DNA from: Geobacillus kaustophilus
Lineage (GTDB): Bacteria; Bacillota; Bacilli; Bacillales; Anoxybacillaceae
Direction of reading: 5' to 3'
Length of the DNA stretch: 64,000 bases
Assembly (NCBI RefSeq): GCF_000948285.1
Contig: NZ_JYBP01000003.1
Span: 434,001-498,000, forward strand
In this document: piece after piece, positions 1 through 64,000 of the stretch
Numbering within the stretch: position 1 is the stretch's first letter
Layout of the letters: each line of letters opens with the position of its first letter
Position numbers and translations under genes: made by a program
Notes under the pieces: generated by a model
What the model saw: the letters and a program-made list of their open reading frames with translations, nothing else
The model's database searches: none
What the model was told of the DNA's origin: nothing

Positions 1-334
<334 letters not shown>

Positions 335-377
335 TAACATAACAGAGACAAAACAATATATTATTATAACAAGTAAG

Positions 378-414
378 CGTACGAACAGCCGTTTTTGCTG
401 TTCGTACGTTTTAC
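378..414 (+). terminator. Rho-independent terminator after udk
   Basis: A 12-bp inverted repeat (CGTACGAACAGC at 378-389, GCTGTTCGTACG at 397-408) with a T-rich 7-nt loop is followed by TTTT. It lies between the udk stop and the greA ribosome binding site, so it should end or attenuate udk transcription. Confidence 0.75.
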
Positions 415-445
415 ATAATGCAGAATATATAGAGGAGTGAGATGA

Positions 446-922
446 ATGGCGAACGAAAAGCAGTATCCGATGACGAAAGAGGGAAAAGAGAAACTGGAAC
501 AAGAGCTTGAGTACTTAAAAACGGTCAAGCGGAAAGAAGTGGTGGAGCGCATTAAGATTGCGCGCGGGTTCGGGGATTTGTCGGAAAACTCGGAGTACGA
601 TGCTGCCAAAGATGAGCAGGCGTTTGTCGAATCACGCATCCAAATGCTTGAAAACATGATCCGCAACGCCGTCATCATTGAAGAAGACAAAGAAAATCCG
701 GACGTCGTCTCGCTTGGCAAATCAGTGACATTCATTGAACTGCCGGACGGTGAAGAAGAGACGTATACGATCGTCGGCAGCGCTGAAGCCGACCCATTTG
801 AAGGGAAAATTTCCAATGACTCGCCGATTGCGAAATCGCTCATCGGCCGCCGCGTCGGCGATGAAGTGACGGTGCAAACGCCGGGCGGGGAAATGCTTGT
901 GAAAATTGTGGCTGTGAAATAA
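446..922 (+). CDS. greA: Transcription elongation factor GreA
   Basis: The protein has 158 residues, the normal GreA length. The N-terminal half (about 1-75) is the coiled coil that enters the RNA polymerase secondary channel; the acidic tip is seen in [16 protein letters not shown], typical of GreA. The C-terminal half (about 80-158) is the FKBP-like domain, ending in [13 protein letters not shown]. GreA stimulates cleavage of backtracked nascent RNA so that stalled polymerase can resume. The ATG at 446 follows the ribosome binding site GAGGAGTGAG at 432-441. The udk terminator upstream suggests either a separate promoter or partial read-through. Confidence 0.97.
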
Positions 923-1001
923 GAAGCAGGAGGCGGTCGGCCTGAACAAGCGGCGGTGTGCGAAGCGAAGAAAATTGCCGCCGCTTGACGTTTCAAACGG
1001 A

Positions 1002-1037
1002 AACACCTCGTCAACACTGATGATGAGGTGTTTTCTT
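1002..1037 (+). terminator. Hairpin after greA that also holds the ribosome binding site of the next gene
   Basis: AACACCTC near 1002-1009 pairs with GAGGTGTT at 1025-1032, and the 3' arm is followed by TTCTTT. It looks like a terminator for greA. The same 3' arm contains GAGGTG, the only good ribosome binding site for the penicillin-binding protein that starts at 1039, so the hairpin would also mask that site. Confidence 0.6.
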
Positions 1038-1038
1038 T

Positions 1039-2811
1039 ATGTGGAAAAAACGAACACTTGCCATGCTCGCCCTCATTCAATTGGGCTTGTTGTTGCTTGT
1101 CGGGCGATTGGCGCAAATCCAGCTGATTGACGCCGAGTCGTTTGCCAATCATAATTTAATTGCTGAAAGCGTCGCCCAGCGGACACAAGAACTCATTATT
1201 GATGACGGGCGCGGCTCGTTCGTCGACCGAAATGGCGCGCCGCTCACGAAGCGATATGTGCCGTCGCTTGTCTTATTTCCATTTTTAACGGCGATGAAAT
1301 GGCCGATGGAACAAGTGGCCCGCATCGCCGGCGTCTCGGAAGAAGAGATCCGCCGCCAGCTTGAGCAGGCGGACGGTCCGTTCGTCTTAGAGAAGGATGG
1401 CGAGCCGCTCGCCTTGAGCGCCCAGCAAATGAAGCAAATTAACGATTTGGGCATTCCGGGGGTATTTGCCGTCAACAAGCAATATCCGTTGGAAACGGTG
1501 TACGCCCCGCATTTGCTTGGCTTCACCCGTCCGGATCAGGAGCTCATCAAGAAGCGTTATCCGAAACGGACGCTGCCGCCAAAGACCGAAGTGGGCATTC
1601 AAGGGCTTGAGAAAGCGTTTGATGAATTTTTGCTCGCCGACGGCGAAACGAAGCTGCTTTACCATGTTGACGCCGAAGGGCGGCCGTTGTTTGGGCTTGA
1701 TGTCAAATACAGCGATACGGGCAATCCGTTTTATCCCGTCACCGTGCAAACGACGCTTGACCGCGATCTGCAGCAAGAGATGGAACGGATCGTCGACCAG
1801 TACGGACTGAAAAAAGGCGGCCTCGTGCTATTGGACATTGAGACAAACGGTGTGCTCGCCATGGTCAGCCGCCCAAACATGGACCCGCGCGATCCGTATA
1901 AAAACCGCGGGGCGGAAAACCAAATGGCGCTTCCGCAAATCCCTGGATCGATTTTTAAAACGGTCATTGCGGCTGCGGCGCTTGATGAAGGGCTCGCATC
2001 GCCGGAGACAACGTTTGATTGCAGCCGAAAGATTGACGGCAAAACGCGCGATGAGGAGCATGATTACGGCGTGCTTGACTTAGCGGACAGCTTTGCCGTC
2101 AGTTGCAACAATGCTTTCGCCACGCTCGGCAAGCAGTTGATCGAGCAAGATCCGGATGCGTTTGAAACGTATGCGAGAAAGCTCGGGCTGTATCCGACGG
2201 CCGGCTGGGAAGGAGTGGTGTACCATGAAGAGCATTTCCGTCAGTTCCCGGAGGAGCAAAAGGGAACGATTTGGCATGATCCGCGCGACAAGCGGGTGCC
2301 GCTTGCGGTGGCGCAAACGGCGATCGGGCAAAAAAATGTACGCGTCTCTCCGCTTGGCGTCGCCAACATGATGGCGACCATCGCCCGCGGCGGCGAAGCG
2401 CTTCAGGTGCGGGCCGTTGACAAAGTGCTGTATAAAAACGGTGCGACTCTCTTTTCGTTTCCGCCCCAACCGGATTCAGACATGGCGCCGATCGCTCCGC
2501 AGACGGCCGAAGAGCTGCAGCGGCTTTTGCGCGGCGTTGTTACCAAAGAGGATGGCACCGGCCGCCGCTTCCGTTCGCTGCCGTATCCGGTTGCCGGCAA
2601 ATCGGGGACGGCGGAGACAGGAAAAATGGACGGCGGCGCTGAATTCATTAATAAATGGTTTGCTGGCTATTTTCCAGCCGACCGCCCGAAATACGCCCTC
2701 GCTGTCGTTGAGCTCGACTGTCCGAGCGGGCGGGCCGCGACGAATGATGTGTTCGCCGCCGCAGTCGAGTCGCTTTATGCTTATGACCGCGCCAAAAAGG
2801 AAGTGAAGTGA
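1039..2811 (+). CDS. pbpI: Class B penicillin-binding protein (peptidoglycan transpeptidase)
   Basis: This 590-residue protein has one N-terminal membrane anchor (about residues 8-27), a dimerisation domain and a C-terminal transpeptidase domain facing the cell exterior. The three catalytic motifs are present: SIFK (Ser304-Lys307), SCN (355-357) and KSGT (521-524). It should cross-link peptide stems of peptidoglycan by the D,D-transpeptidase reaction and bind beta-lactams. The position between greA and yrrS matches B. subtilis yrrR (pbpI), a nonessential class B protein, and the symbol rests on this synteny. The ATG at 1039 is preceded by GAGGTG at 1025-1030, eight bases away, inside a hairpin arm. 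The gene is intact and ends 65 bp before yrrS. Confidence 0.9.
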   Translation: MWKKRTLAMLALIQLGLLLLVGRLAQIQLIDAESFANHNLIAESVAQRTQELIIDDGRGSFVDRNGAPLTKRYVPSLVLFPFLTAMKWPMEQVARIAGVSEEEIRRQLEQADGPFVLEKDGEPLALSAQQMKQINDLGIPGVFAVNKQYPLETVYAPHLLGFTRPDQELIKKRYPKRTLPPKTEVGIQGLEKAFDEFLLADGETKLLYHVDAEGRPLFGLDVKYSDTGNPFYPVTVQTTLDRDLQQEMERIVDQYGLKKGGLVLLDIETNGVLAMVSRPNMDPRDPYKNRGAENQMALPQIPGSIFKTVIAAAALDEGLASPETTFDCSRKIDGKTRDEEHDYGVLDLADSFAVSCNNAFATLGKQLIEQDPDAFETYARKLGLYPTAGWEGVVYHEEHFRQFPEEQKGTIWHDPRDKRVPLAVAQTAIGQKNVRVSPLGVANMMATIARGGEALQVRAVDKVLYKNGATLFSFPPQPDSDMAPIAPQTAEELQRLLRGVVTKEDGTGRRFRSLPYPVAGKSGTAETGKMDGGAEFINKWFAGYFPADRPKYALAVVELDCPSGRAATNDVFAAAVESLYAYDRAKKEVK

Positions 2812-2876
2812 CGAACCAAATGTAAGGGGTATCCATTTTCCATCATAAGCATCATCCAAAGAAGGGGGAGGAGACA

Positions 2877-3500
2877 GTGGTGCAAACGGAAACGCGCTTT
2901 GCCGCCCGCGCCAAGCGGCGGAGAATCAACCGTTGGCTCAATGGAGCTATTGCGGTTGTCGTGCTGCTCATTTTGATTGTCGGTGGGAACTTGCTGTTTG
3001 GCGGCGAACCGGGCGAGAAGGCGGTCGATCGCGAAGCAAAAACAGAAGCGGCCAACGCGAAGCGAGTGGAAGTGGAAACAGGTGAAGCGGTGGAGCCGGC
3101 GGAAGCCGAAACGCCCGCTGAGGAAGAAGACGCGGCTTCCACCGATGAAACGAGCGAAACGGGCTCGACAGAAACGCCGGGCCCGCCGGGGTCCAACATT
3201 GAAAAAGAAATCGTCAACCCGGCATGGCAGCCGATCGGCACGACGCAATCGGAGCCGCATGAAACGGTGTTTAAGAAAGATTCGGTCGACTGGAAGGAAA
3301 TGCTCGATGCCGTCAGCTATGCGACCGGCATCGCCCCGGAGGAGATGATCGTTTGGTTCATCGGCAACAACGGGCCGAACAAAGCGGTCGCGACGATTTC
3401 GACGAAAGATCAAACCGCCCATTACAAAGTGTACATTGAATGGGTGACGAACGAAGGTTGGAAGCCGACGAAAGTGCAAAAGTTGAAGCAAAAGTCATAA
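2877..3500 (+). CDS. yrrS: YrrS-family membrane-anchored protein (DUF1510)
   Basis: The 207-residue product has a basic N-terminus (RAKRRR), one membrane segment at about residues 22-44, a long acidic Glu/Ala/Thr-rich linker (about 48-105) and a compact C-terminal domain (about 115-200) containing WQPIGT and VTNEGWKPTKVQ. This layout and the position after pbpI match YrrS, which has a DUF1510 domain and no firm biochemical role. The expected topology is cytoplasmic N-terminus and extracellular C-terminus. Two GTG codons stand side by side at 2877 and 2880; the strong GGGGGAGGAG at 2863-2872 serves either. A bidirectional terminator follows. Confidence 0.85.
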   Translation: MVQTETRFAARAKRRRINRWLNGAIAVVVLLILIVGGNLLFGGEPGEKAVDREAKTEAANAKRVEVETGEAVEPAEAETPAEEEDAASTDETSETGSTETPGPPGSNIEKEIVNPAWQPIGTTQSEPHETVFKKDSVDWKEMLDAVSYATGIAPEEMIVWFIGNNGPNKAVATISTKDQTAHYKVYIEWVTNEGWKPTKVQKLKQKS

Positions 3501-3587
3501 GCGGCATAATGAAGGGAAGCGGAGATATATTCGAAACTTCAACGGCATCAGTGAAACAATGGCGGTTCATTAGCGGCGGAAAAATAC

Positions 3588-3624
3588 ACAGGCGCCCAAA
3601 AACGAAGAGCGCCTGTTATTTTTT
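3588..3624. terminator. Bidirectional terminator between yrrS and yrzA
   Basis: ACAGGCGC (3588-3595) pairs with GCGCCTGT (3609-3616). TATTTTTT follows on the plus strand, and the minus strand gives GTATTTTTC after the opposite arm. It can therefore serve yrrS from the left and yrzA from the right. Confidence 0.8.
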
Positions 3625-3825
3625 CGCTTTGAAATGAACGACCGCGCTGTACCAACGCTTTCCGTTTTCCATCACATGCATTTGATGGGATACATGATGG
3701 ACGGAAAGCAAGAGCGCCTTGTTATGTTCAATTTGTTCGTTGATTTTTTTCTCGAGCGCCCGCAAATCGTCGGCTTCAAAAAATTCGATTTTATCCTCGA
3801 TCAAATCAAGAGAAATGTTAGGCAT
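3616..3825 (-). CDS. yrzA: YrzA-family small protein (DUF2536)
   Basis: A 69-residue protein starting MPNISLDLIEDKIEFFEADD and ending in VVHFKAKK. It resembles B. subtilis YrzA (DUF2536), found at the same place between yrrS and yrrT but on the opposite strand. It has no signal peptide or membrane segment. The middle (EKKINEQIEHNKALLLSVHHVSHQ) looks helical and His-rich. The function is unknown. The ATG at 3825-3823 follows AAAGGAGGA on the minus strand, which is strong support for a real gene despite its size. Confidence 0.8.
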   Translation of the reverse strand: MPNISLDLIEDKIEFFEADDLRALEKKINEQIEHNKALLLSVHHVSHQMHVMENGKRWYSAVVHFKAKK

Positions 3826-3917
3826 CGCTCTTCCTCCTTTCCATTGTCAGTGTAGCAAATTTTCCCGCCCTCATCCACCGGTGTACAAGGGGGAACAATA
3901 CGAACGAAACATGATCG

Positions 3918-3946
3918 TTGAACAAGGGAAAAACATATGCTACAGT
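3918..3946 (+). promoter_or_regulatory. Candidate sigma-A promoter of the yrrT-mtnN-mccAB-yrhC operon
   Basis: TTGAAC (3918-3923), a 17-bp spacer and TACAGT (3941-3946) lie 65 bp before the yrrT start. The leader that follows (3947-4000) is AT-rich. In B. subtilis this operon is repressed by the cysteine regulator CymR, and the AT-rich leader is where an operator would be expected, but I cannot identify a CymR box with certainty. Confidence 0.5.
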
Positions 3947-4011
3947 AAGAGCAGGCAATACCAAAAACATACTATATTTATAGAAATTATAAACTTTTGG
4001 GGTGTGGCCAT

Positions 4012-4659
4012 ATGGGCAGAGAGTTTCTTGACTTGTTTGAGCAATGGGCGGAATCGTATGACCGATCGGTCGAAGGATATGATGAGCAATACAGCGATGT
4101 GTTCGCCGGCTATGACCGCATTTTAAGCACGGTCGCCGACAAAGCCGGCCAAGTCGTGCTCGAGTTTGGCGTCGGGACAGGCAACTTGACGAAAAAGCTG
4201 CTTGAGCGCGGCAAGCAGGTGTACGGGATCGAGCCATCGGCGCCGATGAGGAAAAAAGCGGCGGAAAAGCTCAGCGGGCGAGCGGTCATTCTGGACGGCG
4301 ATTTTTTGCAATTTCCGACACCGTCGGAGCCGATCGACACGATTGCCAGCACGTATGCGTTTCATCATTTGACGGATGCGGAAAAAGACGAAGCGTTGGC
4401 CAAATATAGTCAATTGCTCCATCCGGGTGGTAAAATAGTGTTTGCCGATACGGCGTTTCGCGACAAAGAGGCGTTCCGCCGGGCGATTGAGGAAGCCCGG
4501 ACGCGCGGCTTCCACGATTTGGCCGACGATTTGGAACGCGAATATTATACGACGCTTGACGTATTGGAATCACTGTTTTCCAAGCATGGCTTTTCCGTCT
4601 CTTTTGCGCAGCAAAACGCGTTCGTCTGGGTGATGGAGGCGGTGAAACAAACGACATAG
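4012..4659 (+). CDS. yrrT: Class I SAM-dependent methyltransferase YrrT
   Basis: The protein (215 residues from the chosen start) has the Rossmann-type SAM motif [15 protein letters not shown] (about residues 44-58), the acidic second strand with IEPSAPM, and the AFHHL segment typical of the family. It is the first gene of the operon that recycles methionine and homocysteine to cysteine, and in B. subtilis is assigned as a putative AdoMet-dependent methyltransferase feeding that route; its substrate is not known. An in-frame ATG at 3997 exists, but the ATG at 4012 aligns with the usual MGREF start and follows GGGGTGTGG. The stop is 14 bp before mtnN. Confidence 0.88.
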
Positions 4660-4673
4660 AAAGAGGGAGAACG

Positions 4674-5378
4674 ATGAAAGCAGCCATTATTGGAGCCATG
4701 GAAGAGGAAGTGGCGATTTTGCGTTCGCGTATGGAAGGGCGCGAGGAAACGGTCATCGCCGGGTGTGAATTTTCCGAAGGGTGTCTTGACGGCGTGCAGG
4801 CGGTGTTGTTGAAATCCGGGATCGGCAAAGTGAACGCCGCCATGGGAACGACGCTTCTGCTTGACCACTTTCGCCCTGATTTCGTGATCAATACGGGTTC
4901 GGCCGGCGGATTTTTGCCTTCGCTTCGTGTCGGAGATCTTGTCATTTCCGAGGAAGTCGTCCATCATGACGTCGATGTGACCGCGTTCGGCTACGCTTAT
5001 GGGCAAGTGCCTGGCCTGCCGGCGCGCTACCGGGCGGATGAGGCGCTTGTTGAGGCGGCCAAGCAGGCGGCGGCGCGGCTTGATGGCCTGCAGGCAGTGA
5101 CCGGCTTGATCGCCACCGGCGATTCGTTTATGAATGATCCAAAGCGAGTCGAATTTGTGCGCGGTCAGTTTCCGGAATTGTGCGCCGTCGAAATGGAAGC
5201 GGCGGCGATCGCCCAAGTGTGTGTGCAGTTTGGAACGCCGTTTGTCATCGTCCGGGCGTTGTCTGATATTGCTGGTGAGGAGTCGGATGTGTCGTTTGAA
5301 CAGTTTTTGGAGACGGCGGCGAAACATTCGGCTGAACTTGTCTTGTCGATGCTTTCCGTTATGAAGGAGAGACGCTAG
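4674..5378 (+). CDS. mtnN: 5'-methylthioadenosine/S-adenosylhomocysteine nucleosidase
   Basis: A full-length 234-residue nucleosidase that removes adenine from S-adenosylhomocysteine and 5'-methylthioadenosine. Family residues are visible: Glu12 in GAMEEEV, the NTGSAGG glycine loop, the VEMEAAA segment with Glu175, and the general acid Asp198 in ALSDIAG. In this operon it yields S-ribosylhomocysteine, which leads to homocysteine for MccA and MccB. The start follows AGAGGGAGAACG. It lies 14 bp after yrrT and 58 bp before mccA and is clearly cotranscribed. Confidence 0.96.
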
Positions 5379-5436
5379 GAAACAAAACGCCGCCGTTCCG
5401 CAGCCAAAATGAACGTGAAGAAACGGAGTGACTTGT

Positions 5437-7496
<2,060 letters not shown>

Positions 7497-7558
7497 AATT
7501 GCCGCTCCCCCCTTCCGTCCATGTATGATACAGTGAAAGGGGAGAGGAGGGATCGGGC

Positions 7559-7807
7559 TTGAATGAGCAGCAACGAAACGAGCTGCGGGCCAAGGCAGGC
7601 GACTTTAAAACATACAGCCTCGTCTTGTTCGCATTTGGAGCGTTTCTCTATTTCGGAACGGTCATCCCAGGAGCGGTTGAGACAGCGAAAAAACCGTTCG
7701 CCCTATTGGCAGTCGCCGTCTGTTTTGCCGCGTCGCTTTCCTGTTTGCGCCAAGCCGCCCGCTATGCCCGCCGTCTTGAGGAAGAAGAAGAGCGGTTCGA
7801 ACCGTAA
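7559..7807 (+). CDS. yrhC: YrhC-like small membrane protein
   Basis: An 82-residue protein with two hydrophobic segments (about 20-38 and 46-64) and a charged, Glu/Arg-rich tail (ARRLEEEEERFEP). Length, topology and position as last gene of the mccAB operon match B. subtilis YrhC, whose function is unknown. The start is a TTG at 7559, preceded by GGGGAGAGGAGGG. A hairpin terminator follows directly. Confidence 0.8.
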   Translation: MNEQQRNELRAKAGDFKTYSLVLFAFGAFLYFGTVIPGAVETAKKPFALLAVAVCFAASLSCLRQAARYARRLEEEEERFEP

Positions 7808-7837
7808 ACCTGCCTTTTGGCCAAAAGGCGGGTTTTT
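7806..7837 (+). terminator. Terminator of the yrrT-yrhC operon
   Basis: TGCCTTTTGG (7811-7820) and CCAAAAGGCG (7821-7830) form a long hairpin whose stem ends in AACC/GGTT and runs into TTTTT. It begins inside the yrhC stop region. Confidence 0.85.
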
Positions 7838-7896
7838 GTTTAGCCATGCTGGCGTTCAAGGGAAAGCAAGCTTTTTTCCTATTTTGCAAAAAACGG

Positions 7897-7925
7897 TTTA
7901 CAATGGAAATAATTTTGGATATAAT
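7897..7925 (+). promoter_or_regulatory. Strong sigma-A promoter for the yrzI micro-ORF cluster
   Basis: TTTACA (7897-7902), exactly 17 bp, then a perfect TATAAT (7920-7925). It is the best consensus promoter between mccB and sigK, and it drives a region that otherwise holds only very small ORFs and hairpins. Confidence 0.75.
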
Positions 7926-7964
7926 TACCTGCGTAGCATCATTTCGAAAGGGAGGTCGAAGACA

Positions 7965-8042
7965 ATGACAATGATGATGTGGACAACAGTAACGCATCCA
8001 TTCTATCAAACGGCTATTCGACCTTCCGCCGACCGGGAATGA
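7965..8042 (+). CDS. Possible 25-residue small protein or leader peptide
   Basis: An ATG at 7965 follows AAAGGGAGG with good spacing and opens a 25-codon frame reading MTMMMWTTVTHPFYQTAI then RPSADRE. It starts about 33 bp after the predicted transcription start, and two hairpins follow its stop. I do not recognise it. It may be translated as a peptide in its own right, or act as a leader whose translation affects the hairpins downstream. Evidence is the binding site, the promoter and the position only. Confidence 0.4.
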   Translation: MTMMMWTTVTHPFYQTAIRPSADRE

Positions 8043-8072
8043 ACGTGCACCGATGACGAAAAACAGCGATCG

Positions 8073-8113
8073 GGCCGCAGAAGGGGAGTAGTCTCGCTTT
8101 CTGCGGCCTTTTT
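8073..8113 (+). terminator. First of two matching hairpins, terminator-like
   Basis: GGCCGCAGAA (8073-8082) pairs with TTCTGCGGCC (8099-8108) and is followed by TTTTT. The core CCGCAGAA/TTCTGCGG is repeated in the next hairpin, so the two could form alternative pairings. Confidence 0.7.
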
Positions 8114-8123
8114 GTACGCTTAG

Positions 8124-8155
8124 CCGCAGAAACGCCTTCCTTCTGCGGTTTTTTT
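8124..8155 (+). terminator. Second of two matching hairpins, terminator-like
   Basis: CCGCAGAA (8124-8131) pairs with TTCTGCGG (8141-8148), followed by seven T. It ends about 24 bp before the yrzI start. Some transcription must pass both hairpins, or a further promoter must exist, for yrzI to be expressed. Confidence 0.7.
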
Positions 8156-8178
8156 GCATGGAAAGGAGGTGGGGAGGC

Positions 8179-8322
8179 ATGACGATCCATTTGTTTTTTA
8201 TCACGATCACGATTGAGCGGAGAAAGCCGCGGCAACGGAACATCGAAGAGGAGCGGTTCGCACGTGCAGCCGAAGAGGAGTTGCTTGACCGCAAATGTTC
8301 CGCTCATCAACGGTTGTTTTAA
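8179..8322 (+). CDS. yrzI: YrzI-family small protein
   Basis: A 47-residue protein with a short hydrophobic start (MTIHLFFITITIERRK) and a basic/acidic tail (RNIEEERFARAAEEELLDRK). This pattern is that of the YrzI family of Bacillus, small proteins of unknown function encoded among other tiny ORFs. The ATG at 8179 follows GAAAGGAGGTGGGGAGG, an exceptionally strong binding site. The N-terminal hydrophobic stretch may touch or enter the membrane. Confidence 0.7.
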   Translation: MTIHLFFITITIERRKPRQRNIEEERFARAAEEELLDRKCSAHQRLF

Positions 8323-8350
8323 AACATGGAGATGAAAGGGGAGAAGATTC

Positions 8351-8410
8351 ATGTCAATTGTACCAGTATGGATTGTGATGTGGATGAAACAGACGGGAGA
8401 CTCGACTTGA
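8351..8410 (+). CDS. Possible 19-residue hydrophobic peptide
   Basis: ATG at 8351 preceded by AAAGGGGAGAAG opens a 19-codon frame, MSIVPVWIVMWMKQTGDST. The hydrophobic first 12 residues are followed by a short polar tail, as in many small membrane-active peptides. It lies 28 bp after yrzI and would share its transcript. In B. subtilis yrzI also sits among several micro-ORFs. I cannot confirm coding from sequence alone. Confidence 0.4.
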   Translation: MSIVPVWIVMWMKQTGDST

Positions 8411-8552
8411 CTCAGGCTAAAGGGGTGTTATCGGTGCTCCGCGTGCTGTTGTTGACGGTCGAATTTCATGAATTGTTCAAAATGTGGCGGAAGCGATCCA
8501 CGTCTTCTTTGGTAAAATAAAAGTAAACGAGAAGGCCAAGGAGGGAACGGGG

Positions 8553-8639
8553 ATGTTCGCCATTGTCATGTCGATCATCATTACCGCGTCGATTGCGCTT
8601 GTTGTCGCCGCGGAAGTCAGCGTTGAGGCAAGAGCGTAA
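8553..8639 (+). CDS. Possible 28-residue single-span peptide
   Basis: ATG at 8553 follows CAAGGAGGGAACGG. The frame reads [18 protein letters not shown] then [10 protein letters not shown], a single hydrophobic helix of about 19 residues and a short acidic tail. It is the last of the micro-ORFs in this cluster. The strong binding site and the membrane-helix composition support translation. The function is unknown; a small membrane peptide of toxin or regulator type is one option. Confidence 0.45.
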
Positions 8640-8845
8640 GCACGGCGGTTCTTCTGCATCGGGAGGGGGATAAGCAGGCGGACCGAATCAGCAGAACGTT
8701 GGCATCAATCGTTTTTGATTGGTCAAGTCATTGCCGGCTCATTTCGGGCCGGTCTATTTTTGTCGTAAAGACACGGACAACATCGCCCCTGCATATACAT
8801 AACGATAGGCGGTTTCCGCCGATGACAGCAGGCGGGGGTGGGAGC

Positions 8846-9559
8846 ATGTCCGGCATTTTCACGGCGTTTACGTTTCTGTTGAAAGAGCTGACGTTTCTTG
8901 TCTCGTATATTAAAAACAATGCGTTTCCCCAGCCGTTGAGCGCTCAAGAAGAGGAAAAGTATTTGGCGCTGATGGCAAAAGGCGACGAGCAAGCCCGCAA
9001 CCGGCTCATCGAACACAACTTGCGCCTTGTTGCCCACATTGTGAAAAAGTTTGAAAATACGGGAGAAGAGGTCGAGGATTTAATCTCCATTGGCACGATT
9101 GGCTTGATCAAGGCGATTGAAAGCTATTCGCCGGGCAAAGGAACGAAGTTGGCAACGTATGCGGCTCGATGTATCGAGAACGAAATCCTGATGCACCTTC
9201 GTTCATTAAAAAAAACGCGCAAAGACGTCTCGTTGCATGAGCCAATCGGCCAGGACAAAGAAGGAAACGAAATCAGCCTGCTTGATATTTTAAAAGCCGA
9301 AGGCGAAGACATCGTCGATGAAATCCACTTGAACATGGAGCTCGAACAAGTCAAACAATATATCAGCGTGCTTGATGAGCGGGAAAAAGAGGTGATCATC
9401 AATCGCTTTGGCCTCGGTCGGCAGCGGGAAAAAACGCAGCGTGAAATCGCCAAAGAGCTCGGCATCTCGAGAAGCTATGTCTCGCGCATTGAAAAACGGG
9501 CATTAATGAAAATGTTTCACGAGTTTTATCGGCAGGAAAAAGAAAAACGGCGGTCATAA
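8846..9559 (+). CDS. sigK: Sporulation sigma factor K precursor (pro-sigma-K), uninterrupted
   Basis: The 237-residue protein is an intact sigma-K. It begins with the hydrophobic pro-sequence [20 protein letters not shown], which SpoIVFB removes in the mother cell, then [12 protein letters not shown]. Region 2 ([32 protein letters not shown]) binds the -10 element and core polymerase; region 4 ([20 protein letters not shown]) is the -35 helix-turn-helix. It directs late mother-cell gene expression such as coat genes. An upstream ATG at 8699 is in frame, but the ATG at 8846 has GGTGGGAG before it and gives the family start. Unlike B. subtilis 168, no skin element splits the gene. Confidence 0.96.
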
Positions 9560-9560
9560 C

Positions 9561-9595
9561 AAAAGCGGGTTGCTGGTGCAGCGGCCCGCTTTTTT
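9561..9595 (+). terminator. Terminator of sigK
   Basis: AAAAGCGGG (9561-9569) pairs with CCCGCTTTTT (9585-9594), ending in a T tract, two bases after the sigK stop. Confidence 0.85.
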
Positions 9596-9678
9596 CAGTA
9601 ATGGAAGAATAGAAATTATTTTAAAAAATTGAATTCTTTCGTTTATATCCTTTGATGAAGCGATTTCAATCAAAAATA

Positions 9679-9707
9679 TTGACAGATTTTATTTTTAAAA
9701 GTAAAAT
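9679..9707 (+). promoter_or_regulatory. Sigma-A promoter of gltT
   Basis: A perfect TTGACA (9679-9684), a 17-bp AT-rich spacer and TAAAAT (9702-9707), about 50 bp before the gltT ATG. The flanking DNA (9600-9740) is unusually AT-rich and could act as an UP element. Confidence 0.75.
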
Positions 9708-9757
9708 AATTTTGTCGTCTTTTGTCTAAATTTGTCTAAAGGAGGCGAAAAAGCATC

Positions 9758-11026
9758 ATGCGCAAGATCGGCTTGGCATGGCAAATTTTCATCGGCCTTA
9801 TTCTCGGGATTATGGTTGGGGCCATTTTTTACGGAAACCCTAAAGTAGCGACGTATTTGCAGCCGATCGGAGATGTTTTTCTCCGTTTAATTAAGATGAT
9901 CGTTATCCCGATCGTCGTCTCGAGTTTGATTGTCGGCGTCGCCAACGTCGGTGATGTGAAAAAGCTCGGAAAGTTGGGCGGCAAAACGATCCTTTATTTT
10001 GAGATCATTACGACGATTGCCATTATCATCGGCCTCTTGGCAGCGAACATTTTCCAACCAGGCGTCGGCGTCAATATGAAGTCGCTTGAGAAAACGGATA
10101 TCCAGTCGTATGTCGATACGACGAACGAAGTGCAGCACCATTCGATGGTTGAAACATTTGTCAACATCGTGCCGAAAAACGTGTTTGAAGCGCTGTCGAC
10201 CGGAAATATGCTGCCGATCATCTTCTTCTCGGTGATGTTCGGGTTGGGCGTAGCCGCGATCGGTGAAAAAGGAAAACCGGTGCTTCGCTTTTTCCAAGGC
10301 ACGGCGGAAGCGATGTTTTATGTGACGAACCAAGTGATGAAGTTTGCGCCGTTTGGCGTTTTCGCCTTGATCGGCGTGACGGTGTCGAAATTCGGCGTCG
10401 CTTCGCTCCTTCCGCTCAGCAAGCTCGTTGTGCTCGTTTATGCGGTCATGGCGTTCTTCGTGTTGGTGGTGCTTGGCGCTGTGGCTAAATTGGTAGGTAC
10501 AAATATTTTCCATATTATAAAAATCTTAAAGGATGAATTAGTGCTTGCCTATAGCACGTCGAGCTCGGAAACAGTGTTGCCTAAGGTTATGGAAAAAATG
10601 GAGAAGTTCGGTTGTTCGAAGGCCGTGACATCATTTGTCGTTCCGACCGGCTATTCGTTCAACTTGGACGGGTCGACGCTCTATCAGGCGCTGGCGGCTG
10701 TCTTTATCGCTCAACTGTACGGCATCGATATGCCGATTTCGCAGCAAATCTCGCTTGTGCTCGTTTTAATGGTGACGTCCAAAGGGATTGCCGGTGTCCC
10801 AGGCGTATCGTTTGTCGTCTTATTGGCAACGCTTGGCACGGTTGGCATTCCAGTTGAAGGATTGGCGTTTATCGCCGGCATCGACCGCCTTTTGGACATG
10901 GCGCGCACAGTGGTCAACGTCATCGGCAACTCGCTGGCGGCGGTTGTGATGTCGAAGTGGGAAGGGCAATATAACGAAGAACAAGGAAAACAATACATTG
11001 CTGAGTTGCAGCAGCAAAGCGCCTAA
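9758..11026 (+). CDS. gltT: Proton/sodium-glutamate symporter GltT
   Basis: This 422-residue membrane transporter belongs to the dicarboxylate/amino acid:cation symporter (DAACS/SLC1) family. It moves L-glutamate (and aspartate) into the cell with cations. The serine-rich re-entrant loop HP1 (TSSSETVLP), the TM7 motif (SFNLDGSTLYQ), HP2 (TSKGIAGVPGVSF) and TM8 (DRLLDMARTVVNVIGNS) are all present and intact. It is very similar to the biochemically studied G. stearothermophilus GltT. The ATG follows AAAGGAGG. It has its own promoter; its hairpin terminator is now displaced by a 162-bp insertion. Confidence 0.95.
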   Translation: MRKIGLAWQIFIGLILGIMVGAIFYGNPKVATYLQPIGDVFLRLIKMIVIPIVVSSLIVGVANVGDVKKLGKLGGKTILYFEIITTIAIIIGLLAANIFQPGVGVNMKSLEKTDIQSYVDTTNEVQHHSMVETFVNIVPKNVFEALSTGNMLPIIFFSVMFGLGVAAIGEKGKPVLRFFQGTAEAMFYVTNQVMKFAPFGVFALIGVTVSKFGVASLLPLSKLVVLVYAVMAFFVLVVLGAVAKLVGTNIFHIIKILKDELVLAYSTSSSETVLPKVMEKMEKFGCSKAVTSFVVPTGYSFNLDGSTLYQALAAVFIAQLYGIDMPISQQISLVLVLMVTSKGIAGVPGVSFVVLLATLGTVGIPVEGLAFIAGIDRLLDMARTVVNVIGNSLAAVVMSKWEGQYNEEQGKQYIAELQQQSA

Positions 11027-11039
11027 GAGAAAAGTGGCT

Positions 11040-11201
11040 CAGATGTGTTGATTAACCAATAAAAACTATATAGACTTCCATGGCGAAAAAATTTCGTCGC
11101 CATCGGAAGGGTGAAAATGTCCCTATGTTGAATGCTGCAACTTTACGCTACGCATCTTGGAGTTCGGGTATTTTCAGGATAGATGATAATCGACACTCGT
11201 G
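11040..11201. mobile_element. 162-bp MITE-like derivative of the IS4-family element in this window
   Basis: The left end CAGATGTGTTGATTAACC and the inverted right end (CACGAGTGTCGATTATC on the minus strand) closely match the ends of the 1249-bp IS at 36095-37343. Nine-bp flanks AAAGTGGCT (11031-11039) and AAAGCGGCT (11202-11210) are a near-perfect direct repeat, the same duplication length as that IS. The interior has no ORF but has a hairpin (CTTCC..ATGGCGA with TCGCCAT..GGAAG, about 11075-11110). I read it as a non-autonomous element mobilised by that transposase. Confidence 0.75.
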
Positions 11202-11231
11202 AAAGCGGCTGAATGACCAGCCGCTTTTCCT
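11202..11231 (+). terminator. gltT terminator, displaced by the MITE-like insertion
   Basis: AAAGCGGCT (11202-11210) pairs with AGCCGCTTT (11219-11227) before a short T/C tract. The left stem arm is also the right copy of the target duplication, so the element inserted exactly at the base of this terminator and moved it about 175 bp from the gltT stop. Confidence 0.7.
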
Positions 11232-11232
11232 G

Positions 11233-11261
11233 TTTTGTTGGCAAGGAACGTATAGTATAAT
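11233..11261 (+). promoter_or_regulatory. Candidate promoter of the dedA gene
   Basis: A perfect TATAAT at 11256-11261 lies 41 bp before the GTG start. The matching -35 at 17 bp is weak (TTTTGT at 11233-11238), so only the -10 is convincing. Confidence 0.4.
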
Positions 11262-11302
11262 GAAAAAATGGACAACGAAGCGAAAGACAAGGAGGAAAAA
11301 CG

Positions 11303-11914
11303 GTGCACGAAGTCCTTCAATCGATGTTTTCATTTTTGACTAGTTTAGGTTACGCTGGCATCGCTCTTGCCTTGATGGTGGAAGTGATCCCTAGCGAGAT
11401 CGTGCTGGCTTATGCCGGCTATTTGGTGGCGCGCGGGGATGTCTCGTTCGCTGGTGCGGTGGCGGCCGGAACAGTAGGCGGCACGGCAGCGCAGCTGTTT
11501 TTGTATTGGATGGGCTACTATGGCGGACGGCCGTTTCTAGATCAGTATGGGAAATATGTATTGATCCAGAAAAAACATTTGGATGTGGCGGAACGCTGGT
11601 TTGCGAAATTTGGCCCCGGCGTCATTTTCAGCGCCCGGTTTATTCCCGTCGTCCGCCATGCGATTTCGATCCCCGCCGGCATTGCTCGGATGAAGTGGCT
11701 GCCGTTTACGATTTACACGGTGTTGGCCATCATCCCATGGTCCATCTTGTTTATTTGGTTGGGAGAGCAGCTTGGCCAACGATGGCGGCAAATTGACGAG
11801 ATGGCAACGCCGTACGTCCGCCCGGCTATCGCAGCGGCAGTGGCGGTGGCGGTGATTTACATCATTTGGCAACGACGACGCCGCGCTGCAGATGAAAACG
11901 AGCGCATGAAATAG
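11303..11914 (+). CDS. DedA/SNARE-associated family membrane protein
   Basis: A 203-residue polytopic membrane protein. Family motifs are EVIPSEIVLAYAGYL near residues 27-41, the glycine-rich GTVGGTAAQLFLYWMGYYGG, and FSARFIPVVRHAISIPAG. DedA proteins support membrane lipid (undecaprenyl phosphate or phospholipid) transport and proton-motive-force homeostasis; the substrate of this one is not known. The start is a GTG at 11303 after AAGGAGG. The C-terminal tail is basic (QRRRRAADENERMK). It stands alone between gltT and the AI-2E family gene. Confidence 0.85.
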   Translation: MHEVLQSMFSFLTSLGYAGIALALMVEVIPSEIVLAYAGYLVARGDVSFAGAVAAGTVGGTAAQLFLYWMGYYGGRPFLDQYGKYVLIQKKHLDVAERWFAKFGPGVIFSARFIPVVRHAISIPAGIARMKWLPFTIYTVLAIIPWSILFIWLGEQLGQRWRQIDEMATPYVRPAIAAAVAVAVIYIIWQRRRRAADENERMK

Positions 11915-11994
11915 TTGCTCGTCTGCATGCTGTCGGCTATATTTATACATGAACCATCTTTTGGCTAAATTTTTATGAAAAATGAGGGACGAAC

Positions 11995-13020
11995 GTGAAA
12001 CGTTGGATTATGATTGCGCTGCTATTCGCTGTGGGGCTATGGCTTGTGCCATACAGCGTGCCGCTTCTCCTCGCGCTTGCGACCGCGCTTTTGCTCGAGC
12101 CGTCCATCCGCCGATTGCAAGAAAACTATAAGCTGAAGCGCGTGCACGCCGTCACGGCGATTTTTTCATTGTTCATCATCATTTTTGGGCTTTCCCTTTA
12201 TTTTCTAGTCGTTATTTTTGTGCAACAAGTGATGGCGCTCTCGCAAAAACTGCCTTACGTGTTAAACGAAGCGACGAAAGTGCTCGACCGCCTCATTCAA
12301 ACGTGGCAGTCGTATTCCAGCTCCATTCCGCAGGAAATCATCGATTCGCTTGAACGCGGTGTAAATACTGTCGAGCAAATGCTTTTGTCGTTTGCGACCA
12401 ACTTGACGCAGTCGCTCGTCCATTATATTGCCGCCATTCCGGCGTTTTTGATTCATTTTTTAGTGTATTTGATCGCGCTGTTTCTCATTTGCCTCGATTT
12501 GCCTCAGCTGAAGCAAGGCATGCGCCGCTATTTGTCCGAACGGACCGAACAGCGGCTTGGGATGGTCGCCGCCCAGCTGAGCAAAGCGGGGATCGGCTTT
12601 TTAAAAGCGCAGTTTTTGCTTAGTTTAATTACGTTTTTCCTCGCGCTGGCTGGCCTTTTCGTGTTGGGGGTCGACTATGCGGCGTTGATGGCGCTGGTCA
12701 TCGTCGTCGTTGATATTTTACCGATTTTAGGAACGGGTTCCGTGCTTGTTCCGTGGGGGCTCATCAGCATGGCGAACGGCGACAATACGCTTGGCATCGG
12801 GCTCATCGTGCTGTTTGTCGTCATCACCGTCGTGCGCCGAATCATCGAGCCGAAAGTGTTTTCCACCAATTTGGGCATTTCCCCTCTCGCCGCGCTCGTC
12901 AGCGTCTATCTGGGGTTTCAGCTGCTTGGCTTTATCGGGTTGTTCGTCGGGCCGGTCGTTGTCATTTTGGTTGAGGCGCTTGCCAAAGCCGGAGTCATTA
13001 AATGGACGATCAAGCTTTGA
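11995..13020 (+). CDS. AI-2E family transporter / YtvI-like permease
   Basis: A 341-residue membrane protein with about seven to eight hydrophobic segments and a central soluble region (about 85-140) rich in SLERGVNTVEQML. The C-terminal half carries the AI-2E signature, for example DILPILGTGSVLVPWG and the EPKVFSTNLGISPLAALVSVYLGF block. Family members are proposed exporters (autoinducer-2, sodium) or, for YtvI, sporulation membrane proteins; neither can be chosen here. The GTG start at 11995 follows GAGGGACG. Its terminator downstream was the target of the IS1182 insertion. Confidence 0.8.
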   Translation: MKRWIMIALLFAVGLWLVPYSVPLLLALATALLLEPSIRRLQENYKLKRVHAVTAIFSLFIIIFGLSLYFLVVIFVQQVMALSQKLPYVLNEATKVLDRLIQTWQSYSSSIPQEIIDSLERGVNTVEQMLLSFATNLTQSLVHYIAAIPAFLIHFLVYLIALFLICLDLPQLKQGMRRYLSERTEQRLGMVAAQLSKAGIGFLKAQFLLSLITFFLALAGLFVLGVDYAALMALVIVVVDILPILGTGSVLVPWGLISMANGDNTLGIGLIVLFVVITVVRRIIEPKVFSTNLGISPLAALVSVYLGFQLLGFIGLFVGPVVVILVEALAKAGVIKWTIKL

Positions 13021-13057
13021 TTTTTTGGAATAAAGGTCTTTGCAGATGAAAGAGGAA

Positions 13058-13078
13058 AAACCGGCGAACCGCCGGTTT
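13058..13078. repeat. 21-bp target duplication, left copy, holding a terminator hairpin
   Basis: Positions 13058-13078 and 14621-14641 are identical over 21 bp and flank the IS1182-family element exactly. The sequence is AAA, the hairpin CCGGCGAACCGCCGG, then TTT. This copy keeps five A on its left but only three T before the element. Confidence 0.85.
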
Positions 13079-14620
13079 CAGACTGTTGACAAAATGGTTA
13101 TAAGACAGTTGTCTTATAACCATTTTGTTCCATTTTTAAGGTTGTTTTTCTTGATGAACGAACCAAAATAGATGCATACTCGAATACATACAGAAAGGAG
13201 AGGCCCTTTCTCCACAAGTAGTTCGCCAATTTCTTTAAATTCATGGCAGCACAAACAAGCATCGCCTGCATCTGGTTTCTTTCCAATCCTCGGTAATTCG
13301 TCCAGCGCAGACCATGCTTCTCTTTTAAATCTGCAAAATTCCGTTCAATCGTCTGTTTCCTTAATTCATACAACTCGCGATGTTCTGGTACATATCGTAA
13401 ATGTTCGGCTTCTTCGTAATACTCTTGCCAAACATGGCGTGTCACGACTTTCGTATGATTTTTGCTTGCTGTACACTTTTGAAGGGATGGACATCCCTGA
13501 CAGATGGATGGATCTGATTTATACTCCCGATAGCCTTCCCGATTCGTTGTTGAATAAGATAACACTTGGTGATTGGGACAAAGGTAACAGTCAAAATGTT
13601 CGTCATATGCAAATTCAGATTTTCGGAAGAACCCATCTTTCGTCTTTGGACGAGTATATGGCCAAATCGGATGGATCTCTTGTTCTAATAGGTATTTCGC
13701 AATCGCTGGCGTTTTATATCCGGCATCGATGCACACATCTGTTGGGCATCCTTTGATTTCTTGCTTCACTCGCTCAAACAGTTCAAAAAACGCTTGGCTA
13801 TCATGAACATTGGCGGCAGTGACATACGTGTGTAATATCCAACCATGTCGGTCACAAGCGGTGTGATAAGAGTAAGCAAATACCCGTTCACGTTCATTTT
13901 TCACAAACATCCCACTGTCTGGATCTGTTTTACTGACTTTGATTTCTCGTTTTTTTTTATCATTTTCTGGCGGTAGTGGGGATTTCCCATGAGCGATGCG
14001 ATCTCGCTCAATTTCTTTTTCTAATTCATCTTGATAAGCTTTCGCTTCCACTTCTGCCATTTCTGTTGTGAATTTTCTTTTGTTCGCACTCGCCTTCACA
14101 TGAGTAGAATCGACAAATACGACACTTGGATCCACAAGCCCGTGTTGAAAGGCTTCTTCCAAGATTCTTGAAAAAATCTTTTGAAAAACATCGGTTCCCG
14201 CAAAACGTCGCGTGTAGTTTTTACTTGGTGTCGAATGATGGGGCACAGGATCATGCAGACTCAATCCCAAAAACCAACGATAAGCCACATTTGTTCGAAT
14301 CTGTTCTACGGTTTCACGCATCGAACGAATCCCAAAGATGTAACGAATCAAATACATTTTGAACAGCACAACGGGATCAAGACTTGGTCGTCCATGGTTA
14401 GGAGAATACAAATCCTTGACCATATCGTAGATAAAGGAGAAGTCAATGGCTTTTTCTAGTTTACGAACAAGGTGGTCTTCAGGAACAAGATCATCAATTT
14501 TTACCGTTGTTTCGATATGTCTCCGATCTTCTTGGTAACGTTGAAGCATCTTATTCCACTCCTTCAAGATACCCTTATACCTATATATTAAAACAGCTTG
14601 TCGACTTTGTCGACAAGCTG
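13079..14620. mobile_element. IS1182-family insertion sequence, 1542 bp, complete
   Basis: The element is delimited by imperfect terminal inverted repeats (CAGACTGTTGACAAAAT on the left; CAGCTTGTCGACAAAGT read inward from the right) and by the 21-bp target duplication. It holds one transposase gene on the minus strand. Just inside each end are strong hairpins: 19-bp arms at 13089-13128, overlapping the 3' end of the transposase gene, and 12-bp arms at 14594-14620, before its promoter side. These should block transcription into the element. It looks recent and intact. Confidence 0.9.
13098..14549 (-). CDS. IS1182-family DDE transposase
   Basis: The 483-residue product from the ATG at 14549-14547 begins MLQRYQEDRRHIETTVKIDD and carries an N-terminal DUF772-type domain (HGRPSLDPVVLFKMYLIRY, IRSMRETVEQI). 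The catalytic core includes FVDSTHVKASANK, CIDAGYKTPAIAKYL and the C-terminal QTIERNFADLKEKHGLRW, which fit the D-D-E residues of this family. A zinc-ribbon-like CPNH and CQGCPSLQKC segment is present, as usual in IS1182. GGAGT is correctly spaced before the start; the frame also opens upstream, but without similarity. No frameshift is seen, so it may be active. Confidence 0.92.
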   Translation of the reverse strand: MLQRYQEDRRHIETTVKIDDLVPEDHLVRKLEKAIDFSFIYDMVKDLYSPNHGRPSLDPVVLFKMYLIRYIFGIRSMRETVEQIRTNVAYRWFLGLSLHDPVPHHSTPSKNYTRRFAGTDVFQKIFSRILEEAFQHGLVDPSVVFVDSTHVKASANKRKFTTEMAEVEAKAYQDELEKEIERDRIAHGKSPLPPENDKKKREIKVSKTDPDSGMFVKNERERVFAYSYHTACDRHGWILHTYVTAANVHDSQAFFELFERVKQEIKGCPTDVCIDAGYKTPAIAKYLLEQEIHPIWPYTRPKTKDGFFRKSEFAYDEHFDCYLCPNHQVLSYSTTNREGYREYKSDPSICQGCPSLQKCTASKNHTKVVTRHVWQEYYEEAEHLRYVPEHRELYELRKQTIERNFADLKEKHGLRWTNYRGLERNQMQAMLVCAAMNLKKLANYLWRKGLSFLYVFEYASILVRSSRKTTLKMEQNGYKTTVL

Positions 14621-14641
14621 AAACCGGCGAACCGCCGGTTT
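14621..14641. repeat. 21-bp target duplication, right copy
   Basis: Identical to 13058-13078. It carries the second copy of the CCGGCG(AAC)CGCCGG hairpin, here followed by five T on the plus strand and preceded by only three A, so it is the terminator met by motAB transcripts from the right. Confidence 0.85.
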
Positions 14642-14715
14642 TTCTGTCTGGACATGGGGAAGAGAGTTTTGGCAAAGCGACGGCTAAAGAAAACCGCCCG
14701 CTGAAGGCGCGGCGG

Positions 14716-15495
14716 TCACTGAGTGGATGTCGACGAATCATTGACGTCGGTGAGCGGCAAAATCAAAATTTCGACACGCCGGTTTTTCATCCGCCCGGCA
14801 GCGGTGGCGTTGGAGGCGATCGGCTTGTATTCGCCATACCCTTTGGCGCTGAAATAGCGCGGGTCGAGCTGCTTGTTTTCAAGCAGCACTTTCATGAAAT
14901 TGACGGCGCGCATGACGCTCAGCTCCCAGTTGGAAGCAAATTTCTCGTTATGGATCGGCACGTTGTCCGTATGGCCGCTGATGATGATATTGCGCGGCGG
15001 GTTCATGACGAGCAAAGCGGAAATTTCCGCCGCAAGACGCCGGTCTTTCATGCGCACTTCGGCGCTGCCGGAGTCGAATAAAATATCATCCAAAATGGTA
15101 ATCGCGAGCCCTTCTTCCGTCAAGGAAGTCTGCAGTTTTCCCGTCAGCTTGTTGTCGTGGATGTAGCTGTCGATTTTCGCTTTGATTTGCCTTAATTCTT
15201 CTTTTTCCTTTCCGTTTACGGCTGGGGAAGGCTGCTTTGCTTGATGCCGTCCTTCCTCGTCTTGGGCCGGTGGAGTGATCGGCTCGATCGGGCTTTGAAA
15301 GTCAAGAACACCCGTTCCGCCGGCAAAGGCGGTGCTAAAGGCGCGCGCAATTTCTTGAAACTTCTTTTGGTCGATTTGGCTGCTCGCAAACAAGACGATG
15401 AATAAGGCGAGCAACAGTGTCAACAAATCCGCGTACGGAATCAGCCATGCCTCGCTCATATGGTCGTCATGCTTGTTCTGTTTTTTCTTAGCCAT
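14716..15495 (-). CDS. motB: Flagellar motor stator protein MotB
   Basis: A 259-residue stator subunit. The single membrane helix near the N-terminus contains the ion-binding aspartate in WLIPYADLLTLLLALFIVLF. A linker of about 70 residues (including the plug region) leads to the OmpA-like peptidoglycan-binding domain (about 135-250) with ISGHTDNVPIHNEKFASNWELS and the final GRMKNRRVEI. With MotA it forms the ion channel that powers flagellar rotation, probably proton driven because the gene pair resembles motAB. The ATG overlaps the end of motA by 8 bp, showing translational coupling. Confidence 0.95.
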   Translation of the reverse strand: MAKKKQNKHDDHMSEAWLIPYADLLTLLLALFIVLFASSQIDQKKFQEIARAFSTAFAGGTGVLDFQSPIEPITPPAQDEEGRHQAKQPSPAVNGKEKEELRQIKAKIDSYIHDNKLTGKLQTSLTEEGLAITILDDILFDSGSAEVRMKDRRLAAEISALLVMNPPRNIIISGHTDNVPIHNEKFASNWELSVMRAVNFMKVLLENKQLDPRYFSAKGYGEYKPIASNATAAGRMKNRRVEILILPLTDVNDSSTSTQ

Positions 15496-16279
15496 TGGCC
15501 GTTTCCCCTTGCACCAGCGCTTGGCGCCGCTCGCTTTCCGGCAAGTATGAGGCGAGTTTTTGTTCGATCATGCGCGGGGCTTGTCCTTCCAAAATGGACA
15601 GCACCCCTTCAATCATGATGTAGCGCACGCGCGCCTCTTCCTTCGATTTCCGCCGCAGTTTATTGGCAAACGGATGCCAAAGCACATAGCCGGTGAAAAT
15701 GCCGAGCATCGTGGCGACAAAAGCGGCGCTGATCGCCTTGCCGAGCTCGGCAATGTTTTCCATATTGCCAAGGGCGGCAATCAGGCCGATGACGGCCCCA
15801 AGCACCCCGAGCGTCGGCGCGTACGTGCCTGCTTGGGAAAAAATCGCGGCATTCGCTTCGTGGCGCTCTTCCATGGCAACGATTTCCTCTGTCATGACAT
15901 CACGGATGAACTCTTGCGTTTGCCCATCGATTGCCATGCTGAGCCCGTTGCGCAAAAACGGGTCGTCAATGTCGCCCAATTTCGCCTCGAGCGCCAGCAG
16001 CCCTTCGCGGCGGGCGATATTCGCCCAATCGACGAACAGCGGAATCAGCTGTTCGACCGTTGGCGCCTTTGTTTCCGTGAAAATGACTTTGAAAAGTTTT
16101 GGCACTTTTTTAATTTCCTGCGTCGGAAAGGCGATGACGACCGCTGCCGCCGTCCCGACGAGAATGATGAGGATGGCGGCCGGATTGATCAATACAGCAG
16201 GCGAAACGCCCTTAAAGTACATGCCCAACCCGACGGCAATGACGCCAAGGATGATGCCGATGACCGATGTTTTGTCCAA
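15488..16279 (-). CDS. motA: Flagellar motor stator protein MotA
   Basis: The 263-residue protein has four predicted membrane helices (about 5-22, 30-52, 145-170, 180-202) and the cytoplasmic loop with EEIVAMEERHEANAAIF and TYAPTLGVLGAVIGLI, typical of MotA. It forms the stator ring with MotB and transmits ion flow to the rotor FliG. The start is a TTG at 16279-16277 preceded by GGGGGGATTCA. I see no convincing sigma-D promoter in the 174 bp upstream. Confidence 0.95.
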   Translation of the reverse strand: MDKTSVIGIILGVIAVGLGMYFKGVSPAVLINPAAILIILVGTAAAVVIAFPTQEIKKVPKLFKVIFTETKAPTVEQLIPLFVDWANIARREGLLALEAKLGDIDDPFLRNGLSMAIDGQTQEFIRDVMTEEIVAMEERHEANAAIFSQAGTYAPTLGVLGAVIGLIAALGNMENIAELGKAISAAFVATMLGIFTGYVLWHPFANKLRRKSKEEARVRYIMIEGVLSILEGQAPRMIEQKLASYLPESERRQALVQGETANG

Positions 16280-16402
16280 ATGAATCCCCCCGCTTTTTTC
16301 CTGCGAACGATCTACGCCATTAGGCGTTTTTATGAAGAAACCATATTTATCATATACTGAATATAGGAGGTTGAAAAGGGAAAAAGGTGTGACATGAGAC
16401 GC

Positions 16403-16443
16403 AAAAAGCTGCCCGCTCCATCAGGCTGACGGAAAGGGCAGCT
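16403..16443 (-). terminator. Terminator of pssA (minus strand)
   Basis: On the minus strand AGCTGCCC pairs with GGGCAGCT and is followed by TTTTTG (plus-strand 16403-16443). It lies 10 bp after the pssA stop. Confidence 0.8.
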
Positions 16444-16453
16444 CCGGTGATCG

Positions 16454-16993
16454 TCATATTTTTTTCAGTTTAAACGTGCCGACCATTAAAAACGATAAAA
16501 TGAGCGCCAAAAACATAAAAGATTGCGGCGGGAAGTACGGGATGGCTAAATAACCGAGCGTCATCAGCACCCCGGCGGCGGTGATCGGCAGCCCCGCGAA
16601 GTAGCCGTTGTTTTCTGTGATGTTGAAGCGAGCGAGGCGGAAGGCGCCGCAAGCGATGTACAAAACGGTGAATACCGCGCCAGGCGCGCCGAACTCATGG
16701 AACAAGCCTTGGTACATCAGCAAGGCGGGAGCGACGCCGAAGGAGACGATGTCGCTCATTGAATCGAGCTGCTTGCCAAGTTCGGATTCAATGTTCATCT
16801 TGCGCGCCACAGCGCCGTCAAAGCGATCGACAAACGCTGCTAAAAAAACGAGCAACACGCTCATATGAAGCTGCCCTTTCAGCGTAGCCAGGACGGAAAA
16901 GCCGCCAAGCGACAAGTTTGTCATCGTCAAAATGTTTGCCGCGTTTGCTTTCAGCTTTTTTAACGTATAATCTAAATAGTCCGATAAGAACAA
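16454..16993 (-). CDS. pssA: CDP-diacylglycerol-serine O-phosphatidyltransferase
   Basis: This integral membrane enzyme makes phosphatidylserine from CDP-diacylglycerol and L-serine. The CDP-alcohol phosphatidyltransferase signature is complete: DRFDGAVARKMNIESELG followed by KQLDSMSD, with all four metal and catalytic Asp residues. About six membrane segments are predicted. I place the start at the TTG at 16993-16991, because GGAG lies nine bases upstream; a further in-frame TTG at 17014 would add seven residues. It is divergent from psd, the next enzyme of the pathway, across 123 bp. Confidence 0.9.
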   Translation of the reverse strand: MFLSDYLDYTLKKLKANAANILTMTNLSLGGFSVLATLKGQLHMSVLLVFLAAFVDRFDGAVARKMNIESELGKQLDSMSDIVSFGVAPALLMYQGLFHEFGAPGAVFTVLYIACGAFRLARFNITENNGYFAGLPITAAGVLMTLGYLAIPYFPPQSFMFLALILSFLMVGTFKLKKI

Positions 16994-17044
16994 GTTTCCC
17001 CACTCCTTTTCCAACAGAAAACGCCAAAAGAAAATTCTACTACC

Positions 17045-17073
17045 ATTATACTCATTTTGGCGGTAATATGGAA
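17045..17073 (-). promoter_or_regulatory. Candidate promoter of pssA (minus strand)
   Basis: On the minus strand TTCCAT, 17 bp, then a perfect TATAAT (plus coordinates 17068-17073 and 17045-17050). It lies 51 bp before the chosen pssA start. The -10 is strong and the -35 is weak. Confidence 0.45.
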
Positions 17074-17116
17074 GGTAGTAACGAATGGCGATGTTGCGCT
17101 ACTGGAGGGAACGTGC

Positions 17117-17911
17117 TTGCGAAAATGGCTTTATCGTTTGTTCATCGAGCTGACCAATCACTCGCTTTCTTCAAAGCTGCTCGCTTCGTTTGCCAAATCG
17201 CGCCTCAGCGGGCTGTTGATATCATCGTATGCAAAAATTTATCATATTAACCAAGACGAAATGGAAAAAAGCCTAAAAAATTATAAGACGTTGCAGCAAC
17301 TGTTCGTCCGCCGGCTGAAGGCCGGGGTGAGGCCGGTCGACGCTGATGAGCATACGGTCGTCAGCCCGGTCGACGCTGTCATTGAAGACATGGGCACGAT
17401 TCGAGAAAACTGTGAAATGATCGTCAAGGGAAAGCCGTATTCCATTGCGGAAATGCTCGGCAGCGTTGAAGCGGCACAACCATATGTGAACGGGTTCTTT
17501 TTTATTCTGTATTTAAGCCCGAGCCATTATCACCGCATCCACAGCCCAATATCTGGAGTGATCGAAAGGCAGTGGGCGCTTGGCCGCAAGTCGTATCCGG
17601 TCAACCGTCTTGGCTTAAAATATGGGCGTCGGCCGCTCGAAAAAAATTACCGCCTCATCACCGAGGTCACAGCCGGCGGCAAGCGCTTGGCGATCGTGAA
17701 AATCGGCGCCATGTTTGTCAACAGCATTGAATTGACCCATGAGGGTGAGCAGCTTGTAAAAGGAGAGGAAATGGCGTATTTTTCGTTCGGTTCAACGGTC
17801 GTCTTGCTGTTTGAACGCGCAAGTTTCGCACCTGACCCGCGCATTGTTGCGCCCATGCCGATCAAGGTCGGCGAGCGGCTCGGCTATTGGTGCAAGGCGC
17901 ACGAGCGCTAA
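17117..17911 (+). CDS. psd: Phosphatidylserine decarboxylase proenzyme
   Basis: A 264-residue proenzyme that converts phosphatidylserine to phosphatidylethanolamine at the membrane. The self-cleavage motif usually written LGST appears as FGST (Ser226 becomes the pyruvoyl group), giving a beta chain and a small alpha chain. SPVDAVIEDMG, HYHRIHSPISG and YPVNRLGLKYGRRPL are conserved blocks. The frame is open from 17057, but the family start (RKWLYRLFIELTNH) and GGAGGG at 17104-17109 favour the TTG at 17117. It pairs functionally with the divergent pssA. Confidence 0.93.
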   Translation: MRKWLYRLFIELTNHSLSSKLLASFAKSRLSGLLISSYAKIYHINQDEMEKSLKNYKTLQQLFVRRLKAGVRPVDADEHTVVSPVDAVIEDMGTIRENCEMIVKGKPYSIAEMLGSVEAAQPYVNGFFFILYLSPSHYHRIHSPISGVIERQWALGRKSYPVNRLGLKYGRRPLEKNYRLITEVTAGGKRLAIVKIGAMFVNSIELTHEGEQLVKGEEMAYFSFGSTVVLLFERASFAPDPRIVAPMPIKVGERLGYWCKAHER

Positions 17912-17923
17912 GGCTTTCGGAAA

Positions 17924-17944
17924 CAAAAAAAGCCCGAAGGCCTT
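17924..17944 (-). terminator. Terminator of sda (minus strand, UUCG tetraloop)
   Basis: Read on the minus strand: AAGGCC, loop TTCG, GGCTT, then a run of T. It starts four bases after the sda stop. Confidence 0.65.
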
Positions 17945-17947
17945 CGT

Positions 17948-18088
17948 TTATGAGGACAGCTTAATTTTGTGGGTCAATGAACGGCGCTGGATTTCTTTTT
18001 CAATCAACTCGATGAATTCCGGGCTGAGGTTGAGCTCTTTCGCCTTGAAGTACGACTCGATCAACAGCTCGTCGGACAAATGTTTCAT
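17948..18088 (-). CDS. sda: Sporulation checkpoint protein Sda (histidine kinase inhibitor)
   Basis: The 46-residue protein [20 protein letters not shown]... ending HKIKLSS matches Sda, a helical hairpin that binds KinA and blocks its autophosphorylation, preventing sporulation when replication is blocked. The frame is open further upstream, but the ATG at 18088-18086 with AGGAGGACG before it gives the family length. In B. subtilis sda is controlled by DnaA through boxes in its promoter, and a DnaA-box cluster lies upstream here at 18194-18294. Confidence 0.93.
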
Positions 18089-18193
18089 CGGGGGGCGTCC
18101 TCCTTTTTGAATGGAATATGGCAAACATGTCATACATATAATGGTAGGTTACTTACAATGTACCATGGCTTGCGAAAGAGAACAACCGTTCCG

Positions 18194-18294
18194 TTATCCA
18201 CAGAAAACGGTGGATAACATGTGGAAAACATGTTTATAAAGCGTAGGAAGTGTGATGGCAAGCTTGTGTATAATGTGGGCAACAGTTATCCACA
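18194..18294. promoter_or_regulatory. DnaA-box cluster between sda and yqeG
   Basis: Perfect TTATCCACA boxes occur at 18194-18202 and 18286-18294. GGTGGATAA (18209-18217) and TGTGGAAAA (18220-18228) are reversed boxes with one mismatch each, and TGTGTATAA near 18265 is weaker. The cluster is 106 bp from the sda start and 122 bp from the yqeG start, in the position of the known DnaA-controlled sda promoter of B. subtilis. Confidence 0.8.
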
Positions 18295-18354
18295 AGATGG
18301 AGAGGTGCAAAATTTGTCGAAAATTTTTTCTATTTATCATCGGTAAGCTTTGTT

Positions 18355-18383
18355 TTGAAACAAACGATAAAATTCGCTATGAT
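18355..18383 (+). promoter_or_regulatory. Sigma-A promoter of the yqeG-yqeM operon
   Basis: TTGAAA (18355-18360), 17 bp, TATGAT (18378-18383), 32 bp before the yqeG ATG. Confidence 0.65.
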
Positions 18384-18415
18384 GGGAAAAGCAAATGGAA
18401 AGGCGGGTGTCCGGC

Positions 18416-18931
18416 ATGCTTCACTGCTTTTTGCCAAGCCAGTTTGCCAAGCGTGTGATCGACATTACTCCGGATGAGCTGAAACAAAAAGGGGTTAAAG
18501 GGATCATCACCGATCTGGACAATACGCTCGTTGAATGGGATCGGCCGAGCGCCACTCCGGAGCTGGCCGCATGGTTTGATGCGATGAAGCAGGCGGGCAT
18601 TAAGGTCGTCATCGTATCGAATAATAATAAACAACGCGTGCAGTCGTTTGCTGAGCCGCTTGGCATTCCGTTCATCTTTGAAGCGCGCAAACCGTTGACA
18701 CGCGCGTTTTTGCGGGCATTAAAGATGATGGAACTTAAGAAAGAGGAAGTCGTCGTCATCGGCGATCAGTTGCTGACCGATGTGCTTGGCGGCAACCGGC
18801 TCGGACTCAACACGATTTTAGTCGTTCCGGTCGCCCAGACGGACGGATTATGGACGCGTTTCAATCGGAAAGTGGAGCGGAGAATTTTAAACATGATGCG
18901 CAAAAAAGGGATGATTTACTGGGAGGAATGA
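18416..18931 (+). CDS. yqeG: YqeG-family HAD phosphatase (subfamily IIIA)
   Basis: This 171-residue HAD-superfamily protein has the nucleophile motif DLDNTLVEWD, motif II VIVSNNN and motif IV VIGDQLLTDVLGGNR. Related proteins include phosphatidylglycerophosphate phosphatases, but the substrate of YqeG is unproven. The ATG at 18416 matches the family start (MLHCFLPSQ); an ATG at 18395 would add seven residues. It overlaps the region of the yqeH start, so it is the first gene of a tightly packed operon. Confidence 0.92.
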   Translation: MLHCFLPSQFAKRVIDITPDELKQKGVKGIITDLDNTLVEWDRPSATPELAAWFDAMKQAGIKVVIVSNNNKQRVQSFAEPLGIPFIFEARKPLTRAFLRALKMMELKKEEVVVIGDQLLTDVLGGNRLGLNTILVVPVAQTDGLWTRFNRKVERRILNMMRKKGMIYWEE

Positions 18932-18933
18932 TC

Positions 18934-20043
18934 GTGGAGCCACAACTGCGTTGCATCGGCTGCGGAGCGGCCATCCAGTTTGACGATCCGAAAAAGGCGG
19001 GCTATGCGCCGAAAAGCGTGCTCGAAAAAGAGGCGGAAGAAATCATTTGCCAACGTTGCTTCCGCTTGAAACATTACAATGAAGTGCAAGACGTGCCGCT
19101 TGATGACAGCGACTTTTTAAACATGCTGCATCGGATCGGGGAATCGAAGGCGCTTGTCGTCAACATCGTTGACATTTTCGATTTCAACGGCAGCTGGATT
19201 CCTGGCTTGCCGCGGTTTGCGGCTGAAAATCCAATATTGCTTGTCGGCAACAAGGCAGATTTATTGCCGCGGTCGGTCAAATACCCGAAGCTGCTGCGCT
19301 GGATGCGCCGCATGGCGGAAGAGCTCGGGCTGCATCCGGTGGATGTCTGTCTTGTCAGCGCGGCGAAAGGAATCGGCATGGCGAAGGTGATGGAAGCGAT
19401 TGACCGCTATCGCGAGGGCGGCGATGTGTATGTCGTCGGCTGTACGAATGTCGGCAAGTCGACGTTCATCAACCGGATCATTGAAGAAGCGACCGGCAAA
19501 GGGAATGTGATTACCACGTCATATTTCCCGGGGACGACACTCGATATGATCGAAATCCCGCTTGAGGGCGGGGCGACGTTGTATGATACGCCAGGGATCA
19601 TCAACCATCACCAAATGGCGCACTTTGTCGATGCGCGCGATTTGAAAATCATTACGCCAAAGCGGGAAATCCATCCGCGCGTTTATCAGCTCAACGAAGG
19701 GCAGACGCTCTTTTTCGGAGGCTTGGCCCGCCTCGATTACATCAAAGGCGGGCGCCGCTCGTTCGTCTGCTACATGGCCAATGAGTTGACGGTTCATCGG
19801 ACGAAGTTGGAAAAAGCCGACTCCCTTTATGCCAATCAGCTCGGCGATTTGCTCTCACCGCCAAGCAAGCGCTATGCCGCTGAGTTTCCGCCGCTTGTGC
19901 CGCGCTCGCTGTCGGTGAAAGAGCGGAAGACGGACATCGTCTTTTCCGGTCTCGGCTGGGTGACGTGCAACGACCCGGGCGCTCAGCTCGTCGTTCATGC
20001 GCCGAAAGGGGTCGACGTGTTTATTCGTCAGTCGTTGATTTAA
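18934..20043 (+). CDS. yqeH: Circularly permuted ribosome-assembly GTPase YqeH
   Basis: This 369-residue protein has an N-terminal treble-clef zinc finger (CIGCGAAIQF and CQRCFRL), then a circularly permuted GTPase domain in which G4 (NKADLL) precedes G1 (GCTNVGKST) and G3 (DTPG), and a C-terminal TRAP-like domain. YqeH is needed for 30S subunit assembly. The geobacilli protein is the known ortholog of plant NOA1/NOS1. The chosen start is the GTG at 18934, seven bases after GGAGG; the ATG at 18928 is too close to that site. Confidence 0.94.
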   Translation: MEPQLRCIGCGAAIQFDDPKKAGYAPKSVLEKEAEEIICQRCFRLKHYNEVQDVPLDDSDFLNMLHRIGESKALVVNIVDIFDFNGSWIPGLPRFAAENPILLVGNKADLLPRSVKYPKLLRWMRRMAEELGLHPVDVCLVSAAKGIGMAKVMEAIDRYREGGDVYVVGCTNVGKSTFINRIIEEATGKGNVITTSYFPGTTLDMIEIPLEGGATLYDTPGIINHHQMAHFVDARDLKIITPKREIHPRVYQLNEGQTLFFGGLARLDYIKGGRRSFVCYMANELTVHRTKLEKADSLYANQLGDLLSPPSKRYAAEFPPLVPRSLSVKERKTDIVFSGLGWVTCNDPGAQLVVHAPKGVDVFIRQSLI

Positions 20044-20065
20044 TGGAAAGCGGGAGGGGAGAAAC

Positions 20066-20896
20066 GTGGAAAAGGTATACGGGTTGATCGGATTTCCCGT
20101 CGAGCACTCGTTGTCGCCGCTCATGCATAACGATGCATTCGCCCGTTTGGGCATTCCGGCGCGCTATCATTTGTTTTCCGTTGAATCGGGGCAAGTCGGT
20201 GCGGCGATCGCTGGCGTGCGGGCGCTCGGCATCGCCGGGGTGAACGTGACCATTCCGCACAAATTGGCAGTCATTCCATTTTTGGACGAAGTGGACGAGC
20301 CGGCGCGCCGCATCGGGGCGGTCAATACGATCGTCAATAACGACGGCCGGCTCGTCGGCTATAATACAGACGGACCCGGTTATGTCCAAGCGTTGGAAGA
20401 GGAAATGAACATCACCTTGGACGGCAAGCGGATTTTGGTGATCGGCGCTGGCGGCGGGGCGCGCGGCATTTACTTTTCGTTGCTGTCGACGGCAGCCGAG
20501 CGCATCGATATGGCCAACCGGACGGTGGAAAAAGCGGAGCGGCTCGTCCGCGAAGGGGAGGATGGCCGCTCGGCGTGTTTTTCACTCGCCGAGGCCGAAA
20601 CGCGGCTTGACGAATACGATATCATTATCAATACCACTTCTGTCGGCATGCATCCGCGTGTCGAGGCGCAGCCGCTTTCCCTTGAACGGCTGCGGCCAGG
20701 GGTGATCGTTTCCGATATTATTTACAACCCACTGGAAACGAAATGGCTGAAAGAAGCGAAAGCGCGCGGCGCCCGCGTGCAAAACGGCGTCGGCATGCTC
20801 ATATATCAAGGGGCGTTGGCGTTCGAAAAGTGGACCGGCCAATGGCCGGATGTCAACCGGATGAAACAGCTTGTCATCGAAGCGTTAAGGAGGTAA
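20066..20896 (+). CDS. aroE: Shikimate dehydrogenase (NADP+)
   Basis: A full-length 276-residue enzyme that reduces 3-dehydroshikimate to shikimate in aromatic amino acid synthesis. The N-terminal substrate domain has GFPVEHSLSPLMHN and VTIPHK (catalytic Lys); NTDGPGY is conserved; the NADPH domain has GAGGGARG and the NRT motif MANRTVEKAE that selects NADP. The GTG start follows GGGAGGGG. It ends three bases before yqeI. Confidence 0.95.
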   Translation: MEKVYGLIGFPVEHSLSPLMHNDAFARLGIPARYHLFSVESGQVGAAIAGVRALGIAGVNVTIPHKLAVIPFLDEVDEPARRIGAVNTIVNNDGRLVGYNTDGPGYVQALEEEMNITLDGKRILVIGAGGGARGIYFSLLSTAAERIDMANRTVEKAERLVREGEDGRSACFSLAEAETRLDEYDIIINTTSVGMHPRVEAQPLSLERLRPGVIVSDIIYNPLETKWLKEAKARGARVQNGVGMLIYQGALAFEKWTGQWPDVNRMKQLVIEALRR

Positions 20897-20899
20897 CAT

Positions 20900-21193
20900 A
20901 TGCTAACGGGAAAACAAAAACGGTTTTTGCGCGCGCAAGCCCATCATTTGAAACCGATTTTTCAAGTCGGCAAAGGCGGCGTGACGGAAGCGATGACCGA
21001 ACAAATTGCGGCGGCGCTCGAAGCGCGCGAGCTGTTGAAAGTGAGCGTTTTGCAAAACTGCGAAGAAGACCGCCACGCCGTCGCCGAGCAGCTCGCGGCT
21101 GGAACGGGGGCGGAAGTCGTGCAAGTGATCGGCAATACGATCGTCTTATACAAAGAATCGAAGGAGCATAAACAAATCGTCCTGCCCGACTGA
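20900..21193 (+). CDS. yqeI: YhbY/YqeI-family RNA-binding protein (CRM domain)
   Basis: The 97-residue protein is a single CRS1-YhbY (CRM) RNA-binding domain, with [18 protein letters not shown], the GKGGVTEAM loop (GxxG RNA-binding type) and the final [15 protein letters not shown]. YhbY associates with pre-50S ribosomal particles in E. coli, so a role in ribosome assembly is likely, in line with yqeH and rsfS in the same operon. AAGGAGG precedes the ATG. Confidence 0.9.
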
Positions 21194-21230
21194 CAGCGGG
21201 ATGGTGCGGCAGGCGGCGGGAGGAAAGAAG

Positions 21231-21881
21231 ATGGGAAAAATTGGGATTTTCGGCGGCACGTTTGATCCGCCTCATTACGGTCATTTGCTCATGGCGAATG
21301 AAGTGCTTGACGCCCTTCAGTTGTCAGAAATTTGGTTTCTGCCCAACCGCATTCCTCCCCATAAGCAGCACGAACAAGTGACCAAAAGCGAAAACCGTTT
21401 GCGCATGCTCGAGTTGGCCGTGGCCGGCCATCCGCGCTTTCACATTGAGACGATCGAGCTTGAACGGGAAGGGCCTTCGTATACGTATGATACGATCCGG
21501 CAGCTCGTCGCGATGCATCCTGATGACGAGTTTTATTTCATCATCGGCGCCGATATGGTCGAACATTTGCCGAATTGGCACCGCATCGAGGAGCTCATCG
21601 AGTTGGTGACGTTCGTCGGCGTCAAGCGGCCTGGGTTTTCCATGGAAACGCCGTATCCGGTCATTGAGGTCGAGGCGCCGCAGTTTGCCGTTTCTTCCTC
21701 GCTCATCCGCGAGCGGGTGCGGAACGGACAGACGATTCGCTACCTCGTGCCAGAAGGCGTTAGACTTTATATTGAGGAGAAGGGGCTATATGGAGCGAGA
21801 ACAGGCGTTACTGATCGTGAAACAACAGCTGACAGAGCAGCGCTACGAGCATACGCTTGGCGTTGTCGAAACCGCCGTTAA
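21231..21881 (+). CDS. nadD: Nicotinate-nucleotide adenylyltransferase, with C-terminal extension
   Basis: The 216-residue protein transfers AMP from ATP to nicotinate mononucleotide in NAD synthesis. It has the nucleotidyltransferase motif [12 protein letters not shown], then PNRIPPHK, and the final SSSLIRERV (ISSTxxR type). The start is the ATG at 21231 after GGAGGAAAG; upstream in-frame codons are not family-like. Typical proteins end near EEKGLYG; here the frame continues about 26 residues ([18 protein letters not shown]...) and overlaps yqeK by 92 bp. The extension is basic and unlike other members, so the old stop may have been lost. Confidence 0.93.
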
Positions 21882-22368
21882 GCTCGCCAAGCAATACGGC
21901 GCCGACGCGAAAAAGGCGGAACTGGCGGCGATTTTCCACGACTATGCCAAATTCCGTCCAGTCGAGGAAATGAAACAAATCATTTTGGCGCAAAATATGC
22001 CCAACGATTTGCTTGCTTACAACAGCGAGCTATGGCATGCGCCCGTTGGCGCCTATTTAGTGCAGGCAGAAGTCGGCATCGACGATCCGGAGGTGCTGGA
22101 TGCCATTCGCTACCATACGTCGGGAAGAGCGGGAATGACGCTGCTGGAAAAAATTATTTATTTGGCCGACTATATGGAACCAGGGCGCCGCTTCTCCGGC
22201 GTCGACGACGTACGGCGCTTGGCGGAAGAAGACCTCAACCGGGCGCTGTTGCAGGCGGTGAAAAATACGATCGCGTTTTTGCTTGAGAAGCGCCAGCTCA
22301 TTTATCCAGACACGATTCATGCGTACAATTCACTCGTGCGTGAAGTGAAGGGGGAAGCAAAACGGTGA
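21790..22368 (+). CDS. yqeK: Symmetrical bis(5'-nucleosyl)-tetraphosphatase YqeK (HD domain)
   Basis: This 192-residue HD-domain hydrolase has [14 protein letters not shown], the metal-binding AAIFHDYAK, and [26 protein letters not shown]. YqeK enzymes split diadenosine tetraphosphate into two ADP and limit this stress nucleotide. The frame opens at 21664, but the ATG at 21790 fits the family and has GAGGAGAAGG before it. Its start lies inside the 3' end of nadD and its stop overlaps the rsfS start. Confidence 0.93.
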
Positions 22369-22721
22369 CGGAACAAGAGGCGTTGCAGCTTGTCGTCCGC
22401 GCGGCGGATGATAAAAAGGCGGAACAAATTGTCGTCTTGAACATGAAAGGCATTTCGCTTGTCGCCGATTATTTTGTCATTTGCCATGGCAATTCGGACA
22501 AACAAGTGCAGGCCATCGCCCGCGAAATTCAAGACCAAGCGGAAGAACACGGCTTGCCGGTGAAGCGGGTCGAAGGATTCCATGAGGCGAAATGGGTGCT
22601 TGTCGATTTGGGCGACATCGTTGCACATGTTTTTGCCAAAGAGGAGCGCGAGTATTACAACCTCGAACGGCTCTGGGGGGACGCCCCGACGGAAGACGTC
22701 GCGGCTGTGTTGCAGCCATGA
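22365..22721 (+). CDS. rsfS: Ribosomal silencing factor RsfS
   Basis: The 118-residue protein has the RsfS signature: DYFVICHGNSDKQVQAIARE, the KWVLVDLGDIVAHVF block and YYNLERLWGDA. RsfS binds ribosomal protein uL14 on the 50S subunit and prevents joining to 30S under starvation. The GTG start shares four bases (GTGA) with the yqeK stop, and its own stop overlaps the next ATG (ATGA). Confidence 0.95.
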   Translation: MTEQEALQLVVRAADDKKAEQIVVLNMKGISLVADYFVICHGNSDKQVQAIAREIQDQAEEHGLPVKRVEGFHEAKWVLVDLGDIVAHVFAKEEREYYNLERLWGDAPTEDVAAVLQP

Positions 22722-23461
22722 CATACGGCCGCTTCGCCGATTGGTATGACGCGCTCATGGCCGAGGCGCCGTATGATGCATGGCAATCGTTTGTTGAACG
22801 GGCATTCGCCCAATACGCCAAACGTCCGGGCAGACGGGTCATGGACATCGGCTGCGGGACGGGAAAGCTTGCCATTCGCCTCGCCAAGGCGGGATGGCAA
22901 GTGTCCGGCGTCGACGTGTCCGAGCATATGCTTGCTATCGCCCAGGCGAAAGCCGAAGCGGCGGGCGTCGATGTGCCGTTTTTCGAACAAAACATGGCGG
23001 AGCTCGACGGGTTTTCTGATTTGGATGGCGCCTTCATTTTTTGCGATGCGCTGAACTATTTGACAGGCGAAGAGGATGTGAAGCGGACGTTCGCCGCCGT
23101 CTATCGCTCCCTTGGCGGCGGTGGGCTGCTTTTGTTTGACGTCCATTCCGTCTACAAAACGGACGTTTTGTTTCGCGATGCGGTGTTTGCGGATCAAGAC
23201 GAGGACATCAGCTACATATGGACATGCCATCCACTTGACTGGCCGCACAGCGTCGGGCATGAATTAACCTTTTTCGTCCGCTGCGGCGCCCTTTATGAGC
23301 GCTATGACGAATGGCACGAACAGCGCACGTTCGAGCGCGCCGCCTATGAGCAATGGCTTTATGACGCCGGTTTCGAAGTGCTTGAGGTGACCGCTGACTT
23401 CACCGATGCGCCCCCGACCGAAACGGCGGAGCGCTTGTTTTTTGTCGCGCGGAAGCGGTGA
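22718..23461 (+). CDS. yqeM: Class I SAM-dependent methyltransferase YqeM
   Basis: A 247-residue methyltransferase with the SAM motif VMDIGCGTGKLAIRLA, the acidic GVDVSEHML strand and DALNYL. It matches YqeM, last gene of the yqeG operon; the substrate is unknown. The ATG at 22718 overlaps the rsfS stop, and the open frame upstream is not conserved. In B. subtilis the next genes are comER and comEA; here the CRISPR-Cas island separates them. Confidence 0.9.
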   Translation: MTYGRFADWYDALMAEAPYDAWQSFVERAFAQYAKRPGRRVMDIGCGTGKLAIRLAKAGWQVSGVDVSEHMLAIAQAKAEAAGVDVPFFEQNMAELDGFSDLDGAFIFCDALNYLTGEEDVKRTFAAVYRSLGGGGLLLFDVHSVYKTDVLFRDAVFADQDEDISYIWTCHPLDWPHSVGHELTFFVRCGALYERYDEWHEQRTFERAAYEQWLYDAGFEVLEVTADFTDAPPTETAERLFFVARKR

Positions 23462-23536
23462 GCCGGAATAGACAAAAAAGAAGGCGCTGTTGCCAATGAT
23501 GTATTTGAGATGCTTGAACACCGCTCGAAATAGGGC

Positions 23537-23568
23537 AAAAAGAGCCGGAGGGGCTCTTTTCTTTTTTT
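23537..23568 (+). terminator. Terminator of the yqeG-yqeM operon
   Basis: AAAAGAGCC (23537-23545) pairs with GGCTCTTTT (23552-23560), followed by CTTTTTTT. Confidence 0.85.
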
Positions 23569-23652
23569 CATCCGGATGTGGAGACCAGGGGGCGCATGTA
23601 TCACTATAAAGCGCTGTGAAGATCGACACGATTCGGCCGCTGTATGTTTTCT

Positions 23653-23851
23653 GCAAAGAAAAAATACAGAGTTTTGCAAGGAAAAGTGCAGAGAATGACA
23701 ACTTGACATGGAGCCTCTGGGGGCGTGATTAAAAAGCCAGGAAGCCAGCAATATCAAGGGCTGGCTATGCCTAAAAAGGCTATCACGCCCCCACTCCATG
23801 TCAAGTTGGCCTAAGCCAAATTCTCTGCAGATCTCTGCATTTTTATTTTGC
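23653..23851. repeat. Large multi-segment inverted repeat (possible structured RNA or MITE)
   Basis: Nested arms pair in order from outside in. Outermost are GCAAAGAAAAAATACAGAG (23653-23671) and the similar reverse complement at 23833-23851. Then come TGCAGAGAAT with ATTCTCTGCA (23687-23696, 23820-23829), AACTTGACATGGAG with CTCCATGTCAAGTT (23700-23713, 23794-23807), and GGGGGCGTGAT with ATCACGCCCCC (23719-23729, 23782-23792). Inside lies AGCCAGC..GCTGGCT, and a side hairpin TTGGC(CTAA)GCCAA sits between arms. The three inner main arms are perfect. It contains no ORF. Confidence 0.8.
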
Positions 23852-23994
23852 AATAAACACGCTGTACAAATGAAAGATGAGAAAAATTTTAAAAAAGATG
23901 TGTGATTTAGAAGGATTATGAAGATATTGGTCGAAATATGCAAAATATAGGACAAACGATCTAAGGGAAAACGTCTAGTGGGGTTGAACTGAAA

Positions 23995-26187
23995 ATGACC
24001 AATATTTATGCCCATACGCCACGGGAAAATGGACAGGAATGGCATCGGTTAGATGATCATTTGTTAAGTGTAGCGGAAATGGCACAGTCGTTCGCTGCTC
24101 CCTTTCAAGGGGAAAGAGTGGCTTATTTATGCGGTCTTTTGCATGACTTAGGCAAGTTTCACCCTCTTTTTCAAGAATATTTACAAAAGCAAGCGAGCGG
24201 AGAAATGAGCCGCAGTATTCCCCATGCGATTTGGGGAGCGGCGTTCATGTACCAGTTGTATTGGAAAAAAATGAATGATCCGCATGCTTGGCAATGGTTT
24301 TCGTTGCCGATCGCTGCCCATCATGCGGGTTTGCATTCGTCTGCCTATTTATCACTTACCCTCGAAGAGAAGTTAGAAAAACAACGTTCACATTTTGTAG
24401 AGATTTTACGGCAAGCCGAGTGGTTCTTAAAGAAATTTGTATTTCCATACATGCAAAGTGCGACAAAAATTCCCTCATTTTCTGAGACAGAGAGGGAGAT
24501 GTGGATTCGCTTGGTCTTTTCGGCGCTTGTTGACGCTGATTATTTAGATACAGAGCGACACTTCCAGCCAGAGCTTTCTCCACTCCGACAGCCGACTGTT
24601 TCGATAACTGATTTATGGAATATGTTTGTTGCTGACCAGGAACAATTAACAAGTCAAGCGGATGATACAGCAGTTAATCGGATGCGAAGAGAAGTGTATG
24701 AGGAATGCGTCTGCGCCGCAGCCAGATCGCAGGGAGTATATCGTTTGACGGTGCCGACTGGAGGGGGAAAAACGAGAAGCAGTTTAGCTTTTGCGTTGAA
24801 ACATGCAGTGGAACACCGGCTTGACCAGATCATTGTCGCAATCCCATATACAAGCATTATCGAGCAAACGGCGAACGTATATCGCGGCATTTTCGGGAAC
24901 GACGCCGTGCTGGAGCACCACAGTCAGATTGAAGTGGATGACGAGAATGAAGCAGCGGATGAACGGCTCATCCAACACCGTCTCTCTGCGGAAAATTGGG
25001 ACGCTCCGCTCATTGTCACAACAACAGTGCAACTGTTTGACAGTTTGTTTAGCAATCGTCCAAGCAAAGTCCGCAAACTGCATAACTTGTCGCGTAGCGT
25101 CATTATTCTTGATGAGGTTCAATCGCTCCCGCCGGAGTTGCTAAAGCCGACATTAGACGCACTTGCCATGCTTGTCCGTCATTGTCAAACAACGATTGTT
25201 TTATCGAGCGCCACCCAGCCATTTTTTGAAGAAAGCCGATTTTTGCATGCATTCTCACAAATGGCAGTCGAAGAAATTTTGCCGCCGCCGATTGTGAACC
25301 GTCATTTTCAACAAATGCAACGGGTGGACTATGACATATGGAAATCACCTATTTCATTGCCAAAGCTTGCCCGTTTCATCCGAGAACAAAAGCAATTATT
25401 GGTTGTCTTTAACACGAGAAAAGAGGCGAAAGAGTGCGTTGAACTTCTTCAGGAAGATGAGGGGGTATTCCATCTTTCCACCCTTCTTTGCGGCGCGCAT
25501 CGTCGTCGAATTTTAAAGGAAGTTCGTGAACGTCTGCGGAAAAACCAACCCGTTCGCCTGATCAGCACACAAGTCGTGGAAGCAGGGGTTGACTTGGATT
25601 TTCCTATTGTCATGCGGCAAATGGGGCCACTTGACCGGATTGTCCAAGCGGCAGGGCGCTGCAATCGCGAAGGGAAAATGGACAAGGGAAAAGTGATTAT
25701 TTTTGAAACGGAAGAAATGCCAAGCCCAAGAGGCCCGTATCGAACAGCGATGGAAACAGCACGGTCCTTATTGGCTCAACGACATCCTAATGATTTACAT
25801 AACCCGAATATATTCCGGGAATATTTCCGCCGTTTATTCGCCTCGGTGGATGTGGATTCGAAAAACATCCAAAAAGATCGGGAAACGCTTGATTATCCTT
25901 TAGTCGCTGAAAAATATCGTCTGATTGATCAGGATACTGTTTCCGTTATCGTCCCATACGCGGAGGCGTCGGAATACTTGCGAACGTGGGAATCTTCTCC
26001 TTCCCGCTATTCATTTCGCCGTTTGCAACCATATATGATCCAGCTTTATCGTTTTGAGGCCGAGAAGAAAGAAAAGGACGGATGGCTGCGGGAAGTGGCA
26101 GACAGTGTTTATGAATGGCTTGGCGATTATGATGAACGGATAGGCATTAAAGAAGAAGTCCACGATCCGTTCAGTCTGATTGGATAA
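23995..26187 (+). CDS. cas3: CRISPR-associated helicase/nuclease Cas3 (type I-C)
   Basis: The 730-residue effector nuclease-helicase degrades DNA marked by the I-C Cascade. The N-terminal HD nuclease domain has LLHDLGK (His50-Asp51). The superfamily 2 helicase follows: Walker A PTGGGKT (254-260), DEVQ box (373-376), motif III SSATQP, and the C-terminal motifs STQVVEAGVDLDFP and QAAGRCNREG. HD-helicase fusion and position at the head of the operon are typical of type I-C. The ribosome binding site before the ATG is weak, which may keep Cas3 low relative to Cascade. It ends 25 bp before cas5. Confidence 0.95.
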   Translation: MTNIYAHTPRENGQEWHRLDDHLLSVAEMAQSFAAPFQGERVAYLCGLLHDLGKFHPLFQEYLQKQASGEMSRSIPHAIWGAAFMYQLYWKKMNDPHAWQWFSLPIAAHHAGLHSSAYLSLTLEEKLEKQRSHFVEILRQAEWFLKKFVFPYMQSATKIPSFSETEREMWIRLVFSALVDADYLDTERHFQPELSPLRQPTVSITDLWNMFVADQEQLTSQADDTAVNRMRREVYEECVCAAARSQGVYRLTVPTGGGKTRSSLAFALKHAVEHRLDQIIVAIPYTSIIEQTANVYRGIFGNDAVLEHHSQIEVDDENEAADERLIQHRLSAENWDAPLIVTTTVQLFDSLFSNRPSKVRKLHNLSRSVIILDEVQSLPPELLKPTLDALAMLVRHCQTTIVLSSATQPFFEESRFLHAFSQMAVEEILPPPIVNRHFQQMQRVDYDIWKSPISLPKLARFIREQKQLLVVFNTRKEAKECVELLQEDEGVFHLSTLLCGAHRRRILKEVRERLRKNQPVRLISTQVVEAGVDLDFPIVMRQMGPLDRIVQAAGRCNREGKMDKGKVIIFETEEMPSPRGPYRTAMETARSLLAQRHPNDLHNPNIFREYFRRLFASVDVDSKNIQKDRETLDYPLVAEKYRLIDQDTVSVIVPYAEASEYLRTWESSPSRYSFRRLQPYMIQLYRFEAEKKEKDGWLREVADSVYEWLGDYDERIGIKEEVHDPFSLIG

Positions 26188-26212
26188 AAGAAGATTAGGA
26201 AGGGGAAATGAG

Positions 26213-26923
26213 ATGCAACGCCGAGCGAAAATCCAAGTGAAGGTGTGGGGGGAATATGCTTGTTTTACAAGACCAGAGTTTAAAGTCGAGCGTATTAGTT
26301 ACCCGGTGATGACGCCGAGCGCAGCACGGGGGATATTGGAAGCGATTTTTTGGAAGCCGGAAATTCGTTATGAGATTCGACAAATTGGAATTTTGCGTTT
26401 AGGCGGTCAGCAAGTAATTTTGCGCAACGAGCTCACAAGCAAGCAAAATAAAAAGCCGATCATGATTGAAAACGACCGCGCCCAACGGACGAGCTTGATT
26501 TTAAAAAACGTCGCCTATTGGATTGTTGCGGATATCGTTTTAACAAAGCGGGCGGTTGATCCGGCAGCGAAATACCGCGATCAGTTTAACCGCCGGGTTG
26601 AAAGGGGGCAGTATCATCATACGCCATATTTAGGAACGAGGGAATTTGCCGCCTATTTTTCGTCCACAAGCGAAGAGGATGTTGTGCAGCCTATCGATAT
26701 GGACATCGGCACGATGTTGTTGGATTTTGCTTTTATCGAAGACGGTTCGAGAAAAGAAATGGCGTTTCTCCGCCATGATGAAACAGGGACGCGAACGGCG
26801 GCGGGATTCGCGAAGCCAGTCTTTTTTGAGGCAAAGGTAGAAGACGGTTGGTTGCATATTCCAACTGAAAAATATCAACAGCTTTACGCATTGGAGGGTC
26901 AAGATGCTTTACGCGTTGATTGA
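26213..26923 (+). CDS. cas5c: Cas5c (Cas5d), Cascade subunit and crRNA-processing nuclease
   Basis: The 236-residue protein is a RAMP-family Cas5 of the I-C type. It starts MQRRAKIQVKVWGEYACF and has PVMTPSAARGILEAIFWKP (about 31-49) and RGQYHHTPYLGTREF (131-145), the conserved His-containing block near the catalytic site of Cas5d. In type I-C there is no Cas6; Cas5 cuts the repeat RNA and stays bound to the 5' handle of the crRNA. The frame opens at 26180, but the ATG at 26213 has AGGAAGGGG upstream and gives the family start. It overlaps cas8c by 20 bp. Confidence 0.94.
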   Translation: MQRRAKIQVKVWGEYACFTRPEFKVERISYPVMTPSAARGILEAIFWKPEIRYEIRQIGILRLGGQQVILRNELTSKQNKKPIMIENDRAQRTSLILKNVAYWIVADIVLTKRAVDPAAKYRDQFNRRVERGQYHHTPYLGTREFAAYFSSTSEEDVVQPIDMDIGTMLLDFAFIEDGSRKEMAFLRHDETGTRTAAGFAKPVFFEAKVEDGWLHIPTEKYQQLYALEGQDALRVD

Positions 26924-28679
26924 GTTGGGGGCTAGGTTGCAGAGGGATAAGAAAATGCCTCCTCTTTGTTATGAAAAAAAGCAGGTTAATTGGATTATCG
27001 ATTTAAGTGGAGAAACCCCTTATTTAAGAGGTCCGTTCGAAAAAGGGGATTATCGTACGATAGAAGCCCCTATTCGACAGAGATCAGGAAAAGCGTCTGA
27101 AAAAAACGTGAAACCCTATTTATTAGTCGATGATGCCCGGTATGTATTAGGTATTCCGGAAAGCTGGGAACCAAAAAAAGTTAATGAAGCACAACTGATG
27201 CATAAGGAATATGTGCGACTCATAGAAGAGGCATATCATAGTACAAATATGCCAGAGTTGAAAAGGATCCTTAACTTTCTTCAGGGGTCTTTGAAAGAGC
27301 AATTTTTTCAATCGATTAAGCCAAGAGATATTATCACATTTCAAGTAAATGAAGACTCACTGATTTGCGAACATCCAAAAATCCAACAGTTTTGGGTTCA
27401 ACATTTAGAAAAAGAACTAGTCTCTAACGACAAAAACGATTGTTCGATTTGCAGGAACTACGCTCCTTATGTGCGTATTTTTCCAAGTTCTATTTCATTG
27501 TTTGGTCAAAGACCCGGATTAACAAGCTTTAATGAAAAAGCATTCGAATCGATGGGGAAAGACCAAACAAATAATGTGCCCATATGTTTTCGCTGTGCAA
27601 CTTTGACTGTAGACGTTTTAAACTACTTGTTACGGGAAGATAAACATCATACGGAGTTATATAGAAACAAAAAAAAGAGAAATGATTTGCAATCCCAAAT
27701 GGCTGTATATTGGATCAATGATTCAATAAACGAGGGGAACCGAAGCGGAATTCAAATCGACGCAAACATGTTCGCTGCTATACTTGAACAATGGTTTTTT
27801 GATGAGGAGACAAACAACCGAACGCCTCCCCCTGAGTTAAAGCAGTTAGAGGAATTGATTGCCCTTCCAAAAACGGGGCGGGAGCAGGCGCTTCATTTAG
27901 ACAAAACATTCTTCCACATGGCTGTTCTTTCGGCCAATAAAGCGAGGTTGGTGGTTCGAGAATGGATTCATACATCCATTTCTCAATTGCTTGTGCATTT
28001 GGAGCGGTATACAACTGCCTTGCGCATCGTTCAGCCGAATGGGGAAATAGGTCATTTGTTGCCATTGGCCCATTTGATTCGCGCCGTTGATATGCATCCA
28101 GGATTGGTGCGCCAATGTTTGCGCATGATTTACCAAGGGGCTTTGCCGCCTACTGAATTGCTGCCGTTAGCTCTTCAACGTTTCCGCTTACCGAAAGTGT
28201 TAAATGATGGGAAGGAAATGTGGAGATATCATGCACTAGCTAGCTTGCTAAAACTAGCTCTCACTTATGGAAAGGAGGAAGCCAATACGATGGAGTCTTT
28301 GAACATTCATTATTCACAGCCATCTTACATTTGTGGACGCTTATTGGCCGTATTGGAAGAAATTCAGCAGCGTGCTTCGGGGTACCGGATTGGGAACACG
28401 ATTGTCCATCGTTTTTACGGTGCTGCTTCAACTGCTCCGGCATCGACATTTGGCTCATTGCTGCGGCTTGCGACGACAGCCCATCTGCCGAAAGTGTCTG
28501 TTGAACTCGGCCGTTTGCTTGAGGAAGTGATGAAGCAGTTGGATGAAGCTGGCGGTTTTCCGGCAATTCTGAATTTAAGACAACAAGCGGCATTTGCCCT
28601 TGGTTTTTATCATCAGCGTGCTGAATTCAGCAATAGACGTCAAAACAATCAAACGAATGAAACGGAGGAAAAACAATGA
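26904..28679 (+). CDS. cas8c: Cas8c (Csd1), large subunit of type I-C Cascade
   Basis: This 591-residue subtype-specific large subunit should recognise the PAM and recruit Cas3. It begins MLYALIELGARLQRDKKMPP, the Csd1 start. Two CxxC pairs, CSIC (Cys180/183) and CFRC (Cys228/231), probably bind zinc. The C-terminal part is helical (RVELHY-like segments absent, but long amphipathic runs around 480-570), and in related systems the 3' end of cas8c also gives a separate Cas11-like small subunit by internal translation. It overlaps cas5 and cas7, so the three are translationally coupled. Codon use is more AT-rich than in the flanking core genes. Confidence 0.94.
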   Translation: MLYALIELGARLQRDKKMPPLCYEKKQVNWIIDLSGETPYLRGPFEKGDYRTIEAPIRQRSGKASEKNVKPYLLVDDARYVLGIPESWEPKKVNEAQLMHKEYVRLIEEAYHSTNMPELKRILNFLQGSLKEQFFQSIKPRDIITFQVNEDSLICEHPKIQQFWVQHLEKELVSNDKNDCSICRNYAPYVRIFPSSISLFGQRPGLTSFNEKAFESMGKDQTNNVPICFRCATLTVDVLNYLLREDKHHTELYRNKKKRNDLQSQMAVYWINDSINEGNRSGIQIDANMFAAILEQWFFDEETNNRTPPPELKQLEELIALPKTGREQALHLDKTFFHMAVLSANKARLVVREWIHTSISQLLVHLERYTTALRIVQPNGEIGHLLPLAHLIRAVDMHPGLVRQCLRMIYQGALPPTELLPLALQRFRLPKVLNDGKEMWRYHALASLLKLALTYGKEEANTMESLNIHYSQPSYICGRLLAVLEEIQQRASGYRIGNTIVHRFYGAASTAPASTFGSLLRLATTAHLPKVSVELGRLLEEVMKQLDEAGGFPAILNLRQQAAFALGFYHQRAEFSNRRQNNQTNETEEKQ

Positions 28680-29791
28680 CAGAACGTTATACTGATCCGA
28701 AAAAACGTCATGAATTCGTGTTGCTTTTCGATGTCAAAGACGGGAATCCAAATGGCGATCCAGATGCTGGGAACATGCCGCGCGTCGATCCGGAAACAAT
28801 GCACGGTATTGTGACTGACGTTGCCATCAAGCGGAAAATTCGAGATTACGCCGCGACGGTATTAGGCAAACCGATTTTTATTCAAAGCCAAACAGCACTA
28901 AACACAATCATTTTTCAAGCATATCAAGAAATCGGCGTGCAATTGGCAGCAACCGATTTAAGTGTAGAAGAAAGGGAAAATGGGGAATTAATGAGTTGGC
29001 TTTCACAGCTTGAGGAAAAAGGAGTGGTGCTTGAAGGCAACCGAGTCATTTACACAGGTGAGGATGTCAAAGAGGCTGATATTCGCCAAAAATTAACCGA
29101 AGGACTAGAAGAGGCCGGTCTTAAAAAGCAACTAGGGACGATATTGAGAAATATGGCCAAACGTTTGGCACAAGCCGCAAATAATGTGAAAATTGATGAA
29201 CAAATACGCCAAAAAGCACAATATGCTTTGTGCCAAAAGTATTACGATATTCGCATGTTCGGAGCTGTGATGTCAACAGGGCTGAATGCCGGCCAAGTGC
29301 GTGGTCCGATGCAATTGACGTTCTCACGTTCGATTGACCCGGTATTTCCATGGGATTTGACCATCACACGCACGGCGATCACCAAAGAATCGGATCGTCG
29401 CAGAAAACAAACGGAGATGGGAAGAAAGCCGTTGATTCCATATGGCTTGTATCGGTTGCATGGATTTTACAATCCATTTTTTGGAGAGAAAACAGGGATT
29501 ACGGCGGAAGATTTAGCTGATTTTTGGGATGCGCTCGTTCATTTATTTGCATTTGATCATTCTGCAGCTAGAGGAGAGATGAATGTCAGAGCACTGTATA
29601 TTTTTAGCCATGAAAATGCTAAAGGATCAGCCCCGGCTCATAAACTGTTTGAATTGGTGAAAGTGGAGCGACGCGAAGAGGAAGCGCCAAGGTCATTCAA
29701 TGACTATGTCTTGCTCGGACCGGCAGATGAGGGACAAAAAGATGTTTCTCTTGAACGTTTCCCTAGTGTAACCGTAACGCGCCTCGTATAA
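28676..29791 (+). CDS. cas7: Cas7 (Csd2), Cascade backbone subunit, enlarged
   Basis: The RAMP-fold backbone subunit that coats the crRNA spacer. Family blocks are FVLLFDVKDGNPNGDPDAGN (14-33), the MHGIVTDVAIKRKIRDY segment, YYDIRMFGAVMST (189-201) and GRKPLIPYGLYRLHGF. It has 371 residues, whereas typical I-C Cas7 proteins have roughly 280-295. The surplus lies between about residues 85 and 180, in a charged, probably helical stretch (SVEERENGELMSWLSQLEEK, ...LTEGLEEAGLKKQLG). The reading frame is clean, so this is an inserted domain rather than an error. The ATG overlaps the cas8c stop (ATGA). Confidence 0.94.
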   Translation: MTERYTDPKKRHEFVLLFDVKDGNPNGDPDAGNMPRVDPETMHGIVTDVAIKRKIRDYAATVLGKPIFIQSQTALNTIIFQAYQEIGVQLAATDLSVEERENGELMSWLSQLEEKGVVLEGNRVIYTGEDVKEADIRQKLTEGLEEAGLKKQLGTILRNMAKRLAQAANNVKIDEQIRQKAQYALCQKYYDIRMFGAVMSTGLNAGQVRGPMQLTFSRSIDPVFPWDLTITRTAITKESDRRRKQTEMGRKPLIPYGLYRLHGFYNPFFGEKTGITAEDLADFWDALVHLFAFDHSAARGEMNVRALYIFSHENAKGSAPAHKLFELVKVERREEEAPRSFNDYVLLGPADEGQKDVSLERFPSVTVTRLV

Positions 29792-29816
29792 ACGTTGGCG
29801 AAAGGATTGAGCACCC

Positions 29817-30431
29817 ATGCAGTGGAATGAAGATGATTGGGTCATGCTGTCTGCTTTGCAACATTATGTGTATTGCCCGCGCCAATGTGCGTTGATTCAT
29901 CTCGAACAGACGTTTGAAGAGAACGTGTTTACGCTTCGGGGAAATCGTGTGCATGAACGGGTAGATACGCCAGAAGGAGAACAATTAGGGGACAAAAGGG
30001 TTGAACGCGCGCTTCCGATTTGGTCTGAACGCCTAAGAATCATGGGGAAAGCGGATTGTGTTGAATTTCTTCCCGATGGCACTCCATATCCAGTTGAATA
30101 CAAAGTCGGAAAACGAAAAACAAAACAGGCGGATATGGTGCAACTGGCAGCCCAAGCACTTTGTTTAGAAGAAATGTTTGGTCGACCCGTGACAAAGGGG
30201 GCTTTATACTATTACCAGTCAAGAAGACGATTGGAAGTCGACATGACAAAGCAACTGCGGAAACTGGTGGAAGAAACGATACAAAATGTAAGAGAAATGT
30301 TGCAAAACGATCGATTGCCACCACCCGTCAATGATGCCCGATGCCGCGATTGCTCGTTGCAGAACGTTTGCATGCCACAGGCTCCTGCCAACGTAGCTGC
30401 TTGGGTAAGCGAGGAGAGCGATCATGATTAA
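29817..30431 (+). CDS. cas4: Cas4 exonuclease (spacer acquisition)
   Basis: A 204-residue RecB-family nuclease with an iron-sulfur cluster. Likely cluster ligands are Cys20 or Cys24 in YCPRQC and Cys176, Cys179 and Cys185 near the C-terminus. The nuclease motifs are seen in GKADCVEF and VEYKVGK (Asp, Glu-x-Lys). With Cas1 and Cas2 it trims prespacers and fixes PAM-dependent length and orientation. The ATG lies 25 bp after cas7, and the 3' end overlaps cas1 by 8 bp. Confidence 0.94.
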   Translation: MQWNEDDWVMLSALQHYVYCPRQCALIHLEQTFEENVFTLRGNRVHERVDTPEGEQLGDKRVERALPIWSERLRIMGKADCVEFLPDGTPYPVEYKVGKRKTKQADMVQLAAQALCLEEMFGRPVTKGALYYYQSRRRLEVDMTKQLRKLVEETIQNVREMLQNDRLPPPVNDARCRDCSLQNVCMPQAPANVAAWVSEESDHD

Positions 30432-31455
30432 ACTATTGTTGAATACGCTATACGTTCAAACGCAACAGGCATATTTACGTCTCGATCATGAAACGATTGT
30501 CGTCGAGGTGGAAGGGACAAAGACGTTGCAAGTCCCTATCCATCACATTGGCGCCATTGTCATGTTCGGACATGTTTCCATCAGCCCATATTTGCTTGGC
30601 AAATGTGCCAACCAAGGCATTTCTGTCATTTGGTATGATGCATATGGCCGTTTTTTAGCCCGAGCCACTGGGAGGACGAGCGGGAATGTGTTGCTTCGGA
30701 GAGCGCAGCATCAAATATTGGAAGATGAAAAGCGAATGTTGCATATCGCTTCTCGTTTTGTGTCTGGCAAGATTCGCAACAGCAAAAGCGTGCTTCAGCG
30801 GGGGATGCGTGATTATCCGGAAAAACGTTTACGGTTGGAGCAATCGGTGAAGCAGCTTGACCAAAGCTTGCGCAACATCGGAAAACAAACGACATTGGAT
30901 GAACTGCGGGGAGTTGAAGGATACGCCTCATCTGTATATTTTGAGGCATTCGCATCGCTCATACGGTCGGATGAGGACGGATTTTTTGCTTTTACCGTGC
31001 GGTCGCGGAGGCCGCCTCGCAATCCGATCAATGCCTGTTTATCATTTGCTTACAGCATTTTAACACAAGACTGCATCTCGGCACTGGAGGGGGTGGGGCT
31101 TGATCCGCAAATTGGTTATTTGCACGCGTTGCGACCTGGGAAGCCATCGTTAGGTTTGGATCTTGTTGAAGAATTTCGTCCTTACTTGGCCGATCGCTTT
31201 GTTTTGACATTAATCAACCGAAAACAACTGGATAAAAGCGATTTTGACATGCGTCCGGGCGGAGCTGTATTTTTGAATGAAAAGGGGAGAAGAACATTTT
31301 TGGCTGCTTATCAAAAGCGGAAACAAGAAGAAATCCAGCACCCCATTATCAACCAAAAAGTTCCGTTAGGGTTGCTGCCCCACGTACATGCTCGACTGCT
31401 AGCGCGGTATTTGCGGGGAGATATTGATGAATATGTGCCATTTGTCATGAGGTGA
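30424..31455 (+). CDS. cas1: Cas1 integrase
   Basis: The 343-residue Cas1 forms the Cas1-Cas2 complex that inserts new spacers at the leader end of the array. The metal-binding residues are Glu165 (GVEGYAS), His234 (GYLHALRPGKPSLGLD) and Asp246. The N-terminal beta domain (LRLDHETIVVEVEG) and C-terminal helical domain are complete. GCGAGGAGAGCG, within the end of cas4, provides the binding site. It is intact, so adaptation should be possible. Confidence 0.95.
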   Translation: MIKLLLNTLYVQTQQAYLRLDHETIVVEVEGTKTLQVPIHHIGAIVMFGHVSISPYLLGKCANQGISVIWYDAYGRFLARATGRTSGNVLLRRAQHQILEDEKRMLHIASRFVSGKIRNSKSVLQRGMRDYPEKRLRLEQSVKQLDQSLRNIGKQTTLDELRGVEGYASSVYFEAFASLIRSDEDGFFAFTVRSRRPPRNPINACLSFAYSILTQDCISALEGVGLDPQIGYLHALRPGKPSLGLDLVEEFRPYLADRFVLTLINRKQLDKSDFDMRPGGAVFLNEKGRRTFLAAYQKRKQEEIQHPIINQKVPLGLLPHVHARLLARYLRGDIDEYVPFVMR

Positions 31456-31461
31456 TCATTA

Positions 31462-31752
31462 TTGGATATTTTAGTGACATACGATGTGGAGACATTGGAA
31501 CCCAGCGGCCAAAAACGATTGCGGAAAGTGGCGACCATTTGCCAAAATTTTGGCCAGCGGGTGCAAAAGTCGGTTTTCGAGTGCAACGTCAATCAGGCTC
31601 AATTGGAAGAGATGGAGCATCAATTATTGCGTGTCATTGATTTGGAAAAAGATAGTTTGCGGATATATATGTTGTACGGTGACCGGTCAAAGGCAGTTCG
31701 CGTCTATGGAAAAGATCATTACATCGATTATAATGATCCGATCATTTTGTAG
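31462..31752 (+). CDS. cas2: Cas2
   Basis: The 96-residue ferredoxin-fold protein bridges Cas1 dimers. It has DILVTYDVETLEPSGQKRLRK at the start (catalytic-position Asp in TYDV) and the VFECNVNQAQLEEME block, as in type I-C Cas2. The start is a TTG at 31462, six bases after the cas1 stop, with GAGGTGATC upstream. It is the last gene before the CRISPR leader. Confidence 0.95.
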   Translation: MDILVTYDVETLEPSGQKRLRKVATICQNFGQRVQKSVFECNVNQAQLEEMEHQLLRVIDLEKDSLRIYMLYGDRSKAVRVYGKDHYIDYNDPIIL

Positions 31753-31956
31753 AAATGAGGAACAGCAATATTACAACGTGCGAACATAAAGCAATGGCGG
31801 AAACCTAGGGGAGATCGCGATGAGAGGAAAAGCTTGCAATAATGCGGAAAATAGAAAATGGACCAGCGCATGTCCTATCTTTGATACAAGTAAAATGTAC
31901 AAATTCGCGTTTCTATGTCTTGAAATCCGCTTAGCGCAAGACATCTAAACGCGGGC
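31753..31956 (+). promoter_or_regulatory. CRISPR leader
   Basis: The 204 bp between the cas2 stop and the first repeat have no credible gene and are moderately AT-rich in the middle (31840-31920). The position beside cas2, the degenerate repeat at the far end and the orientation of the repeat (ending in ATTGAAAC) all make this the leader end, where new spacers enter. I cannot assign exact promoter hexamers or an integration host factor site. Confidence 0.7.
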
Positions 31957-34900
31957 GTTGCACCCAGCCAAAAGGCTGGGTGAGGATTGAAACAAGTAAC
32001 ATGAAATTAAAAGATGATGACGAGATGTTGCACCCAGCCAAAAGGCTGGGTGAGGATTGAAACACTTGGACGTGTTCATATATCTTCGCAAAAGCCGGAG
32101 TTGCACCCAGCCAAAAGGCTGGGTGAGGATTGAAACAGGACATCGGGTGGGTTGACGAGGAAGGCGTGCGTGTTGCACCCAGCCAAAAGGCTGGGTGAGG
32201 ATTGAAACCAAGGTGATCCTGTACTATTTAAGTAAGTGTTTTGAGTTGCACCCAGCCAAAAGGCTGGGTGAGGATTGAAACCGGTTCTTGGCGACAATGA
32301 CGTCAATGGTGTTTTGTGTTGCACCCAGCCAAAAGGCTGGGTGAGGATTGAAACTTACGAACCGCTGTTTCAAACGCTCAAAGAAAAGGGTAGTTGCACC
32401 CAGCCAAAAGGCTGGGTGAGGATTGAAACAAGACGATTTCATCATCAATCAACACGGCGGCTATGTTGCACCCAGCCAAAAGGCTGGGTGAGGATTGAAA
32501 CAAGGATACGAAGTAAGGGAATACTTGCTTGAAAAGGTTGCACCCAGCCAAAAGGCTGGGTGAGGATTGAAACCACCAAAAGGAACGCCCTACAGGGCAG
32601 TCGGGTCGTTGCACCCAGCCAAAAGGCTGGGTGAGGATTGAAACGGGATTGAACAAATGATTGACGAGGGGAAGAAGGTTGCACCCAGCCAAAAGGCTGG
32701 GTGAGGATTGAAACTCTCTGTGGTTATAATGATTGAGAGGAGGTTTAGTTGCACCCAGCCAAAAGGCTGGGTGAGGATTGAAACCAACAAAGATACTCGA
32801 AAATCCAAGTCCAACAAAGTTGCACCCAGCCAAAAGGCTGGGTGAGGATTGAAACATTTCTCCCTCAACCTTTGTTGTATGGTTTGCATGTTGCACCCAG
32901 CCAAAAGGCTGGGTGAGGATTGAAACCCGACAGGAAAGTGAGGAACGAAAATGCAAGCAGGTTGCACCCAGCCAAAAGGCTGGGTGAGGATTGAAACAGG
33001 AATTCTTCGGCGCTGTCGCCCATAAGCCTTGTTGCACCCAGCCAAAAGGCTGGGTGAGGATTGAAACACGGTCGGTTGCGCCTTCTTTGACCGGCCTGTC
33101 AGTTGCACCCAGCCAAAAGGCTGGGTGAGGATTGAAACTGGGTCAAGTGAATAAACCGTTGCAATCGTCTCCGTTGCACCCAGCCAAAAGGCTGGGTGAG
33201 GATTGAAACTTTGAGGCGCTCGTACAGAACTTGCTTTGGATATGTTGCACCCAGCCAAAAGGCTGGGTGAGGATTGAAACAAAGTTGATTTTGATAATGA
33301 GGATATTGAGGATATAGGTTGCACCCAGCCAAAAGGCTGGGTGAGGATTGAAACAGCAGAAGACGAAACAACAAAATGATTACGGGGAAGAGTTGCACCC
33401 AGCCAAAAGGCTGGGTGAGGATTGAAACATCAGCGTAATCGCCTGGCGGAAAACGGCTGAAAGTTGCACCCAGCCAAAAGGCTGGGTGAGGATTGAAACA
33501 GTTCTTTGATAACGCGAACGACGCCACGCCGGGTTGCACCCAGCCAAAAGGCTGGGTGAGGATTGAAACAGCATTCAACGGATCGAGTGAATTGAACGGG
33601 CTGGTTGCACCCAGCCAAAAGGCTGGGTGAGGATTGAAACCAGATGAGTATCTGATGGGTGCGCAGGGTGTCATCCGTTGCACCCAGCCAAAAGGCTGGG
33701 TGAGGATTGAAACACTGCGTTCCGGCCGCGCAAGCGCGGTGCGTCGCGTTGCACCCAGCCAAAAGGCTGGGTGAGGATTGAAACTTTGTATTTCTTGAAG
33801 TACAATTTTTGTATTTCGTTGCACCCAGCCAAAAGGCTGGGTGAGGATTGAAACAACGTTCAGCAGAAAAACACGGATCAAATCACGGTTGTTGCACCCA
33901 GCCAAAAGGCTGGGTGAGGATTGAAACAGGTGCAGGATCTCCTTTGATCTTTGGCAACCCTGTTGCACCCAGCCAAAAGGCTGGGTGAGGATTGAAACAT
34001 TCTCTTGCTGTCTTGGCGATCGGGTGGCTTCCGTTGCACCCAGCCAAAAGGCTGGGTGAGGATTGAAACTGCTTTTGCGGCTCCTATTGCTCGTGTCGTT
34101 GCCGGTTGCACCCAGCCAAAAGGCTGGGTGAGGATTGAAACGATTGGTATTTTGATGTCTTAGGTTGCTCAGGTGGGTTGCACCCAGCCAAAAGGCTGGG
34201 TGAGGATTGAAACACGACAAACCATAAACCAATCATCAAGGGAGATGACGTTGCACCCAGCCAAAAGGCTGGGTGAGGATTGAAACTCCTTTCCGGTCAG
34301 AATAGAAATCGCCCGGCTGGGTTGCACCCAGCCAAAAGGCTGGGTGAGGATTGAAACCTGTTCGAGAATAGATAGAAAGGATGACGCAGATGTTGCACCC
34401 AGCCAAAAGGCTGGGTGAGGATTGAAACTACTCGATTTCCGTATTCACATTGTATCGATAAGGTTGCACCCAGCCAAAAGGCTGGGTGAGGATTGAAACC
34501 ATATTTAAAGCAGTGGTTGTTTTTCTTTTTGATGATTTGTTGTTGCACCCAGCCAAAAGGCTGGGTGAGGATTGAAACTGGTTATTGGTGAGGTCAAATT
34601 GACCTCATGGAGTTGCACCCAGCCAAAAGGCTGGGTGAGGATTGAAACGCGTTTTCTCGCCCCTCGTTTCTGCGCGGATAATGTTGCACCCAGCCAAAAG
34701 GCTGGGTGAGGATTGAAACCACAAAAATAAAAAAATCCCTGCCAAAAGGCAGGGGTTGCACCCAGCCAAAAGGCTGGGTGAGGATTGAAACCCATCATAG
34801 TAAGCGTAAGGAGCGCTGGTAAAGGTGTTGCACCCAGCCAAAAGGCTGGGTGAGGATTGAAACATTTTGTTGGTGTGCCATTAGCGGTCAACTCTTTTGT

Positions 34901-36085
34901 TGCACCCAGCCAAAAGGCTGGGTGAGGATTGAAACCATGCCTACACGCTTTCTGTCATCGCATACAATAGTTGCACCCAGCCAAAAGGCTGGGTGAGGAT
35001 TGAAACAATCCCTCTGCCGCCGATCACTTGGAACGTCTTCGCGTTGCACCCAGCCAAAAGGCTGGGTGAGGATTGAAACCTGAAAAAAAGCCGATTGTCT
35101 TTATTGACTACCTCAGTTGCACCCAGCCAAAAGGCTGGGTGAGGATTGAAACTGGGTCAAGTGAATAAACCGTTGCAATCGTCTCCGTTGCACCCAGCCA
35201 AAAGGCTGGGTGAGGATTGAAACACGTTAAGCGTCATCGGATTTTGCTTTGCTTGAAGTTGCACCCAGCCAAAAGGCTGGGTGAGGATTGAAACCTAGAC
35301 GATTGCGCCATGAGCAAGAGCAGAGCGGCGTTGCACCCAGCCAAAAGGCTGGGTGAGGATTGAAACGAGTAAGCAAACTGGTACGTGATGAACGGCGGCG
35401 TGTTGCACCCAGCCAAAAGGCTGGGTGAGGATTGAAACTCGAATTTGGCCATGCCAAAGTAAATGGCGGACGGTTGCACCCAGCCAAAAGGCTGGGTGAG
35501 GATTGAAACAAGTACATCCTCCTTTTCATCAAGAAAAAAATATTGTTGCACCCAGCCAAAAGGCTGGGTGAGGATTGAAACAAAATTAGCCGACCTCGCA
35601 GTAACCGCGCAAAAACTGGTTGCACCCAGCCAAAAGGCTGGGTGAGGATTGAAACAAGTCGTTTGGATTCATGAAATTTTCCATGATCGTTGCACCCAGC
35701 CAAAAGGCTGGGTGAGGATTGAAACTGACAAATCGTGATACGGATTTCGCAACTTCATCGTTGCACCCAGCCAAAAGGCTGGGTGAGGATTGAAACAAAT
35801 TTTTATTCTAAAAACTCAATAACTACGAATGAGTTGCACCCAGCCAAAAGGCTGGGTGAGGATTGAAACAATCACGGCACGCACAACGTTTTTGCCGCCG
35901 ATTGTTGCACCCAGCCAAAAGGCTGGGTGAGGATTGAAACCGGGATACGGCCAAAGAATTGAAGATGAAACCAAGTTGCACCCAGCCAAAAGGCTGGGTG
36001 AGGATTGAAACATTTGCAAGGCGGACGAAGATGAGAACGGCGAAGGTTGCACCCAGCCAAAAGGCTGGGTGAGGATTGAAACATC

Positions 36086-36094
36086 TAACGATAC
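36086..36094. repeat. 9-bp target duplication of the IS4-family element, left copy
   Basis: TAACGATAC at 36086-36094 recurs at 37344-37352, exactly flanking the element. Removing the IS and one copy restores a normal 33-bp spacer. Confidence 0.9.
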
Positions 36095-37343
36095 CAGGCG
36101 TGTTGATTATCCAATAAAATCCAAAGGGTATAGAAAAAAGAGCACCTTTCCTGTAGAATGTGAGTAGCGACACAAACAAACCCAGGAGGTGCTCTCTATG
36201 AACAAGCATACCACACTCCCGAATTTGATGCAAAAACTTGTTTCGGATGAAGAGATTCAACTGATTGCCGAAGCGGTTGGGTATCGTGATTCGTCTCGAA
36301 CCTTTACGTTGCGCGAGTTGATTCACTTCTTCCTGCTGGCCGCCATGCATCAATGGAAAAGCTTTCGCCACGGAGCCGATGTGGGGCCTCTGTATGGATT
36401 GCCGCGATTCCATTATTCAACTGTATCCAAGAAAGCGAAAGAAGTTCCCTATGACATCATGAAACGCTTGTTGGCGTTGATCATTTCCAAGTGCAACCGC
36501 CAAACCCGCCGTTCGCTTCGGTTTCCCAAACCGCTTCGGGTGGTGGATTCGACGACCGTCACGGTCGGGAAAAACCGCCTGCCATGGGCGCCGTATCACG
36601 GCGAACGCGCCGGAGTGAAGCTGCACGTCGCGTATTCGCCGGAATCCTCGTTGCCGGCAGACGTGGTGGAAACCATCGGACTGCGTCATGATGGCCCGGT
36701 GGGAGAACAGTTGACGAACGCTCAACAAGTGCTGGTGGAAGACCGGGCGTATTTCAAAATCGAACGCCTCGATCGATTTGTGGAGCAGCATCAGCTCTTT
36801 GTCATTCGGATGAAGGACAACATCGAACTTCATCAGAAAAAAAGCTTGAAACGCCTTTCCAGCACATCCTCATCGGTTCAAGCCGACTTCACGTGCCAGT
36901 TGGGGACGAAACAATGCCGCTCCACCAAGCGTCACCGGGTGGTGATCTTTCGAGATGCGAATGGCCGCGACATTCGGGTCGTGACGAACCTCTTCCATGC
37001 GTCTGCGGAAACCATTGCCGACATGTACCAACAACGTTGGACTGTTGAGGTCTTTTTCCGTTGGGTGAAGCAATATCTGAATGTCCCGACCTTGTTTGGC
37101 ACGACGGAAAATGCGGTATACAACCAACTGTTTGCGGCGTTCATCGCGTATGTGTTGCTGCGATGGCTGTATGATCAAACCAAAAAACAGACGAACGTCT
37201 CTCTTTCCTTCATTTCGTTCGTTCGCCGTTTTTTCTCTGGGCAGCTTCCTCTCGATTGGAAATCCGGGATGGCCGCTGCTTTGTTTGAGTATGCCCAAAT
37301 TTATGGAAGGCGTATGTATAATTTTGGATAATCAACACTCGTG
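36095..37343. mobile_element. IS4-family insertion sequence, 1249 bp, inside a CRISPR spacer
   Basis: Terminal inverted repeats read CAGGCGTGTTGATTATCC at the left and CACGAGTGTTGATTATCC inward from the right, with one transposase gene between and a 9-bp target duplication outside. The protein resembles the IS5377-type IS4 elements common in Geobacillus. The same ends are found on the 162-bp element at 11040-11201. Confidence 0.93.
36189..37331 (+). CDS. IS4-family DDE transposase (IS5377-like)
   Basis: The 380-residue transposase has an N-terminal DNA-binding region (MNKHTTLPNLMQKLVSDEEI, DUF4372-like) and a DDE core: Asp in RVVDSTTVTV, Asp in VLVEDRAYF and the IS4 signature Y-x2-R-x3-E-x6-K in YQQRWTVEVFFRWVK. 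It is intact. CCAGGAGG lies 7 bp before the ATG. Its 3' end runs almost to the right inverted repeat. It could also act on the short element at 11040-11201. Confidence 0.93.
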   Translation: MLSMNKHTTLPNLMQKLVSDEEIQLIAEAVGYRDSSRTFTLRELIHFFLLAAMHQWKSFRHGADVGPLYGLPRFHYSTVSKKAKEVPYDIMKRLLALIISKCNRQTRRSLRFPKPLRVVDSTTVTVGKNRLPWAPYHGERAGVKLHVAYSPESSLPADVVETIGLRHDGPVGEQLTNAQQVLVEDRAYFKIERLDRFVEQHQLFVIRMKDNIELHQKKSLKRLSSTSSSVQADFTCQLGTKQCRSTKRHRVVIFRDANGRDIRVVTNLFHASAETIADMYQQRWTVEVFFRWVKQYLNVPTLFGTTENAVYNQLFAAFIAYVLLRWLYDQTKKQTNVSLSFISFVRRFFSGQLPLDWKSGMAAALFEYAQIYGRRMYNFG

Positions 37344-37352
37344 TAACGATAC
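37344..37352. repeat. 9-bp target duplication of the IS4-family element, right copy
   Basis: TAACGATAC, followed by the remaining 21 bp of the disrupted spacer (37353-37373) and then repeat 59. Confidence 0.9.
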
Positions 37353-37905
37353 ATTAAAAAAATCGGCTATATAGTTGCACCCAGCCAAAAGGCTGGGTGA
37401 GGATTGAAACCGCTTCTCCTGTTCTTCCAACTCTCCTTGCCATGTTGCACCCAGCCAAAAGGCTGGGTGAGGATTGAAACTCAAATAAAATAGTATCAAT
37501 TAATTCGCAGCGGAGTTGCACCCAGCCAAAAGGCTGGGTGAGGATTGAAACGCTTCACCGGTTATCGTGAGACCGGAGTCACAAGCGTTGCACCCAGCCA
37601 AAAGGCTGGGTGAGGATTGAAACAGCCGCAATTCCGTGGCATATTTGTCGGACGGCACGCGTTGCACCCAGCCAAAAGGCTGGGTGAGGATTGAAACCAT
37701 ATGTTACGTGAATCTAAAATGCCTGCGCTTTTGTTGCACCCAGCCAAAAGGCTGGGTGAGGATTGAAACGATTTCTTTCCATATGAACTTTTGACCGCCG
37801 ATCGTTGCACCCAGCCAAAAGGCTGGGTGAGGATTGAAAGAAATAAACAAGCACGTTGCGAGCAAAACAAGTGTGTATCAAAACCAAAAGAGGAAACATC
37901 CGTTA

Positions 37906-37938
37906 GCCCTTGGCTGAGGAAGCCAGGGGCCATTTTTT
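37906..37938 (+). terminator. Terminator after the CRISPR array
   Basis: CCCTTGGCT (37907-37915) pairs with AGCCAGGGG (37921-37929) before CCATTTTTT. It probably ends the pre-crRNA transcript, between the last repeat and the convergent comER. Confidence 0.75.
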
Positions 37939-37981
37939 GCCGAGCAAAGAAGGAATTTGCCGCTTGCTGTCGAATTAATTT

Positions 37982-38800
37982 TTATGAAAACAGTTGCTTC
38001 ACCTTTTCCACATCTTCTTTAAACTTCTCATGTGTTTTTGCAAGCACTTCTTCAAAGACGCCGTTCATTCGTTGTTCCAGCACAGCGATTCCTTCCCCGG
38101 TAATGCCGCCTTTGACGCATACTTTTTCCTGCAACGTTGGCAATGTGTACAGATTCCGCTTGAGCAGTTCCCCAAGGCCGATGATCATATCGGTCGCCAG
38201 CATCGTCGCTTGTTCTTTCGTGATGGCGGTTTTGACCGTCGCGGCGTCGATGAAGCGCTGAAGCAAATAGCTGAAAAACGCCGGGCCGCAGCTTGAGATG
38301 TCGGAGGCGACGCGGGTGATGGCCTCGTCGATGTACACCGGCGAGGCGATGCGCCGGAGAAGACCATCGATCGTTTGCCGGCAATCGTCCGAACAGCGCG
38401 ATCCGAAGGTGACGAGGATGCTGCCGGAGAGCGCCCGGTTCGCAATGCTCGGGATGGCGCGCACGACTTGGCAAGGGACGGCCGCTTCAAGCTGTTCGAC
38501 GCTGATGGGGCTTGTGATCGATACGAGGCAATGTTCATTTGTCCAGTACGTGGTCAGTTGCTGCAATAATGGGTGGATGTCGAACGGTTTGACGCACAAA
38601 AAGACGATGCTGGATTGTTTGACGACTTCTGCTGCGTCGACAGCCACCGTGATGCCGGGATATGTGTGTTGTATGGCAAACGCTTTGGCAAGCGTGCGGT
38701 TCGTAATGGCCAGTTCATTCTCTTTGACGGCGCCGGAGTCGAGGAACGCTTCGATTAAAACGGTGCCCATATTCCCCGTGCCGATGACGCCGATGTTCAT
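37982..38800 (-). CDS. comER: ComER, late competence protein (ProC-like reductase fold)
   Basis: The 272-residue protein has an N-terminal NAD(P) fold (MNIGVIGTGNMGTVLIEAFL) and a pyrroline-5-carboxylate reductase-like C-terminal domain (AVDAAEVVKQSSIVFLCVKP; MIIGLGELLKRNLYTLPTLQEKVCVKGGITGEGI). It matches ComER, encoded divergently from comEA in Bacillus; it is not required for transformation there and has been linked to sporulation and biofilm control. The ATG at 38800 follows GGGGAGGGGGGA. The Cas island ends just downstream of it. Confidence 0.92.
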   Translation of the reverse strand: MNIGVIGTGNMGTVLIEAFLDSGAVKENELAITNRTLAKAFAIQHTYPGITVAVDAAEVVKQSSIVFLCVKPFDIHPLLQQLTTYWTNEHCLVSITSPISVEQLEAAVPCQVVRAIPSIANRALSGSILVTFGSRCSDDCRQTIDGLLRRIASPVYIDEAITRVASDISSCGPAFFSYLLQRFIDAATVKTAITKEQATMLATDMIIGLGELLKRNLYTLPTLQEKVCVKGGITGEGIAVLEQRMNGVFEEVLAKTHEKFKEDVEKVKQLFS

Positions 38801-38900
38801 GTATTGTCCCCCCTCCCCGTTCTGTTCGCCGGAATTCTCTTTTTCGATATGTATGAGCAAAATGGTTGATTTATGACTGGAAACGGAAAGGATGGGACAT

Positions 38901-39521
38901 ATGTGGGAACAGGTGCAGGAGCTTGGAAAACGGTATGGAAAAGTGGGAGTGCTTTTGCTGTTTGCCGTTGCGGCGGGGTTGTGGGTGTTTCGTCATCCGA
39001 CGGATGAAAAGGGGCAAGTCGTCTTGCCGGCGGCTGAAACCGATGCTGCCCAGTCGGAAGCAAAAAAGGAAGAAGCGCCAAAAACCGCTGTGGTGGATGT
39101 GAAAGGGGCGGTCGCGAAACCAGGGGTGTACGAGGTGGCGGCGGACGCCCGCATCCGCGATGTCATCGTCCTAGCTGGCGGATTGACGGACGAGGCGGAT
39201 GAAACGAAAGTCAATTTGGCGGCAAAAGTGCGCGATGAAATGATGATTTACGTCCCGGCAAAAGGCGAGGCCGCTCCTGCGTCGGAAACAACCGGTGCCG
39301 CGCCGAAAGATGAAGCGGGTATCGGGCCGCAAGTGGCGGTCAATACGGCGACGGAAGAGGAGTTGATGCAGCTTCCCGGCATCGGACCGGCGAAGGCAAA
39401 AGCGATCATCGCCTATCGCGAAGAGCACGGGCCGTTTCGGCGGGCGGAAGATTTGTTGAATGTAACCGGAATCGGGGAAAAAACGTTGGAGAAATTGAAA
39501 CCTTATTTGCTTGTTCCGTAA
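38901..39521 (+). CDS. comEA: ComEA, DNA-uptake receptor
   Basis: The 206-residue membrane-anchored DNA receptor has a short cytoplasmic start, one helix (about 15-31), a flexible acidic region, an SLBB domain ([14 protein letters not shown]...DVIVLAGGL) and a C-terminal tandem helix-hairpin-helix DNA-binding domain ([40 protein letters not shown]). It binds double-stranded DNA outside the membrane and hands it to ComEC. The start could be ATG 38892 or ATG 38901; GGAAAGGATGG favours the second. Confidence 0.93.
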
Positions 39522-39612
39522 AGGCTCAGGGGCTTGTCGACACGTTTCGGATTGACGGGGGCGGGAAGCGGCCGGTAGACTAAAAACATGGAAACGAGCG
39601 GAGGGATGGAAA

Positions 39613-40083
39613 ATGGAACGTATCACATGGGATCAATACTTTATGGCGCAAAGCCATTTGCTCGCGCTGCGCAGCACGTGCACGAGGCTGGCGGTCGGGG
39701 CGACGATTGTGCGCGATAAGCGCATCATCGCCGGCGGATACAACGGGTCGATCGCCGGCGGCGCCCATTGCATCGATGAGGGGTGCTACGTCATTGATGG
39801 GCATTGTGTGCGGACGATTCACGCGGAAATGAACGCCATTTTGCAATGCGCCAAGTTCGGCGTCCCGACAGAGGGGGCGGAGATGTATGTCACCCATTTT
39901 CCATGTTTGCATTGCTGCAAGGCGATCATTCAAAGCGGCATTCGCGCTGTCTATTACGCCCAAGACTACAAAAACCACCCGTACGCCTTGGAGCTGTTTG
40001 CCCAAGCTGGCGTCCGGCTCGTGCAAGTGCCGCTGAAAACGGATGTGTTCGCCTTGCTTTCCGGCAGCGGAGGTGAAGCATGA
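39613..40083 (+). CDS. comEB: ComEB, dCMP deaminase family protein
   Basis: The 156-residue zinc deaminase has HAEMNAILQCAKFG and HFPCLHCCKAI, the catalytic Glu and zinc ligands of the dCMP deaminase family. The enzyme makes dUMP from dCMP. In the comE operon its role in transformation is not essential. A ribosome binding site GGAGGGATGG lies before the ATG. It overlaps comEC by 4 bp. Confidence 0.94.
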   Translation: MERITWDQYFMAQSHLLALRSTCTRLAVGATIVRDKRIIAGGYNGSIAGGAHCIDEGCYVIDGHCVRTIHAEMNAILQCAKFGVPTEGAEMYVTHFPCLHCCKAIIQSGIRAVYYAQDYKNHPYALELFAQAGVRLVQVPLKTDVFALLSGSGGEA

Positions 40084-42329
40084 AAGGACAAGCCGTCTAT
40101 CCCGCCGCGGCGGCGCTCTTTGCCGTGGCGGCGGCCTCACCGTCCAAAACGGCCTGCCTTCTCCTTATCGTTTATCTCCTTCTCCTTTTCATCCGCCGGC
40201 CGCGCTGTTTCCTTCCCGCTCTCGTTGCAGCTCTCTTCTTTTTTGTCTACTTTCTCATCGTTGACCATTATAACAAAACTTCTCTTTCCGGCGGCCGTCA
40301 TTCGCTTTCCGTTCGTTTTTCCGCCGCGCCGGCGATCGACGGCGATCGATTGCAGGCGGCGGTGCAAGCTGGAAAGGAGCGGGTGCAGCTCCGTTACACC
40401 ATTCGCACGGTCGCGGAAAAAGAAGTGCTGCGTGCGCGTCTTATGCCCGGGGTCGTGTGCCGGCTGAGCGGAATGCTCGAGCGCCCCATGCCGGCCAGCA
40501 ATCCGTATGCGTTCGATTACCGTCTTTATTTGCGCCGCCACCGCATTCATTGGCTCTTTCTCCCTGAGGCGATCGATCTTTCCGCTTGCGTGCGCGTCCG
40601 TCCCACCATCATCGAACGGCTTGAAGCCATTCGCGAGGCTGGCGTCCGCCGCATTGAAGCCCGGTTTCCGCCGGAAGCGGCCGGCATCGCCGCTGCGCTC
40701 ATTTATGGCGAACGCCGCTCGCTGGATGAGGCGGTGCTTGACGGCTACCAGCAGCTCGGGATCATCCATTTGTTGGCAATTTCCGGCGGCCATGTCACCC
40801 TGCTTGTCAGTGCTGCGTTGACCGCTGCCATTCGGTTTGTGACGCGCGAGGCGGCCGTGCTCTCCTTGCTTGCTCTATTGCCTATGTATGCGGTGCTCGC
40901 CGGCGCTTCGCCGTCGGTGCTGCGCGCCTGTGCGACCGGAATGATTGTATTGGCCGTCCAGTGGAAAAAAGGAACAATCCATCCGCTTGATGCGTTGAGT
41001 TGGACAGCGTTGGCGCTGCTCGTCTTTGATCCATATATGGTTTGGGATGTCGGTTTTCAACTATCGTTCATCGTCACGTTCGTCCTTCTTGTTCATTTCC
41101 CTGTGTCCGTCTCCGTTCGTTCGCCGCTTGGGCGTCTGTTTCAGACAGCGCTTGCCGCTCAGCTCGCCGCGCTGCCGGTTTTGCTTTACCATTTTTATGA
41201 AGTTTCTGTTTGGAGCGTAGGACTCAATGTCTTCTTTGTCCCTTGGTATTCATTTGTCATCTTGCCGCTCGCTTTTCTATCCGCGGTTTTTCCCTTTTCT
41301 CCGCTCATTTGGCTGTTTAGCCGCCTCATTGAGCTGACGGACGCGGTTGTCCGTTTTTTCTCGGTCGATTACTCGTTTATGCTTGTGCTTGGCCGTCCGG
41401 GGCCGTGGGGCTTAGCTGGCTATCTGACGGCCATCTCGGCGGCGTTTTTGGATTGGGAACGCGGCCGTCTGCTCCGCGGATTGACAGCGGTGGCGGCGGC
41501 GACGGCGCTTCAGCTGGCCGCCCCGTACGTGGATCGGAAAGGGGAAGTGACGGTATTGGATGTTGGGCAAGGGGACTGTATTTATATTGAGCTTCCTTAT
41601 CGAAAAGCAGTCTATCTCATTGACACCGGCGGGACGCCGGAATGGGCGCAGGAATCATGGCGCAGGCGGTCGCGGCGGTTTGCTGTCGGCCGCGATGTCG
41701 TCGTGCCGTTTTTAAAAGCGCAAGGGGTGCGAACGATCGATAAGCTCATATTGACGCACGATGATGCCGACCATATCGGGGCCGCGCCTGAGGTGCTCGA
41801 AGCGGTCAAAGTGAAGGAAATTGTCACAAGCCCAGGAGCGCTGCCGCACGTCCAAAAGATGGCGCGGCCGTTTTCCGTGCCGGTGGCCGCCAGCGTGCGG
41901 GGGGATCGGTGGAAGGTGGGCGATGCCGCGTTTTCCGTATTGCACCCGGAGGCGGGAAACAATGAGGATAATAACGGCTCGCTTGTATTGCTCGCCCGCT
42001 TCGGCCGTTTGACATGGCTGTTTGCCGCGGATATCGAGGAAGAGGCGGAGCAAGCGCTCATCCGCGCGTATCCAATGTTGCGCGTCGATGTATTGAAAGT
42101 CGCCCACCACGGCAGCAAAACGTCGACAACAGAGCCGTTTTTGCGGACGGTCAAGCCGCGAGCGGCCATCATTTCCGTCGGCCGCTACAATCGCTACGGG
42201 CATCCGTCCCCCGAGGTGCTTATGCGGCTTGGGCAACAACGGGCGATCATTTGGCGGACGGATGAAAACGGGGCCATTCGCTATGTGTATGACGAAAACG
42301 GTGGAACCTTTCAGGTGATGAAACCATAA
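40080..42329 (+). CDS. comEC: ComEC, DNA-uptake channel
   Basis: The 749-residue membrane protein has an N-terminal hydrophobic region with an OB-like extracellular domain, the central competence domain (residues about 200-450, many helices, with LLAISGGHVTLLVSAALTA), and a C-terminal metallo-beta-lactamase domain containing VLDVGQGDCIYIELP, LTHDDADHIG and VAHHGSKTSTTE. It forms the channel for single-stranded DNA, and the lactamase-like domain probably degrades the other strand. All motifs are intact, suggesting natural competence is at least encoded. GCGGAGGTGAAGC precedes the ATG. Confidence 0.95.
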   Translation: MKGQAVYPAAAALFAVAAASPSKTACLLLIVYLLLLFIRRPRCFLPALVAALFFFVYFLIVDHYNKTSLSGGRHSLSVRFSAAPAIDGDRLQAAVQAGKERVQLRYTIRTVAEKEVLRARLMPGVVCRLSGMLERPMPASNPYAFDYRLYLRRHRIHWLFLPEAIDLSACVRVRPTIIERLEAIREAGVRRIEARFPPEAAGIAAALIYGERRSLDEAVLDGYQQLGIIHLLAISGGHVTLLVSAALTAAIRFVTREAAVLSLLALLPMYAVLAGASPSVLRACATGMIVLAVQWKKGTIHPLDALSWTALALLVFDPYMVWDVGFQLSFIVTFVLLVHFPVSVSVRSPLGRLFQTALAAQLAALPVLLYHFYEVSVWSVGLNVFFVPWYSFVILPLAFLSAVFPFSPLIWLFSRLIELTDAVVRFFSVDYSFMLVLGRPGPWGLAGYLTAISAAFLDWERGRLLRGLTAVAAATALQLAAPYVDRKGEVTVLDVGQGDCIYIELPYRKAVYLIDTGGTPEWAQESWRRRSRRFAVGRDVVVPFLKAQGVRTIDKLILTHDDADHIGAAPEVLEAVKVKEIVTSPGALPHVQKMARPFSVPVAASVRGDRWKVGDAAFSVLHPEAGNNEDNNGSLVLLARFGRLTWLFAADIEEEAEQALIRAYPMLRVDVLKVAHHGSKTSTTEPFLRTVKPRAAIISVGRYNRYGHPSPEVLMRLGQQRAIIWRTDENGAIRYVYDENGGTFQVMKP

Positions 42330-42369
42330 GATGTAGTGCACAAAAAAACGGAACGTTTCAGCAGAAACA

Positions 42370-42403
42370 AAAAATAAGGATTGCTTGCGCAAGCAATCCT
42401 TAT
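42370..42403 (-). terminator. Terminator of yqzM within a perfect 30-bp palindrome
   Basis: 42374-42403 is a perfect palindrome with half-site ATAAGGATTGCTTGC. On the minus strand it is followed by TTTTTTG, so it can end yqzM transcription. The yqzM stop codon lies inside it. Confidence 0.75.
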
Positions 42404-42534
42404 CGACTGAAAAATTCGATCAACGTTGCGATGATGAACATGGTAGCGAAAAAGCCGAACGACACGATGAATCCGACGGCGGAATCGACGGCGTCATTTC
42501 GTTGGCTTTGCACTTCCTTTTCAAATACGTTCAT
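42400..42534 (-). CDS. yqzM: YqzM small membrane protein
   Basis: A 44-residue protein, MNVFEKEVQSQRNDAVDSAV then GFIVSFGFFATMFIIATLIE and FFSR, with a polar N-terminal half and one membrane helix. It matches YqzM, found between comEC and holA in Bacillus, function unknown. The ATG at 42534-42532 follows GAGGAGGGGG on the minus strand. It is convergent with comEC. Confidence 0.85.
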   Translation of the reverse strand: MNVFEKEVQSQRNDAVDSAVGFIVSFGFFATMFIIATLIEFFSR

Positions 42535-42672
42535 CGTTTTCCCCCTCCTCGTTCAATCATTTTTAGTATAGACGAAAACGCGTAAAAAATCTACCGCCGC
42601 TCGCTTCTTTTCCTTCCTTGACAACAGTTGACACAAATACTTTCAAACAGCCGGGAAAACATAAAAATAACC

Positions 42673-42709
42673 CGCTGGCCAATAAGGTCCTAGGACTTAT
42701 AGGCCAGCG
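42673..42709. repeat. 37-bp near-perfect palindrome upstream of holA
   Basis: CGCTGGCC (42673-42680) pairs with GGCCAGCG (42702-42709), and the interior (ATAAGGTCCTAGGACTTAT) is also palindromic apart from one bulge. TTTATAT follows, so it may be a weak terminator on the plus strand. Confidence 0.7.
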
Positions 42710-42720
42710 TTTATATAAAG

Positions 42721-42750
42721 GGGAACCGGTTTTTTCGGCAGCCGGTTCCC
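42721..42750. repeat. Second hairpin upstream of holA
   Basis: GGGAACCGG (42721-42729) pairs with CCGGTTCCC (42742-42750). It lies 11 bp after the previous palindrome and directly before the candidate holA promoter. Confidence 0.7.
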
Positions 42751-42779
42751 TTGTAAAATGACGAAAAACGGTGTATCTT
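42751..42779 (+). promoter_or_regulatory. Candidate sigma-A promoter of holA
   Basis: TTGTAA (42751-42756), 17 bp, TATCTT (42774-42779), 39 bp before the holA ATG. Confidence 0.45.
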
Positions 42780-42818
42780 TTCTAGCAGAGACGTTTGCTA
42801 GGGAATGGAGACGGGAAC

Positions 42819-43865
42819 ATGCTGGAACGCGTATGGGGAAACATTGAAAAACGGCGGTTTTCTGCTCTTTATTTATTATACGGCAATGAGCCGTTTTTAT
42901 TAATGGAAACGTATGAGCGATTGGTGAACGCAGCGCTTGGCCCCGAGGAACGGGAGTGGAACTTGGCTGTGTACGATTGCGAGGAAACGCCGGTCGAGGC
43001 GGCGCTTGAGGAGGCCGAGACGGTGCCGTTTTTCGGCGAGCGGCGCGTCATTCTCATCAAGCATCCGTATTTTTTTACGTCTGAAAAAGAGAAGGAGATC
43101 GAGCATGATTTGGCGAAGCTGGAGGCGTACTTGAAGGCGCCGTCGCCGTTTTCAATCGTCGTCTTTTTCGCGCCGTACGAGAAGCTTGATGAACGAAAAA
43201 AAATTACGAAGCTCGCCAAAGAGCAAAGCGAAGTCGTCATCGCCGCCCCGCTCGCCGAAGCGGAGCTGCGTGCCTGGGTGCGGCGCCGCATCGAGAGCCA
43301 AGGGGCGCAAGCAAGCGATGAGGCGATTGATGTCCTGCTGCGGCGGGCCGGGACGCAGCTTTCCGCCTTGGCGAATGAAATCGATAAGTTGGCTCTGTTT
43401 GCCGGACCGGGCGGAACAGTTGAGGCGGCGGCGGTTGAACAGCTTGTCGCCCGCACGCCGGAAGAAAACGTATTTGTGCTCGTCGAGCAAGTGGCGAAGC
43501 GAGACATTCCAGCGGCGTTGCAGACGTTTTACGATTTGCTTGAAAACAATGAGGAACCGATCAAAATTTTGGCGTTGCTTGCCGGTCATTTCCGCTTGCT
43601 TGCGCAAGTGAAATGGCTCGCCTCCTTAGGCTACGGACAGGCGCAAATCGCGTCGGCGCTCAAGGTGCATCCGTTCCGCGTCAAGCTCGCTCTTGCCCAA
43701 GCGGCCCGCTTCGCTGACGGAGAGCTTGCTGAGGCGATCGACGAGCTCGCTGACGCCGATTACGAAGTGAAAAGCGGGGCGGTCGATCGCCGGTTGGCCG
43801 TTGAGCTGCTTCTGATGCGCTGGGGCACCCGCCCGGCGCAAGCGGGGCGTCACGGCCGGCGGTGA
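42819..43865 (+). CDS. holA: DNA polymerase III delta subunit
   Basis: This 348-residue clamp-loader subunit (YqeN in Bacillus) has ALYLLYGNEPFLLMETYERLV at the start, the diverged AAA+ region with AETVPFFGERRVILIK, domain II, and the C-terminal EEPIKILALLAGHFRLLAQVK collar segment. It opens the beta clamp during replication. The frame begins at a TTG at 42795, but the ATG at 42819 fits the family and has GGAGACGGG before it. It is convergent with rpsT. Confidence 0.93.
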   Translation: MLERVWGNIEKRRFSALYLLYGNEPFLLMETYERLVNAALGPEEREWNLAVYDCEETPVEAALEEAETVPFFGERRVILIKHPYFFTSEKEKEIEHDLAKLEAYLKAPSPFSIVVFFAPYEKLDERKKITKLAKEQSEVVIAAPLAEAELRAWVRRRIESQGAQASDEAIDVLLRRAGTQLSALANEIDKLALFAGPGGTVEAAAVEQLVARTPEENVFVLVEQVAKRDIPAALQTFYDLLENNEEPIKILALLAGHFRLLAQVKWLASLGYGQAQIASALKVHPFRVKLALAQAARFADGELAEAIDELADADYEVKSGAVDRRLAVELLLMRWGTRPAQAGRHGRR

Positions 43866-43904
43866 AGCGCTCGCCCGGCCGTTTGCCGTGAACAAAAGAA
43901 AAAC

Positions 43905-43935
43905 AAAAAAACGACCTGGCGCCAGGTCGTTTTTG
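43905..43935. terminator. Bidirectional terminator between holA and rpsT
   Basis: ACGACCTGGC (43911-43920) and GCCAGGTCGT (43921-43930) form a perfect palindrome with A7 before and T5 after, so it can serve both convergent genes. Confidence 0.9.
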
Positions 43936-43936
43936 A

Positions 43937-44206
43937 TTAGGAAGCTTGGATGCTGTTCAATTTTTTCGCTAAGCGCGATTTTTGCCGGCTGGCGGCGTTT
44001 TTATGGATAAGGCCTTTGCTTGCAGCTTTGTCTAATTTTTTCGAAGCAATAATGAATGCCTCGCGCGCTTTTTCCACGTCTTTCAATTCAACAAGCGCTT
44101 CAAACTTTTTGATCGCCGTACGCATGGCCGATTTCATCGAGGCATTGTGAGCCCGGCGCTTTTCGCTCGTTTTCGCGCGTTTGATCGCTGATTTGATGTT
44201 AGCCAC
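43937..44206 (-). CDS. rpsT: 30S ribosomal protein S20 (bS20)
   Basis: The 89-residue helical ribosomal protein begins [20 protein letters not shown], highly basic and typical of S20, and ends [13 protein letters not shown]. It binds 16S rRNA in the body of the small subunit. The ATG at 44206 follows GGAGGTGAACGAAC on the minus strand. Its position beside holA and gpr is conserved in Bacillus. Confidence 0.97.
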
Positions 44207-44266
44207 GTTCGTTCACCTCCGTTACCGTTCCTATTCTCACTGTGAACAACAGGAAGAACAAATGTT

Positions 44267-44295
44267 ATTCTATCAAACGTGTTTTGATTATGCAA
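44267..44295 (-). promoter_or_regulatory. Sigma-A promoter of rpsT (minus strand)
   Basis: On the minus strand TTGCAT, 17 bp, TAGAAT (plus coordinates 44290-44295 and 44267-44272), 61 bp before the rpsT ATG. Confidence 0.6.
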
Positions 44296-44326
44296 GAGTG
44301 TTCAAGCGAAAATCCTTTGCGAAACA

Positions 44327-44357
44327 TGAATGACCGGGCCTGATTGCGGCGACAATA
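44327..44357 (+). promoter_or_regulatory. Candidate sigma-G/F forespore promoter of gpr
   Basis: TGAATG (44327-44332) and GACAATA (44351-44357), 18 bp apart, resemble the forespore promoter pattern, 31 bp before the gpr ATG. In Bacillus gpr is transcribed by sigma-F and sigma-G. Confidence 0.4.
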
Positions 44358-44388
44358 AAAGAAAACGGCAGAAATGGGGAGGAACGAC

Positions 44389-45507
44389 ATGGAACAGCCG
44401 CTTGATTTACGCCAGTACTCGGTGCGCACAGATTTGGCGATCGAAGCGCATGAGATTGCAGTCGAGGAGCGTTTGCAACAAAAAAGAGAAAGCGCCGCGC
44501 CGATTGAGGGAGTCATGATCCGTGACGAGGAGATCGACGGCGTCAAGCTGTCGCATGTACATGTCACGGAGCAAGGAGCGGCCTCGATCGGCAAAAAACC
44601 GGGTCACTACGTGACGATTGAAGCCCAAGGCATCCGCGAACAAAACACCGAGCTGCAGCAAAAAGTGCAGCGCATTTTTTCCGAGCAGCTAAGCGCCTTT
44701 TTCAATCGGCTCCGCATTCGGGAACAAGCGAGCTGCCTGATTGTCGGGCTCGGCAACCAAAACGTCACTCCGGATGCGCTCGGGCCGCTCACGGTGGAAA
44801 ACGTGCTTGTCACCCGTCATTTGTTCCAGCTGCAGCCGGAAAGCGTCGAGGAAGGCTTCCGGCCGGTGAGCGCCCTTGCTCCGGGGGTGATGGGGACGAC
44901 CGGGATTGAAACGAGCGACATTATTGACGGCGTCGTCCGGAAAACAAAGCCGGATTTTGTCATTGTGATTGACGCCTTGGCTGCCCGCTCGATCGAACGG
45001 GTCAATGCGACGATTCAAATTTCTGACACCGGCATCCATCCTGGATCTGGGGTGGGCAACAAGCGGAAAGAGTTAAGCTATGAAACGCTTGGCATTCCGG
45101 TCATTTCGATCGGCGTTCCGACAGTTGTCGATGCGGTCTCCATCACGAGCGACACGATTGATTTCATTTTGAAGCATTTCGGCCGCGAAATGCGCGAAGG
45201 GAAACAGCCGTCAAGCGCGCTCGCTCCGGCGGGCTGGACGTTTGGGCGCAAACGAAAATTGACGGAACAAGACATGCCGTCGCCGCAAGAACGGTCGACG
45301 TTTCTTGGCATGGTCGGCACGCTTGGCGATGAAGAAAAGCGGCGCCTCATCTATGAAGTGCTCGCCCCGCTCGGGCATAATTTGATGGTGACCCCAAAAG
45401 AGATCGATTCGTTTATCGGCGATATGGCCAACTTATTAGCCGGCGGCTTGAATGCGGCGCTGCATCGGCAAGTCGACCAAGGCAATGTCGGCTCCTACAC
45501 CCATTAG
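44389..45507 (+). CDS. gpr: Germination protease GPR
   Basis: The 372-residue zymogen degrades small acid-soluble spore proteins on germination. It has the short N-terminal propeptide ([20 protein letters not shown], with self-cleavage expected within the first 20 residues), then [16 protein letters not shown] (catalytic Asp region), [28 protein letters not shown] and [12 protein letters not shown]. It is an atypical aspartic-type protease (family A25). The start at 44389 follows GGGGAGGAACG; an in-frame codon at 44374 is less likely. spoIIP follows, as in Bacillus. Confidence 0.95.
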
Positions 45508-45518
45508 ACAAAAAACAG

Positions 45519-45547
45519 TTCTATCTTTTCCCGCTTGGCCATACGTT
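45519..45547 (+). promoter_or_regulatory. Candidate sigma-E promoter of spoIIP
   Basis: CATACGTT (45540-45547) fits the sigma-E -10 element; an AT-containing -35 (TTCTATC at about 45519-45525) lies at the expected distance. It is 34 bp before the spoIIP ATG. spoIIP is sigma-E dependent in B. subtilis. Confidence 0.4.
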
Positions 45548-45581
45548 AAACTGAGGAGACAAGCCGGGAAAGGGTGGGAAT

Positions 45582-46781
45582 ATGAAACGATGGCGCTCCC
45601 CAAACGTCATGATCGCGATTCCAGGAGCCAGCATAAAGAAACTGTTGATGCTCATCATCCTTGGCTGCATGATGATGTTTATGCTTGTCGGAGCGCTCAC
45701 ATCGCTGCGGCCGGAATACCGTCCGTCGTCATCATCGCTGAACGATATGGCGGCCCATTTTCCGGAAGAGACATTCATTCGTCTGTTCGCCTTGGAAAAT
45801 CGATATTTTGCGCAGCTGCTGCCGAAAGATCGGCGGCAGACGAATTACTCATCGTTATTGTTCCGCCTGGCGACGAGCATCAATCCCGATGACCCGCGCA
45901 GCCTGCTTGGCAGCGAGCTGCCGGGCTTTGCCCTTTATGACAGCAAAATTCTCATCGCTGGTGAAGGAACGGATTATACGAACATGCCATACGAATCAGC
46001 GCCGCCGCTTGAGGCGATGCTTGCGGAGCGGCAAGCCTCGGTCGATGAGCTCGAACAAGCAAACAAGAACGAAGATGAAAAACCGGTCCCCCCCCCATCG
46101 CAGACGACTGGAGGGAAAAAAGTGGTCTACATTTACAATACCCATACGCATGAGTCGTTTTTGCCGGCGCTCAAAGGGGTCACTGACCCGGATTTGGCGT
46201 TTCACCCGACGGTCAACATCACAAAAGTGGGGGAAAAGTTAGCGGAAGAACTGGAAAAGCGCGGAATCGGGGCTGAAGTGAGCAAAATCGACATTGTCAG
46301 CGAATTGTTAAAGAAAGGGATGAAATACTCCCAATCGTATGATATGTCTCGCCAAACAGTGATCGCAGCAATGAAGCAAAATCGTGACTTGCGCTACTTC
46401 ATCGATATCCATCGCGATTCGCGGCGGCGGAAATATACGACGGCTACGATCAACGGCGTTGATTATGCGCGTGTCGCATTCATTATTGGCGGAGAAAACG
46501 CGACATACGAGAAAAACTTGCAGTTGGCTACCGCGTTGCATCAGTTGCTGCAAAAGAAATATCCAGGTTTGAGCCGCGGGGTGATCGAGAAAAAAGGAGC
46601 CGGGACGAACGGCAAGTTTAATCAAGATTTATCGAAAAACGCGATTTTAATTGAAGTCGGCGGTGTTGAAAATACGTTTACTGAGTTGTTTCGTTCCGTG
46701 TCGGCGCTCGCTGAGGTGTTCAGCGACTATTATTGGCAGGCGGAAAAAGTGGAAGCGCCGGCTCCGGCGGAGAAAAAGTAA
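45582..46781 (+). CDS. spoIIP: Stage II sporulation protein P, engulfment amidase/endopeptidase
   Basis: The 399-residue protein has a cytoplasmic start, one membrane helix (about 19-41), a linker rich in Glu/Pro and a C-terminal peptidoglycan hydrolase domain (about 180-385). Metal-site residues appear in YIYNTHTHESF, FIDIHRDS and ILIEVGGVENT. With SpoIID and SpoIIM it thins septal peptidoglycan and drives engulfment of the forespore. AGGGTGGGAAT precedes the ATG. A run of eight C at about 46087-46094 lies in the linker, a possible slippage site, but the frame is open here. Confidence 0.94.
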   Translation: MKRWRSPNVMIAIPGASIKKLLMLIILGCMMMFMLVGALTSLRPEYRPSSSSLNDMAAHFPEETFIRLFALENRYFAQLLPKDRRQTNYSSLLFRLATSINPDDPRSLLGSELPGFALYDSKILIAGEGTDYTNMPYESAPPLEAMLAERQASVDELEQANKNEDEKPVPPPSQTTGGKKVVYIYNTHTHESFLPALKGVTDPDLAFHPTVNITKVGEKLAEELEKRGIGAEVSKIDIVSELLKKGMKYSQSYDMSRQTVIAAMKQNRDLRYFIDIHRDSRRRKYTTATINGVDYARVAFIIGGENATYEKNLQLATALHQLLQKKYPGLSRGVIEKKGAGTNGKFNQDLSKNAILIEVGGVENTFTELFRSVSALAEVFSDYYWQAEKVEAPAPAEKK

Positions 46782-46793
46782 AGGGGCGTCACT

Positions 46794-47132
46794 ATGGCAA
46801 GATGGTTGATTCGCTTTACTCTAGCGATCTTTCTCCTTTTTTTCGGCGTGTTGTTTGGCATGCAAGAGGCGCATCGCGGCATTGAACGGATGCGCGGTTA
46901 TGTCGATCCGTCGTTTCCATCCGTCATCGATATGAAAAAAAGGGAAAATGGTGAGGTGGAAGCGGCGGTGTTTGGCCGGCCGATCGTTGCTGGAGATTTA
47001 GGAGAAAAGCAAGAAACGATTCGCGAGCTGAAAACGTTCAACTTGTTCTCTAGGCTCGGCCAACTTTTTGCTGATGCCGTCACCGCGCTCATGGAAATGC
47101 TGTTTTCGCTCGTCGGCCGGGTGTTGGACTAG
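46794..47132 (+). CDS. yqxA: YqxA-family protein (DUF3679)
   Basis: A 112-residue protein with one N-terminal membrane helix (about 5-23), MRGYVDPSFPSVIDMKKREN and a C-terminal amphipathic helix. It matches YqxA, located between spoIIP and lepA in Bacillus and studied only as an ORF of that operon. The function is unknown. It starts 13 bp after the spoIIP stop. Confidence 0.85.
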   Translation: MARWLIRFTLAIFLLFFGVLFGMQEAHRGIERMRGYVDPSFPSVIDMKKRENGEVEAAVFGRPIVAGDLGEKQETIRELKTFNLFSRLGQLFADAVTALMEMLFSLVGRVLD

Positions 47133-47153
47133 CCCGTTCATGTGAGGACGAAA

Positions 47154-47187
47154 CAGGAACGTGCCGTCACAATGGCGGCTTGTTCTT
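47154..47187 (+). terminator. Hairpin terminator after yqxA
   Basis: GAACGTGCCG pairs imperfectly with GGCGGCTTGTTC, followed by TTTTG, some 25 bp after the yqxA stop. The remaining 200 bp to lepA show no gene. Confidence 0.55.
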
Positions 47188-47389
47188 TTGGACGCCGTCC
47201 GCCGGCTGGAGTACAAAGTGCTGCGCTTTCCATATTGTCGGTTGTTTTCTTGGCGCGGCTCTGGCCGTTTCGCGTCTTTCCGGAAAGCCCGAACGGCGGC
47301 TTGGCTTTTCGTTCATCATTGAATCTTCTTCGCGCTGTTGTTATAATCAAAGCTAGTGTAGTTTTGCGAAGAAGCAGGAGTGAGAGACG

Positions 47390-49219
47390 ATGAACCGGGA
47401 AGAACGGTTGAAACGGCAGGAACGGATCCGCAATTTTTCGATCATCGCCCACATTGACCACGGAAAATCGACGCTGGCGGACCGCATTTTGGAAAAGACG
47501 GGGGCGCTGTCGGAGCGCGAATTGCGCGAGCAGACGCTCGATACGATGGAGCTTGAGCGCGAGCGCGGCATCACGATTAAATTAAATGCGGTTCAGTTGA
47601 CATATAAAGCGAAAAATGGCGAAGAGTATATTTTCCATTTGATCGACACGCCGGGCCACGTCGACTTTACGTACGAAGTGTCGCGCAGCTTGGCCGCTTG
47701 CGAAGGGGCGATTTTGGTCGTCGATGCAGCGCAAGGCATTGAAGCACAGACGTTGGCGAACGTGTATTTGGCGATCGATAACAATTTGGAAATTTTGCCC
47801 GTTATTAATAAAATCGATTTGCCAAGCGCCGAACCGGAGCGGGTGCGTCAAGAAATTGAGGATGTCATCGGTTTGGACGCCTCTGACGCGGTGCTTGCTT
47901 CGGCGAAAGTCGGCATCGGCATCGAGGAAATTTTGGAAAAAATCGTTGAAAAAATTCCGGCTCCTTCGGGCGACCCAGACGCGCCGCTCAAGGCGCTCAT
48001 TTTTGATTCCCTTTATGACCCGTACCGCGGCGTCGTCGCCTACGTCCGCGTCGTCGACGGAACGGTGAAGCCAGGGCAGCGCATTAAAATGATGTCAACC
48101 GGCAAAGAGTTTGAAGTGACGGAAGTCGGCGTGTTCACGCCGAAGCAAAAAGTCGTCGACGAATTGACGGTCGGGGATGTCGGCTATTTGACCGCCTCGA
48201 TTAAAAACGTGAAAGATACGCGCGTCGGCGATACGATCACCGATGCTGAACGGCCGGCCGCCGAGCCGCTCCCGGGCTATCGGAAGCTCAATCCGATGGT
48301 GTTTTGCGGGATGTATCCGATCGATACGGCGCGTTACAACGATTTGCGCGAGGCGCTCGAGAAGCTGCAATTGAACGATGCGGCGCTCCACTTTGAGCCG
48401 GAAACGTCGCAGGCGCTTGGGTTCGGCTTCCGTTGCGGGTTTCTCGGCTTGCTCCATATGGAAATCATCCAAGAGCGGCTCGAGCGCGAATTTCATATTG
48501 ATTTGATCACGACCGCGCCGAGCGTCGTTTACAAGGTGCATTTGACCGACGGAACGGAAGTCGACGTCGACAACCCGACGAACATGCCCGACCCGCAAAA
48601 AATCGATCGCATTGAAGAGCCGTATGTGAAAGCGACGATCATGGTGCCAAACGACTATGTCGGGCCGGTGATGGAGCTGTGTCAAGGAAAGCGCGGCACG
48701 TTTGTCGATATGCAATATTTGGATGAAAAGCGCGTCATGCTCATTTACGATATTCCGCTCTCGGAGATCGTCTACGACTTTTTCGACGCTTTAAAGTCGA
48801 ACACAAAAGGGTACGCGTCATTCGACTACGAATTGATCGGCTACCGGCCGTCCAATCTCGTCAAGATGGATATTTTGTTAAACGGCGAAAAAATCGATGC
48901 CTTATCGTTTATCGTCCATCGCGACTCTGCGTACGAGCGCGGCAAAGCGATCGTTGAAAAGCTGAAAGATCTGATTCCACGCCAGCAATTTGAAGTGCCG
49001 GTGCAGGCGGCGATCGGCCACAAGGTCATCGCCCGCTCGACGATCAAAGCGTTGCGCAAAAACGTGCTTGCCAAATGTTACGGCGGCGACGTGTCGCGGA
49101 AGCGGAAGCTGCTTGAGAAGCAAAAAGAAGGAAAAAAGCGGATGAAACAAATCGGGTCGGTCGAAGTGCCGCAAGAAGCGTTTATGGCCGTCTTGAAAAT
49201 TGACGACCAGAAGAAATAA
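47390..49219 (+). CDS. lepA: Elongation factor 4 (LepA)
   Basis: The 609-residue translational GTPase has G1 [10 protein letters not shown]2 RGITIK, G3 DTPGHVDF and G4 NKIDLPSA, followed by EF-G-like domains II, III and V and the LepA-specific C-terminal domain ([20 protein letters not shown]). It back-translocates stalled ribosomes and affects initiation and assembly. The ATG follows AGCAGGAGTG. It stands upstream of hemW, as in Bacillus. Confidence 0.97.
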
Positions 49220-49221
49220 CA

Positions 49222-49258
49222 GGCAAGGCTGTCTCCTTCGGGGATGGCCTTGTTTGTT
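49222..49258 (+). terminator. Terminator of lepA
   Basis: CAAGGC pairs with GCCTTG around a GC-rich inner stem (CTCCTTCGGGG), followed by TTTGTTTC, a few bases after the lepA stop. Confidence 0.65.
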
Positions 49259-49295
49259 TCCTGCGGCGCCGGCCGGCTGAAAGGAGGGGGGATTG

Positions 49296-50435
49296 ATGGC
49301 CGTCTCAGCGTATTTTCATATTCCGTTTTGCGCCCATATTTGCCATTATTGCGATTTTAACAAAGTATTCGCCGCCGGCCAGCCGATTGACGACTATTTG
49401 CGGGCGATGGACAAAGAAATGGCGTGGACGGCGGCGGAATTTGGCAGCCAACTCAAGACGCTGTTTATCGGCGGCGGCACGCCGACGGTGCTTGAGCCGG
49501 CGCAGCTCGGCTATTTGCTTGCGAGCATCCACCGCCATTTTCAGTTTGACCCACAAACGGCCGAATTTACCGTCGAAGCCAACCCGGACGGCTTGACGAA
49601 AGAAAAGCTCGCTATTTTGCGCGATGCCGGAGTGAATCGGCTGAGCCTTGGGGTGCAGACATTTGACGATCAGCTTCTGCAAACGATCGGCCGCACGCAC
49701 CGGCGCGGCGACGTCATACGGGCTGTAGCGTTGGCCAGAGAAGTCGGGTTTCAGAACATCAGCATTGATTTAATGTACGGTTTGCCGGAGCAGACGCTTG
49801 AGCAGTTTACGGCCGATTTAGAAGCGGCGTTTTCGCTTCATGTGCCGCATCTTTCTGCTTATTCCCTCATTTTGGAGCCAAGGACGATTTTTTATAACGA
49901 ATGGCGGAAAGGGCGGCTCCGTCTCCCGAGCGAAGAGATGGAAGCCGAGATGTACGAAGCGGCGATGGAGCAGATGGCTGCCGTTGGCTATCGGCAATAC
50001 GAAATCAGCAACTATGCTTTGCCGGGATTTGAAAGCCGGCACAACTTGACTTACTGGAACAACGAGGAGTACTACGGCATCGGCGCTGGGGCGCACAGCT
50101 ATATCGACGGGGTGCGGCGGGCGAATATCGGCCCCATCCGGCATTACATCGCTGCGATCGAACGCAGCCAATGGCCGCACCGCGACGTGCGCCGCTTGAC
50201 CACTCGCGAGCAGATGGAAGAGGAAATGTTTTTAGGGCTGCGCAAAACGGAAGGGGTGTCCAAAGCCTGCTTTCGGCAAAAGTTCGGCCGCGACCTCCAG
50301 GACATATTTGGCGCGGCGATCCGCCGGGAAATCGAAAACGGACGCCTCGAGGAAACGGCGACTCACATCCGCTTGACAAAACGAGGCAAGCTGCTCGGCA
50401 ATGAAGTGTTTGCTGCGTTCCTCGGCGAAATGTAA
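49296..50435 (+). CDS. hemW: Radical SAM protein HemW (heme chaperone)
   Basis: The 379-residue protein has the radical SAM cluster motif CxxxCxxC in [17 protein letters not shown], and the HemN-like core with ITIDL-type and [18 protein letters not shown] segments. Such genes were long called coproporphyrinogen oxidase (hemN), but the conserved extra N-terminal cysteine region of true HemN is absent, which fits HemW, a heme-binding protein that delivers heme to membrane proteins. A TTG precedes the ATG at 49296; AAGGAGGGGG supports either. Confidence 0.92.
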
Positions 50436-50438
50436 ACA

Positions 50439-50467
50439 TTGACATTTGCCGGGCGATTTGCTACCCT
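50439..50467 (+). promoter_or_regulatory. Sigma-A promoter of the hrcA operon
   Basis: A perfect TTGACA (50439-50444), 17 bp, TACCCT (50462-50467). The CIRCE operator begins 10 bp after the -10. Confidence 0.75.
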
Positions 50468-50477
50468 AGTAGTAGAT

Positions 50478-50504
50478 TTAGCACTCGAGTTGTTCGAGTG
50501 CTAA
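50478..50504 (+). promoter_or_regulatory. CIRCE operator (HrcA binding site)
   Basis: A perfect consensus: TTAGCACTC (50478-50486), 9-bp spacer, GAGTGCTAA (50496-50504). HrcA binds it and represses the heat-shock operon until GroE becomes limiting. It lies between the promoter and the hrcA start, so hrcA is autoregulated. Confidence 0.97.
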
Positions 50505-50518
50505 CAGAGGTGAGGCAC

Positions 50519-51553
50519 GTGCTAACGAACCGCCAACTGCTGATTTTGCAAGTGATTATCGACGATTTCATTCGTTCTGGGCAGCCGGTCGGTTCGCGGA
50601 CGTTATCGAAAAAGCATCAAATCGCGTTCAGCTCGGCGACGATCCGTAATGAGATGGCGGATTTGGAGGAGCTCGGCTATATTGAAAAAACGCACATTTC
50701 TTCCGGCCGTGTGCCGTCGGAAAAAGGGTACCGCTACTACGTCGACCATTTGCTGCCGCCGCAGCGGCTGACAAGGGCGGACATTCAAAAAATCCGCTCC
50801 GTGTTTGCCGAGCGCATCTATGAGCTGGAAAAACTGATGCAAAAGTCGGCGCAAATTTTATCCGAGCTGACGAACTATACATCCATCGCGCTCGGGCCAA
50901 CGTTTAAAGAAAGCAAACTGAAGCGGATGCAAATCGTTCCGCTCACCGAACAGACAGCCGTCGCCATCGTCGTGACGGACACCGGCCATGTTGAAAACCG
51001 GGTCGTGACGATTCCGTCATCGATGGACGCAGGCGACCTCGAAAAAATGGTCAACATTTTCAACGAGCGGTTGAACGGCGTTCCGCTCATTGATTTGAAA
51101 GAAAAAATGGAAACGGAAGTGGCCGATGTATTGCGCCGTCACATCCACAACTACGACAGCGTGCTCAATGCGCTCATGGAGACGCTCGAGGCCCCTGAAG
51201 AAGAAAAAGTGTTTTTCGCCGGCAAGGCGAATATGCTCAACCAGCCGGAGTTCAGCGACATCCAAAAAGTGCGCCCGCTTCTGAACATCATTGAGCAAGA
51301 AAAAGACATTTATCGCCTGCTCCGCAAGCAAAACCAAAAAGGAGTTCGGGTTTCGATCGGGCATGAAAACGAACTGCGCGGCATGGAAAATTGCAGCTTG
51401 ATTACGGCGACGTATTCGGTCGGCGATGAGCCGCTCGGGGCGATCGCGATTCTTGGTCCAACGCGCATGGAATACTCGCGCGTCATCACGGTCTTAAACC
51501 GTGTCGCTTCCGATTTGTCGGCCGCGTTGACGAAATGGTATCAAAGTCAATAA
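50519..51553 (+). CDS. hrcA: Heat-shock repressor HrcA
   Basis: The 344-residue repressor has an N-terminal winged helix ([40 protein letters not shown]), a GAF-like dimerisation domain and ISLITATY-type C-terminal segments ([20 protein letters not shown]). It represses class I heat-shock genes through CIRCE and needs GroEL for activity. GTG codons at 50498 and 50519 are in frame; the one at 50519 follows GAGGTGAGG and matches the family start (MLTNRQ), while the first lies inside CIRCE. Confidence 0.96.
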
Positions 51554-51554
51554 G

Positions 51555-51610
51555 AATGGCCATATTGGATAACGGATGGATCGCGCATCCATCCTTTCCT
51601 TGTGGCCATT
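51555..51610 (+). repeat. Double hairpin between hrcA and grpE
   Basis: AATGGCCA (51555-51562) pairs with TGGCCATT (51603-51610), enclosing GGATGGAT (51574-51581) with ATCCATCC (51587-51594). No T tract follows, so it is more likely an RNA-processing or stability element within the operon than a terminator. Confidence 0.65.
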
Positions 51611-51651
51611 GATACATAAAAGGGAAGAGCCCCGGCAGGGAGGTGAACGCA

Positions 51652-52293
51652 ATGGAACAAGGAGAAAAGCAAGTGACGGAACAAGCTGCATACGATGAGC
51701 CGGAGCGGGAGCAACCGATTGAGGAAGAAGCCGCTCCGCAGCCTGAGGCGGGAGCGGGCGATGTTCCGTTTGAAGAGGCCGGCGTGGAGGAAGCGGCGGA
51801 ACGAGCTGAAGAGGCGCCGACGGCCAATGAGTTGGCGGCGGCAAAGGCGCAGATCGCCGAATTGGAAGCGAAGCTTTCAGAGATGGAACACCGGTATCTC
51901 CGCCTGTATGCCGATTTTGAAAACTTCCGCCGCCGGACGCGCCAGGAGATGGAAGCGGCTGAAAAATACCGCGTCCAAAGCTTGGCGAGCGATTTGCTTC
52001 CGGTGCTTGACAACTTTGAACGAGCGTTGAAAATAGAGACGGACAACGAACAGGCGAAATCGATTTTGCAAGGGATGGAAATGGTGTACCGGTCGCTTGT
52101 TGATGCCTTGAAGAAAGAAGGCGTCGAGGCGATCGAGGCGGTCGGAAAGCCGTTTGACCCTTATTTGCACCAAGCCGTCATGCAGGCGGAAGCGGAAGGC
52201 TATGAGCCGAACACGGTTGTTGAGGAGCTGCAAAAAGGTTATAAGCTGAAAGACCGCGTGCTGCGGCCCGCCATGGTCAAAGTAAGCCAATAA
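51652..52293 (+). CDS. grpE: Nucleotide exchange factor GrpE
   Basis: The 213-residue protein has an acidic, Glu/Ala-rich disordered start (about 1-60), a long coiled coil ([20 protein letters not shown]) and the C-terminal beta domain ([37 protein letters not shown]). It releases ADP from DnaK and acts as a thermosensor. The GTG at 51643 is in frame, but the ATG at 51652 has GGAGG eight bases upstream. Confidence 0.95.
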
Positions 52294-52313
52294 ACGGAAA
52301 TGGAGGGTGATAG

Positions 52314-54137
<1,824 letters not shown>

Positions 54138-54145
54138 TGCAACTG

Positions 54146-54184
54146 AAAGTCAAAGTCAGGCCTGCCTTGGCTTTGACTTTTTTT
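54146..54184 (+). terminator. Terminator after dnaK
   Basis: AAAGTCAAAG (54146-54155) pairs with CTTTGACTTT (54171-54180), followed by TTTT. It separates hrcA-grpE-dnaK from dnaJ. Confidence 0.8.
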
Positions 54185-54198
54185 CTAGCATTGACATA

Positions 54199-54228
54199 TT
54201 GCCTTGCCGCAGAGGGAAATGATAAAAT
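54199..54228 (+). promoter_or_regulatory. Candidate promoter of dnaJ
   Basis: TTGCCT (54199-54204), 18 bp, TAAAAT (54223-54228), 39 bp before dnaJ. A TTGACA at 54191-54196 is too far from this -10. Confidence 0.4.
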
Positions 54229-54266
54229 CAAATTTATGTGAGTGAATCGGGAGTGGATGATCAACG

Positions 54267-55415
54267 ATGGCGAAGCGCGATTATTACGAGATTCTCGGCG
54301 TCAGCAAAAACGCGACGAAAGACGAGATTAAAAAAGCGTATCGAAAGCTTTCGAAGCAGTATCATCCAGATGTGAACAAAGCCCCGGACGCCGCGGAGAA
54401 GTTTAAGGAAATTAAAGAGGCGTACGAAGTGTTAAGCGATGATGAAAAGCGGGCCCGCTACGACCGCTTCGGCCATGCCGACCCGAACGAAACGTTTGGC
54501 GGCGGCGGATTCCAAGACGGAGGGTTTGATTTCGGCGGCTTTAGCGGCTTTGGCGGTTTTGAAGATATTTTTGAAACGTTTTTCGGCGCTGGTCCGCGTA
54601 GGCGGGCGAGCGGTCCGCGCAAAGGCGCGGATGTCGAGTATATGATGACGCTTACGTTTGAAGAAGCGGCGTTCGGAAAAGAAACGGAAATTGAAATTCC
54701 GCGGGAAGAGACGTGCGACACGTGCCAAGGCAGCGGAGCGAAACCGGGCACAAGTCCGACGTCTTGTCCGCATTGCCGCGGCAGCGGGCAAGTGACAAGC
54801 GAACAAGCGACGCCATTTGGCCGCATCGTCAACCGCCGGACATGTCCCGTCTGCGGCGGCACGGGCCGGTACATTCCGGAGAAATGCCCAACGTGCGGCG
54901 GCACGGGACGCGTCAAACGGCGGAAAAAAATTCACGTCAAAATTCCAGCCGGCGTCGATGACGGCCAGCAGCTGCGCGTCGCCGGCCAAGGGGAGCCAGG
55001 GGTCAATGGCGGGCCGCCGGGCGATTTGTACATCATCTTCCGTGTTGAGCCGCACGAGTTTTTCAAACGCGACGGCGACGATATTTATTGCGAAGTGCCG
55101 TTGTCGTTCGCCCAGGCGGCGCTCGGTGATGAGATCGAAGTGCCGACGCTCCATGGCCATGTGAAGCTGAAAATCCCGGCCGGCACGCAGACAGGCACGC
55201 GCTTCCGCTTGAAGGGAAAAGGGGTGCCGAACGTGCGCGGCTACGGCCAAGGCGATCAGCACGTCATTGTCCGTGTTGTGACGCCGACGAAGCTGACCGA
55301 AAAGCAAAAGCAGCTGTTGCGCGAGTTTGATCGGCTCGGCGGAGACACGATGCACGACGGGCCGCACGGCCGTTTTTTTGAGAAAGTCAAAAAGGCGTTT
55401 AAAGGAGAAGCGTAA
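54267..55415 (+). CDS. dnaJ: Co-chaperone DnaJ
   Basis: The 382-residue protein has the J domain with HPD ([11 protein letters not shown]), a Gly/Phe-rich region (about 75-105), a zinc domain with four CxxCxG-type repeats ([32 protein letters not shown]), and two C-terminal substrate domains. It stimulates the DnaK ATPase and delivers substrates. A terminator and a possible own promoter lie between it and dnaK, so it may be expressed partly independently. Confidence 0.97.
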
Positions 55416-55420
55416 GCGCG

Positions 55421-56359
55421 ATGAAATGGTCAGAAATCAGCATTCATACGACGCATGAGGCCGTTGAGGCGATTTCGAACATTTTGCATGAAGCGGGCGC
55501 CGGAGGCGTCGTCATCGAAGATCCATACGATTTGGTCAAAGAACGGGACGACTGGTACGGCGAGATCGTCGAGCTCAACCCGGACGACTACCCAGAAGAA
55601 GGGGTGATCATTAAGGCATATTTGCCGGTCAACAGTTTTCTTGGTGAAACGGTCGAACAAATTAAGCAGGCGATTAACAATTTATGGCTGTATGATATCG
55701 ACCTTGGCAAAAATAAAATTACATTGAGCGAAGTAAACGAAGAGGAATGGGCAACGGCGTGGAAAAAGCATTATCATCCGGTGAAAGTGTCCGAAAAGTT
55801 TACGATCGTGCCGACGTGGGAAACGTACGAGCCGGCGTCTAGTGATGAGCTGATCATCGAAATGGATCCGGGCATGGCATTTGGGACCGGCACGCACCCG
55901 ACAACAGTCATGTGTCTGCAGGCGCTCGAAAAGTACGTGCGCCCCGGCGATCATGTCATTGACGTCGGCACCGGCTCCGGCATTTTAAGCATCGCCGCGG
56001 CGATGCTTGGCGCTCGGTCGGTGCGGGCGCTCGATTTGGACCCGGTGGCGGTCGACAGTGCGCGGCTGAACGTGAAGCTCAATAAGGTGCAGCATATCGT
56101 AACGGTGTCACAAAACAATTTGCTCGACCATATCGAGGAACCGGCTGATGTGATCGTCGCCAATATTTTAGCGGAGATCATTTTGCGCTTTACCGGTGAC
56201 GCCTACCGGTTGTTAAAGCCAGGCGGCCGCTTCATCACGTCTGGCATCATTCAGGCGAAAAAGCAGGACGTCAAAGACGGGTTGCTTGCCGCCGGCTTTG
56301 CCATTGAGGAAATCAACGTGATGGAAGACTGGGTGGCGGTTGTCGCCATGAAACCGTAA
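55421..56359 (+). CDS. prmA: Ribosomal protein L11 methyltransferase
   Basis: The 312-residue enzyme has the N-terminal substrate domain ([20 protein letters not shown]) and the SAM domain with [34 protein letters not shown] and NILAEIIL. It trimethylates ribosomal protein L11 (uL11). It starts 5 bp after the dnaJ stop, as in Bacillus where prmA follows dnaJ. Confidence 0.96.
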
Positions 56360-56376
56360 GCAAAGAAGGGATGGCT

Positions 56377-57152
56377 GTGCAGCGCTATTTCGTTTTCGGC
56401 CAGGCGCAACAAGAGGGGATCGTCGCGATCAGCGGCGATGATGCCCATCATATCGCCCGCGTCATGCGCATGAAGCCGGGGGACGGGATCATTTGCGTCT
56501 TTCCAGACGGGCGCGCGGCGGTGTGTGAAATTCAACAAATTGCCAATGAGCATGTGCAAGCCCGTATTGTACAATGGAAAGAGGAGCGAAGCGAGCTGCC
56601 GGTGCGCATTTACATCGCCCAAGGGCTGCCGAAAGGCGAAAAGTGGGAGCTTGTCATCCAAAAGGGAACAGAGCTTGGCGCCGCCGGCTTTCTTCCGTTC
56701 GAAGCCGCCCGGTCGGTCGTGAAATGGGACGCGAAAAAGGCGGAGAAAAAAGTCGATCGATGGAAAAAATCGCCAAAGAAGCGGCTGAGCAGGCTGAACG
56801 AACGGTGGTGCCGGACGTGCGGGCGCCGCTTTCATTTGTCGAACTCCTCGCCTTTGGCCAAACGGTCGATGTTCGGCTGTTTGCCTACGAAAAAGAGGCG
56901 CGAAACGCCCGGCATGCCGCGCTTCCGGCGCTTCTTTCCCGCCTCCGTCCGGGCGGCGCGTTGCTGGCTGTCTTCGGGCCGGAAGGCGGGTTCAGCCCGG
57001 AAGAAGCAGAACAGCTTCGGCAGCACGGCTTTTCGCCGTGCAGCCTTGGGCCGCGCATTTTGCGGACCGAAACAGCTCCGCTCTATTTGCTTTCCGCCGC
57101 CTCTTATGAATGGGAGCTGCGCGCGCCGAACGGCGAAGCGGAGCGCGCTTAG
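56377..57152 (+). pseudogene. rsmE: 16S rRNA m3U1498 methyltransferase RsmE, frameshifted
   Basis: The N-terminal part (GTG 56377, MQRYFVFGQAQQEGIVAIS to AARSVVKWDAKKAEKKVDRW) is normal RsmE with the PUA-like and SPOUT start. At 56761-56769 the expected TGG-GAA-AAA-ATC appears as TGG-AAA-AAA-TCG, one base short. The protein continues correctly in another frame: EKIAKEAAEQAERTVVPDVR, then VFGPEGGFSPEEAEQL and GPRILRTETAPLYLLSA, the SAM knot. The unshifted frame runs to 57195 as nonsense. A -1 slip on the A6 run would restore the protein, so a programmed or sequencing cause is possible. RsmE methylates U1498 of 16S rRNA. Confidence 0.85.
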
Positions 57153-57227
57153 TGAGCAGCATTGGCTGTTTCTGATAAAAGTTCGGTCCCGCTGATCCTT
57201 AAGCGGGGGCAGAGTGAGGTGAACAAG

Positions 57228-58577
57228 ATGCCGACAGTGGCTTTTCATACACTAGGCTGCAAAGTCAATCATTACGAAACCGAAGCGATTTGGCAGCTGT
57301 TTAAAAAAGCCGGCTACGAGCGAAAAGAGTTTGAAAGCCGTGCGGATGTGTATGTGATCAACACGTGCACGGTGACGAACACCGGCGATAAAAAGAGCCG
57401 TCAAGTCATCCGTCGTGCGGTGCGCCGCAATCCGGACGCCGTCGTCTGCGTGACCGGCTGCTACGCGCAAACATCGCCGGCTGAGGTCATGGCCATTCCG
57501 GGCGTTGATATTGTCATCGGCACGCAAGACCGGCATAAAATTTTGGATTACATCGAGCAGTTCCAGCGCGAGCGCCAGCCGATCAACGCTGTTCACAACA
57601 TTATGAAAACGCGCGTTTTTGAGGAGATGGATGTGGCGGAATTCACTGATCGGACGCGGGCGTCGCTTAAGATCCAAGAAGGGTGCAACAACTTCTGCAC
57701 GTTTTGCATCATCCCGTGGGCGCGCGGCTTAATGCGCTCGCGCGATCCGCAGGAAATCATCCGCCAGGCGCGCCAGCTGGTTGCCGCCGGCTATAAAGAA
57801 ATCGTTCTGACCGGCATTCATACAGGCGGCTATGGCACCGATCTGAAAGACTATAACTTTGCGTCCTTGTTGCGCGATTTAGACGAGCAAGTGCCGGGGC
57901 TGAAGCGGCTCCGCATTTCGTCGATTGAGGCGAGCCAAATTACCGATGAAGTGATCGATGTTTTGAAGCGTTCGGACAAAATCGTCCGCCATTTGCACAT
58001 TCCGCTCCAGTCTGGGTCGAATACGGTGCTCAAGCGGATGCGCCGCAAATATACCGTGGAATTTTACGCGGAGCGGCTCGCCCGGTTGCGCGAAGTGTTT
58101 CCAGAGCTGGCGGTGACTTCTGACGTCATCGTCGGCTTCCCAGGCGAGACGGAAGACGAATTTATGGCGACGTACAACTTTATTCGTGAACAACGGTTTT
58201 CCGAGCTGCATGTCTTTCCTTATTCGAAGCGGACCGGCACGCCGGCGGCGCGCATGCCGAACCAAATCGATGAAGAAACGAAGCATGACCGCGTCCGCCG
58301 CTTGATCGCTCTGTCCGACCAATTGGCGAAAGAGTACGCCTCCCGTTTTGAAGGGCAAGTGCTCGAAGTCATTCCGGAAGAGCGTGACAAGGAGCGGCCG
58401 GATTTGTACGTCGGCTATACAGACAACTATTTGAAAGTCCGCTTCCCGGCAACCGAGGAAATGGTCGGTGAACTTGTCAAAGTGAAGATTACGAAAGCCG
58501 GCTATCCTTATAACGAAGGGGAGTTTGTCCGCATCGTGCCGGATGAGGCGGTTCATTCGGTAAAATTAAGCTCATAA
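57228..58577 (+). CDS. mtaB: tRNA threonylcarbamoyladenosine methylthiotransferase MtaB
   Basis: The 449-residue radical SAM enzyme adds methylthio to t6A37 of tRNA. The N-terminal UPF0004 domain has three cluster cysteines ([23 protein letters not shown]), the radical SAM motif is [18 protein letters not shown] follows, and the C-terminal TRAM domain covers about 375-440. The ATG at 57228 after GAGTGAGGTG is chosen; the open frame upstream is not conserved. Confidence 0.95.
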
Positions 58578-58621
58578 CTTCGCATGGCCAAGGCGAGACG
58601 CGAAATCAGCTTCGTGCCGTG

Positions 58622-58650
58622 CCCCAGCTGATGCTGGGGTTTTTCTTTTT
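58622..58650 (+). terminator. Terminator of mtaB
   Basis: CCCCAGC (58622-58628) pairs with GCTGGGG (58633-58639), followed by TTTTTCTTTTTT. Confidence 0.85.
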
Positions 58651-58759
58651 TCCCCGGGGACACTACAGATGGCAGCTGGTTTTTGTCGAAGGAGCATGGT
58701 ATGATGGTAGACGTCAGACCTTCCATCTTGACGGAAATGGCAGAAAGGGGTTTCTCCGA

Positions 58760-59431
58760 ATGACGATGAATATCGCAAAAATGATCGATCATACGCTGCT
58801 CAAACCGGAAGCGACGGAACAACAAATCGTGCAACTGTGCACGGAAGCAAAGCAATACGGCTTTGCTTCCGTGTGTGTCAACCCAACGTGGGTGAAAACG
58901 GCGGCGCGCGAGCTTTCCGGCACGGATGTCCGCGTCTGCACGGTCATCGGCTTTCCACTTGGGGCAACGACGCCGGAAACAAAGGCGTTTGAAACAACGA
59001 ACGCCATCGAAAACGGCGCTCGCGAAGTTGACATGGTGATCAACATCGGCGCGTTAAAAAGCGGACAAGACGAGCTTGTCGAGCGCGACATTCGTGCGGT
59101 TGTCGAAGCGGCGGCTGGCAGGTCGCTTGTCAAAGTGATCATTGAAACGGCGCTTTTGACCGATGAGGAAAAAGTGCGCGCCTGCCAGCTCGCAGTGAAA
59201 GCCGGCGCTGATTATGTGAAAACGTCGACCGGGTTTTCGGGCGGAGGTGCGACGGTGGAGGATGTGGCGCTGATGCGGAAAACGGTCGGCGACAGAGCAG
59301 GCGTCAAAGCATCAGGCGGCGTCCGCGACTGGAAAACCGCTGAGGCGATGATCAACGCCGGCGCGACGCGCATCGGCACAAGCTCTGGGGTGGCGATCGT
59401 CACCGGCAGGACGGGCCGCGCTGACTACTAA
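58760..59431 (+). CDS. deoC: Deoxyribose-phosphate aldolase
   Basis: The 223-residue TIM-barrel aldolase splits 2-deoxyribose-5-phosphate into glyceraldehyde-3-phosphate and acetaldehyde. The Schiff-base lysine lies in [14 protein letters not shown] and the second lysine in [21 protein letters not shown] is the conserved active-site block. The ATG at 58760 follows GAAAGGGG. It overlaps the convergent yqeW by 4 bp and has no terminator of its own. Confidence 0.95.
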
Positions 59432-60363
59432 GCCCGGTTTCGGTCATGCAAAAACAGAATGACCTTTTCGATGGCGCCGACAAATGGAAGAGCAGCCACT
59501 GAGCAAATGACGTTGAACAAGACGCTCACATGAGCGAGCTGCACATCAGGCGCTGGGCTGAGCCTAGCGGCAAAACTGGCGAGCGGCTCGGTCCAAAAGG
59601 CGAACAAAGCGGCGCCGACGACGTTCAGCCATAGATGGGTGTAGGCGGTCAGCTGGGCCTCTTTGCTGGAGCCGATCGAAGCCAAAAGTCCAGTGATGCA
59701 CGTACCGATGTTGGCGCCAAGCAACAGAGCAATCGCCGCGGACAGCGTCAAAAGCTGTTCGTTTAAAAATCCCATGGCGATGCCGATCGTTGCCGCGCTC
59801 GAGTGGACGAGAGCGGTGAGGACGATGCCGGCAAGAAGGCCGACAGCGACGGATCGGTTCGTTTCTTTAAGCCATGCATCAACGAACGGATAGGCGGCAA
59901 GCGGTTTAGCGAGGCTGCCAAAGCCGTCCATGGCAAACAGCACAGCGGCGAGGCCGACAGCGGTCATGCCGATGCCGAGAACAAGGTGATGGCGGCCGAA
60001 AAAAACAAGCAGCGCGCCGCTTATAAGAAGTGGGATGGCGCCATCGCCGATATCAAGCGTCATCAGCTCGGTCGTGATCGTCGAGCCGATATTGCTGCCT
60101 AAAATGATGCCGATCGATTGGCGGAACGACAAGTAGCCGGCGGCGACAAGGCCGACCGTCATCACCATCACCGCTGAGCTGCTTTGCAAAAGAGCGGTCG
60201 TCGCCAAACCGGCGGCAAATCCTTGCAGCGGCGTGGCGGTAAAGCGCATGAGCCACCGTTTTAACCGATGGCCGGACAACGTGTAAAGCCCAGCTTTCAT
60301 CATAAACATGCCAAGAAGAAACAAAGCGGTGTAAATGGCAAACAGCATCAGAAACGACCCCAT
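59428..60363 (-). CDS. yqeW: Na+/phosphate cotransporter family protein
   Basis: The 311-residue membrane protein has the inverted double repeat of Na/Pi-II cotransporters: [20 protein letters not shown] and [19 protein letters not shown], with QSSS and HSSA at the turns, and [12 protein letters not shown] with [12 protein letters not shown]. It should import phosphate with sodium. It is shorter than eukaryotic forms and lacks a C-terminal PhoU-like domain. The ATG follows GGGGGATCGCCC on the minus strand. It overlaps deoC tail to tail. Confidence 0.88.
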
Positions 60364-60438
60364 GGGCGATCCCCCCTTTCACCCTATATGTATGGGCCTT
60401 GTCCGCGGGTGATGACCGTTTTTTCAGCGCGGGGAAGA

Positions 60439-60468
60439 AGCGGCCAGCAGGACGCCGCTGCTTTTTTT
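60439..60468 (+). terminator. Plus-strand terminator with no plus-strand gene just before it
   Basis: AGCGGC pairs with GCCGCT and is followed by GCTTTTTTTA. The nearest gene upstream on this strand is deoC, so transcription reaching it would have crossed the whole of yqeW antisense. Confidence 0.6.
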
Positions 60469-60469
60469 A

Positions 60470-60499
60470 TTGACCTTTTCTGTCAGCATGTATTATAAT
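60470..60499 (+). promoter_or_regulatory. Sigma-A promoter of rpsU-yqeY
   Basis: TTGACC (60470-60475), 18 bp, perfect TATAAT (60494-60499), 48 bp before rpsU. Confidence 0.65.
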
Positions 60500-60547
60500 T
60501 GACAAGTACAATATGCAATGGTTGTTGTTCGGAGGGAGGGAAGCAGG

Positions 60548-60721
60548 ATGTCCAAAACGATCGTTCGCAAAAATGAGTCGATCGACGACGCTCTTCGTCG
60601 CTTTAAGCGTGCCGTTTCGAAAACGGGCACTTTGCAAGAAGTGAGAAAGCGCGAATTTTATGAAAAGCCAAGCGTCAGACGGAAGAAAAAATCTGAGGCG
60701 GCTAGAAAGCGCAAGCACTAA
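60548..60721 (+). CDS. rpsU: 30S ribosomal protein S21 (bS21)
   Basis: The 57-residue highly basic protein [20 protein letters not shown] ends [14 protein letters not shown], the S21 pattern. It acts near the anti-Shine-Dalgarno region of the 30S subunit. The frame is open upstream, but the ATG at 60548 with GGAGGGAGG fits the family. yqeY follows at 29 bp, as in Bacillus. Confidence 0.96.
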
Positions 60722-60750
60722 GAGCATGCATTAAAGAGGGTGTATAATCG

Positions 60751-61197
60751 GTGAGTCTTCTCGATCGTTTGAATGACGATATGAAGCAGGCGATGAAAAA
60801 CAAAGAGAAAGAAAAACTGTCTGTTCTCCGGATGCTGAAAGCGGCGCTGCAAAACGAAGCGATCAAGCTCGGAAAAAGCCCGCTCTCGGAAGACGAAGAG
60901 CTGACGGTTCTTTCTCGCGAACTGAAACAGCGTAAAGACTCCCTCCAAGAATTTGAAAACGCTGGCCGTTCAGATCTTGTCGAAAAAGTGAAAACCGAAA
61001 TTGAAATTGTTCAATCGTATATGCCAACGCCGCTGACAGAGGACGAGCTGCGCGAATTGATCGAGCAGACGATCAAGGAAGTCGGCGCCTCTTCGAAAGC
61101 GGATATGGGAAAAGTGATGGGCGCGATCATGCCGAAAGTGAAAGGAAGAGCGGATGGTTCGCTCGTCAACAAACTTGTCCAACAACAGCTGTCATAA
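60751..61197 (+). CDS. yqeY: GatB/YqeY domain protein
   Basis: The 148-residue helical protein matches Yqe[38 protein letters not shown] and the C-terminal [20 protein letters not shown], which is the tail domain shared with GatB and GlnRS. It may bind tRNA, but its role is unproven. The GTG start follows AGAGGGTG. In B. subtilis yqeZ comes next; here it does not. Confidence 0.93.
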
Positions 61198-61202
61198 ATG
61201 CA

Positions 61203-61237
61203 ATGGGCCTTGCCGGCAGGCGGGCCCGTTGTTTTTG
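61203..61237 (+). terminator. Terminator after yqeY
   Basis: GGGCC (61205-61209) pairs with GGCCC (61223-61227) around a GC-rich inner stem, followed by GTTGTTTTTG. Confidence 0.65.
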
Positions 61238-61266
61238 AAAAGCGGTGCTAGAACCCCCTTTTGTCT

Positions 61267-61275
61267 CATACATAT
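61267..61275 (+). promoter_or_regulatory. Candidate sigma-E -10 element before yqfC
   Basis: CATACATAT (61267-61275) fits the sigma-E -10 consensus, 24 bp before the yqfC ATG. The -35 is unclear. yqfCD are sporulation genes of the mother cell in B. subtilis. Confidence 0.35.
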
Positions 61276-61298
61276 GAGATGAAAGGGGGTTCTTTTTG

Positions 61299-61583
61299 AT
61301 GGTGAAAAAATGGCGCCAGCAGGTGAAGCGGTGGATGGCGGAAAAGCTTGAACTTCCCGCCGACATTATGATGGACCTGCCCCGCATTACGATGGTTGGT
61401 CACATACATATTTACATTGAAAACCACCGCGGGCTGCTCGCGTTCAGCGATAAAGAGCTCCGCCTTTTGCTGCGGAACGGACAGCTCGTCGTCCGCGGCG
61501 AACAGTTTGTGATTAAAACGATTTTGCCGGAAGAAATTTTGTTGGAAGGACAAATCAGACAAGTCGTTTATATAGATGAATAG
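61299..61583 (+). CDS. yqfC: Sporulation protein YqfC
   Basis: The 94-residue protein has KKWRQQVKRWMAEKLELPAD, then a YabP/YqfC-type beta-rich domain with ITMVGHIHIYIENHRGLL and VIKTILPEEILLEGQI. YqfC is a mother-cell protein needed for efficient sporulation in Bacillus. The chosen ATG 61299 (a TTG at 61296 is also in frame) follows AAAGGGGG. It is 15 bp from yqfD. Confidence 0.92.
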   Translation: MVKKWRQQVKRWMAEKLELPADIMMDLPRITMVGHIHIYIENHRGLLAFSDKELRLLLRNGQLVVRGEQFVIKTILPEEILLEGQIRQVVYIDE

Positions 61584-61598
61584 CGAGGAGGAACGGAG

Positions 61599-62786
61599 AT
61601 GAAAAACGAATGGGTCGACACGCTCGCCGGCAGTGTGCGGGTCAAAGCGAGAGGGAAAGGGATCGAACGGTTGATCAACACCTGCGTCCGCCAAGGGATT
61701 GTCGTCTGGAACGTGAAAAAGCATAGCGCGGATACCGCGACGTTTTTCATTAAGCTCAGCGACGTGAAACGGCTGCGCCATGTCGCCCGGCAAAGCGAAT
61801 GCAAACTTTCGTTTGTCGGGAGAACCGGGCTGCCGTTTTTTTGGCGGCGAGCCTGGCAGAACAGCGGGTTTTGGCTCGGCTTGCTCCTTTTTATAGCGAT
61901 TGTGTTTTTGCTTTCGAACATCGTTTGGAAGATCGAGATCAAAGGGGCGGCTCCAGAGACGGAGCATCAAATTGCCCGCGAGTTGAAGCGAATGGGAGTC
62001 GAGCGCGGCGCATTTCAGTTTCTGCTTGATGACCCGGAGACGCTGCAAAAAAAGCTGACGGAACGCGTTCCGGACATCACGTGGGTCGGCGTTGAGTGGA
62101 AAGGGACGTCGCTTCACTTCCGCGTCGTTGAAAAAGAGATTCCGGAGCCGAAAAAACCGATTCCACCGCGTCATCTCGTGGCAAAAAAAGAGGCGGTCAT
62201 CGCTGATTTGTTCGTTGAAGAGGGACAACCGCTCGTTTCCGTCAACGACTATGTGCAAAAAGGCCAGCTGCTTGTTTCTGGCATTATCGGCGCTGAAGGG
62301 AGGACGAAGTTTGTGCCGGCGTCAGGGAAAGTGTTTGGCGAAACATGGTACAAGTCTACGGTCGTCCTGCCGCTCGAGACGACGTTTCGTGTGTTGACCG
62401 GCAAGTTCACCGAACGGCATTATGTCGGAATCGGGCGCCTTTTGATCCCCGTTTGGGGATGGAAGAAGCCGGTGTTTGCCCATACCATCGTTGAGACAGA
62501 AAAACGGCCGTTTCGTTTTTGGAAATGGGACTTGCCGCTCTATTACGAGCGCATCACGATCCGCGAGGCGGAAGAAGTGAAGCGGCGCTACACGTGGGAA
62601 GAAGCGTTCGCGGAAGCGAAAGAGATCGCCCGCCGCGAGCTGAGGGCGAAATTGCCGGAGGAGGCGGCCATTCGCAGCGAAAAAGTTTTGCATCAGGCGA
62701 AAGAGAATGGTAAAGTAAGGGTAGAATTGCATTACGAAGTCATCGAAAATATTGCTGTACCACAACCCATCGTCCAAGGAGATTGA
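61599..62786 (+). CDS. yqfD: Sporulation protein YqfD
   Basis: The 395-residue membrane protein has a soluble start (KNEWVDTLAGSVRVKARGKG), one or two membrane helices at about 88-110, and a C-terminal domain outside the membrane with TWVGVEWKGTSLHFRVVEKE and VEEGQPLVSVNDYVQKGQLL. It matches YqfD, partner of YqfC in sporulation and required at about stage IV. Its molecular function is unknown. It overlaps the region just before phoH. Confidence 0.93.
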   Translation: MKNEWVDTLAGSVRVKARGKGIERLINTCVRQGIVVWNVKKHSADTATFFIKLSDVKRLRHVARQSECKLSFVGRTGLPFFWRRAWQNSGFWLGLLLFIAIVFLLSNIVWKIEIKGAAPETEHQIARELKRMGVERGAFQFLLDDPETLQKKLTERVPDITWVGVEWKGTSLHFRVVEKEIPEPKKPIPPRHLVAKKEAVIADLFVEEGQPLVSVNDYVQKGQLLVSGIIGAEGRTKFVPASGKVFGETWYKSTVVLPLETTFRVLTGKFTERHYVGIGRLLIPVWGWKKPVFAHTIVETEKRPFRFWKWDLPLYYERITIREAEEVKRRYTWEEAFAEAKEIARRELRAKLPEEAAIRSEKVLHQAKENGKVRVELHYEVIENIAVPQPIVQGD

Positions 62787-62788
62787 GA

Positions 62789-63751
62789 ATGTCAGAGCAG
62801 TTCGTTACGATCAGCCAACATGTGCGAAACCCGCAGGAAGCGGTGGCGCTCTTTGGCGTTCATGACATCCATTTAAAGCGGATCGAGGAAGAGCTTGGCG
62901 TGTCGATTGTGACGCGCGGGGAAACGGTCAACGTCTCCGGCGCGCCGCAGCAAGTTCAGCTCGTTGATGAATTGCTTCGCCATTTATTGATCGTCATTCG
63001 CAAAGGGGCGGCGGTCAGCGAGCGCGACATTATCTACGCCATCCAGCTGGCGAAAAAAGGGGCGCTTGACGGCCTTGTTCAGCTGTACGACGAGGAGATT
63101 ACAAAAAACGCCAAAGGAAAGCCGATCCGCGTCAAAACGTTGGGCCAGCGCTATTATGTTGCAGCAATTGAACAGCACGACTTGACGTTCGGCATCGGCC
63201 CAGCCGGCACCGGAAAAACGTATTTGGCGGTCGTCATGGCGGTCAAGGCGTTAAAAAACGGCAGCGTCAAGCGCATCATTTTGACTCGTCCGGCCGTTGA
63301 GGCCGGAGAAAGCCTCGGCTTTTTGCCCGGCGACTTAAAAGAGAAGGTCGACCCGTATTTGCGCCCGCTTTATGACGCTTTAAACGATGTGCTCGGCGCA
63401 GAGTACACGCAGCGGCTGATTGAGCGCGGCACGATTGAAATCGCCCCACTCGCCTACATGCGCGGCCGGACGCTGGAGGATGCGTTCGTCATCCTTGACG
63501 AGGCGCAAAATACGACGCCAGCGCAAATGAAAATGTTTTTGACCCGGCTCGGCTTCGGCTCGAAGATGGTCATTACCGGCGATATTTCCCAAGTCGACTT
63601 GCCGAAGGGCGTCGAATCGGGGCTTTCGGTCGCCAAGCGCATTTTGGCCTCCATTAGCGGCATCGCCTTTGTGTTTTTGGAACAGTCGGATGTCGTTCGC
63701 CATCCGCTCGTCGCGAAAATTATTGATGCCTATGATGAGGCGGGCTTATAG
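62789..63751 (+). CDS. phoH: PhoH family ATPase
   Basis: The 320-residue protein has an N-terminal KH-like part (about 15-75) and a PhoH ATPase domain: Walker A GPAGTGKT, RPAVEAGESLGFLPGDLKEK, Walker B VILDEAQNTTP and ITGDISQVDLP. PhoH-like proteins are proposed RNA helicases or nucleases in RNA turnover. The ATG at 62789 follows AAGGAG at seven bases; a TTG at 62783 is in frame. It closes the yqfC-yqfD-phoH group. Confidence 0.95.
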   Translation: MSEQFVTISQHVRNPQEAVALFGVHDIHLKRIEEELGVSIVTRGETVNVSGAPQQVQLVDELLRHLLIVIRKGAAVSERDIIYAIQLAKKGALDGLVQLYDEEITKNAKGKPIRVKTLGQRYYVAAIEQHDLTFGIGPAGTGKTYLAVVMAVKALKNGSVKRIILTRPAVEAGESLGFLPGDLKEKVDPYLRPLYDALNDVLGAEYTQRLIERGTIEIAPLAYMRGRTLEDAFVILDEAQNTTPAQMKMFLTRLGFGSKMVITGDISQVDLPKGVESGLSVAKRILASISGIAFVFLEQSDVVRHPLVAKIIDAYDEAGL

Positions 63752-63800
63752 AACGAGAGCGACGGGATCGGTCTTTTCTTGCAAAGCGAGGGGAAAACCG

Positions 63801-64000
63801 GTGGGAAGGTTTCGTTTTTTTCTTGAGCGGACAAAAACAGTCCGCTTTGTCCGCTTTTGGCTGTTTTTGCTTTTGGCCGTTCTGTTGTTTGCCGTTTTGT
63901 ATTGGCAAGTGAAGCCTCGCCAGTATGAGCTGCGTTTGTTTGACGTGGCTAAGGAAACGATCCGTTCGCCGGTGACGGTCGAGGACAAAGAGGCGACCGC
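63801..64000 (+). CDS. pgpH: HD-family membrane phosphohydrolase, N-terminal part (PgpH-like)
   Basis: The GTG at 63801 with GCGAGGGG before it opens a frame that is still open at the window end: MGRFRFFLERTKTVRFVRFW, a membrane helix (LFLLLAVLLFAVLYW), then an extracellular start RQYELRLFDVAKETIRSP. This is the usual beginning of 7TMR-HDED/HD proteins (YqfF in B. subtilis, PgpH in Listeria), which hydrolyse cyclic di-AMP, and it follows phoH in Bacillus. The catalytic HD domain is outside the window, so the activity cannot be checked. Confidence 0.8.
   Translation, partial: MGRFRFFLERTKTVRFVRFWLFLLLAVLLFAVLYWQVKPRQYELRLFDVAKETIRSPVTVEDKEAT

What the first reader, a model, noticed from the sequence alone, without database searches (positions are those of the whole stretch)
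23653..23851. Large nested inverted repeat beside the cas operon, possible novel structured RNA
Within 200 bp there are perfect arms of 10, 14 and 11 bp in register, an inner 7-bp hairpin, a side hairpin TTGGC(CTAA)GCCAA and a weaker outer AT-rich arm. Unpaired segments between arms differ on the two sides, so it is not a simple palindrome. It contains no ORF, follows a terminator, and lies at the exact edge of the CRISPR island. It may be a regulatory or catalytic RNA, a MITE, or a boundary element; flanking CGCTGTA-like words on both sides hint at a target duplication but are weak.
Basis: partly seen in the sequence, partly recalled or inferred. Interest (0 to 1): 0.7.

Follow-up and report, generated by a model that had tools for sequence, protein, structure and literature searches.

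The report
Mobile element with shared hairpin cassette
The folded repeat beside the CRISPR genes is a small jumping element that seems to need another element's enzymes to move, and its centre is a conserved three-way-junction cassette that also sits behind the transposase gene of several unrelated kinds of jumping elements.

Summary
The repeat is real but not a CRISPR-boundary feature. Window 23645-23859 is a 215-bp non-autonomous mobile element flanked by a 7-bp duplication, CGCTGTA. The genome holds 15 near-full copies, 94-100% identical. Two congeners carry the locus without it. Its ends resemble those of an istA+istB element in a congener: it is an IS21-type MITE.

The surprise is its centre, 23701-23806: a near-palindromic three-way junction with strong pair covariation and a conserved one-sided CCTCT bulge. 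Rfam has no match. It matched 71 of 299 Bacilli genomes. It lies 3' of the transposase in IS3, IS256, IS30, ISLre2 and IS110 elements, and in MITEs with IS21-type or (motif recalled) ISL3-type ends. These seven families are among eight that one paper lists as copy-out-paste-in (PMC9333248). An IS3 and an IS256 element of one genome matched each other only over this 108-bp cassette.

Its function is unproven. My leading guess is a cis role in copy-out (about 0.35); rivals are a transcript insulator or stabiliser, or an independently mobile hairpin. The listings of eight paper searches showed no description.

The parts
23638..23644 (.). left copy of the 7-bp target-site duplication CGCTGTA
   Evidence: exact repeat flanking the element; relatives carry one similar site and no element
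23645..23859 (+). 215-bp non-autonomous IS21-type element (MITE); tips TG...CA
   Evidence: 15 near-full copies in own genome; common boundaries and target duplications
23645..23698 (+). left end with imperfect repeats (TGCAaaNaAAAATaCAGAG-like, read by eye)
   Evidence: 82-88% identical over about 50 bp to left ends of IS21-type elements
23701..23806 (+). conserved three-way-junction cassette ('core')
   Evidence: model and covariation; found in other IS families
23701..23713 (+). stem P1, 5' arm, pairs with 23794-23806
23714..23718 (+). conserved one-sided bulge CCTCT
   Evidence: 78-84 of 86 anchored representatives per position; partly selected for by the search pattern
23719..23729 (+). 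stem P2, 5' arm, pairs with 23782-23792
23744..23765 (+). variable hairpin P3 GCCAGC/GCTGGC
23769..23780 (+). hairpin P4 GCC-TAAAAA-GGC
23807..23859 (+). right end: most of the side hairpin (23806-23819) and end repeats
   Evidence: 83% over 42 nt to the other end of the L392 element; the tip also matches IS21-type left tips in inverted orientation at 88-95%
23860..23866 (.). right copy of the target-site duplication CGCTGTA

Best explanation
The repeat is a non-autonomous IS21-type mobile element (MITE). It carries two sets of IS21-type end repeats around a transferable, structured cassette of about 106 bp. It most likely moves when IstA and IstB made by a related IS21 element act on its ends, leaving 6-9 bp target duplications (copies, duplications and empty sites are shown; movement in trans is inferred). 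The cassette is a module shared by IS families that transpose by copy-out-paste-in. It lies between the transposase stop codon and the adjacent IS end. My leading guess for its job is a cis-acting DNA hairpin that helps the copy-out step, for example donor-primed replication or conversion of a single-stranded intermediate to a circle. That role is inferred and I put it at about 0.35. The confidence below is for the identity: an IS21-type MITE plus a shared cassette.
For: MITE: 15 near-full copies in the genome, two of them lacking the left tip. Of 11 copies with both 14-nt tips exact, 8 have 6-9 bp duplications and 3 have none, read by eye. Congeners G010 and G013 carry the locus without it. 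An element in congener G009 (L392, 2462 bp) has like ends, an IstA scoring 240 bits to NCBIfam transpos_IS21 (cut-off 160) and an IstB (Pfam IstB_IS21). Cassette: 15 of 33 pairs change on both sides; 0 of 500 shuffles reach the paired percentage, the both-side counts or the covariation score, and 13 of 500 reach the count of further pair types. The same stems covary in 86 anchored representatives. It matches 71 of 299 Bacilli genomes. Of 178 core loci, 62 have a transposase or intron-RT match within 300 bp whose 3' end faces the core: IS256 24, IS3 19, IS30 8, ISLre2 4, IS110 4, ISL3 2, RT 1; representatives named by NCBIfam or Pfam. The IS3 and IS256 elements of G293 match each other only over this 108-bp stretch. 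12 of 43 transposase-borne cores are closest to a core of another IS family. The families fall in the copy-out list of PMC9333248 (passage). DDE_Tnp_1 (recalled as not copy-out) made up 291 of 830 matches to three transposase profiles in 101 Bacilli genomes (table columns summed in 78), yet no transposase family had two members among 105 of 133 remaining tail-facing ORFs.
Against: IS256 relatives with nothing between stop and IS end exist (L152, L154, L155, L157; G082 has three places like L154), so the cassette is dispensable there. Other IS256 elements carry an unrelated hairpin ('module B') at the same place, so any strong hairpin might do. Orientation relative to the transposase differs between families. 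IS21 and ISL3 membership of the cassette rests on MITE ends, and the two ISL3 genes seen lie beside a MITE. Three loci (L099, L104, L136) have a head-facing or antisense transposase match near the core. The family references were built from families already seen; others were sought only, which listed 25 of 114 families. No intact IS21 with matching ends was found in this genome.
Confidence: 0.85

Rival explanations
1. The cassette is an RNA-level device. Transcribed downstream of the transposase, it stabilises the mRNA 3' end or blocks transcription entering or leaving the IS.
For: In 62 of 178 loci it lies 3' of a transposase or RT match, commonly 3-21 bp after the stop in IS256 and IS3 and up to about 140 bp in other families. 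It is very stable. Other IS256 elements have a different long hairpin at the same place.
Against: The wobble bias (A.C over G.U on the + strand) is the same in elements whose mRNA carries the + strand (10 vs 5) and the - strand (10 vs 5), so selection does not follow the transposase transcript (small counts). The conserved bulge and G.A mismatch are not needed for a plain barrier. The window MITE has no gene.
Confidence: 0.3
2. The cassette is itself a selfish mobile hairpin that inserts next to IS ends and is carried along.
For: Sharp 108-bp boundaries between unrelated ISs; both orientations; 12 of 43 cores nearest to a core in another IS family; bases just outside the core extend the stem with sequence that differs between host elements (read by eye).
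Against: I saw no target duplication around the cassette in the flanks, and its position is nearly always 3' of the transposase. A free-standing copy outside any IS or MITE was not proved or excluded.
Confidence: 0.22
3. The window element regulates or bounds the CRISPR-cas island.
For: It ends about 135 bp upstream of the cas3 start.
Against: Relatives have the same junction without it. Copies lie at many other sites. One promoter-like site against 1.2 expected by chance.
Confidence: 0.03

Closest known systems
IS21 family (IS5376; IstA/IstB)
   Same: TG...CA tips, repeated end motifs on both sides, short target duplications
   Different: no istA or istB; 215 bp instead of about 2.4 kb; carries the three-way-junction cassette
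Bacterial MITEs in general
   Same: short, non-coding, terminal repeats, multicopy, empty sites in relatives
   Different: its interior is a structure- and sequence-conserved cassette shared with full-length ISs of other families
IS-borne structured RNAs (omega-RNA of IS200/IS605 and IS607, bridge RNA of IS110; recalled, the bridge RNA paper seen in a search listing only)
   Same: conserved structured element with covariation inside insertion sequences
   Different: each of those belongs to one recombinase type; this one is shared by several unrelated transposase families and is not shown to be RNA
REP/BIME palindromes, integron attC sites, single-strand origins of rolling-circle plasmids (recalled)
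   Same: imperfect palindromes whose asymmetry lets a protein tell strands apart
   Different: no attC-type motif noticed by eye; relation not tested

Membership tests
MITE | short non-coding element with terminal inverted repeats | tested here: met
   215 bp; outer arms 77% complementary over 39 nt, tips TGTTTTCTGCAAAG / TTTTGCAATAAACA
MITE | multiple copies at unrelated sites | tested here: met
   15 near-full copies in own genome
MITE | target-site duplication and empty sites | tested here: met
   8 of 11 exact-tip copies duplicated; empty in G010 and G013
IS21 family (non-autonomous) | ends like those of an istA+istB element | tested here: met
   88% over about 50 bp left, 83% over 42 nt right, to the element in L392; its IstA and IstB named
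IS21 family (non-autonomous) | mobilised by IstA/IstB | not testable with these tools
   the one IS21 copy found by left-end match in own genome is itself split by a MITE
Rfam RNA family | match to a curated covariance model | tested here: not met
   window: only CRISPR-DR9 at gathering threshold; 5 loci at E up to 1: two hits far below gathering score, not on the core
structured RNA | conserved fold with compensatory changes | tested here: met
   also compatible with a DNA hairpin
structured RNA | expressed and acts as RNA | not testable with these tools
   no transcript data; wobble test does not follow transposase strand
CRISPR-island boundary element | fixed association with the cas locus | tested here: not met

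The most novel reading that the evidence does not exclude
A previously undescribed, horizontally exchanged hairpin module marks copy-out-paste-in transposons (IS3, IS21, IS30, IS256, IS110, ISLre2, ISL3). It acts in cis on the single-stranded or circular intermediate that these families make, recruiting a host replication or nucleoprotein factor through its strand-specific CCTCT bulge.
Probability: 0.3. Interest if true: 0.85.

Novelty: new variant of a known kind. Interest (0 to 1): 0.68.

Why it matters
MITEs are common, but a sequence- and structure-conserved cassette passed between unrelated transposase families is not something I know of. If it serves copy-out, it would give a handle on how host replication turns the figure-eight intermediate into a circle, and would explain which interior DNA small elements keep. 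If it is a selfish hairpin, it is a new layer of mobile DNA riding on mobile DNA. It also warns that covariation and a deep fold beside cas genes need not mean a CRISPR RNA.

Tried and rejected
CRISPR-linked RNA or boundary element: rejected. Known RNA family: none. Promoter role for the conserved TTGACA: I looked for a -10 hexamer by eye and found none; the local scan showed no excess of promoter-like sites. Fold within the transposase mRNA: the wobble test by orientation does not support it. Phage origin: no match in 50,697 phage records and 0 stretches in viral contigs for the exact 26-base pattern. An alternative P3 pairing was entered one column off, so its low value says nothing about that alternative. 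Module B as a second widespread cassette: 4 of 200 Bacilli genomes. A MITE-like group (L206, L222, L248 and others) could not be assigned to an IS family. Pfam tally of remaining neighbour ORFs: I gave 105 of 133, leaving out 28 by hand (short ones or twins from duplicate loci); no transposase family had two or more members, but of 114 families matched only 25 were listed, so a single one could be hidden. L274 shows what looks by eye like an IS4-type fragment 169 bp from a core; not followed.

Literature: eight searches, listings capped. Papers: PMC9333248, PMC10122671 and PMC6211511 seen as found passages; all others in search listings only.

Full report
What is there. The nested inverted repeat is real and far outside chance: z about -11 on both strands, 0 of 200 shuffles as stable. 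It lies between a methyltransferase-like gene, which is followed by a terminator-like site (23538-23560), and the cas3-like gene at 23995 (both names read from the translations, not searched).

It is a mobile element. A search of the own genome found 15 near-full copies, 94-100% identical, two of them lacking the left tip, with common boundaries at window 23645 and 23859. The window copy is flanked by CGCTGTA on both sides. Of 11 own-genome copies with both 14-nt tips exact, 8 have 6-9 bp duplications (one with a mismatch) and 3 have none, read by eye. Among 41 genomes (own included), 26 had some match; near-full copies at 97-98% occur in four congeners. In G010 and G013 the same junction exists without the element, so it inserted there. 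The insertion has nothing particular to do with CRISPR.

It belongs with IS21. The about 50-bp left end is 82-88% identical to ends found in most congeners; the ORFs beside three of them look like IstA by eye. One complete relative, L392 in G009, spans 2462 bp. Its long ORF scores 240 bits to NCBIfam transpos_IS21 (cut-off 160) and its second ORF is Pfam IstB_IS21. Its far end matches the MITE's right end at 83% over 42 nt. In PMC10122671 (passages) IS21 ends are described as two multiple repeats per side, with IS5376 from Geobacillus stearothermophilus as prototype. In the own genome, the one place outside MITE copies found with the left end is an IS21 copy that a MITE interrupts; another IS21-like tip lies directly beside a MITE in L391. 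The current source of transposase is therefore unknown, and movement in trans is inferred.

The centre is something else. Positions 23701-23806 match places in other genera that lack these ends. Eighteen aligned cores give a three-way junction: P1 of 13 bp, a one-sided bulge CCTCT, P2 of 11 bp, and two hairpins. Fifteen of 33 pairs have changes on both sides and 89.7% of cells pair. Of 500 shuffles, 0 reach the paired percentage, the both-side counts or the covariation score; 13 reach the count of further pair types. Of 107 cores less than 90% identical to each other, 86 could be anchored. There P1 and P2 covary at several pairs, the bulge is kept in 78-84 of 86 per position, and a G.A mismatch at pair 5 in 65 of 86. 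Caution: 78 of the 178 source loci came from a pattern that fixes the 5' arm and the bulge. No Rfam family matches the core.

How widespread. The model matched 71 of 299 Bacilli genomes, 46 of 118 genera. Plasmid records: 9, including an Aeromonas-labelled plasmid and an Aliarcobacter plasmid. Phage records: none. Viral contigs: 0.

Where it sits. Comparing copies within genomes defines ISs that contain the core 54-98 bp from one end. I then tallied 178 core loci, several of which are copies of one element. By clustering ORFs whose 3' end faces the core within 200 bp: IS256 25 loci, IS3 19, IS30 7, ISLre2 4, ISL3 2. By BLAST to reference transposases within 300 bp: 62 of 178 loci tail-facing, namely IS256 24, IS3 19, IS30 8, ISLre2 4, IS110 4, ISL3 2, group II intron RT 1; three loci (L099, L104, L136) have a head-facing or antisense match. 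IS110 covers two lineages, L110 and L346, 64% identical, at about 275 and 258 bp. NCBIfam names representatives IS3, IS21, IS30, IS110, ISLre2 and IS256 above cut-off; Pfam names the ISL3 protein. The two ISL3 genes lie beside a MITE rather than clearly owning the core. Orientation is fixed within IS3 and ISLre2 (opposite) and IS30 and IS110 (same) among those inspected, but both occur in IS256. Many remaining loci look like MITEs in intergenic DNA: one group has ends GGCTCTTCGCTAT (an ISL3-type motif by recall) with an 8-bp duplication in L256, some have IS21-type ends, others are unassigned.

It is a transferable cassette. In genome G293 an IS3 and an IS256 element match only over a 108-bp stretch, 85% identical, ending at the core edges. 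Twelve of 43 transposase-borne cores have their closest core in a different IS family, for example L266 (IS3) and L368 (IS30) at 90%. Ten IS256 relatives, 75-85% identical to the L117 transposase, lack this core: four have only a short stretch before a TTTACACA-type end (L152, L154, L155, L157) and six have an unrelated long hairpin, module B. L117 and L327 have the core. Module B was found in 4 of 200 genomes.

What links the hosts. PMC9333248 (passage) lists eight families that use copy-out-paste-in: IS1, IS3, IS21, IS30, IS256, IS110, ISLre2, ISL3. The core occurs with seven of them (IS21 and ISL3 by MITE ends), and I saw no other IS family with two members beside it. DDE_Tnp_1 transposases, which I recall as not copy-out, made up 291 of 830 matches to three profiles in 101 Bacilli genomes (rve 301, Transposase_mut 238, summed in 78; counts are lower bounds because candidates were capped). 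Their absence is therefore unlikely to be only rarity, though loci are not independent.

RNA or DNA. If the fold worked inside the transposase mRNA, G.U wobbles should be favoured on the transcribed strand. Excluding two special pairs, + strand G.U versus A.C counts are 5 vs 10 in 14 cores whose mRNA carries the - strand, 5 vs 10 in 22 cores whose mRNA carries the + strand, and 40 vs 87 in 83 others. The bias does not follow the transcript. That leans toward a DNA role or a separate - strand transcript, but the counts are small.

Verdict. The finding's MITE option is right and its CRISPR options are wrong. The structured core is a genuinely unusual module. What it does is open: a cis role in copy-out (about 0.35), a transcript device (about 0.3), or a selfish hairpin (about 0.22).

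Noticed in passing
window 36083-37373: A gap between CRISPR repeat units contains a DDE_Tnp_1 transposase match at about 36525-37157 (G000:C3:470525-471157): an IS appears to have inserted into the array.
   Followed up: no
L148, L150, L151, L153, L158, L163: IS256 relatives carry a different long hairpin ('module B') between transposase stop and IS end; 4 of 200 Bacilli genomes.
   Followed up: partly
L060 3501-3586: A diverged core lies between aph(3')-IIIa and the ErmL leader in an Aliarcobacter plasmid resistance cluster.
   Followed up: no
L134 1392-2501: A group II intron reverse transcriptase ends about 240 bp before a core; whether the core lies in or beside the intron was not determined.
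   Followed up: no
L085 974-1908: Two IstA-like ORF fragments (by eye) flank and overlap a core, possibly an IS21 deletion derivative caught midway.
   Followed up: no
L394: One own-genome MITE copy is split within its left end by about 1.5 kb of inserted DNA.
   Followed up: no
L206, L213, L222, L248 and others: A family of roughly 300-bp MITE-like elements with tips near TTATATATAGTATC carries the core in many Bacillus-group genomes; its IS family is unassigned.
   Followed up: partly
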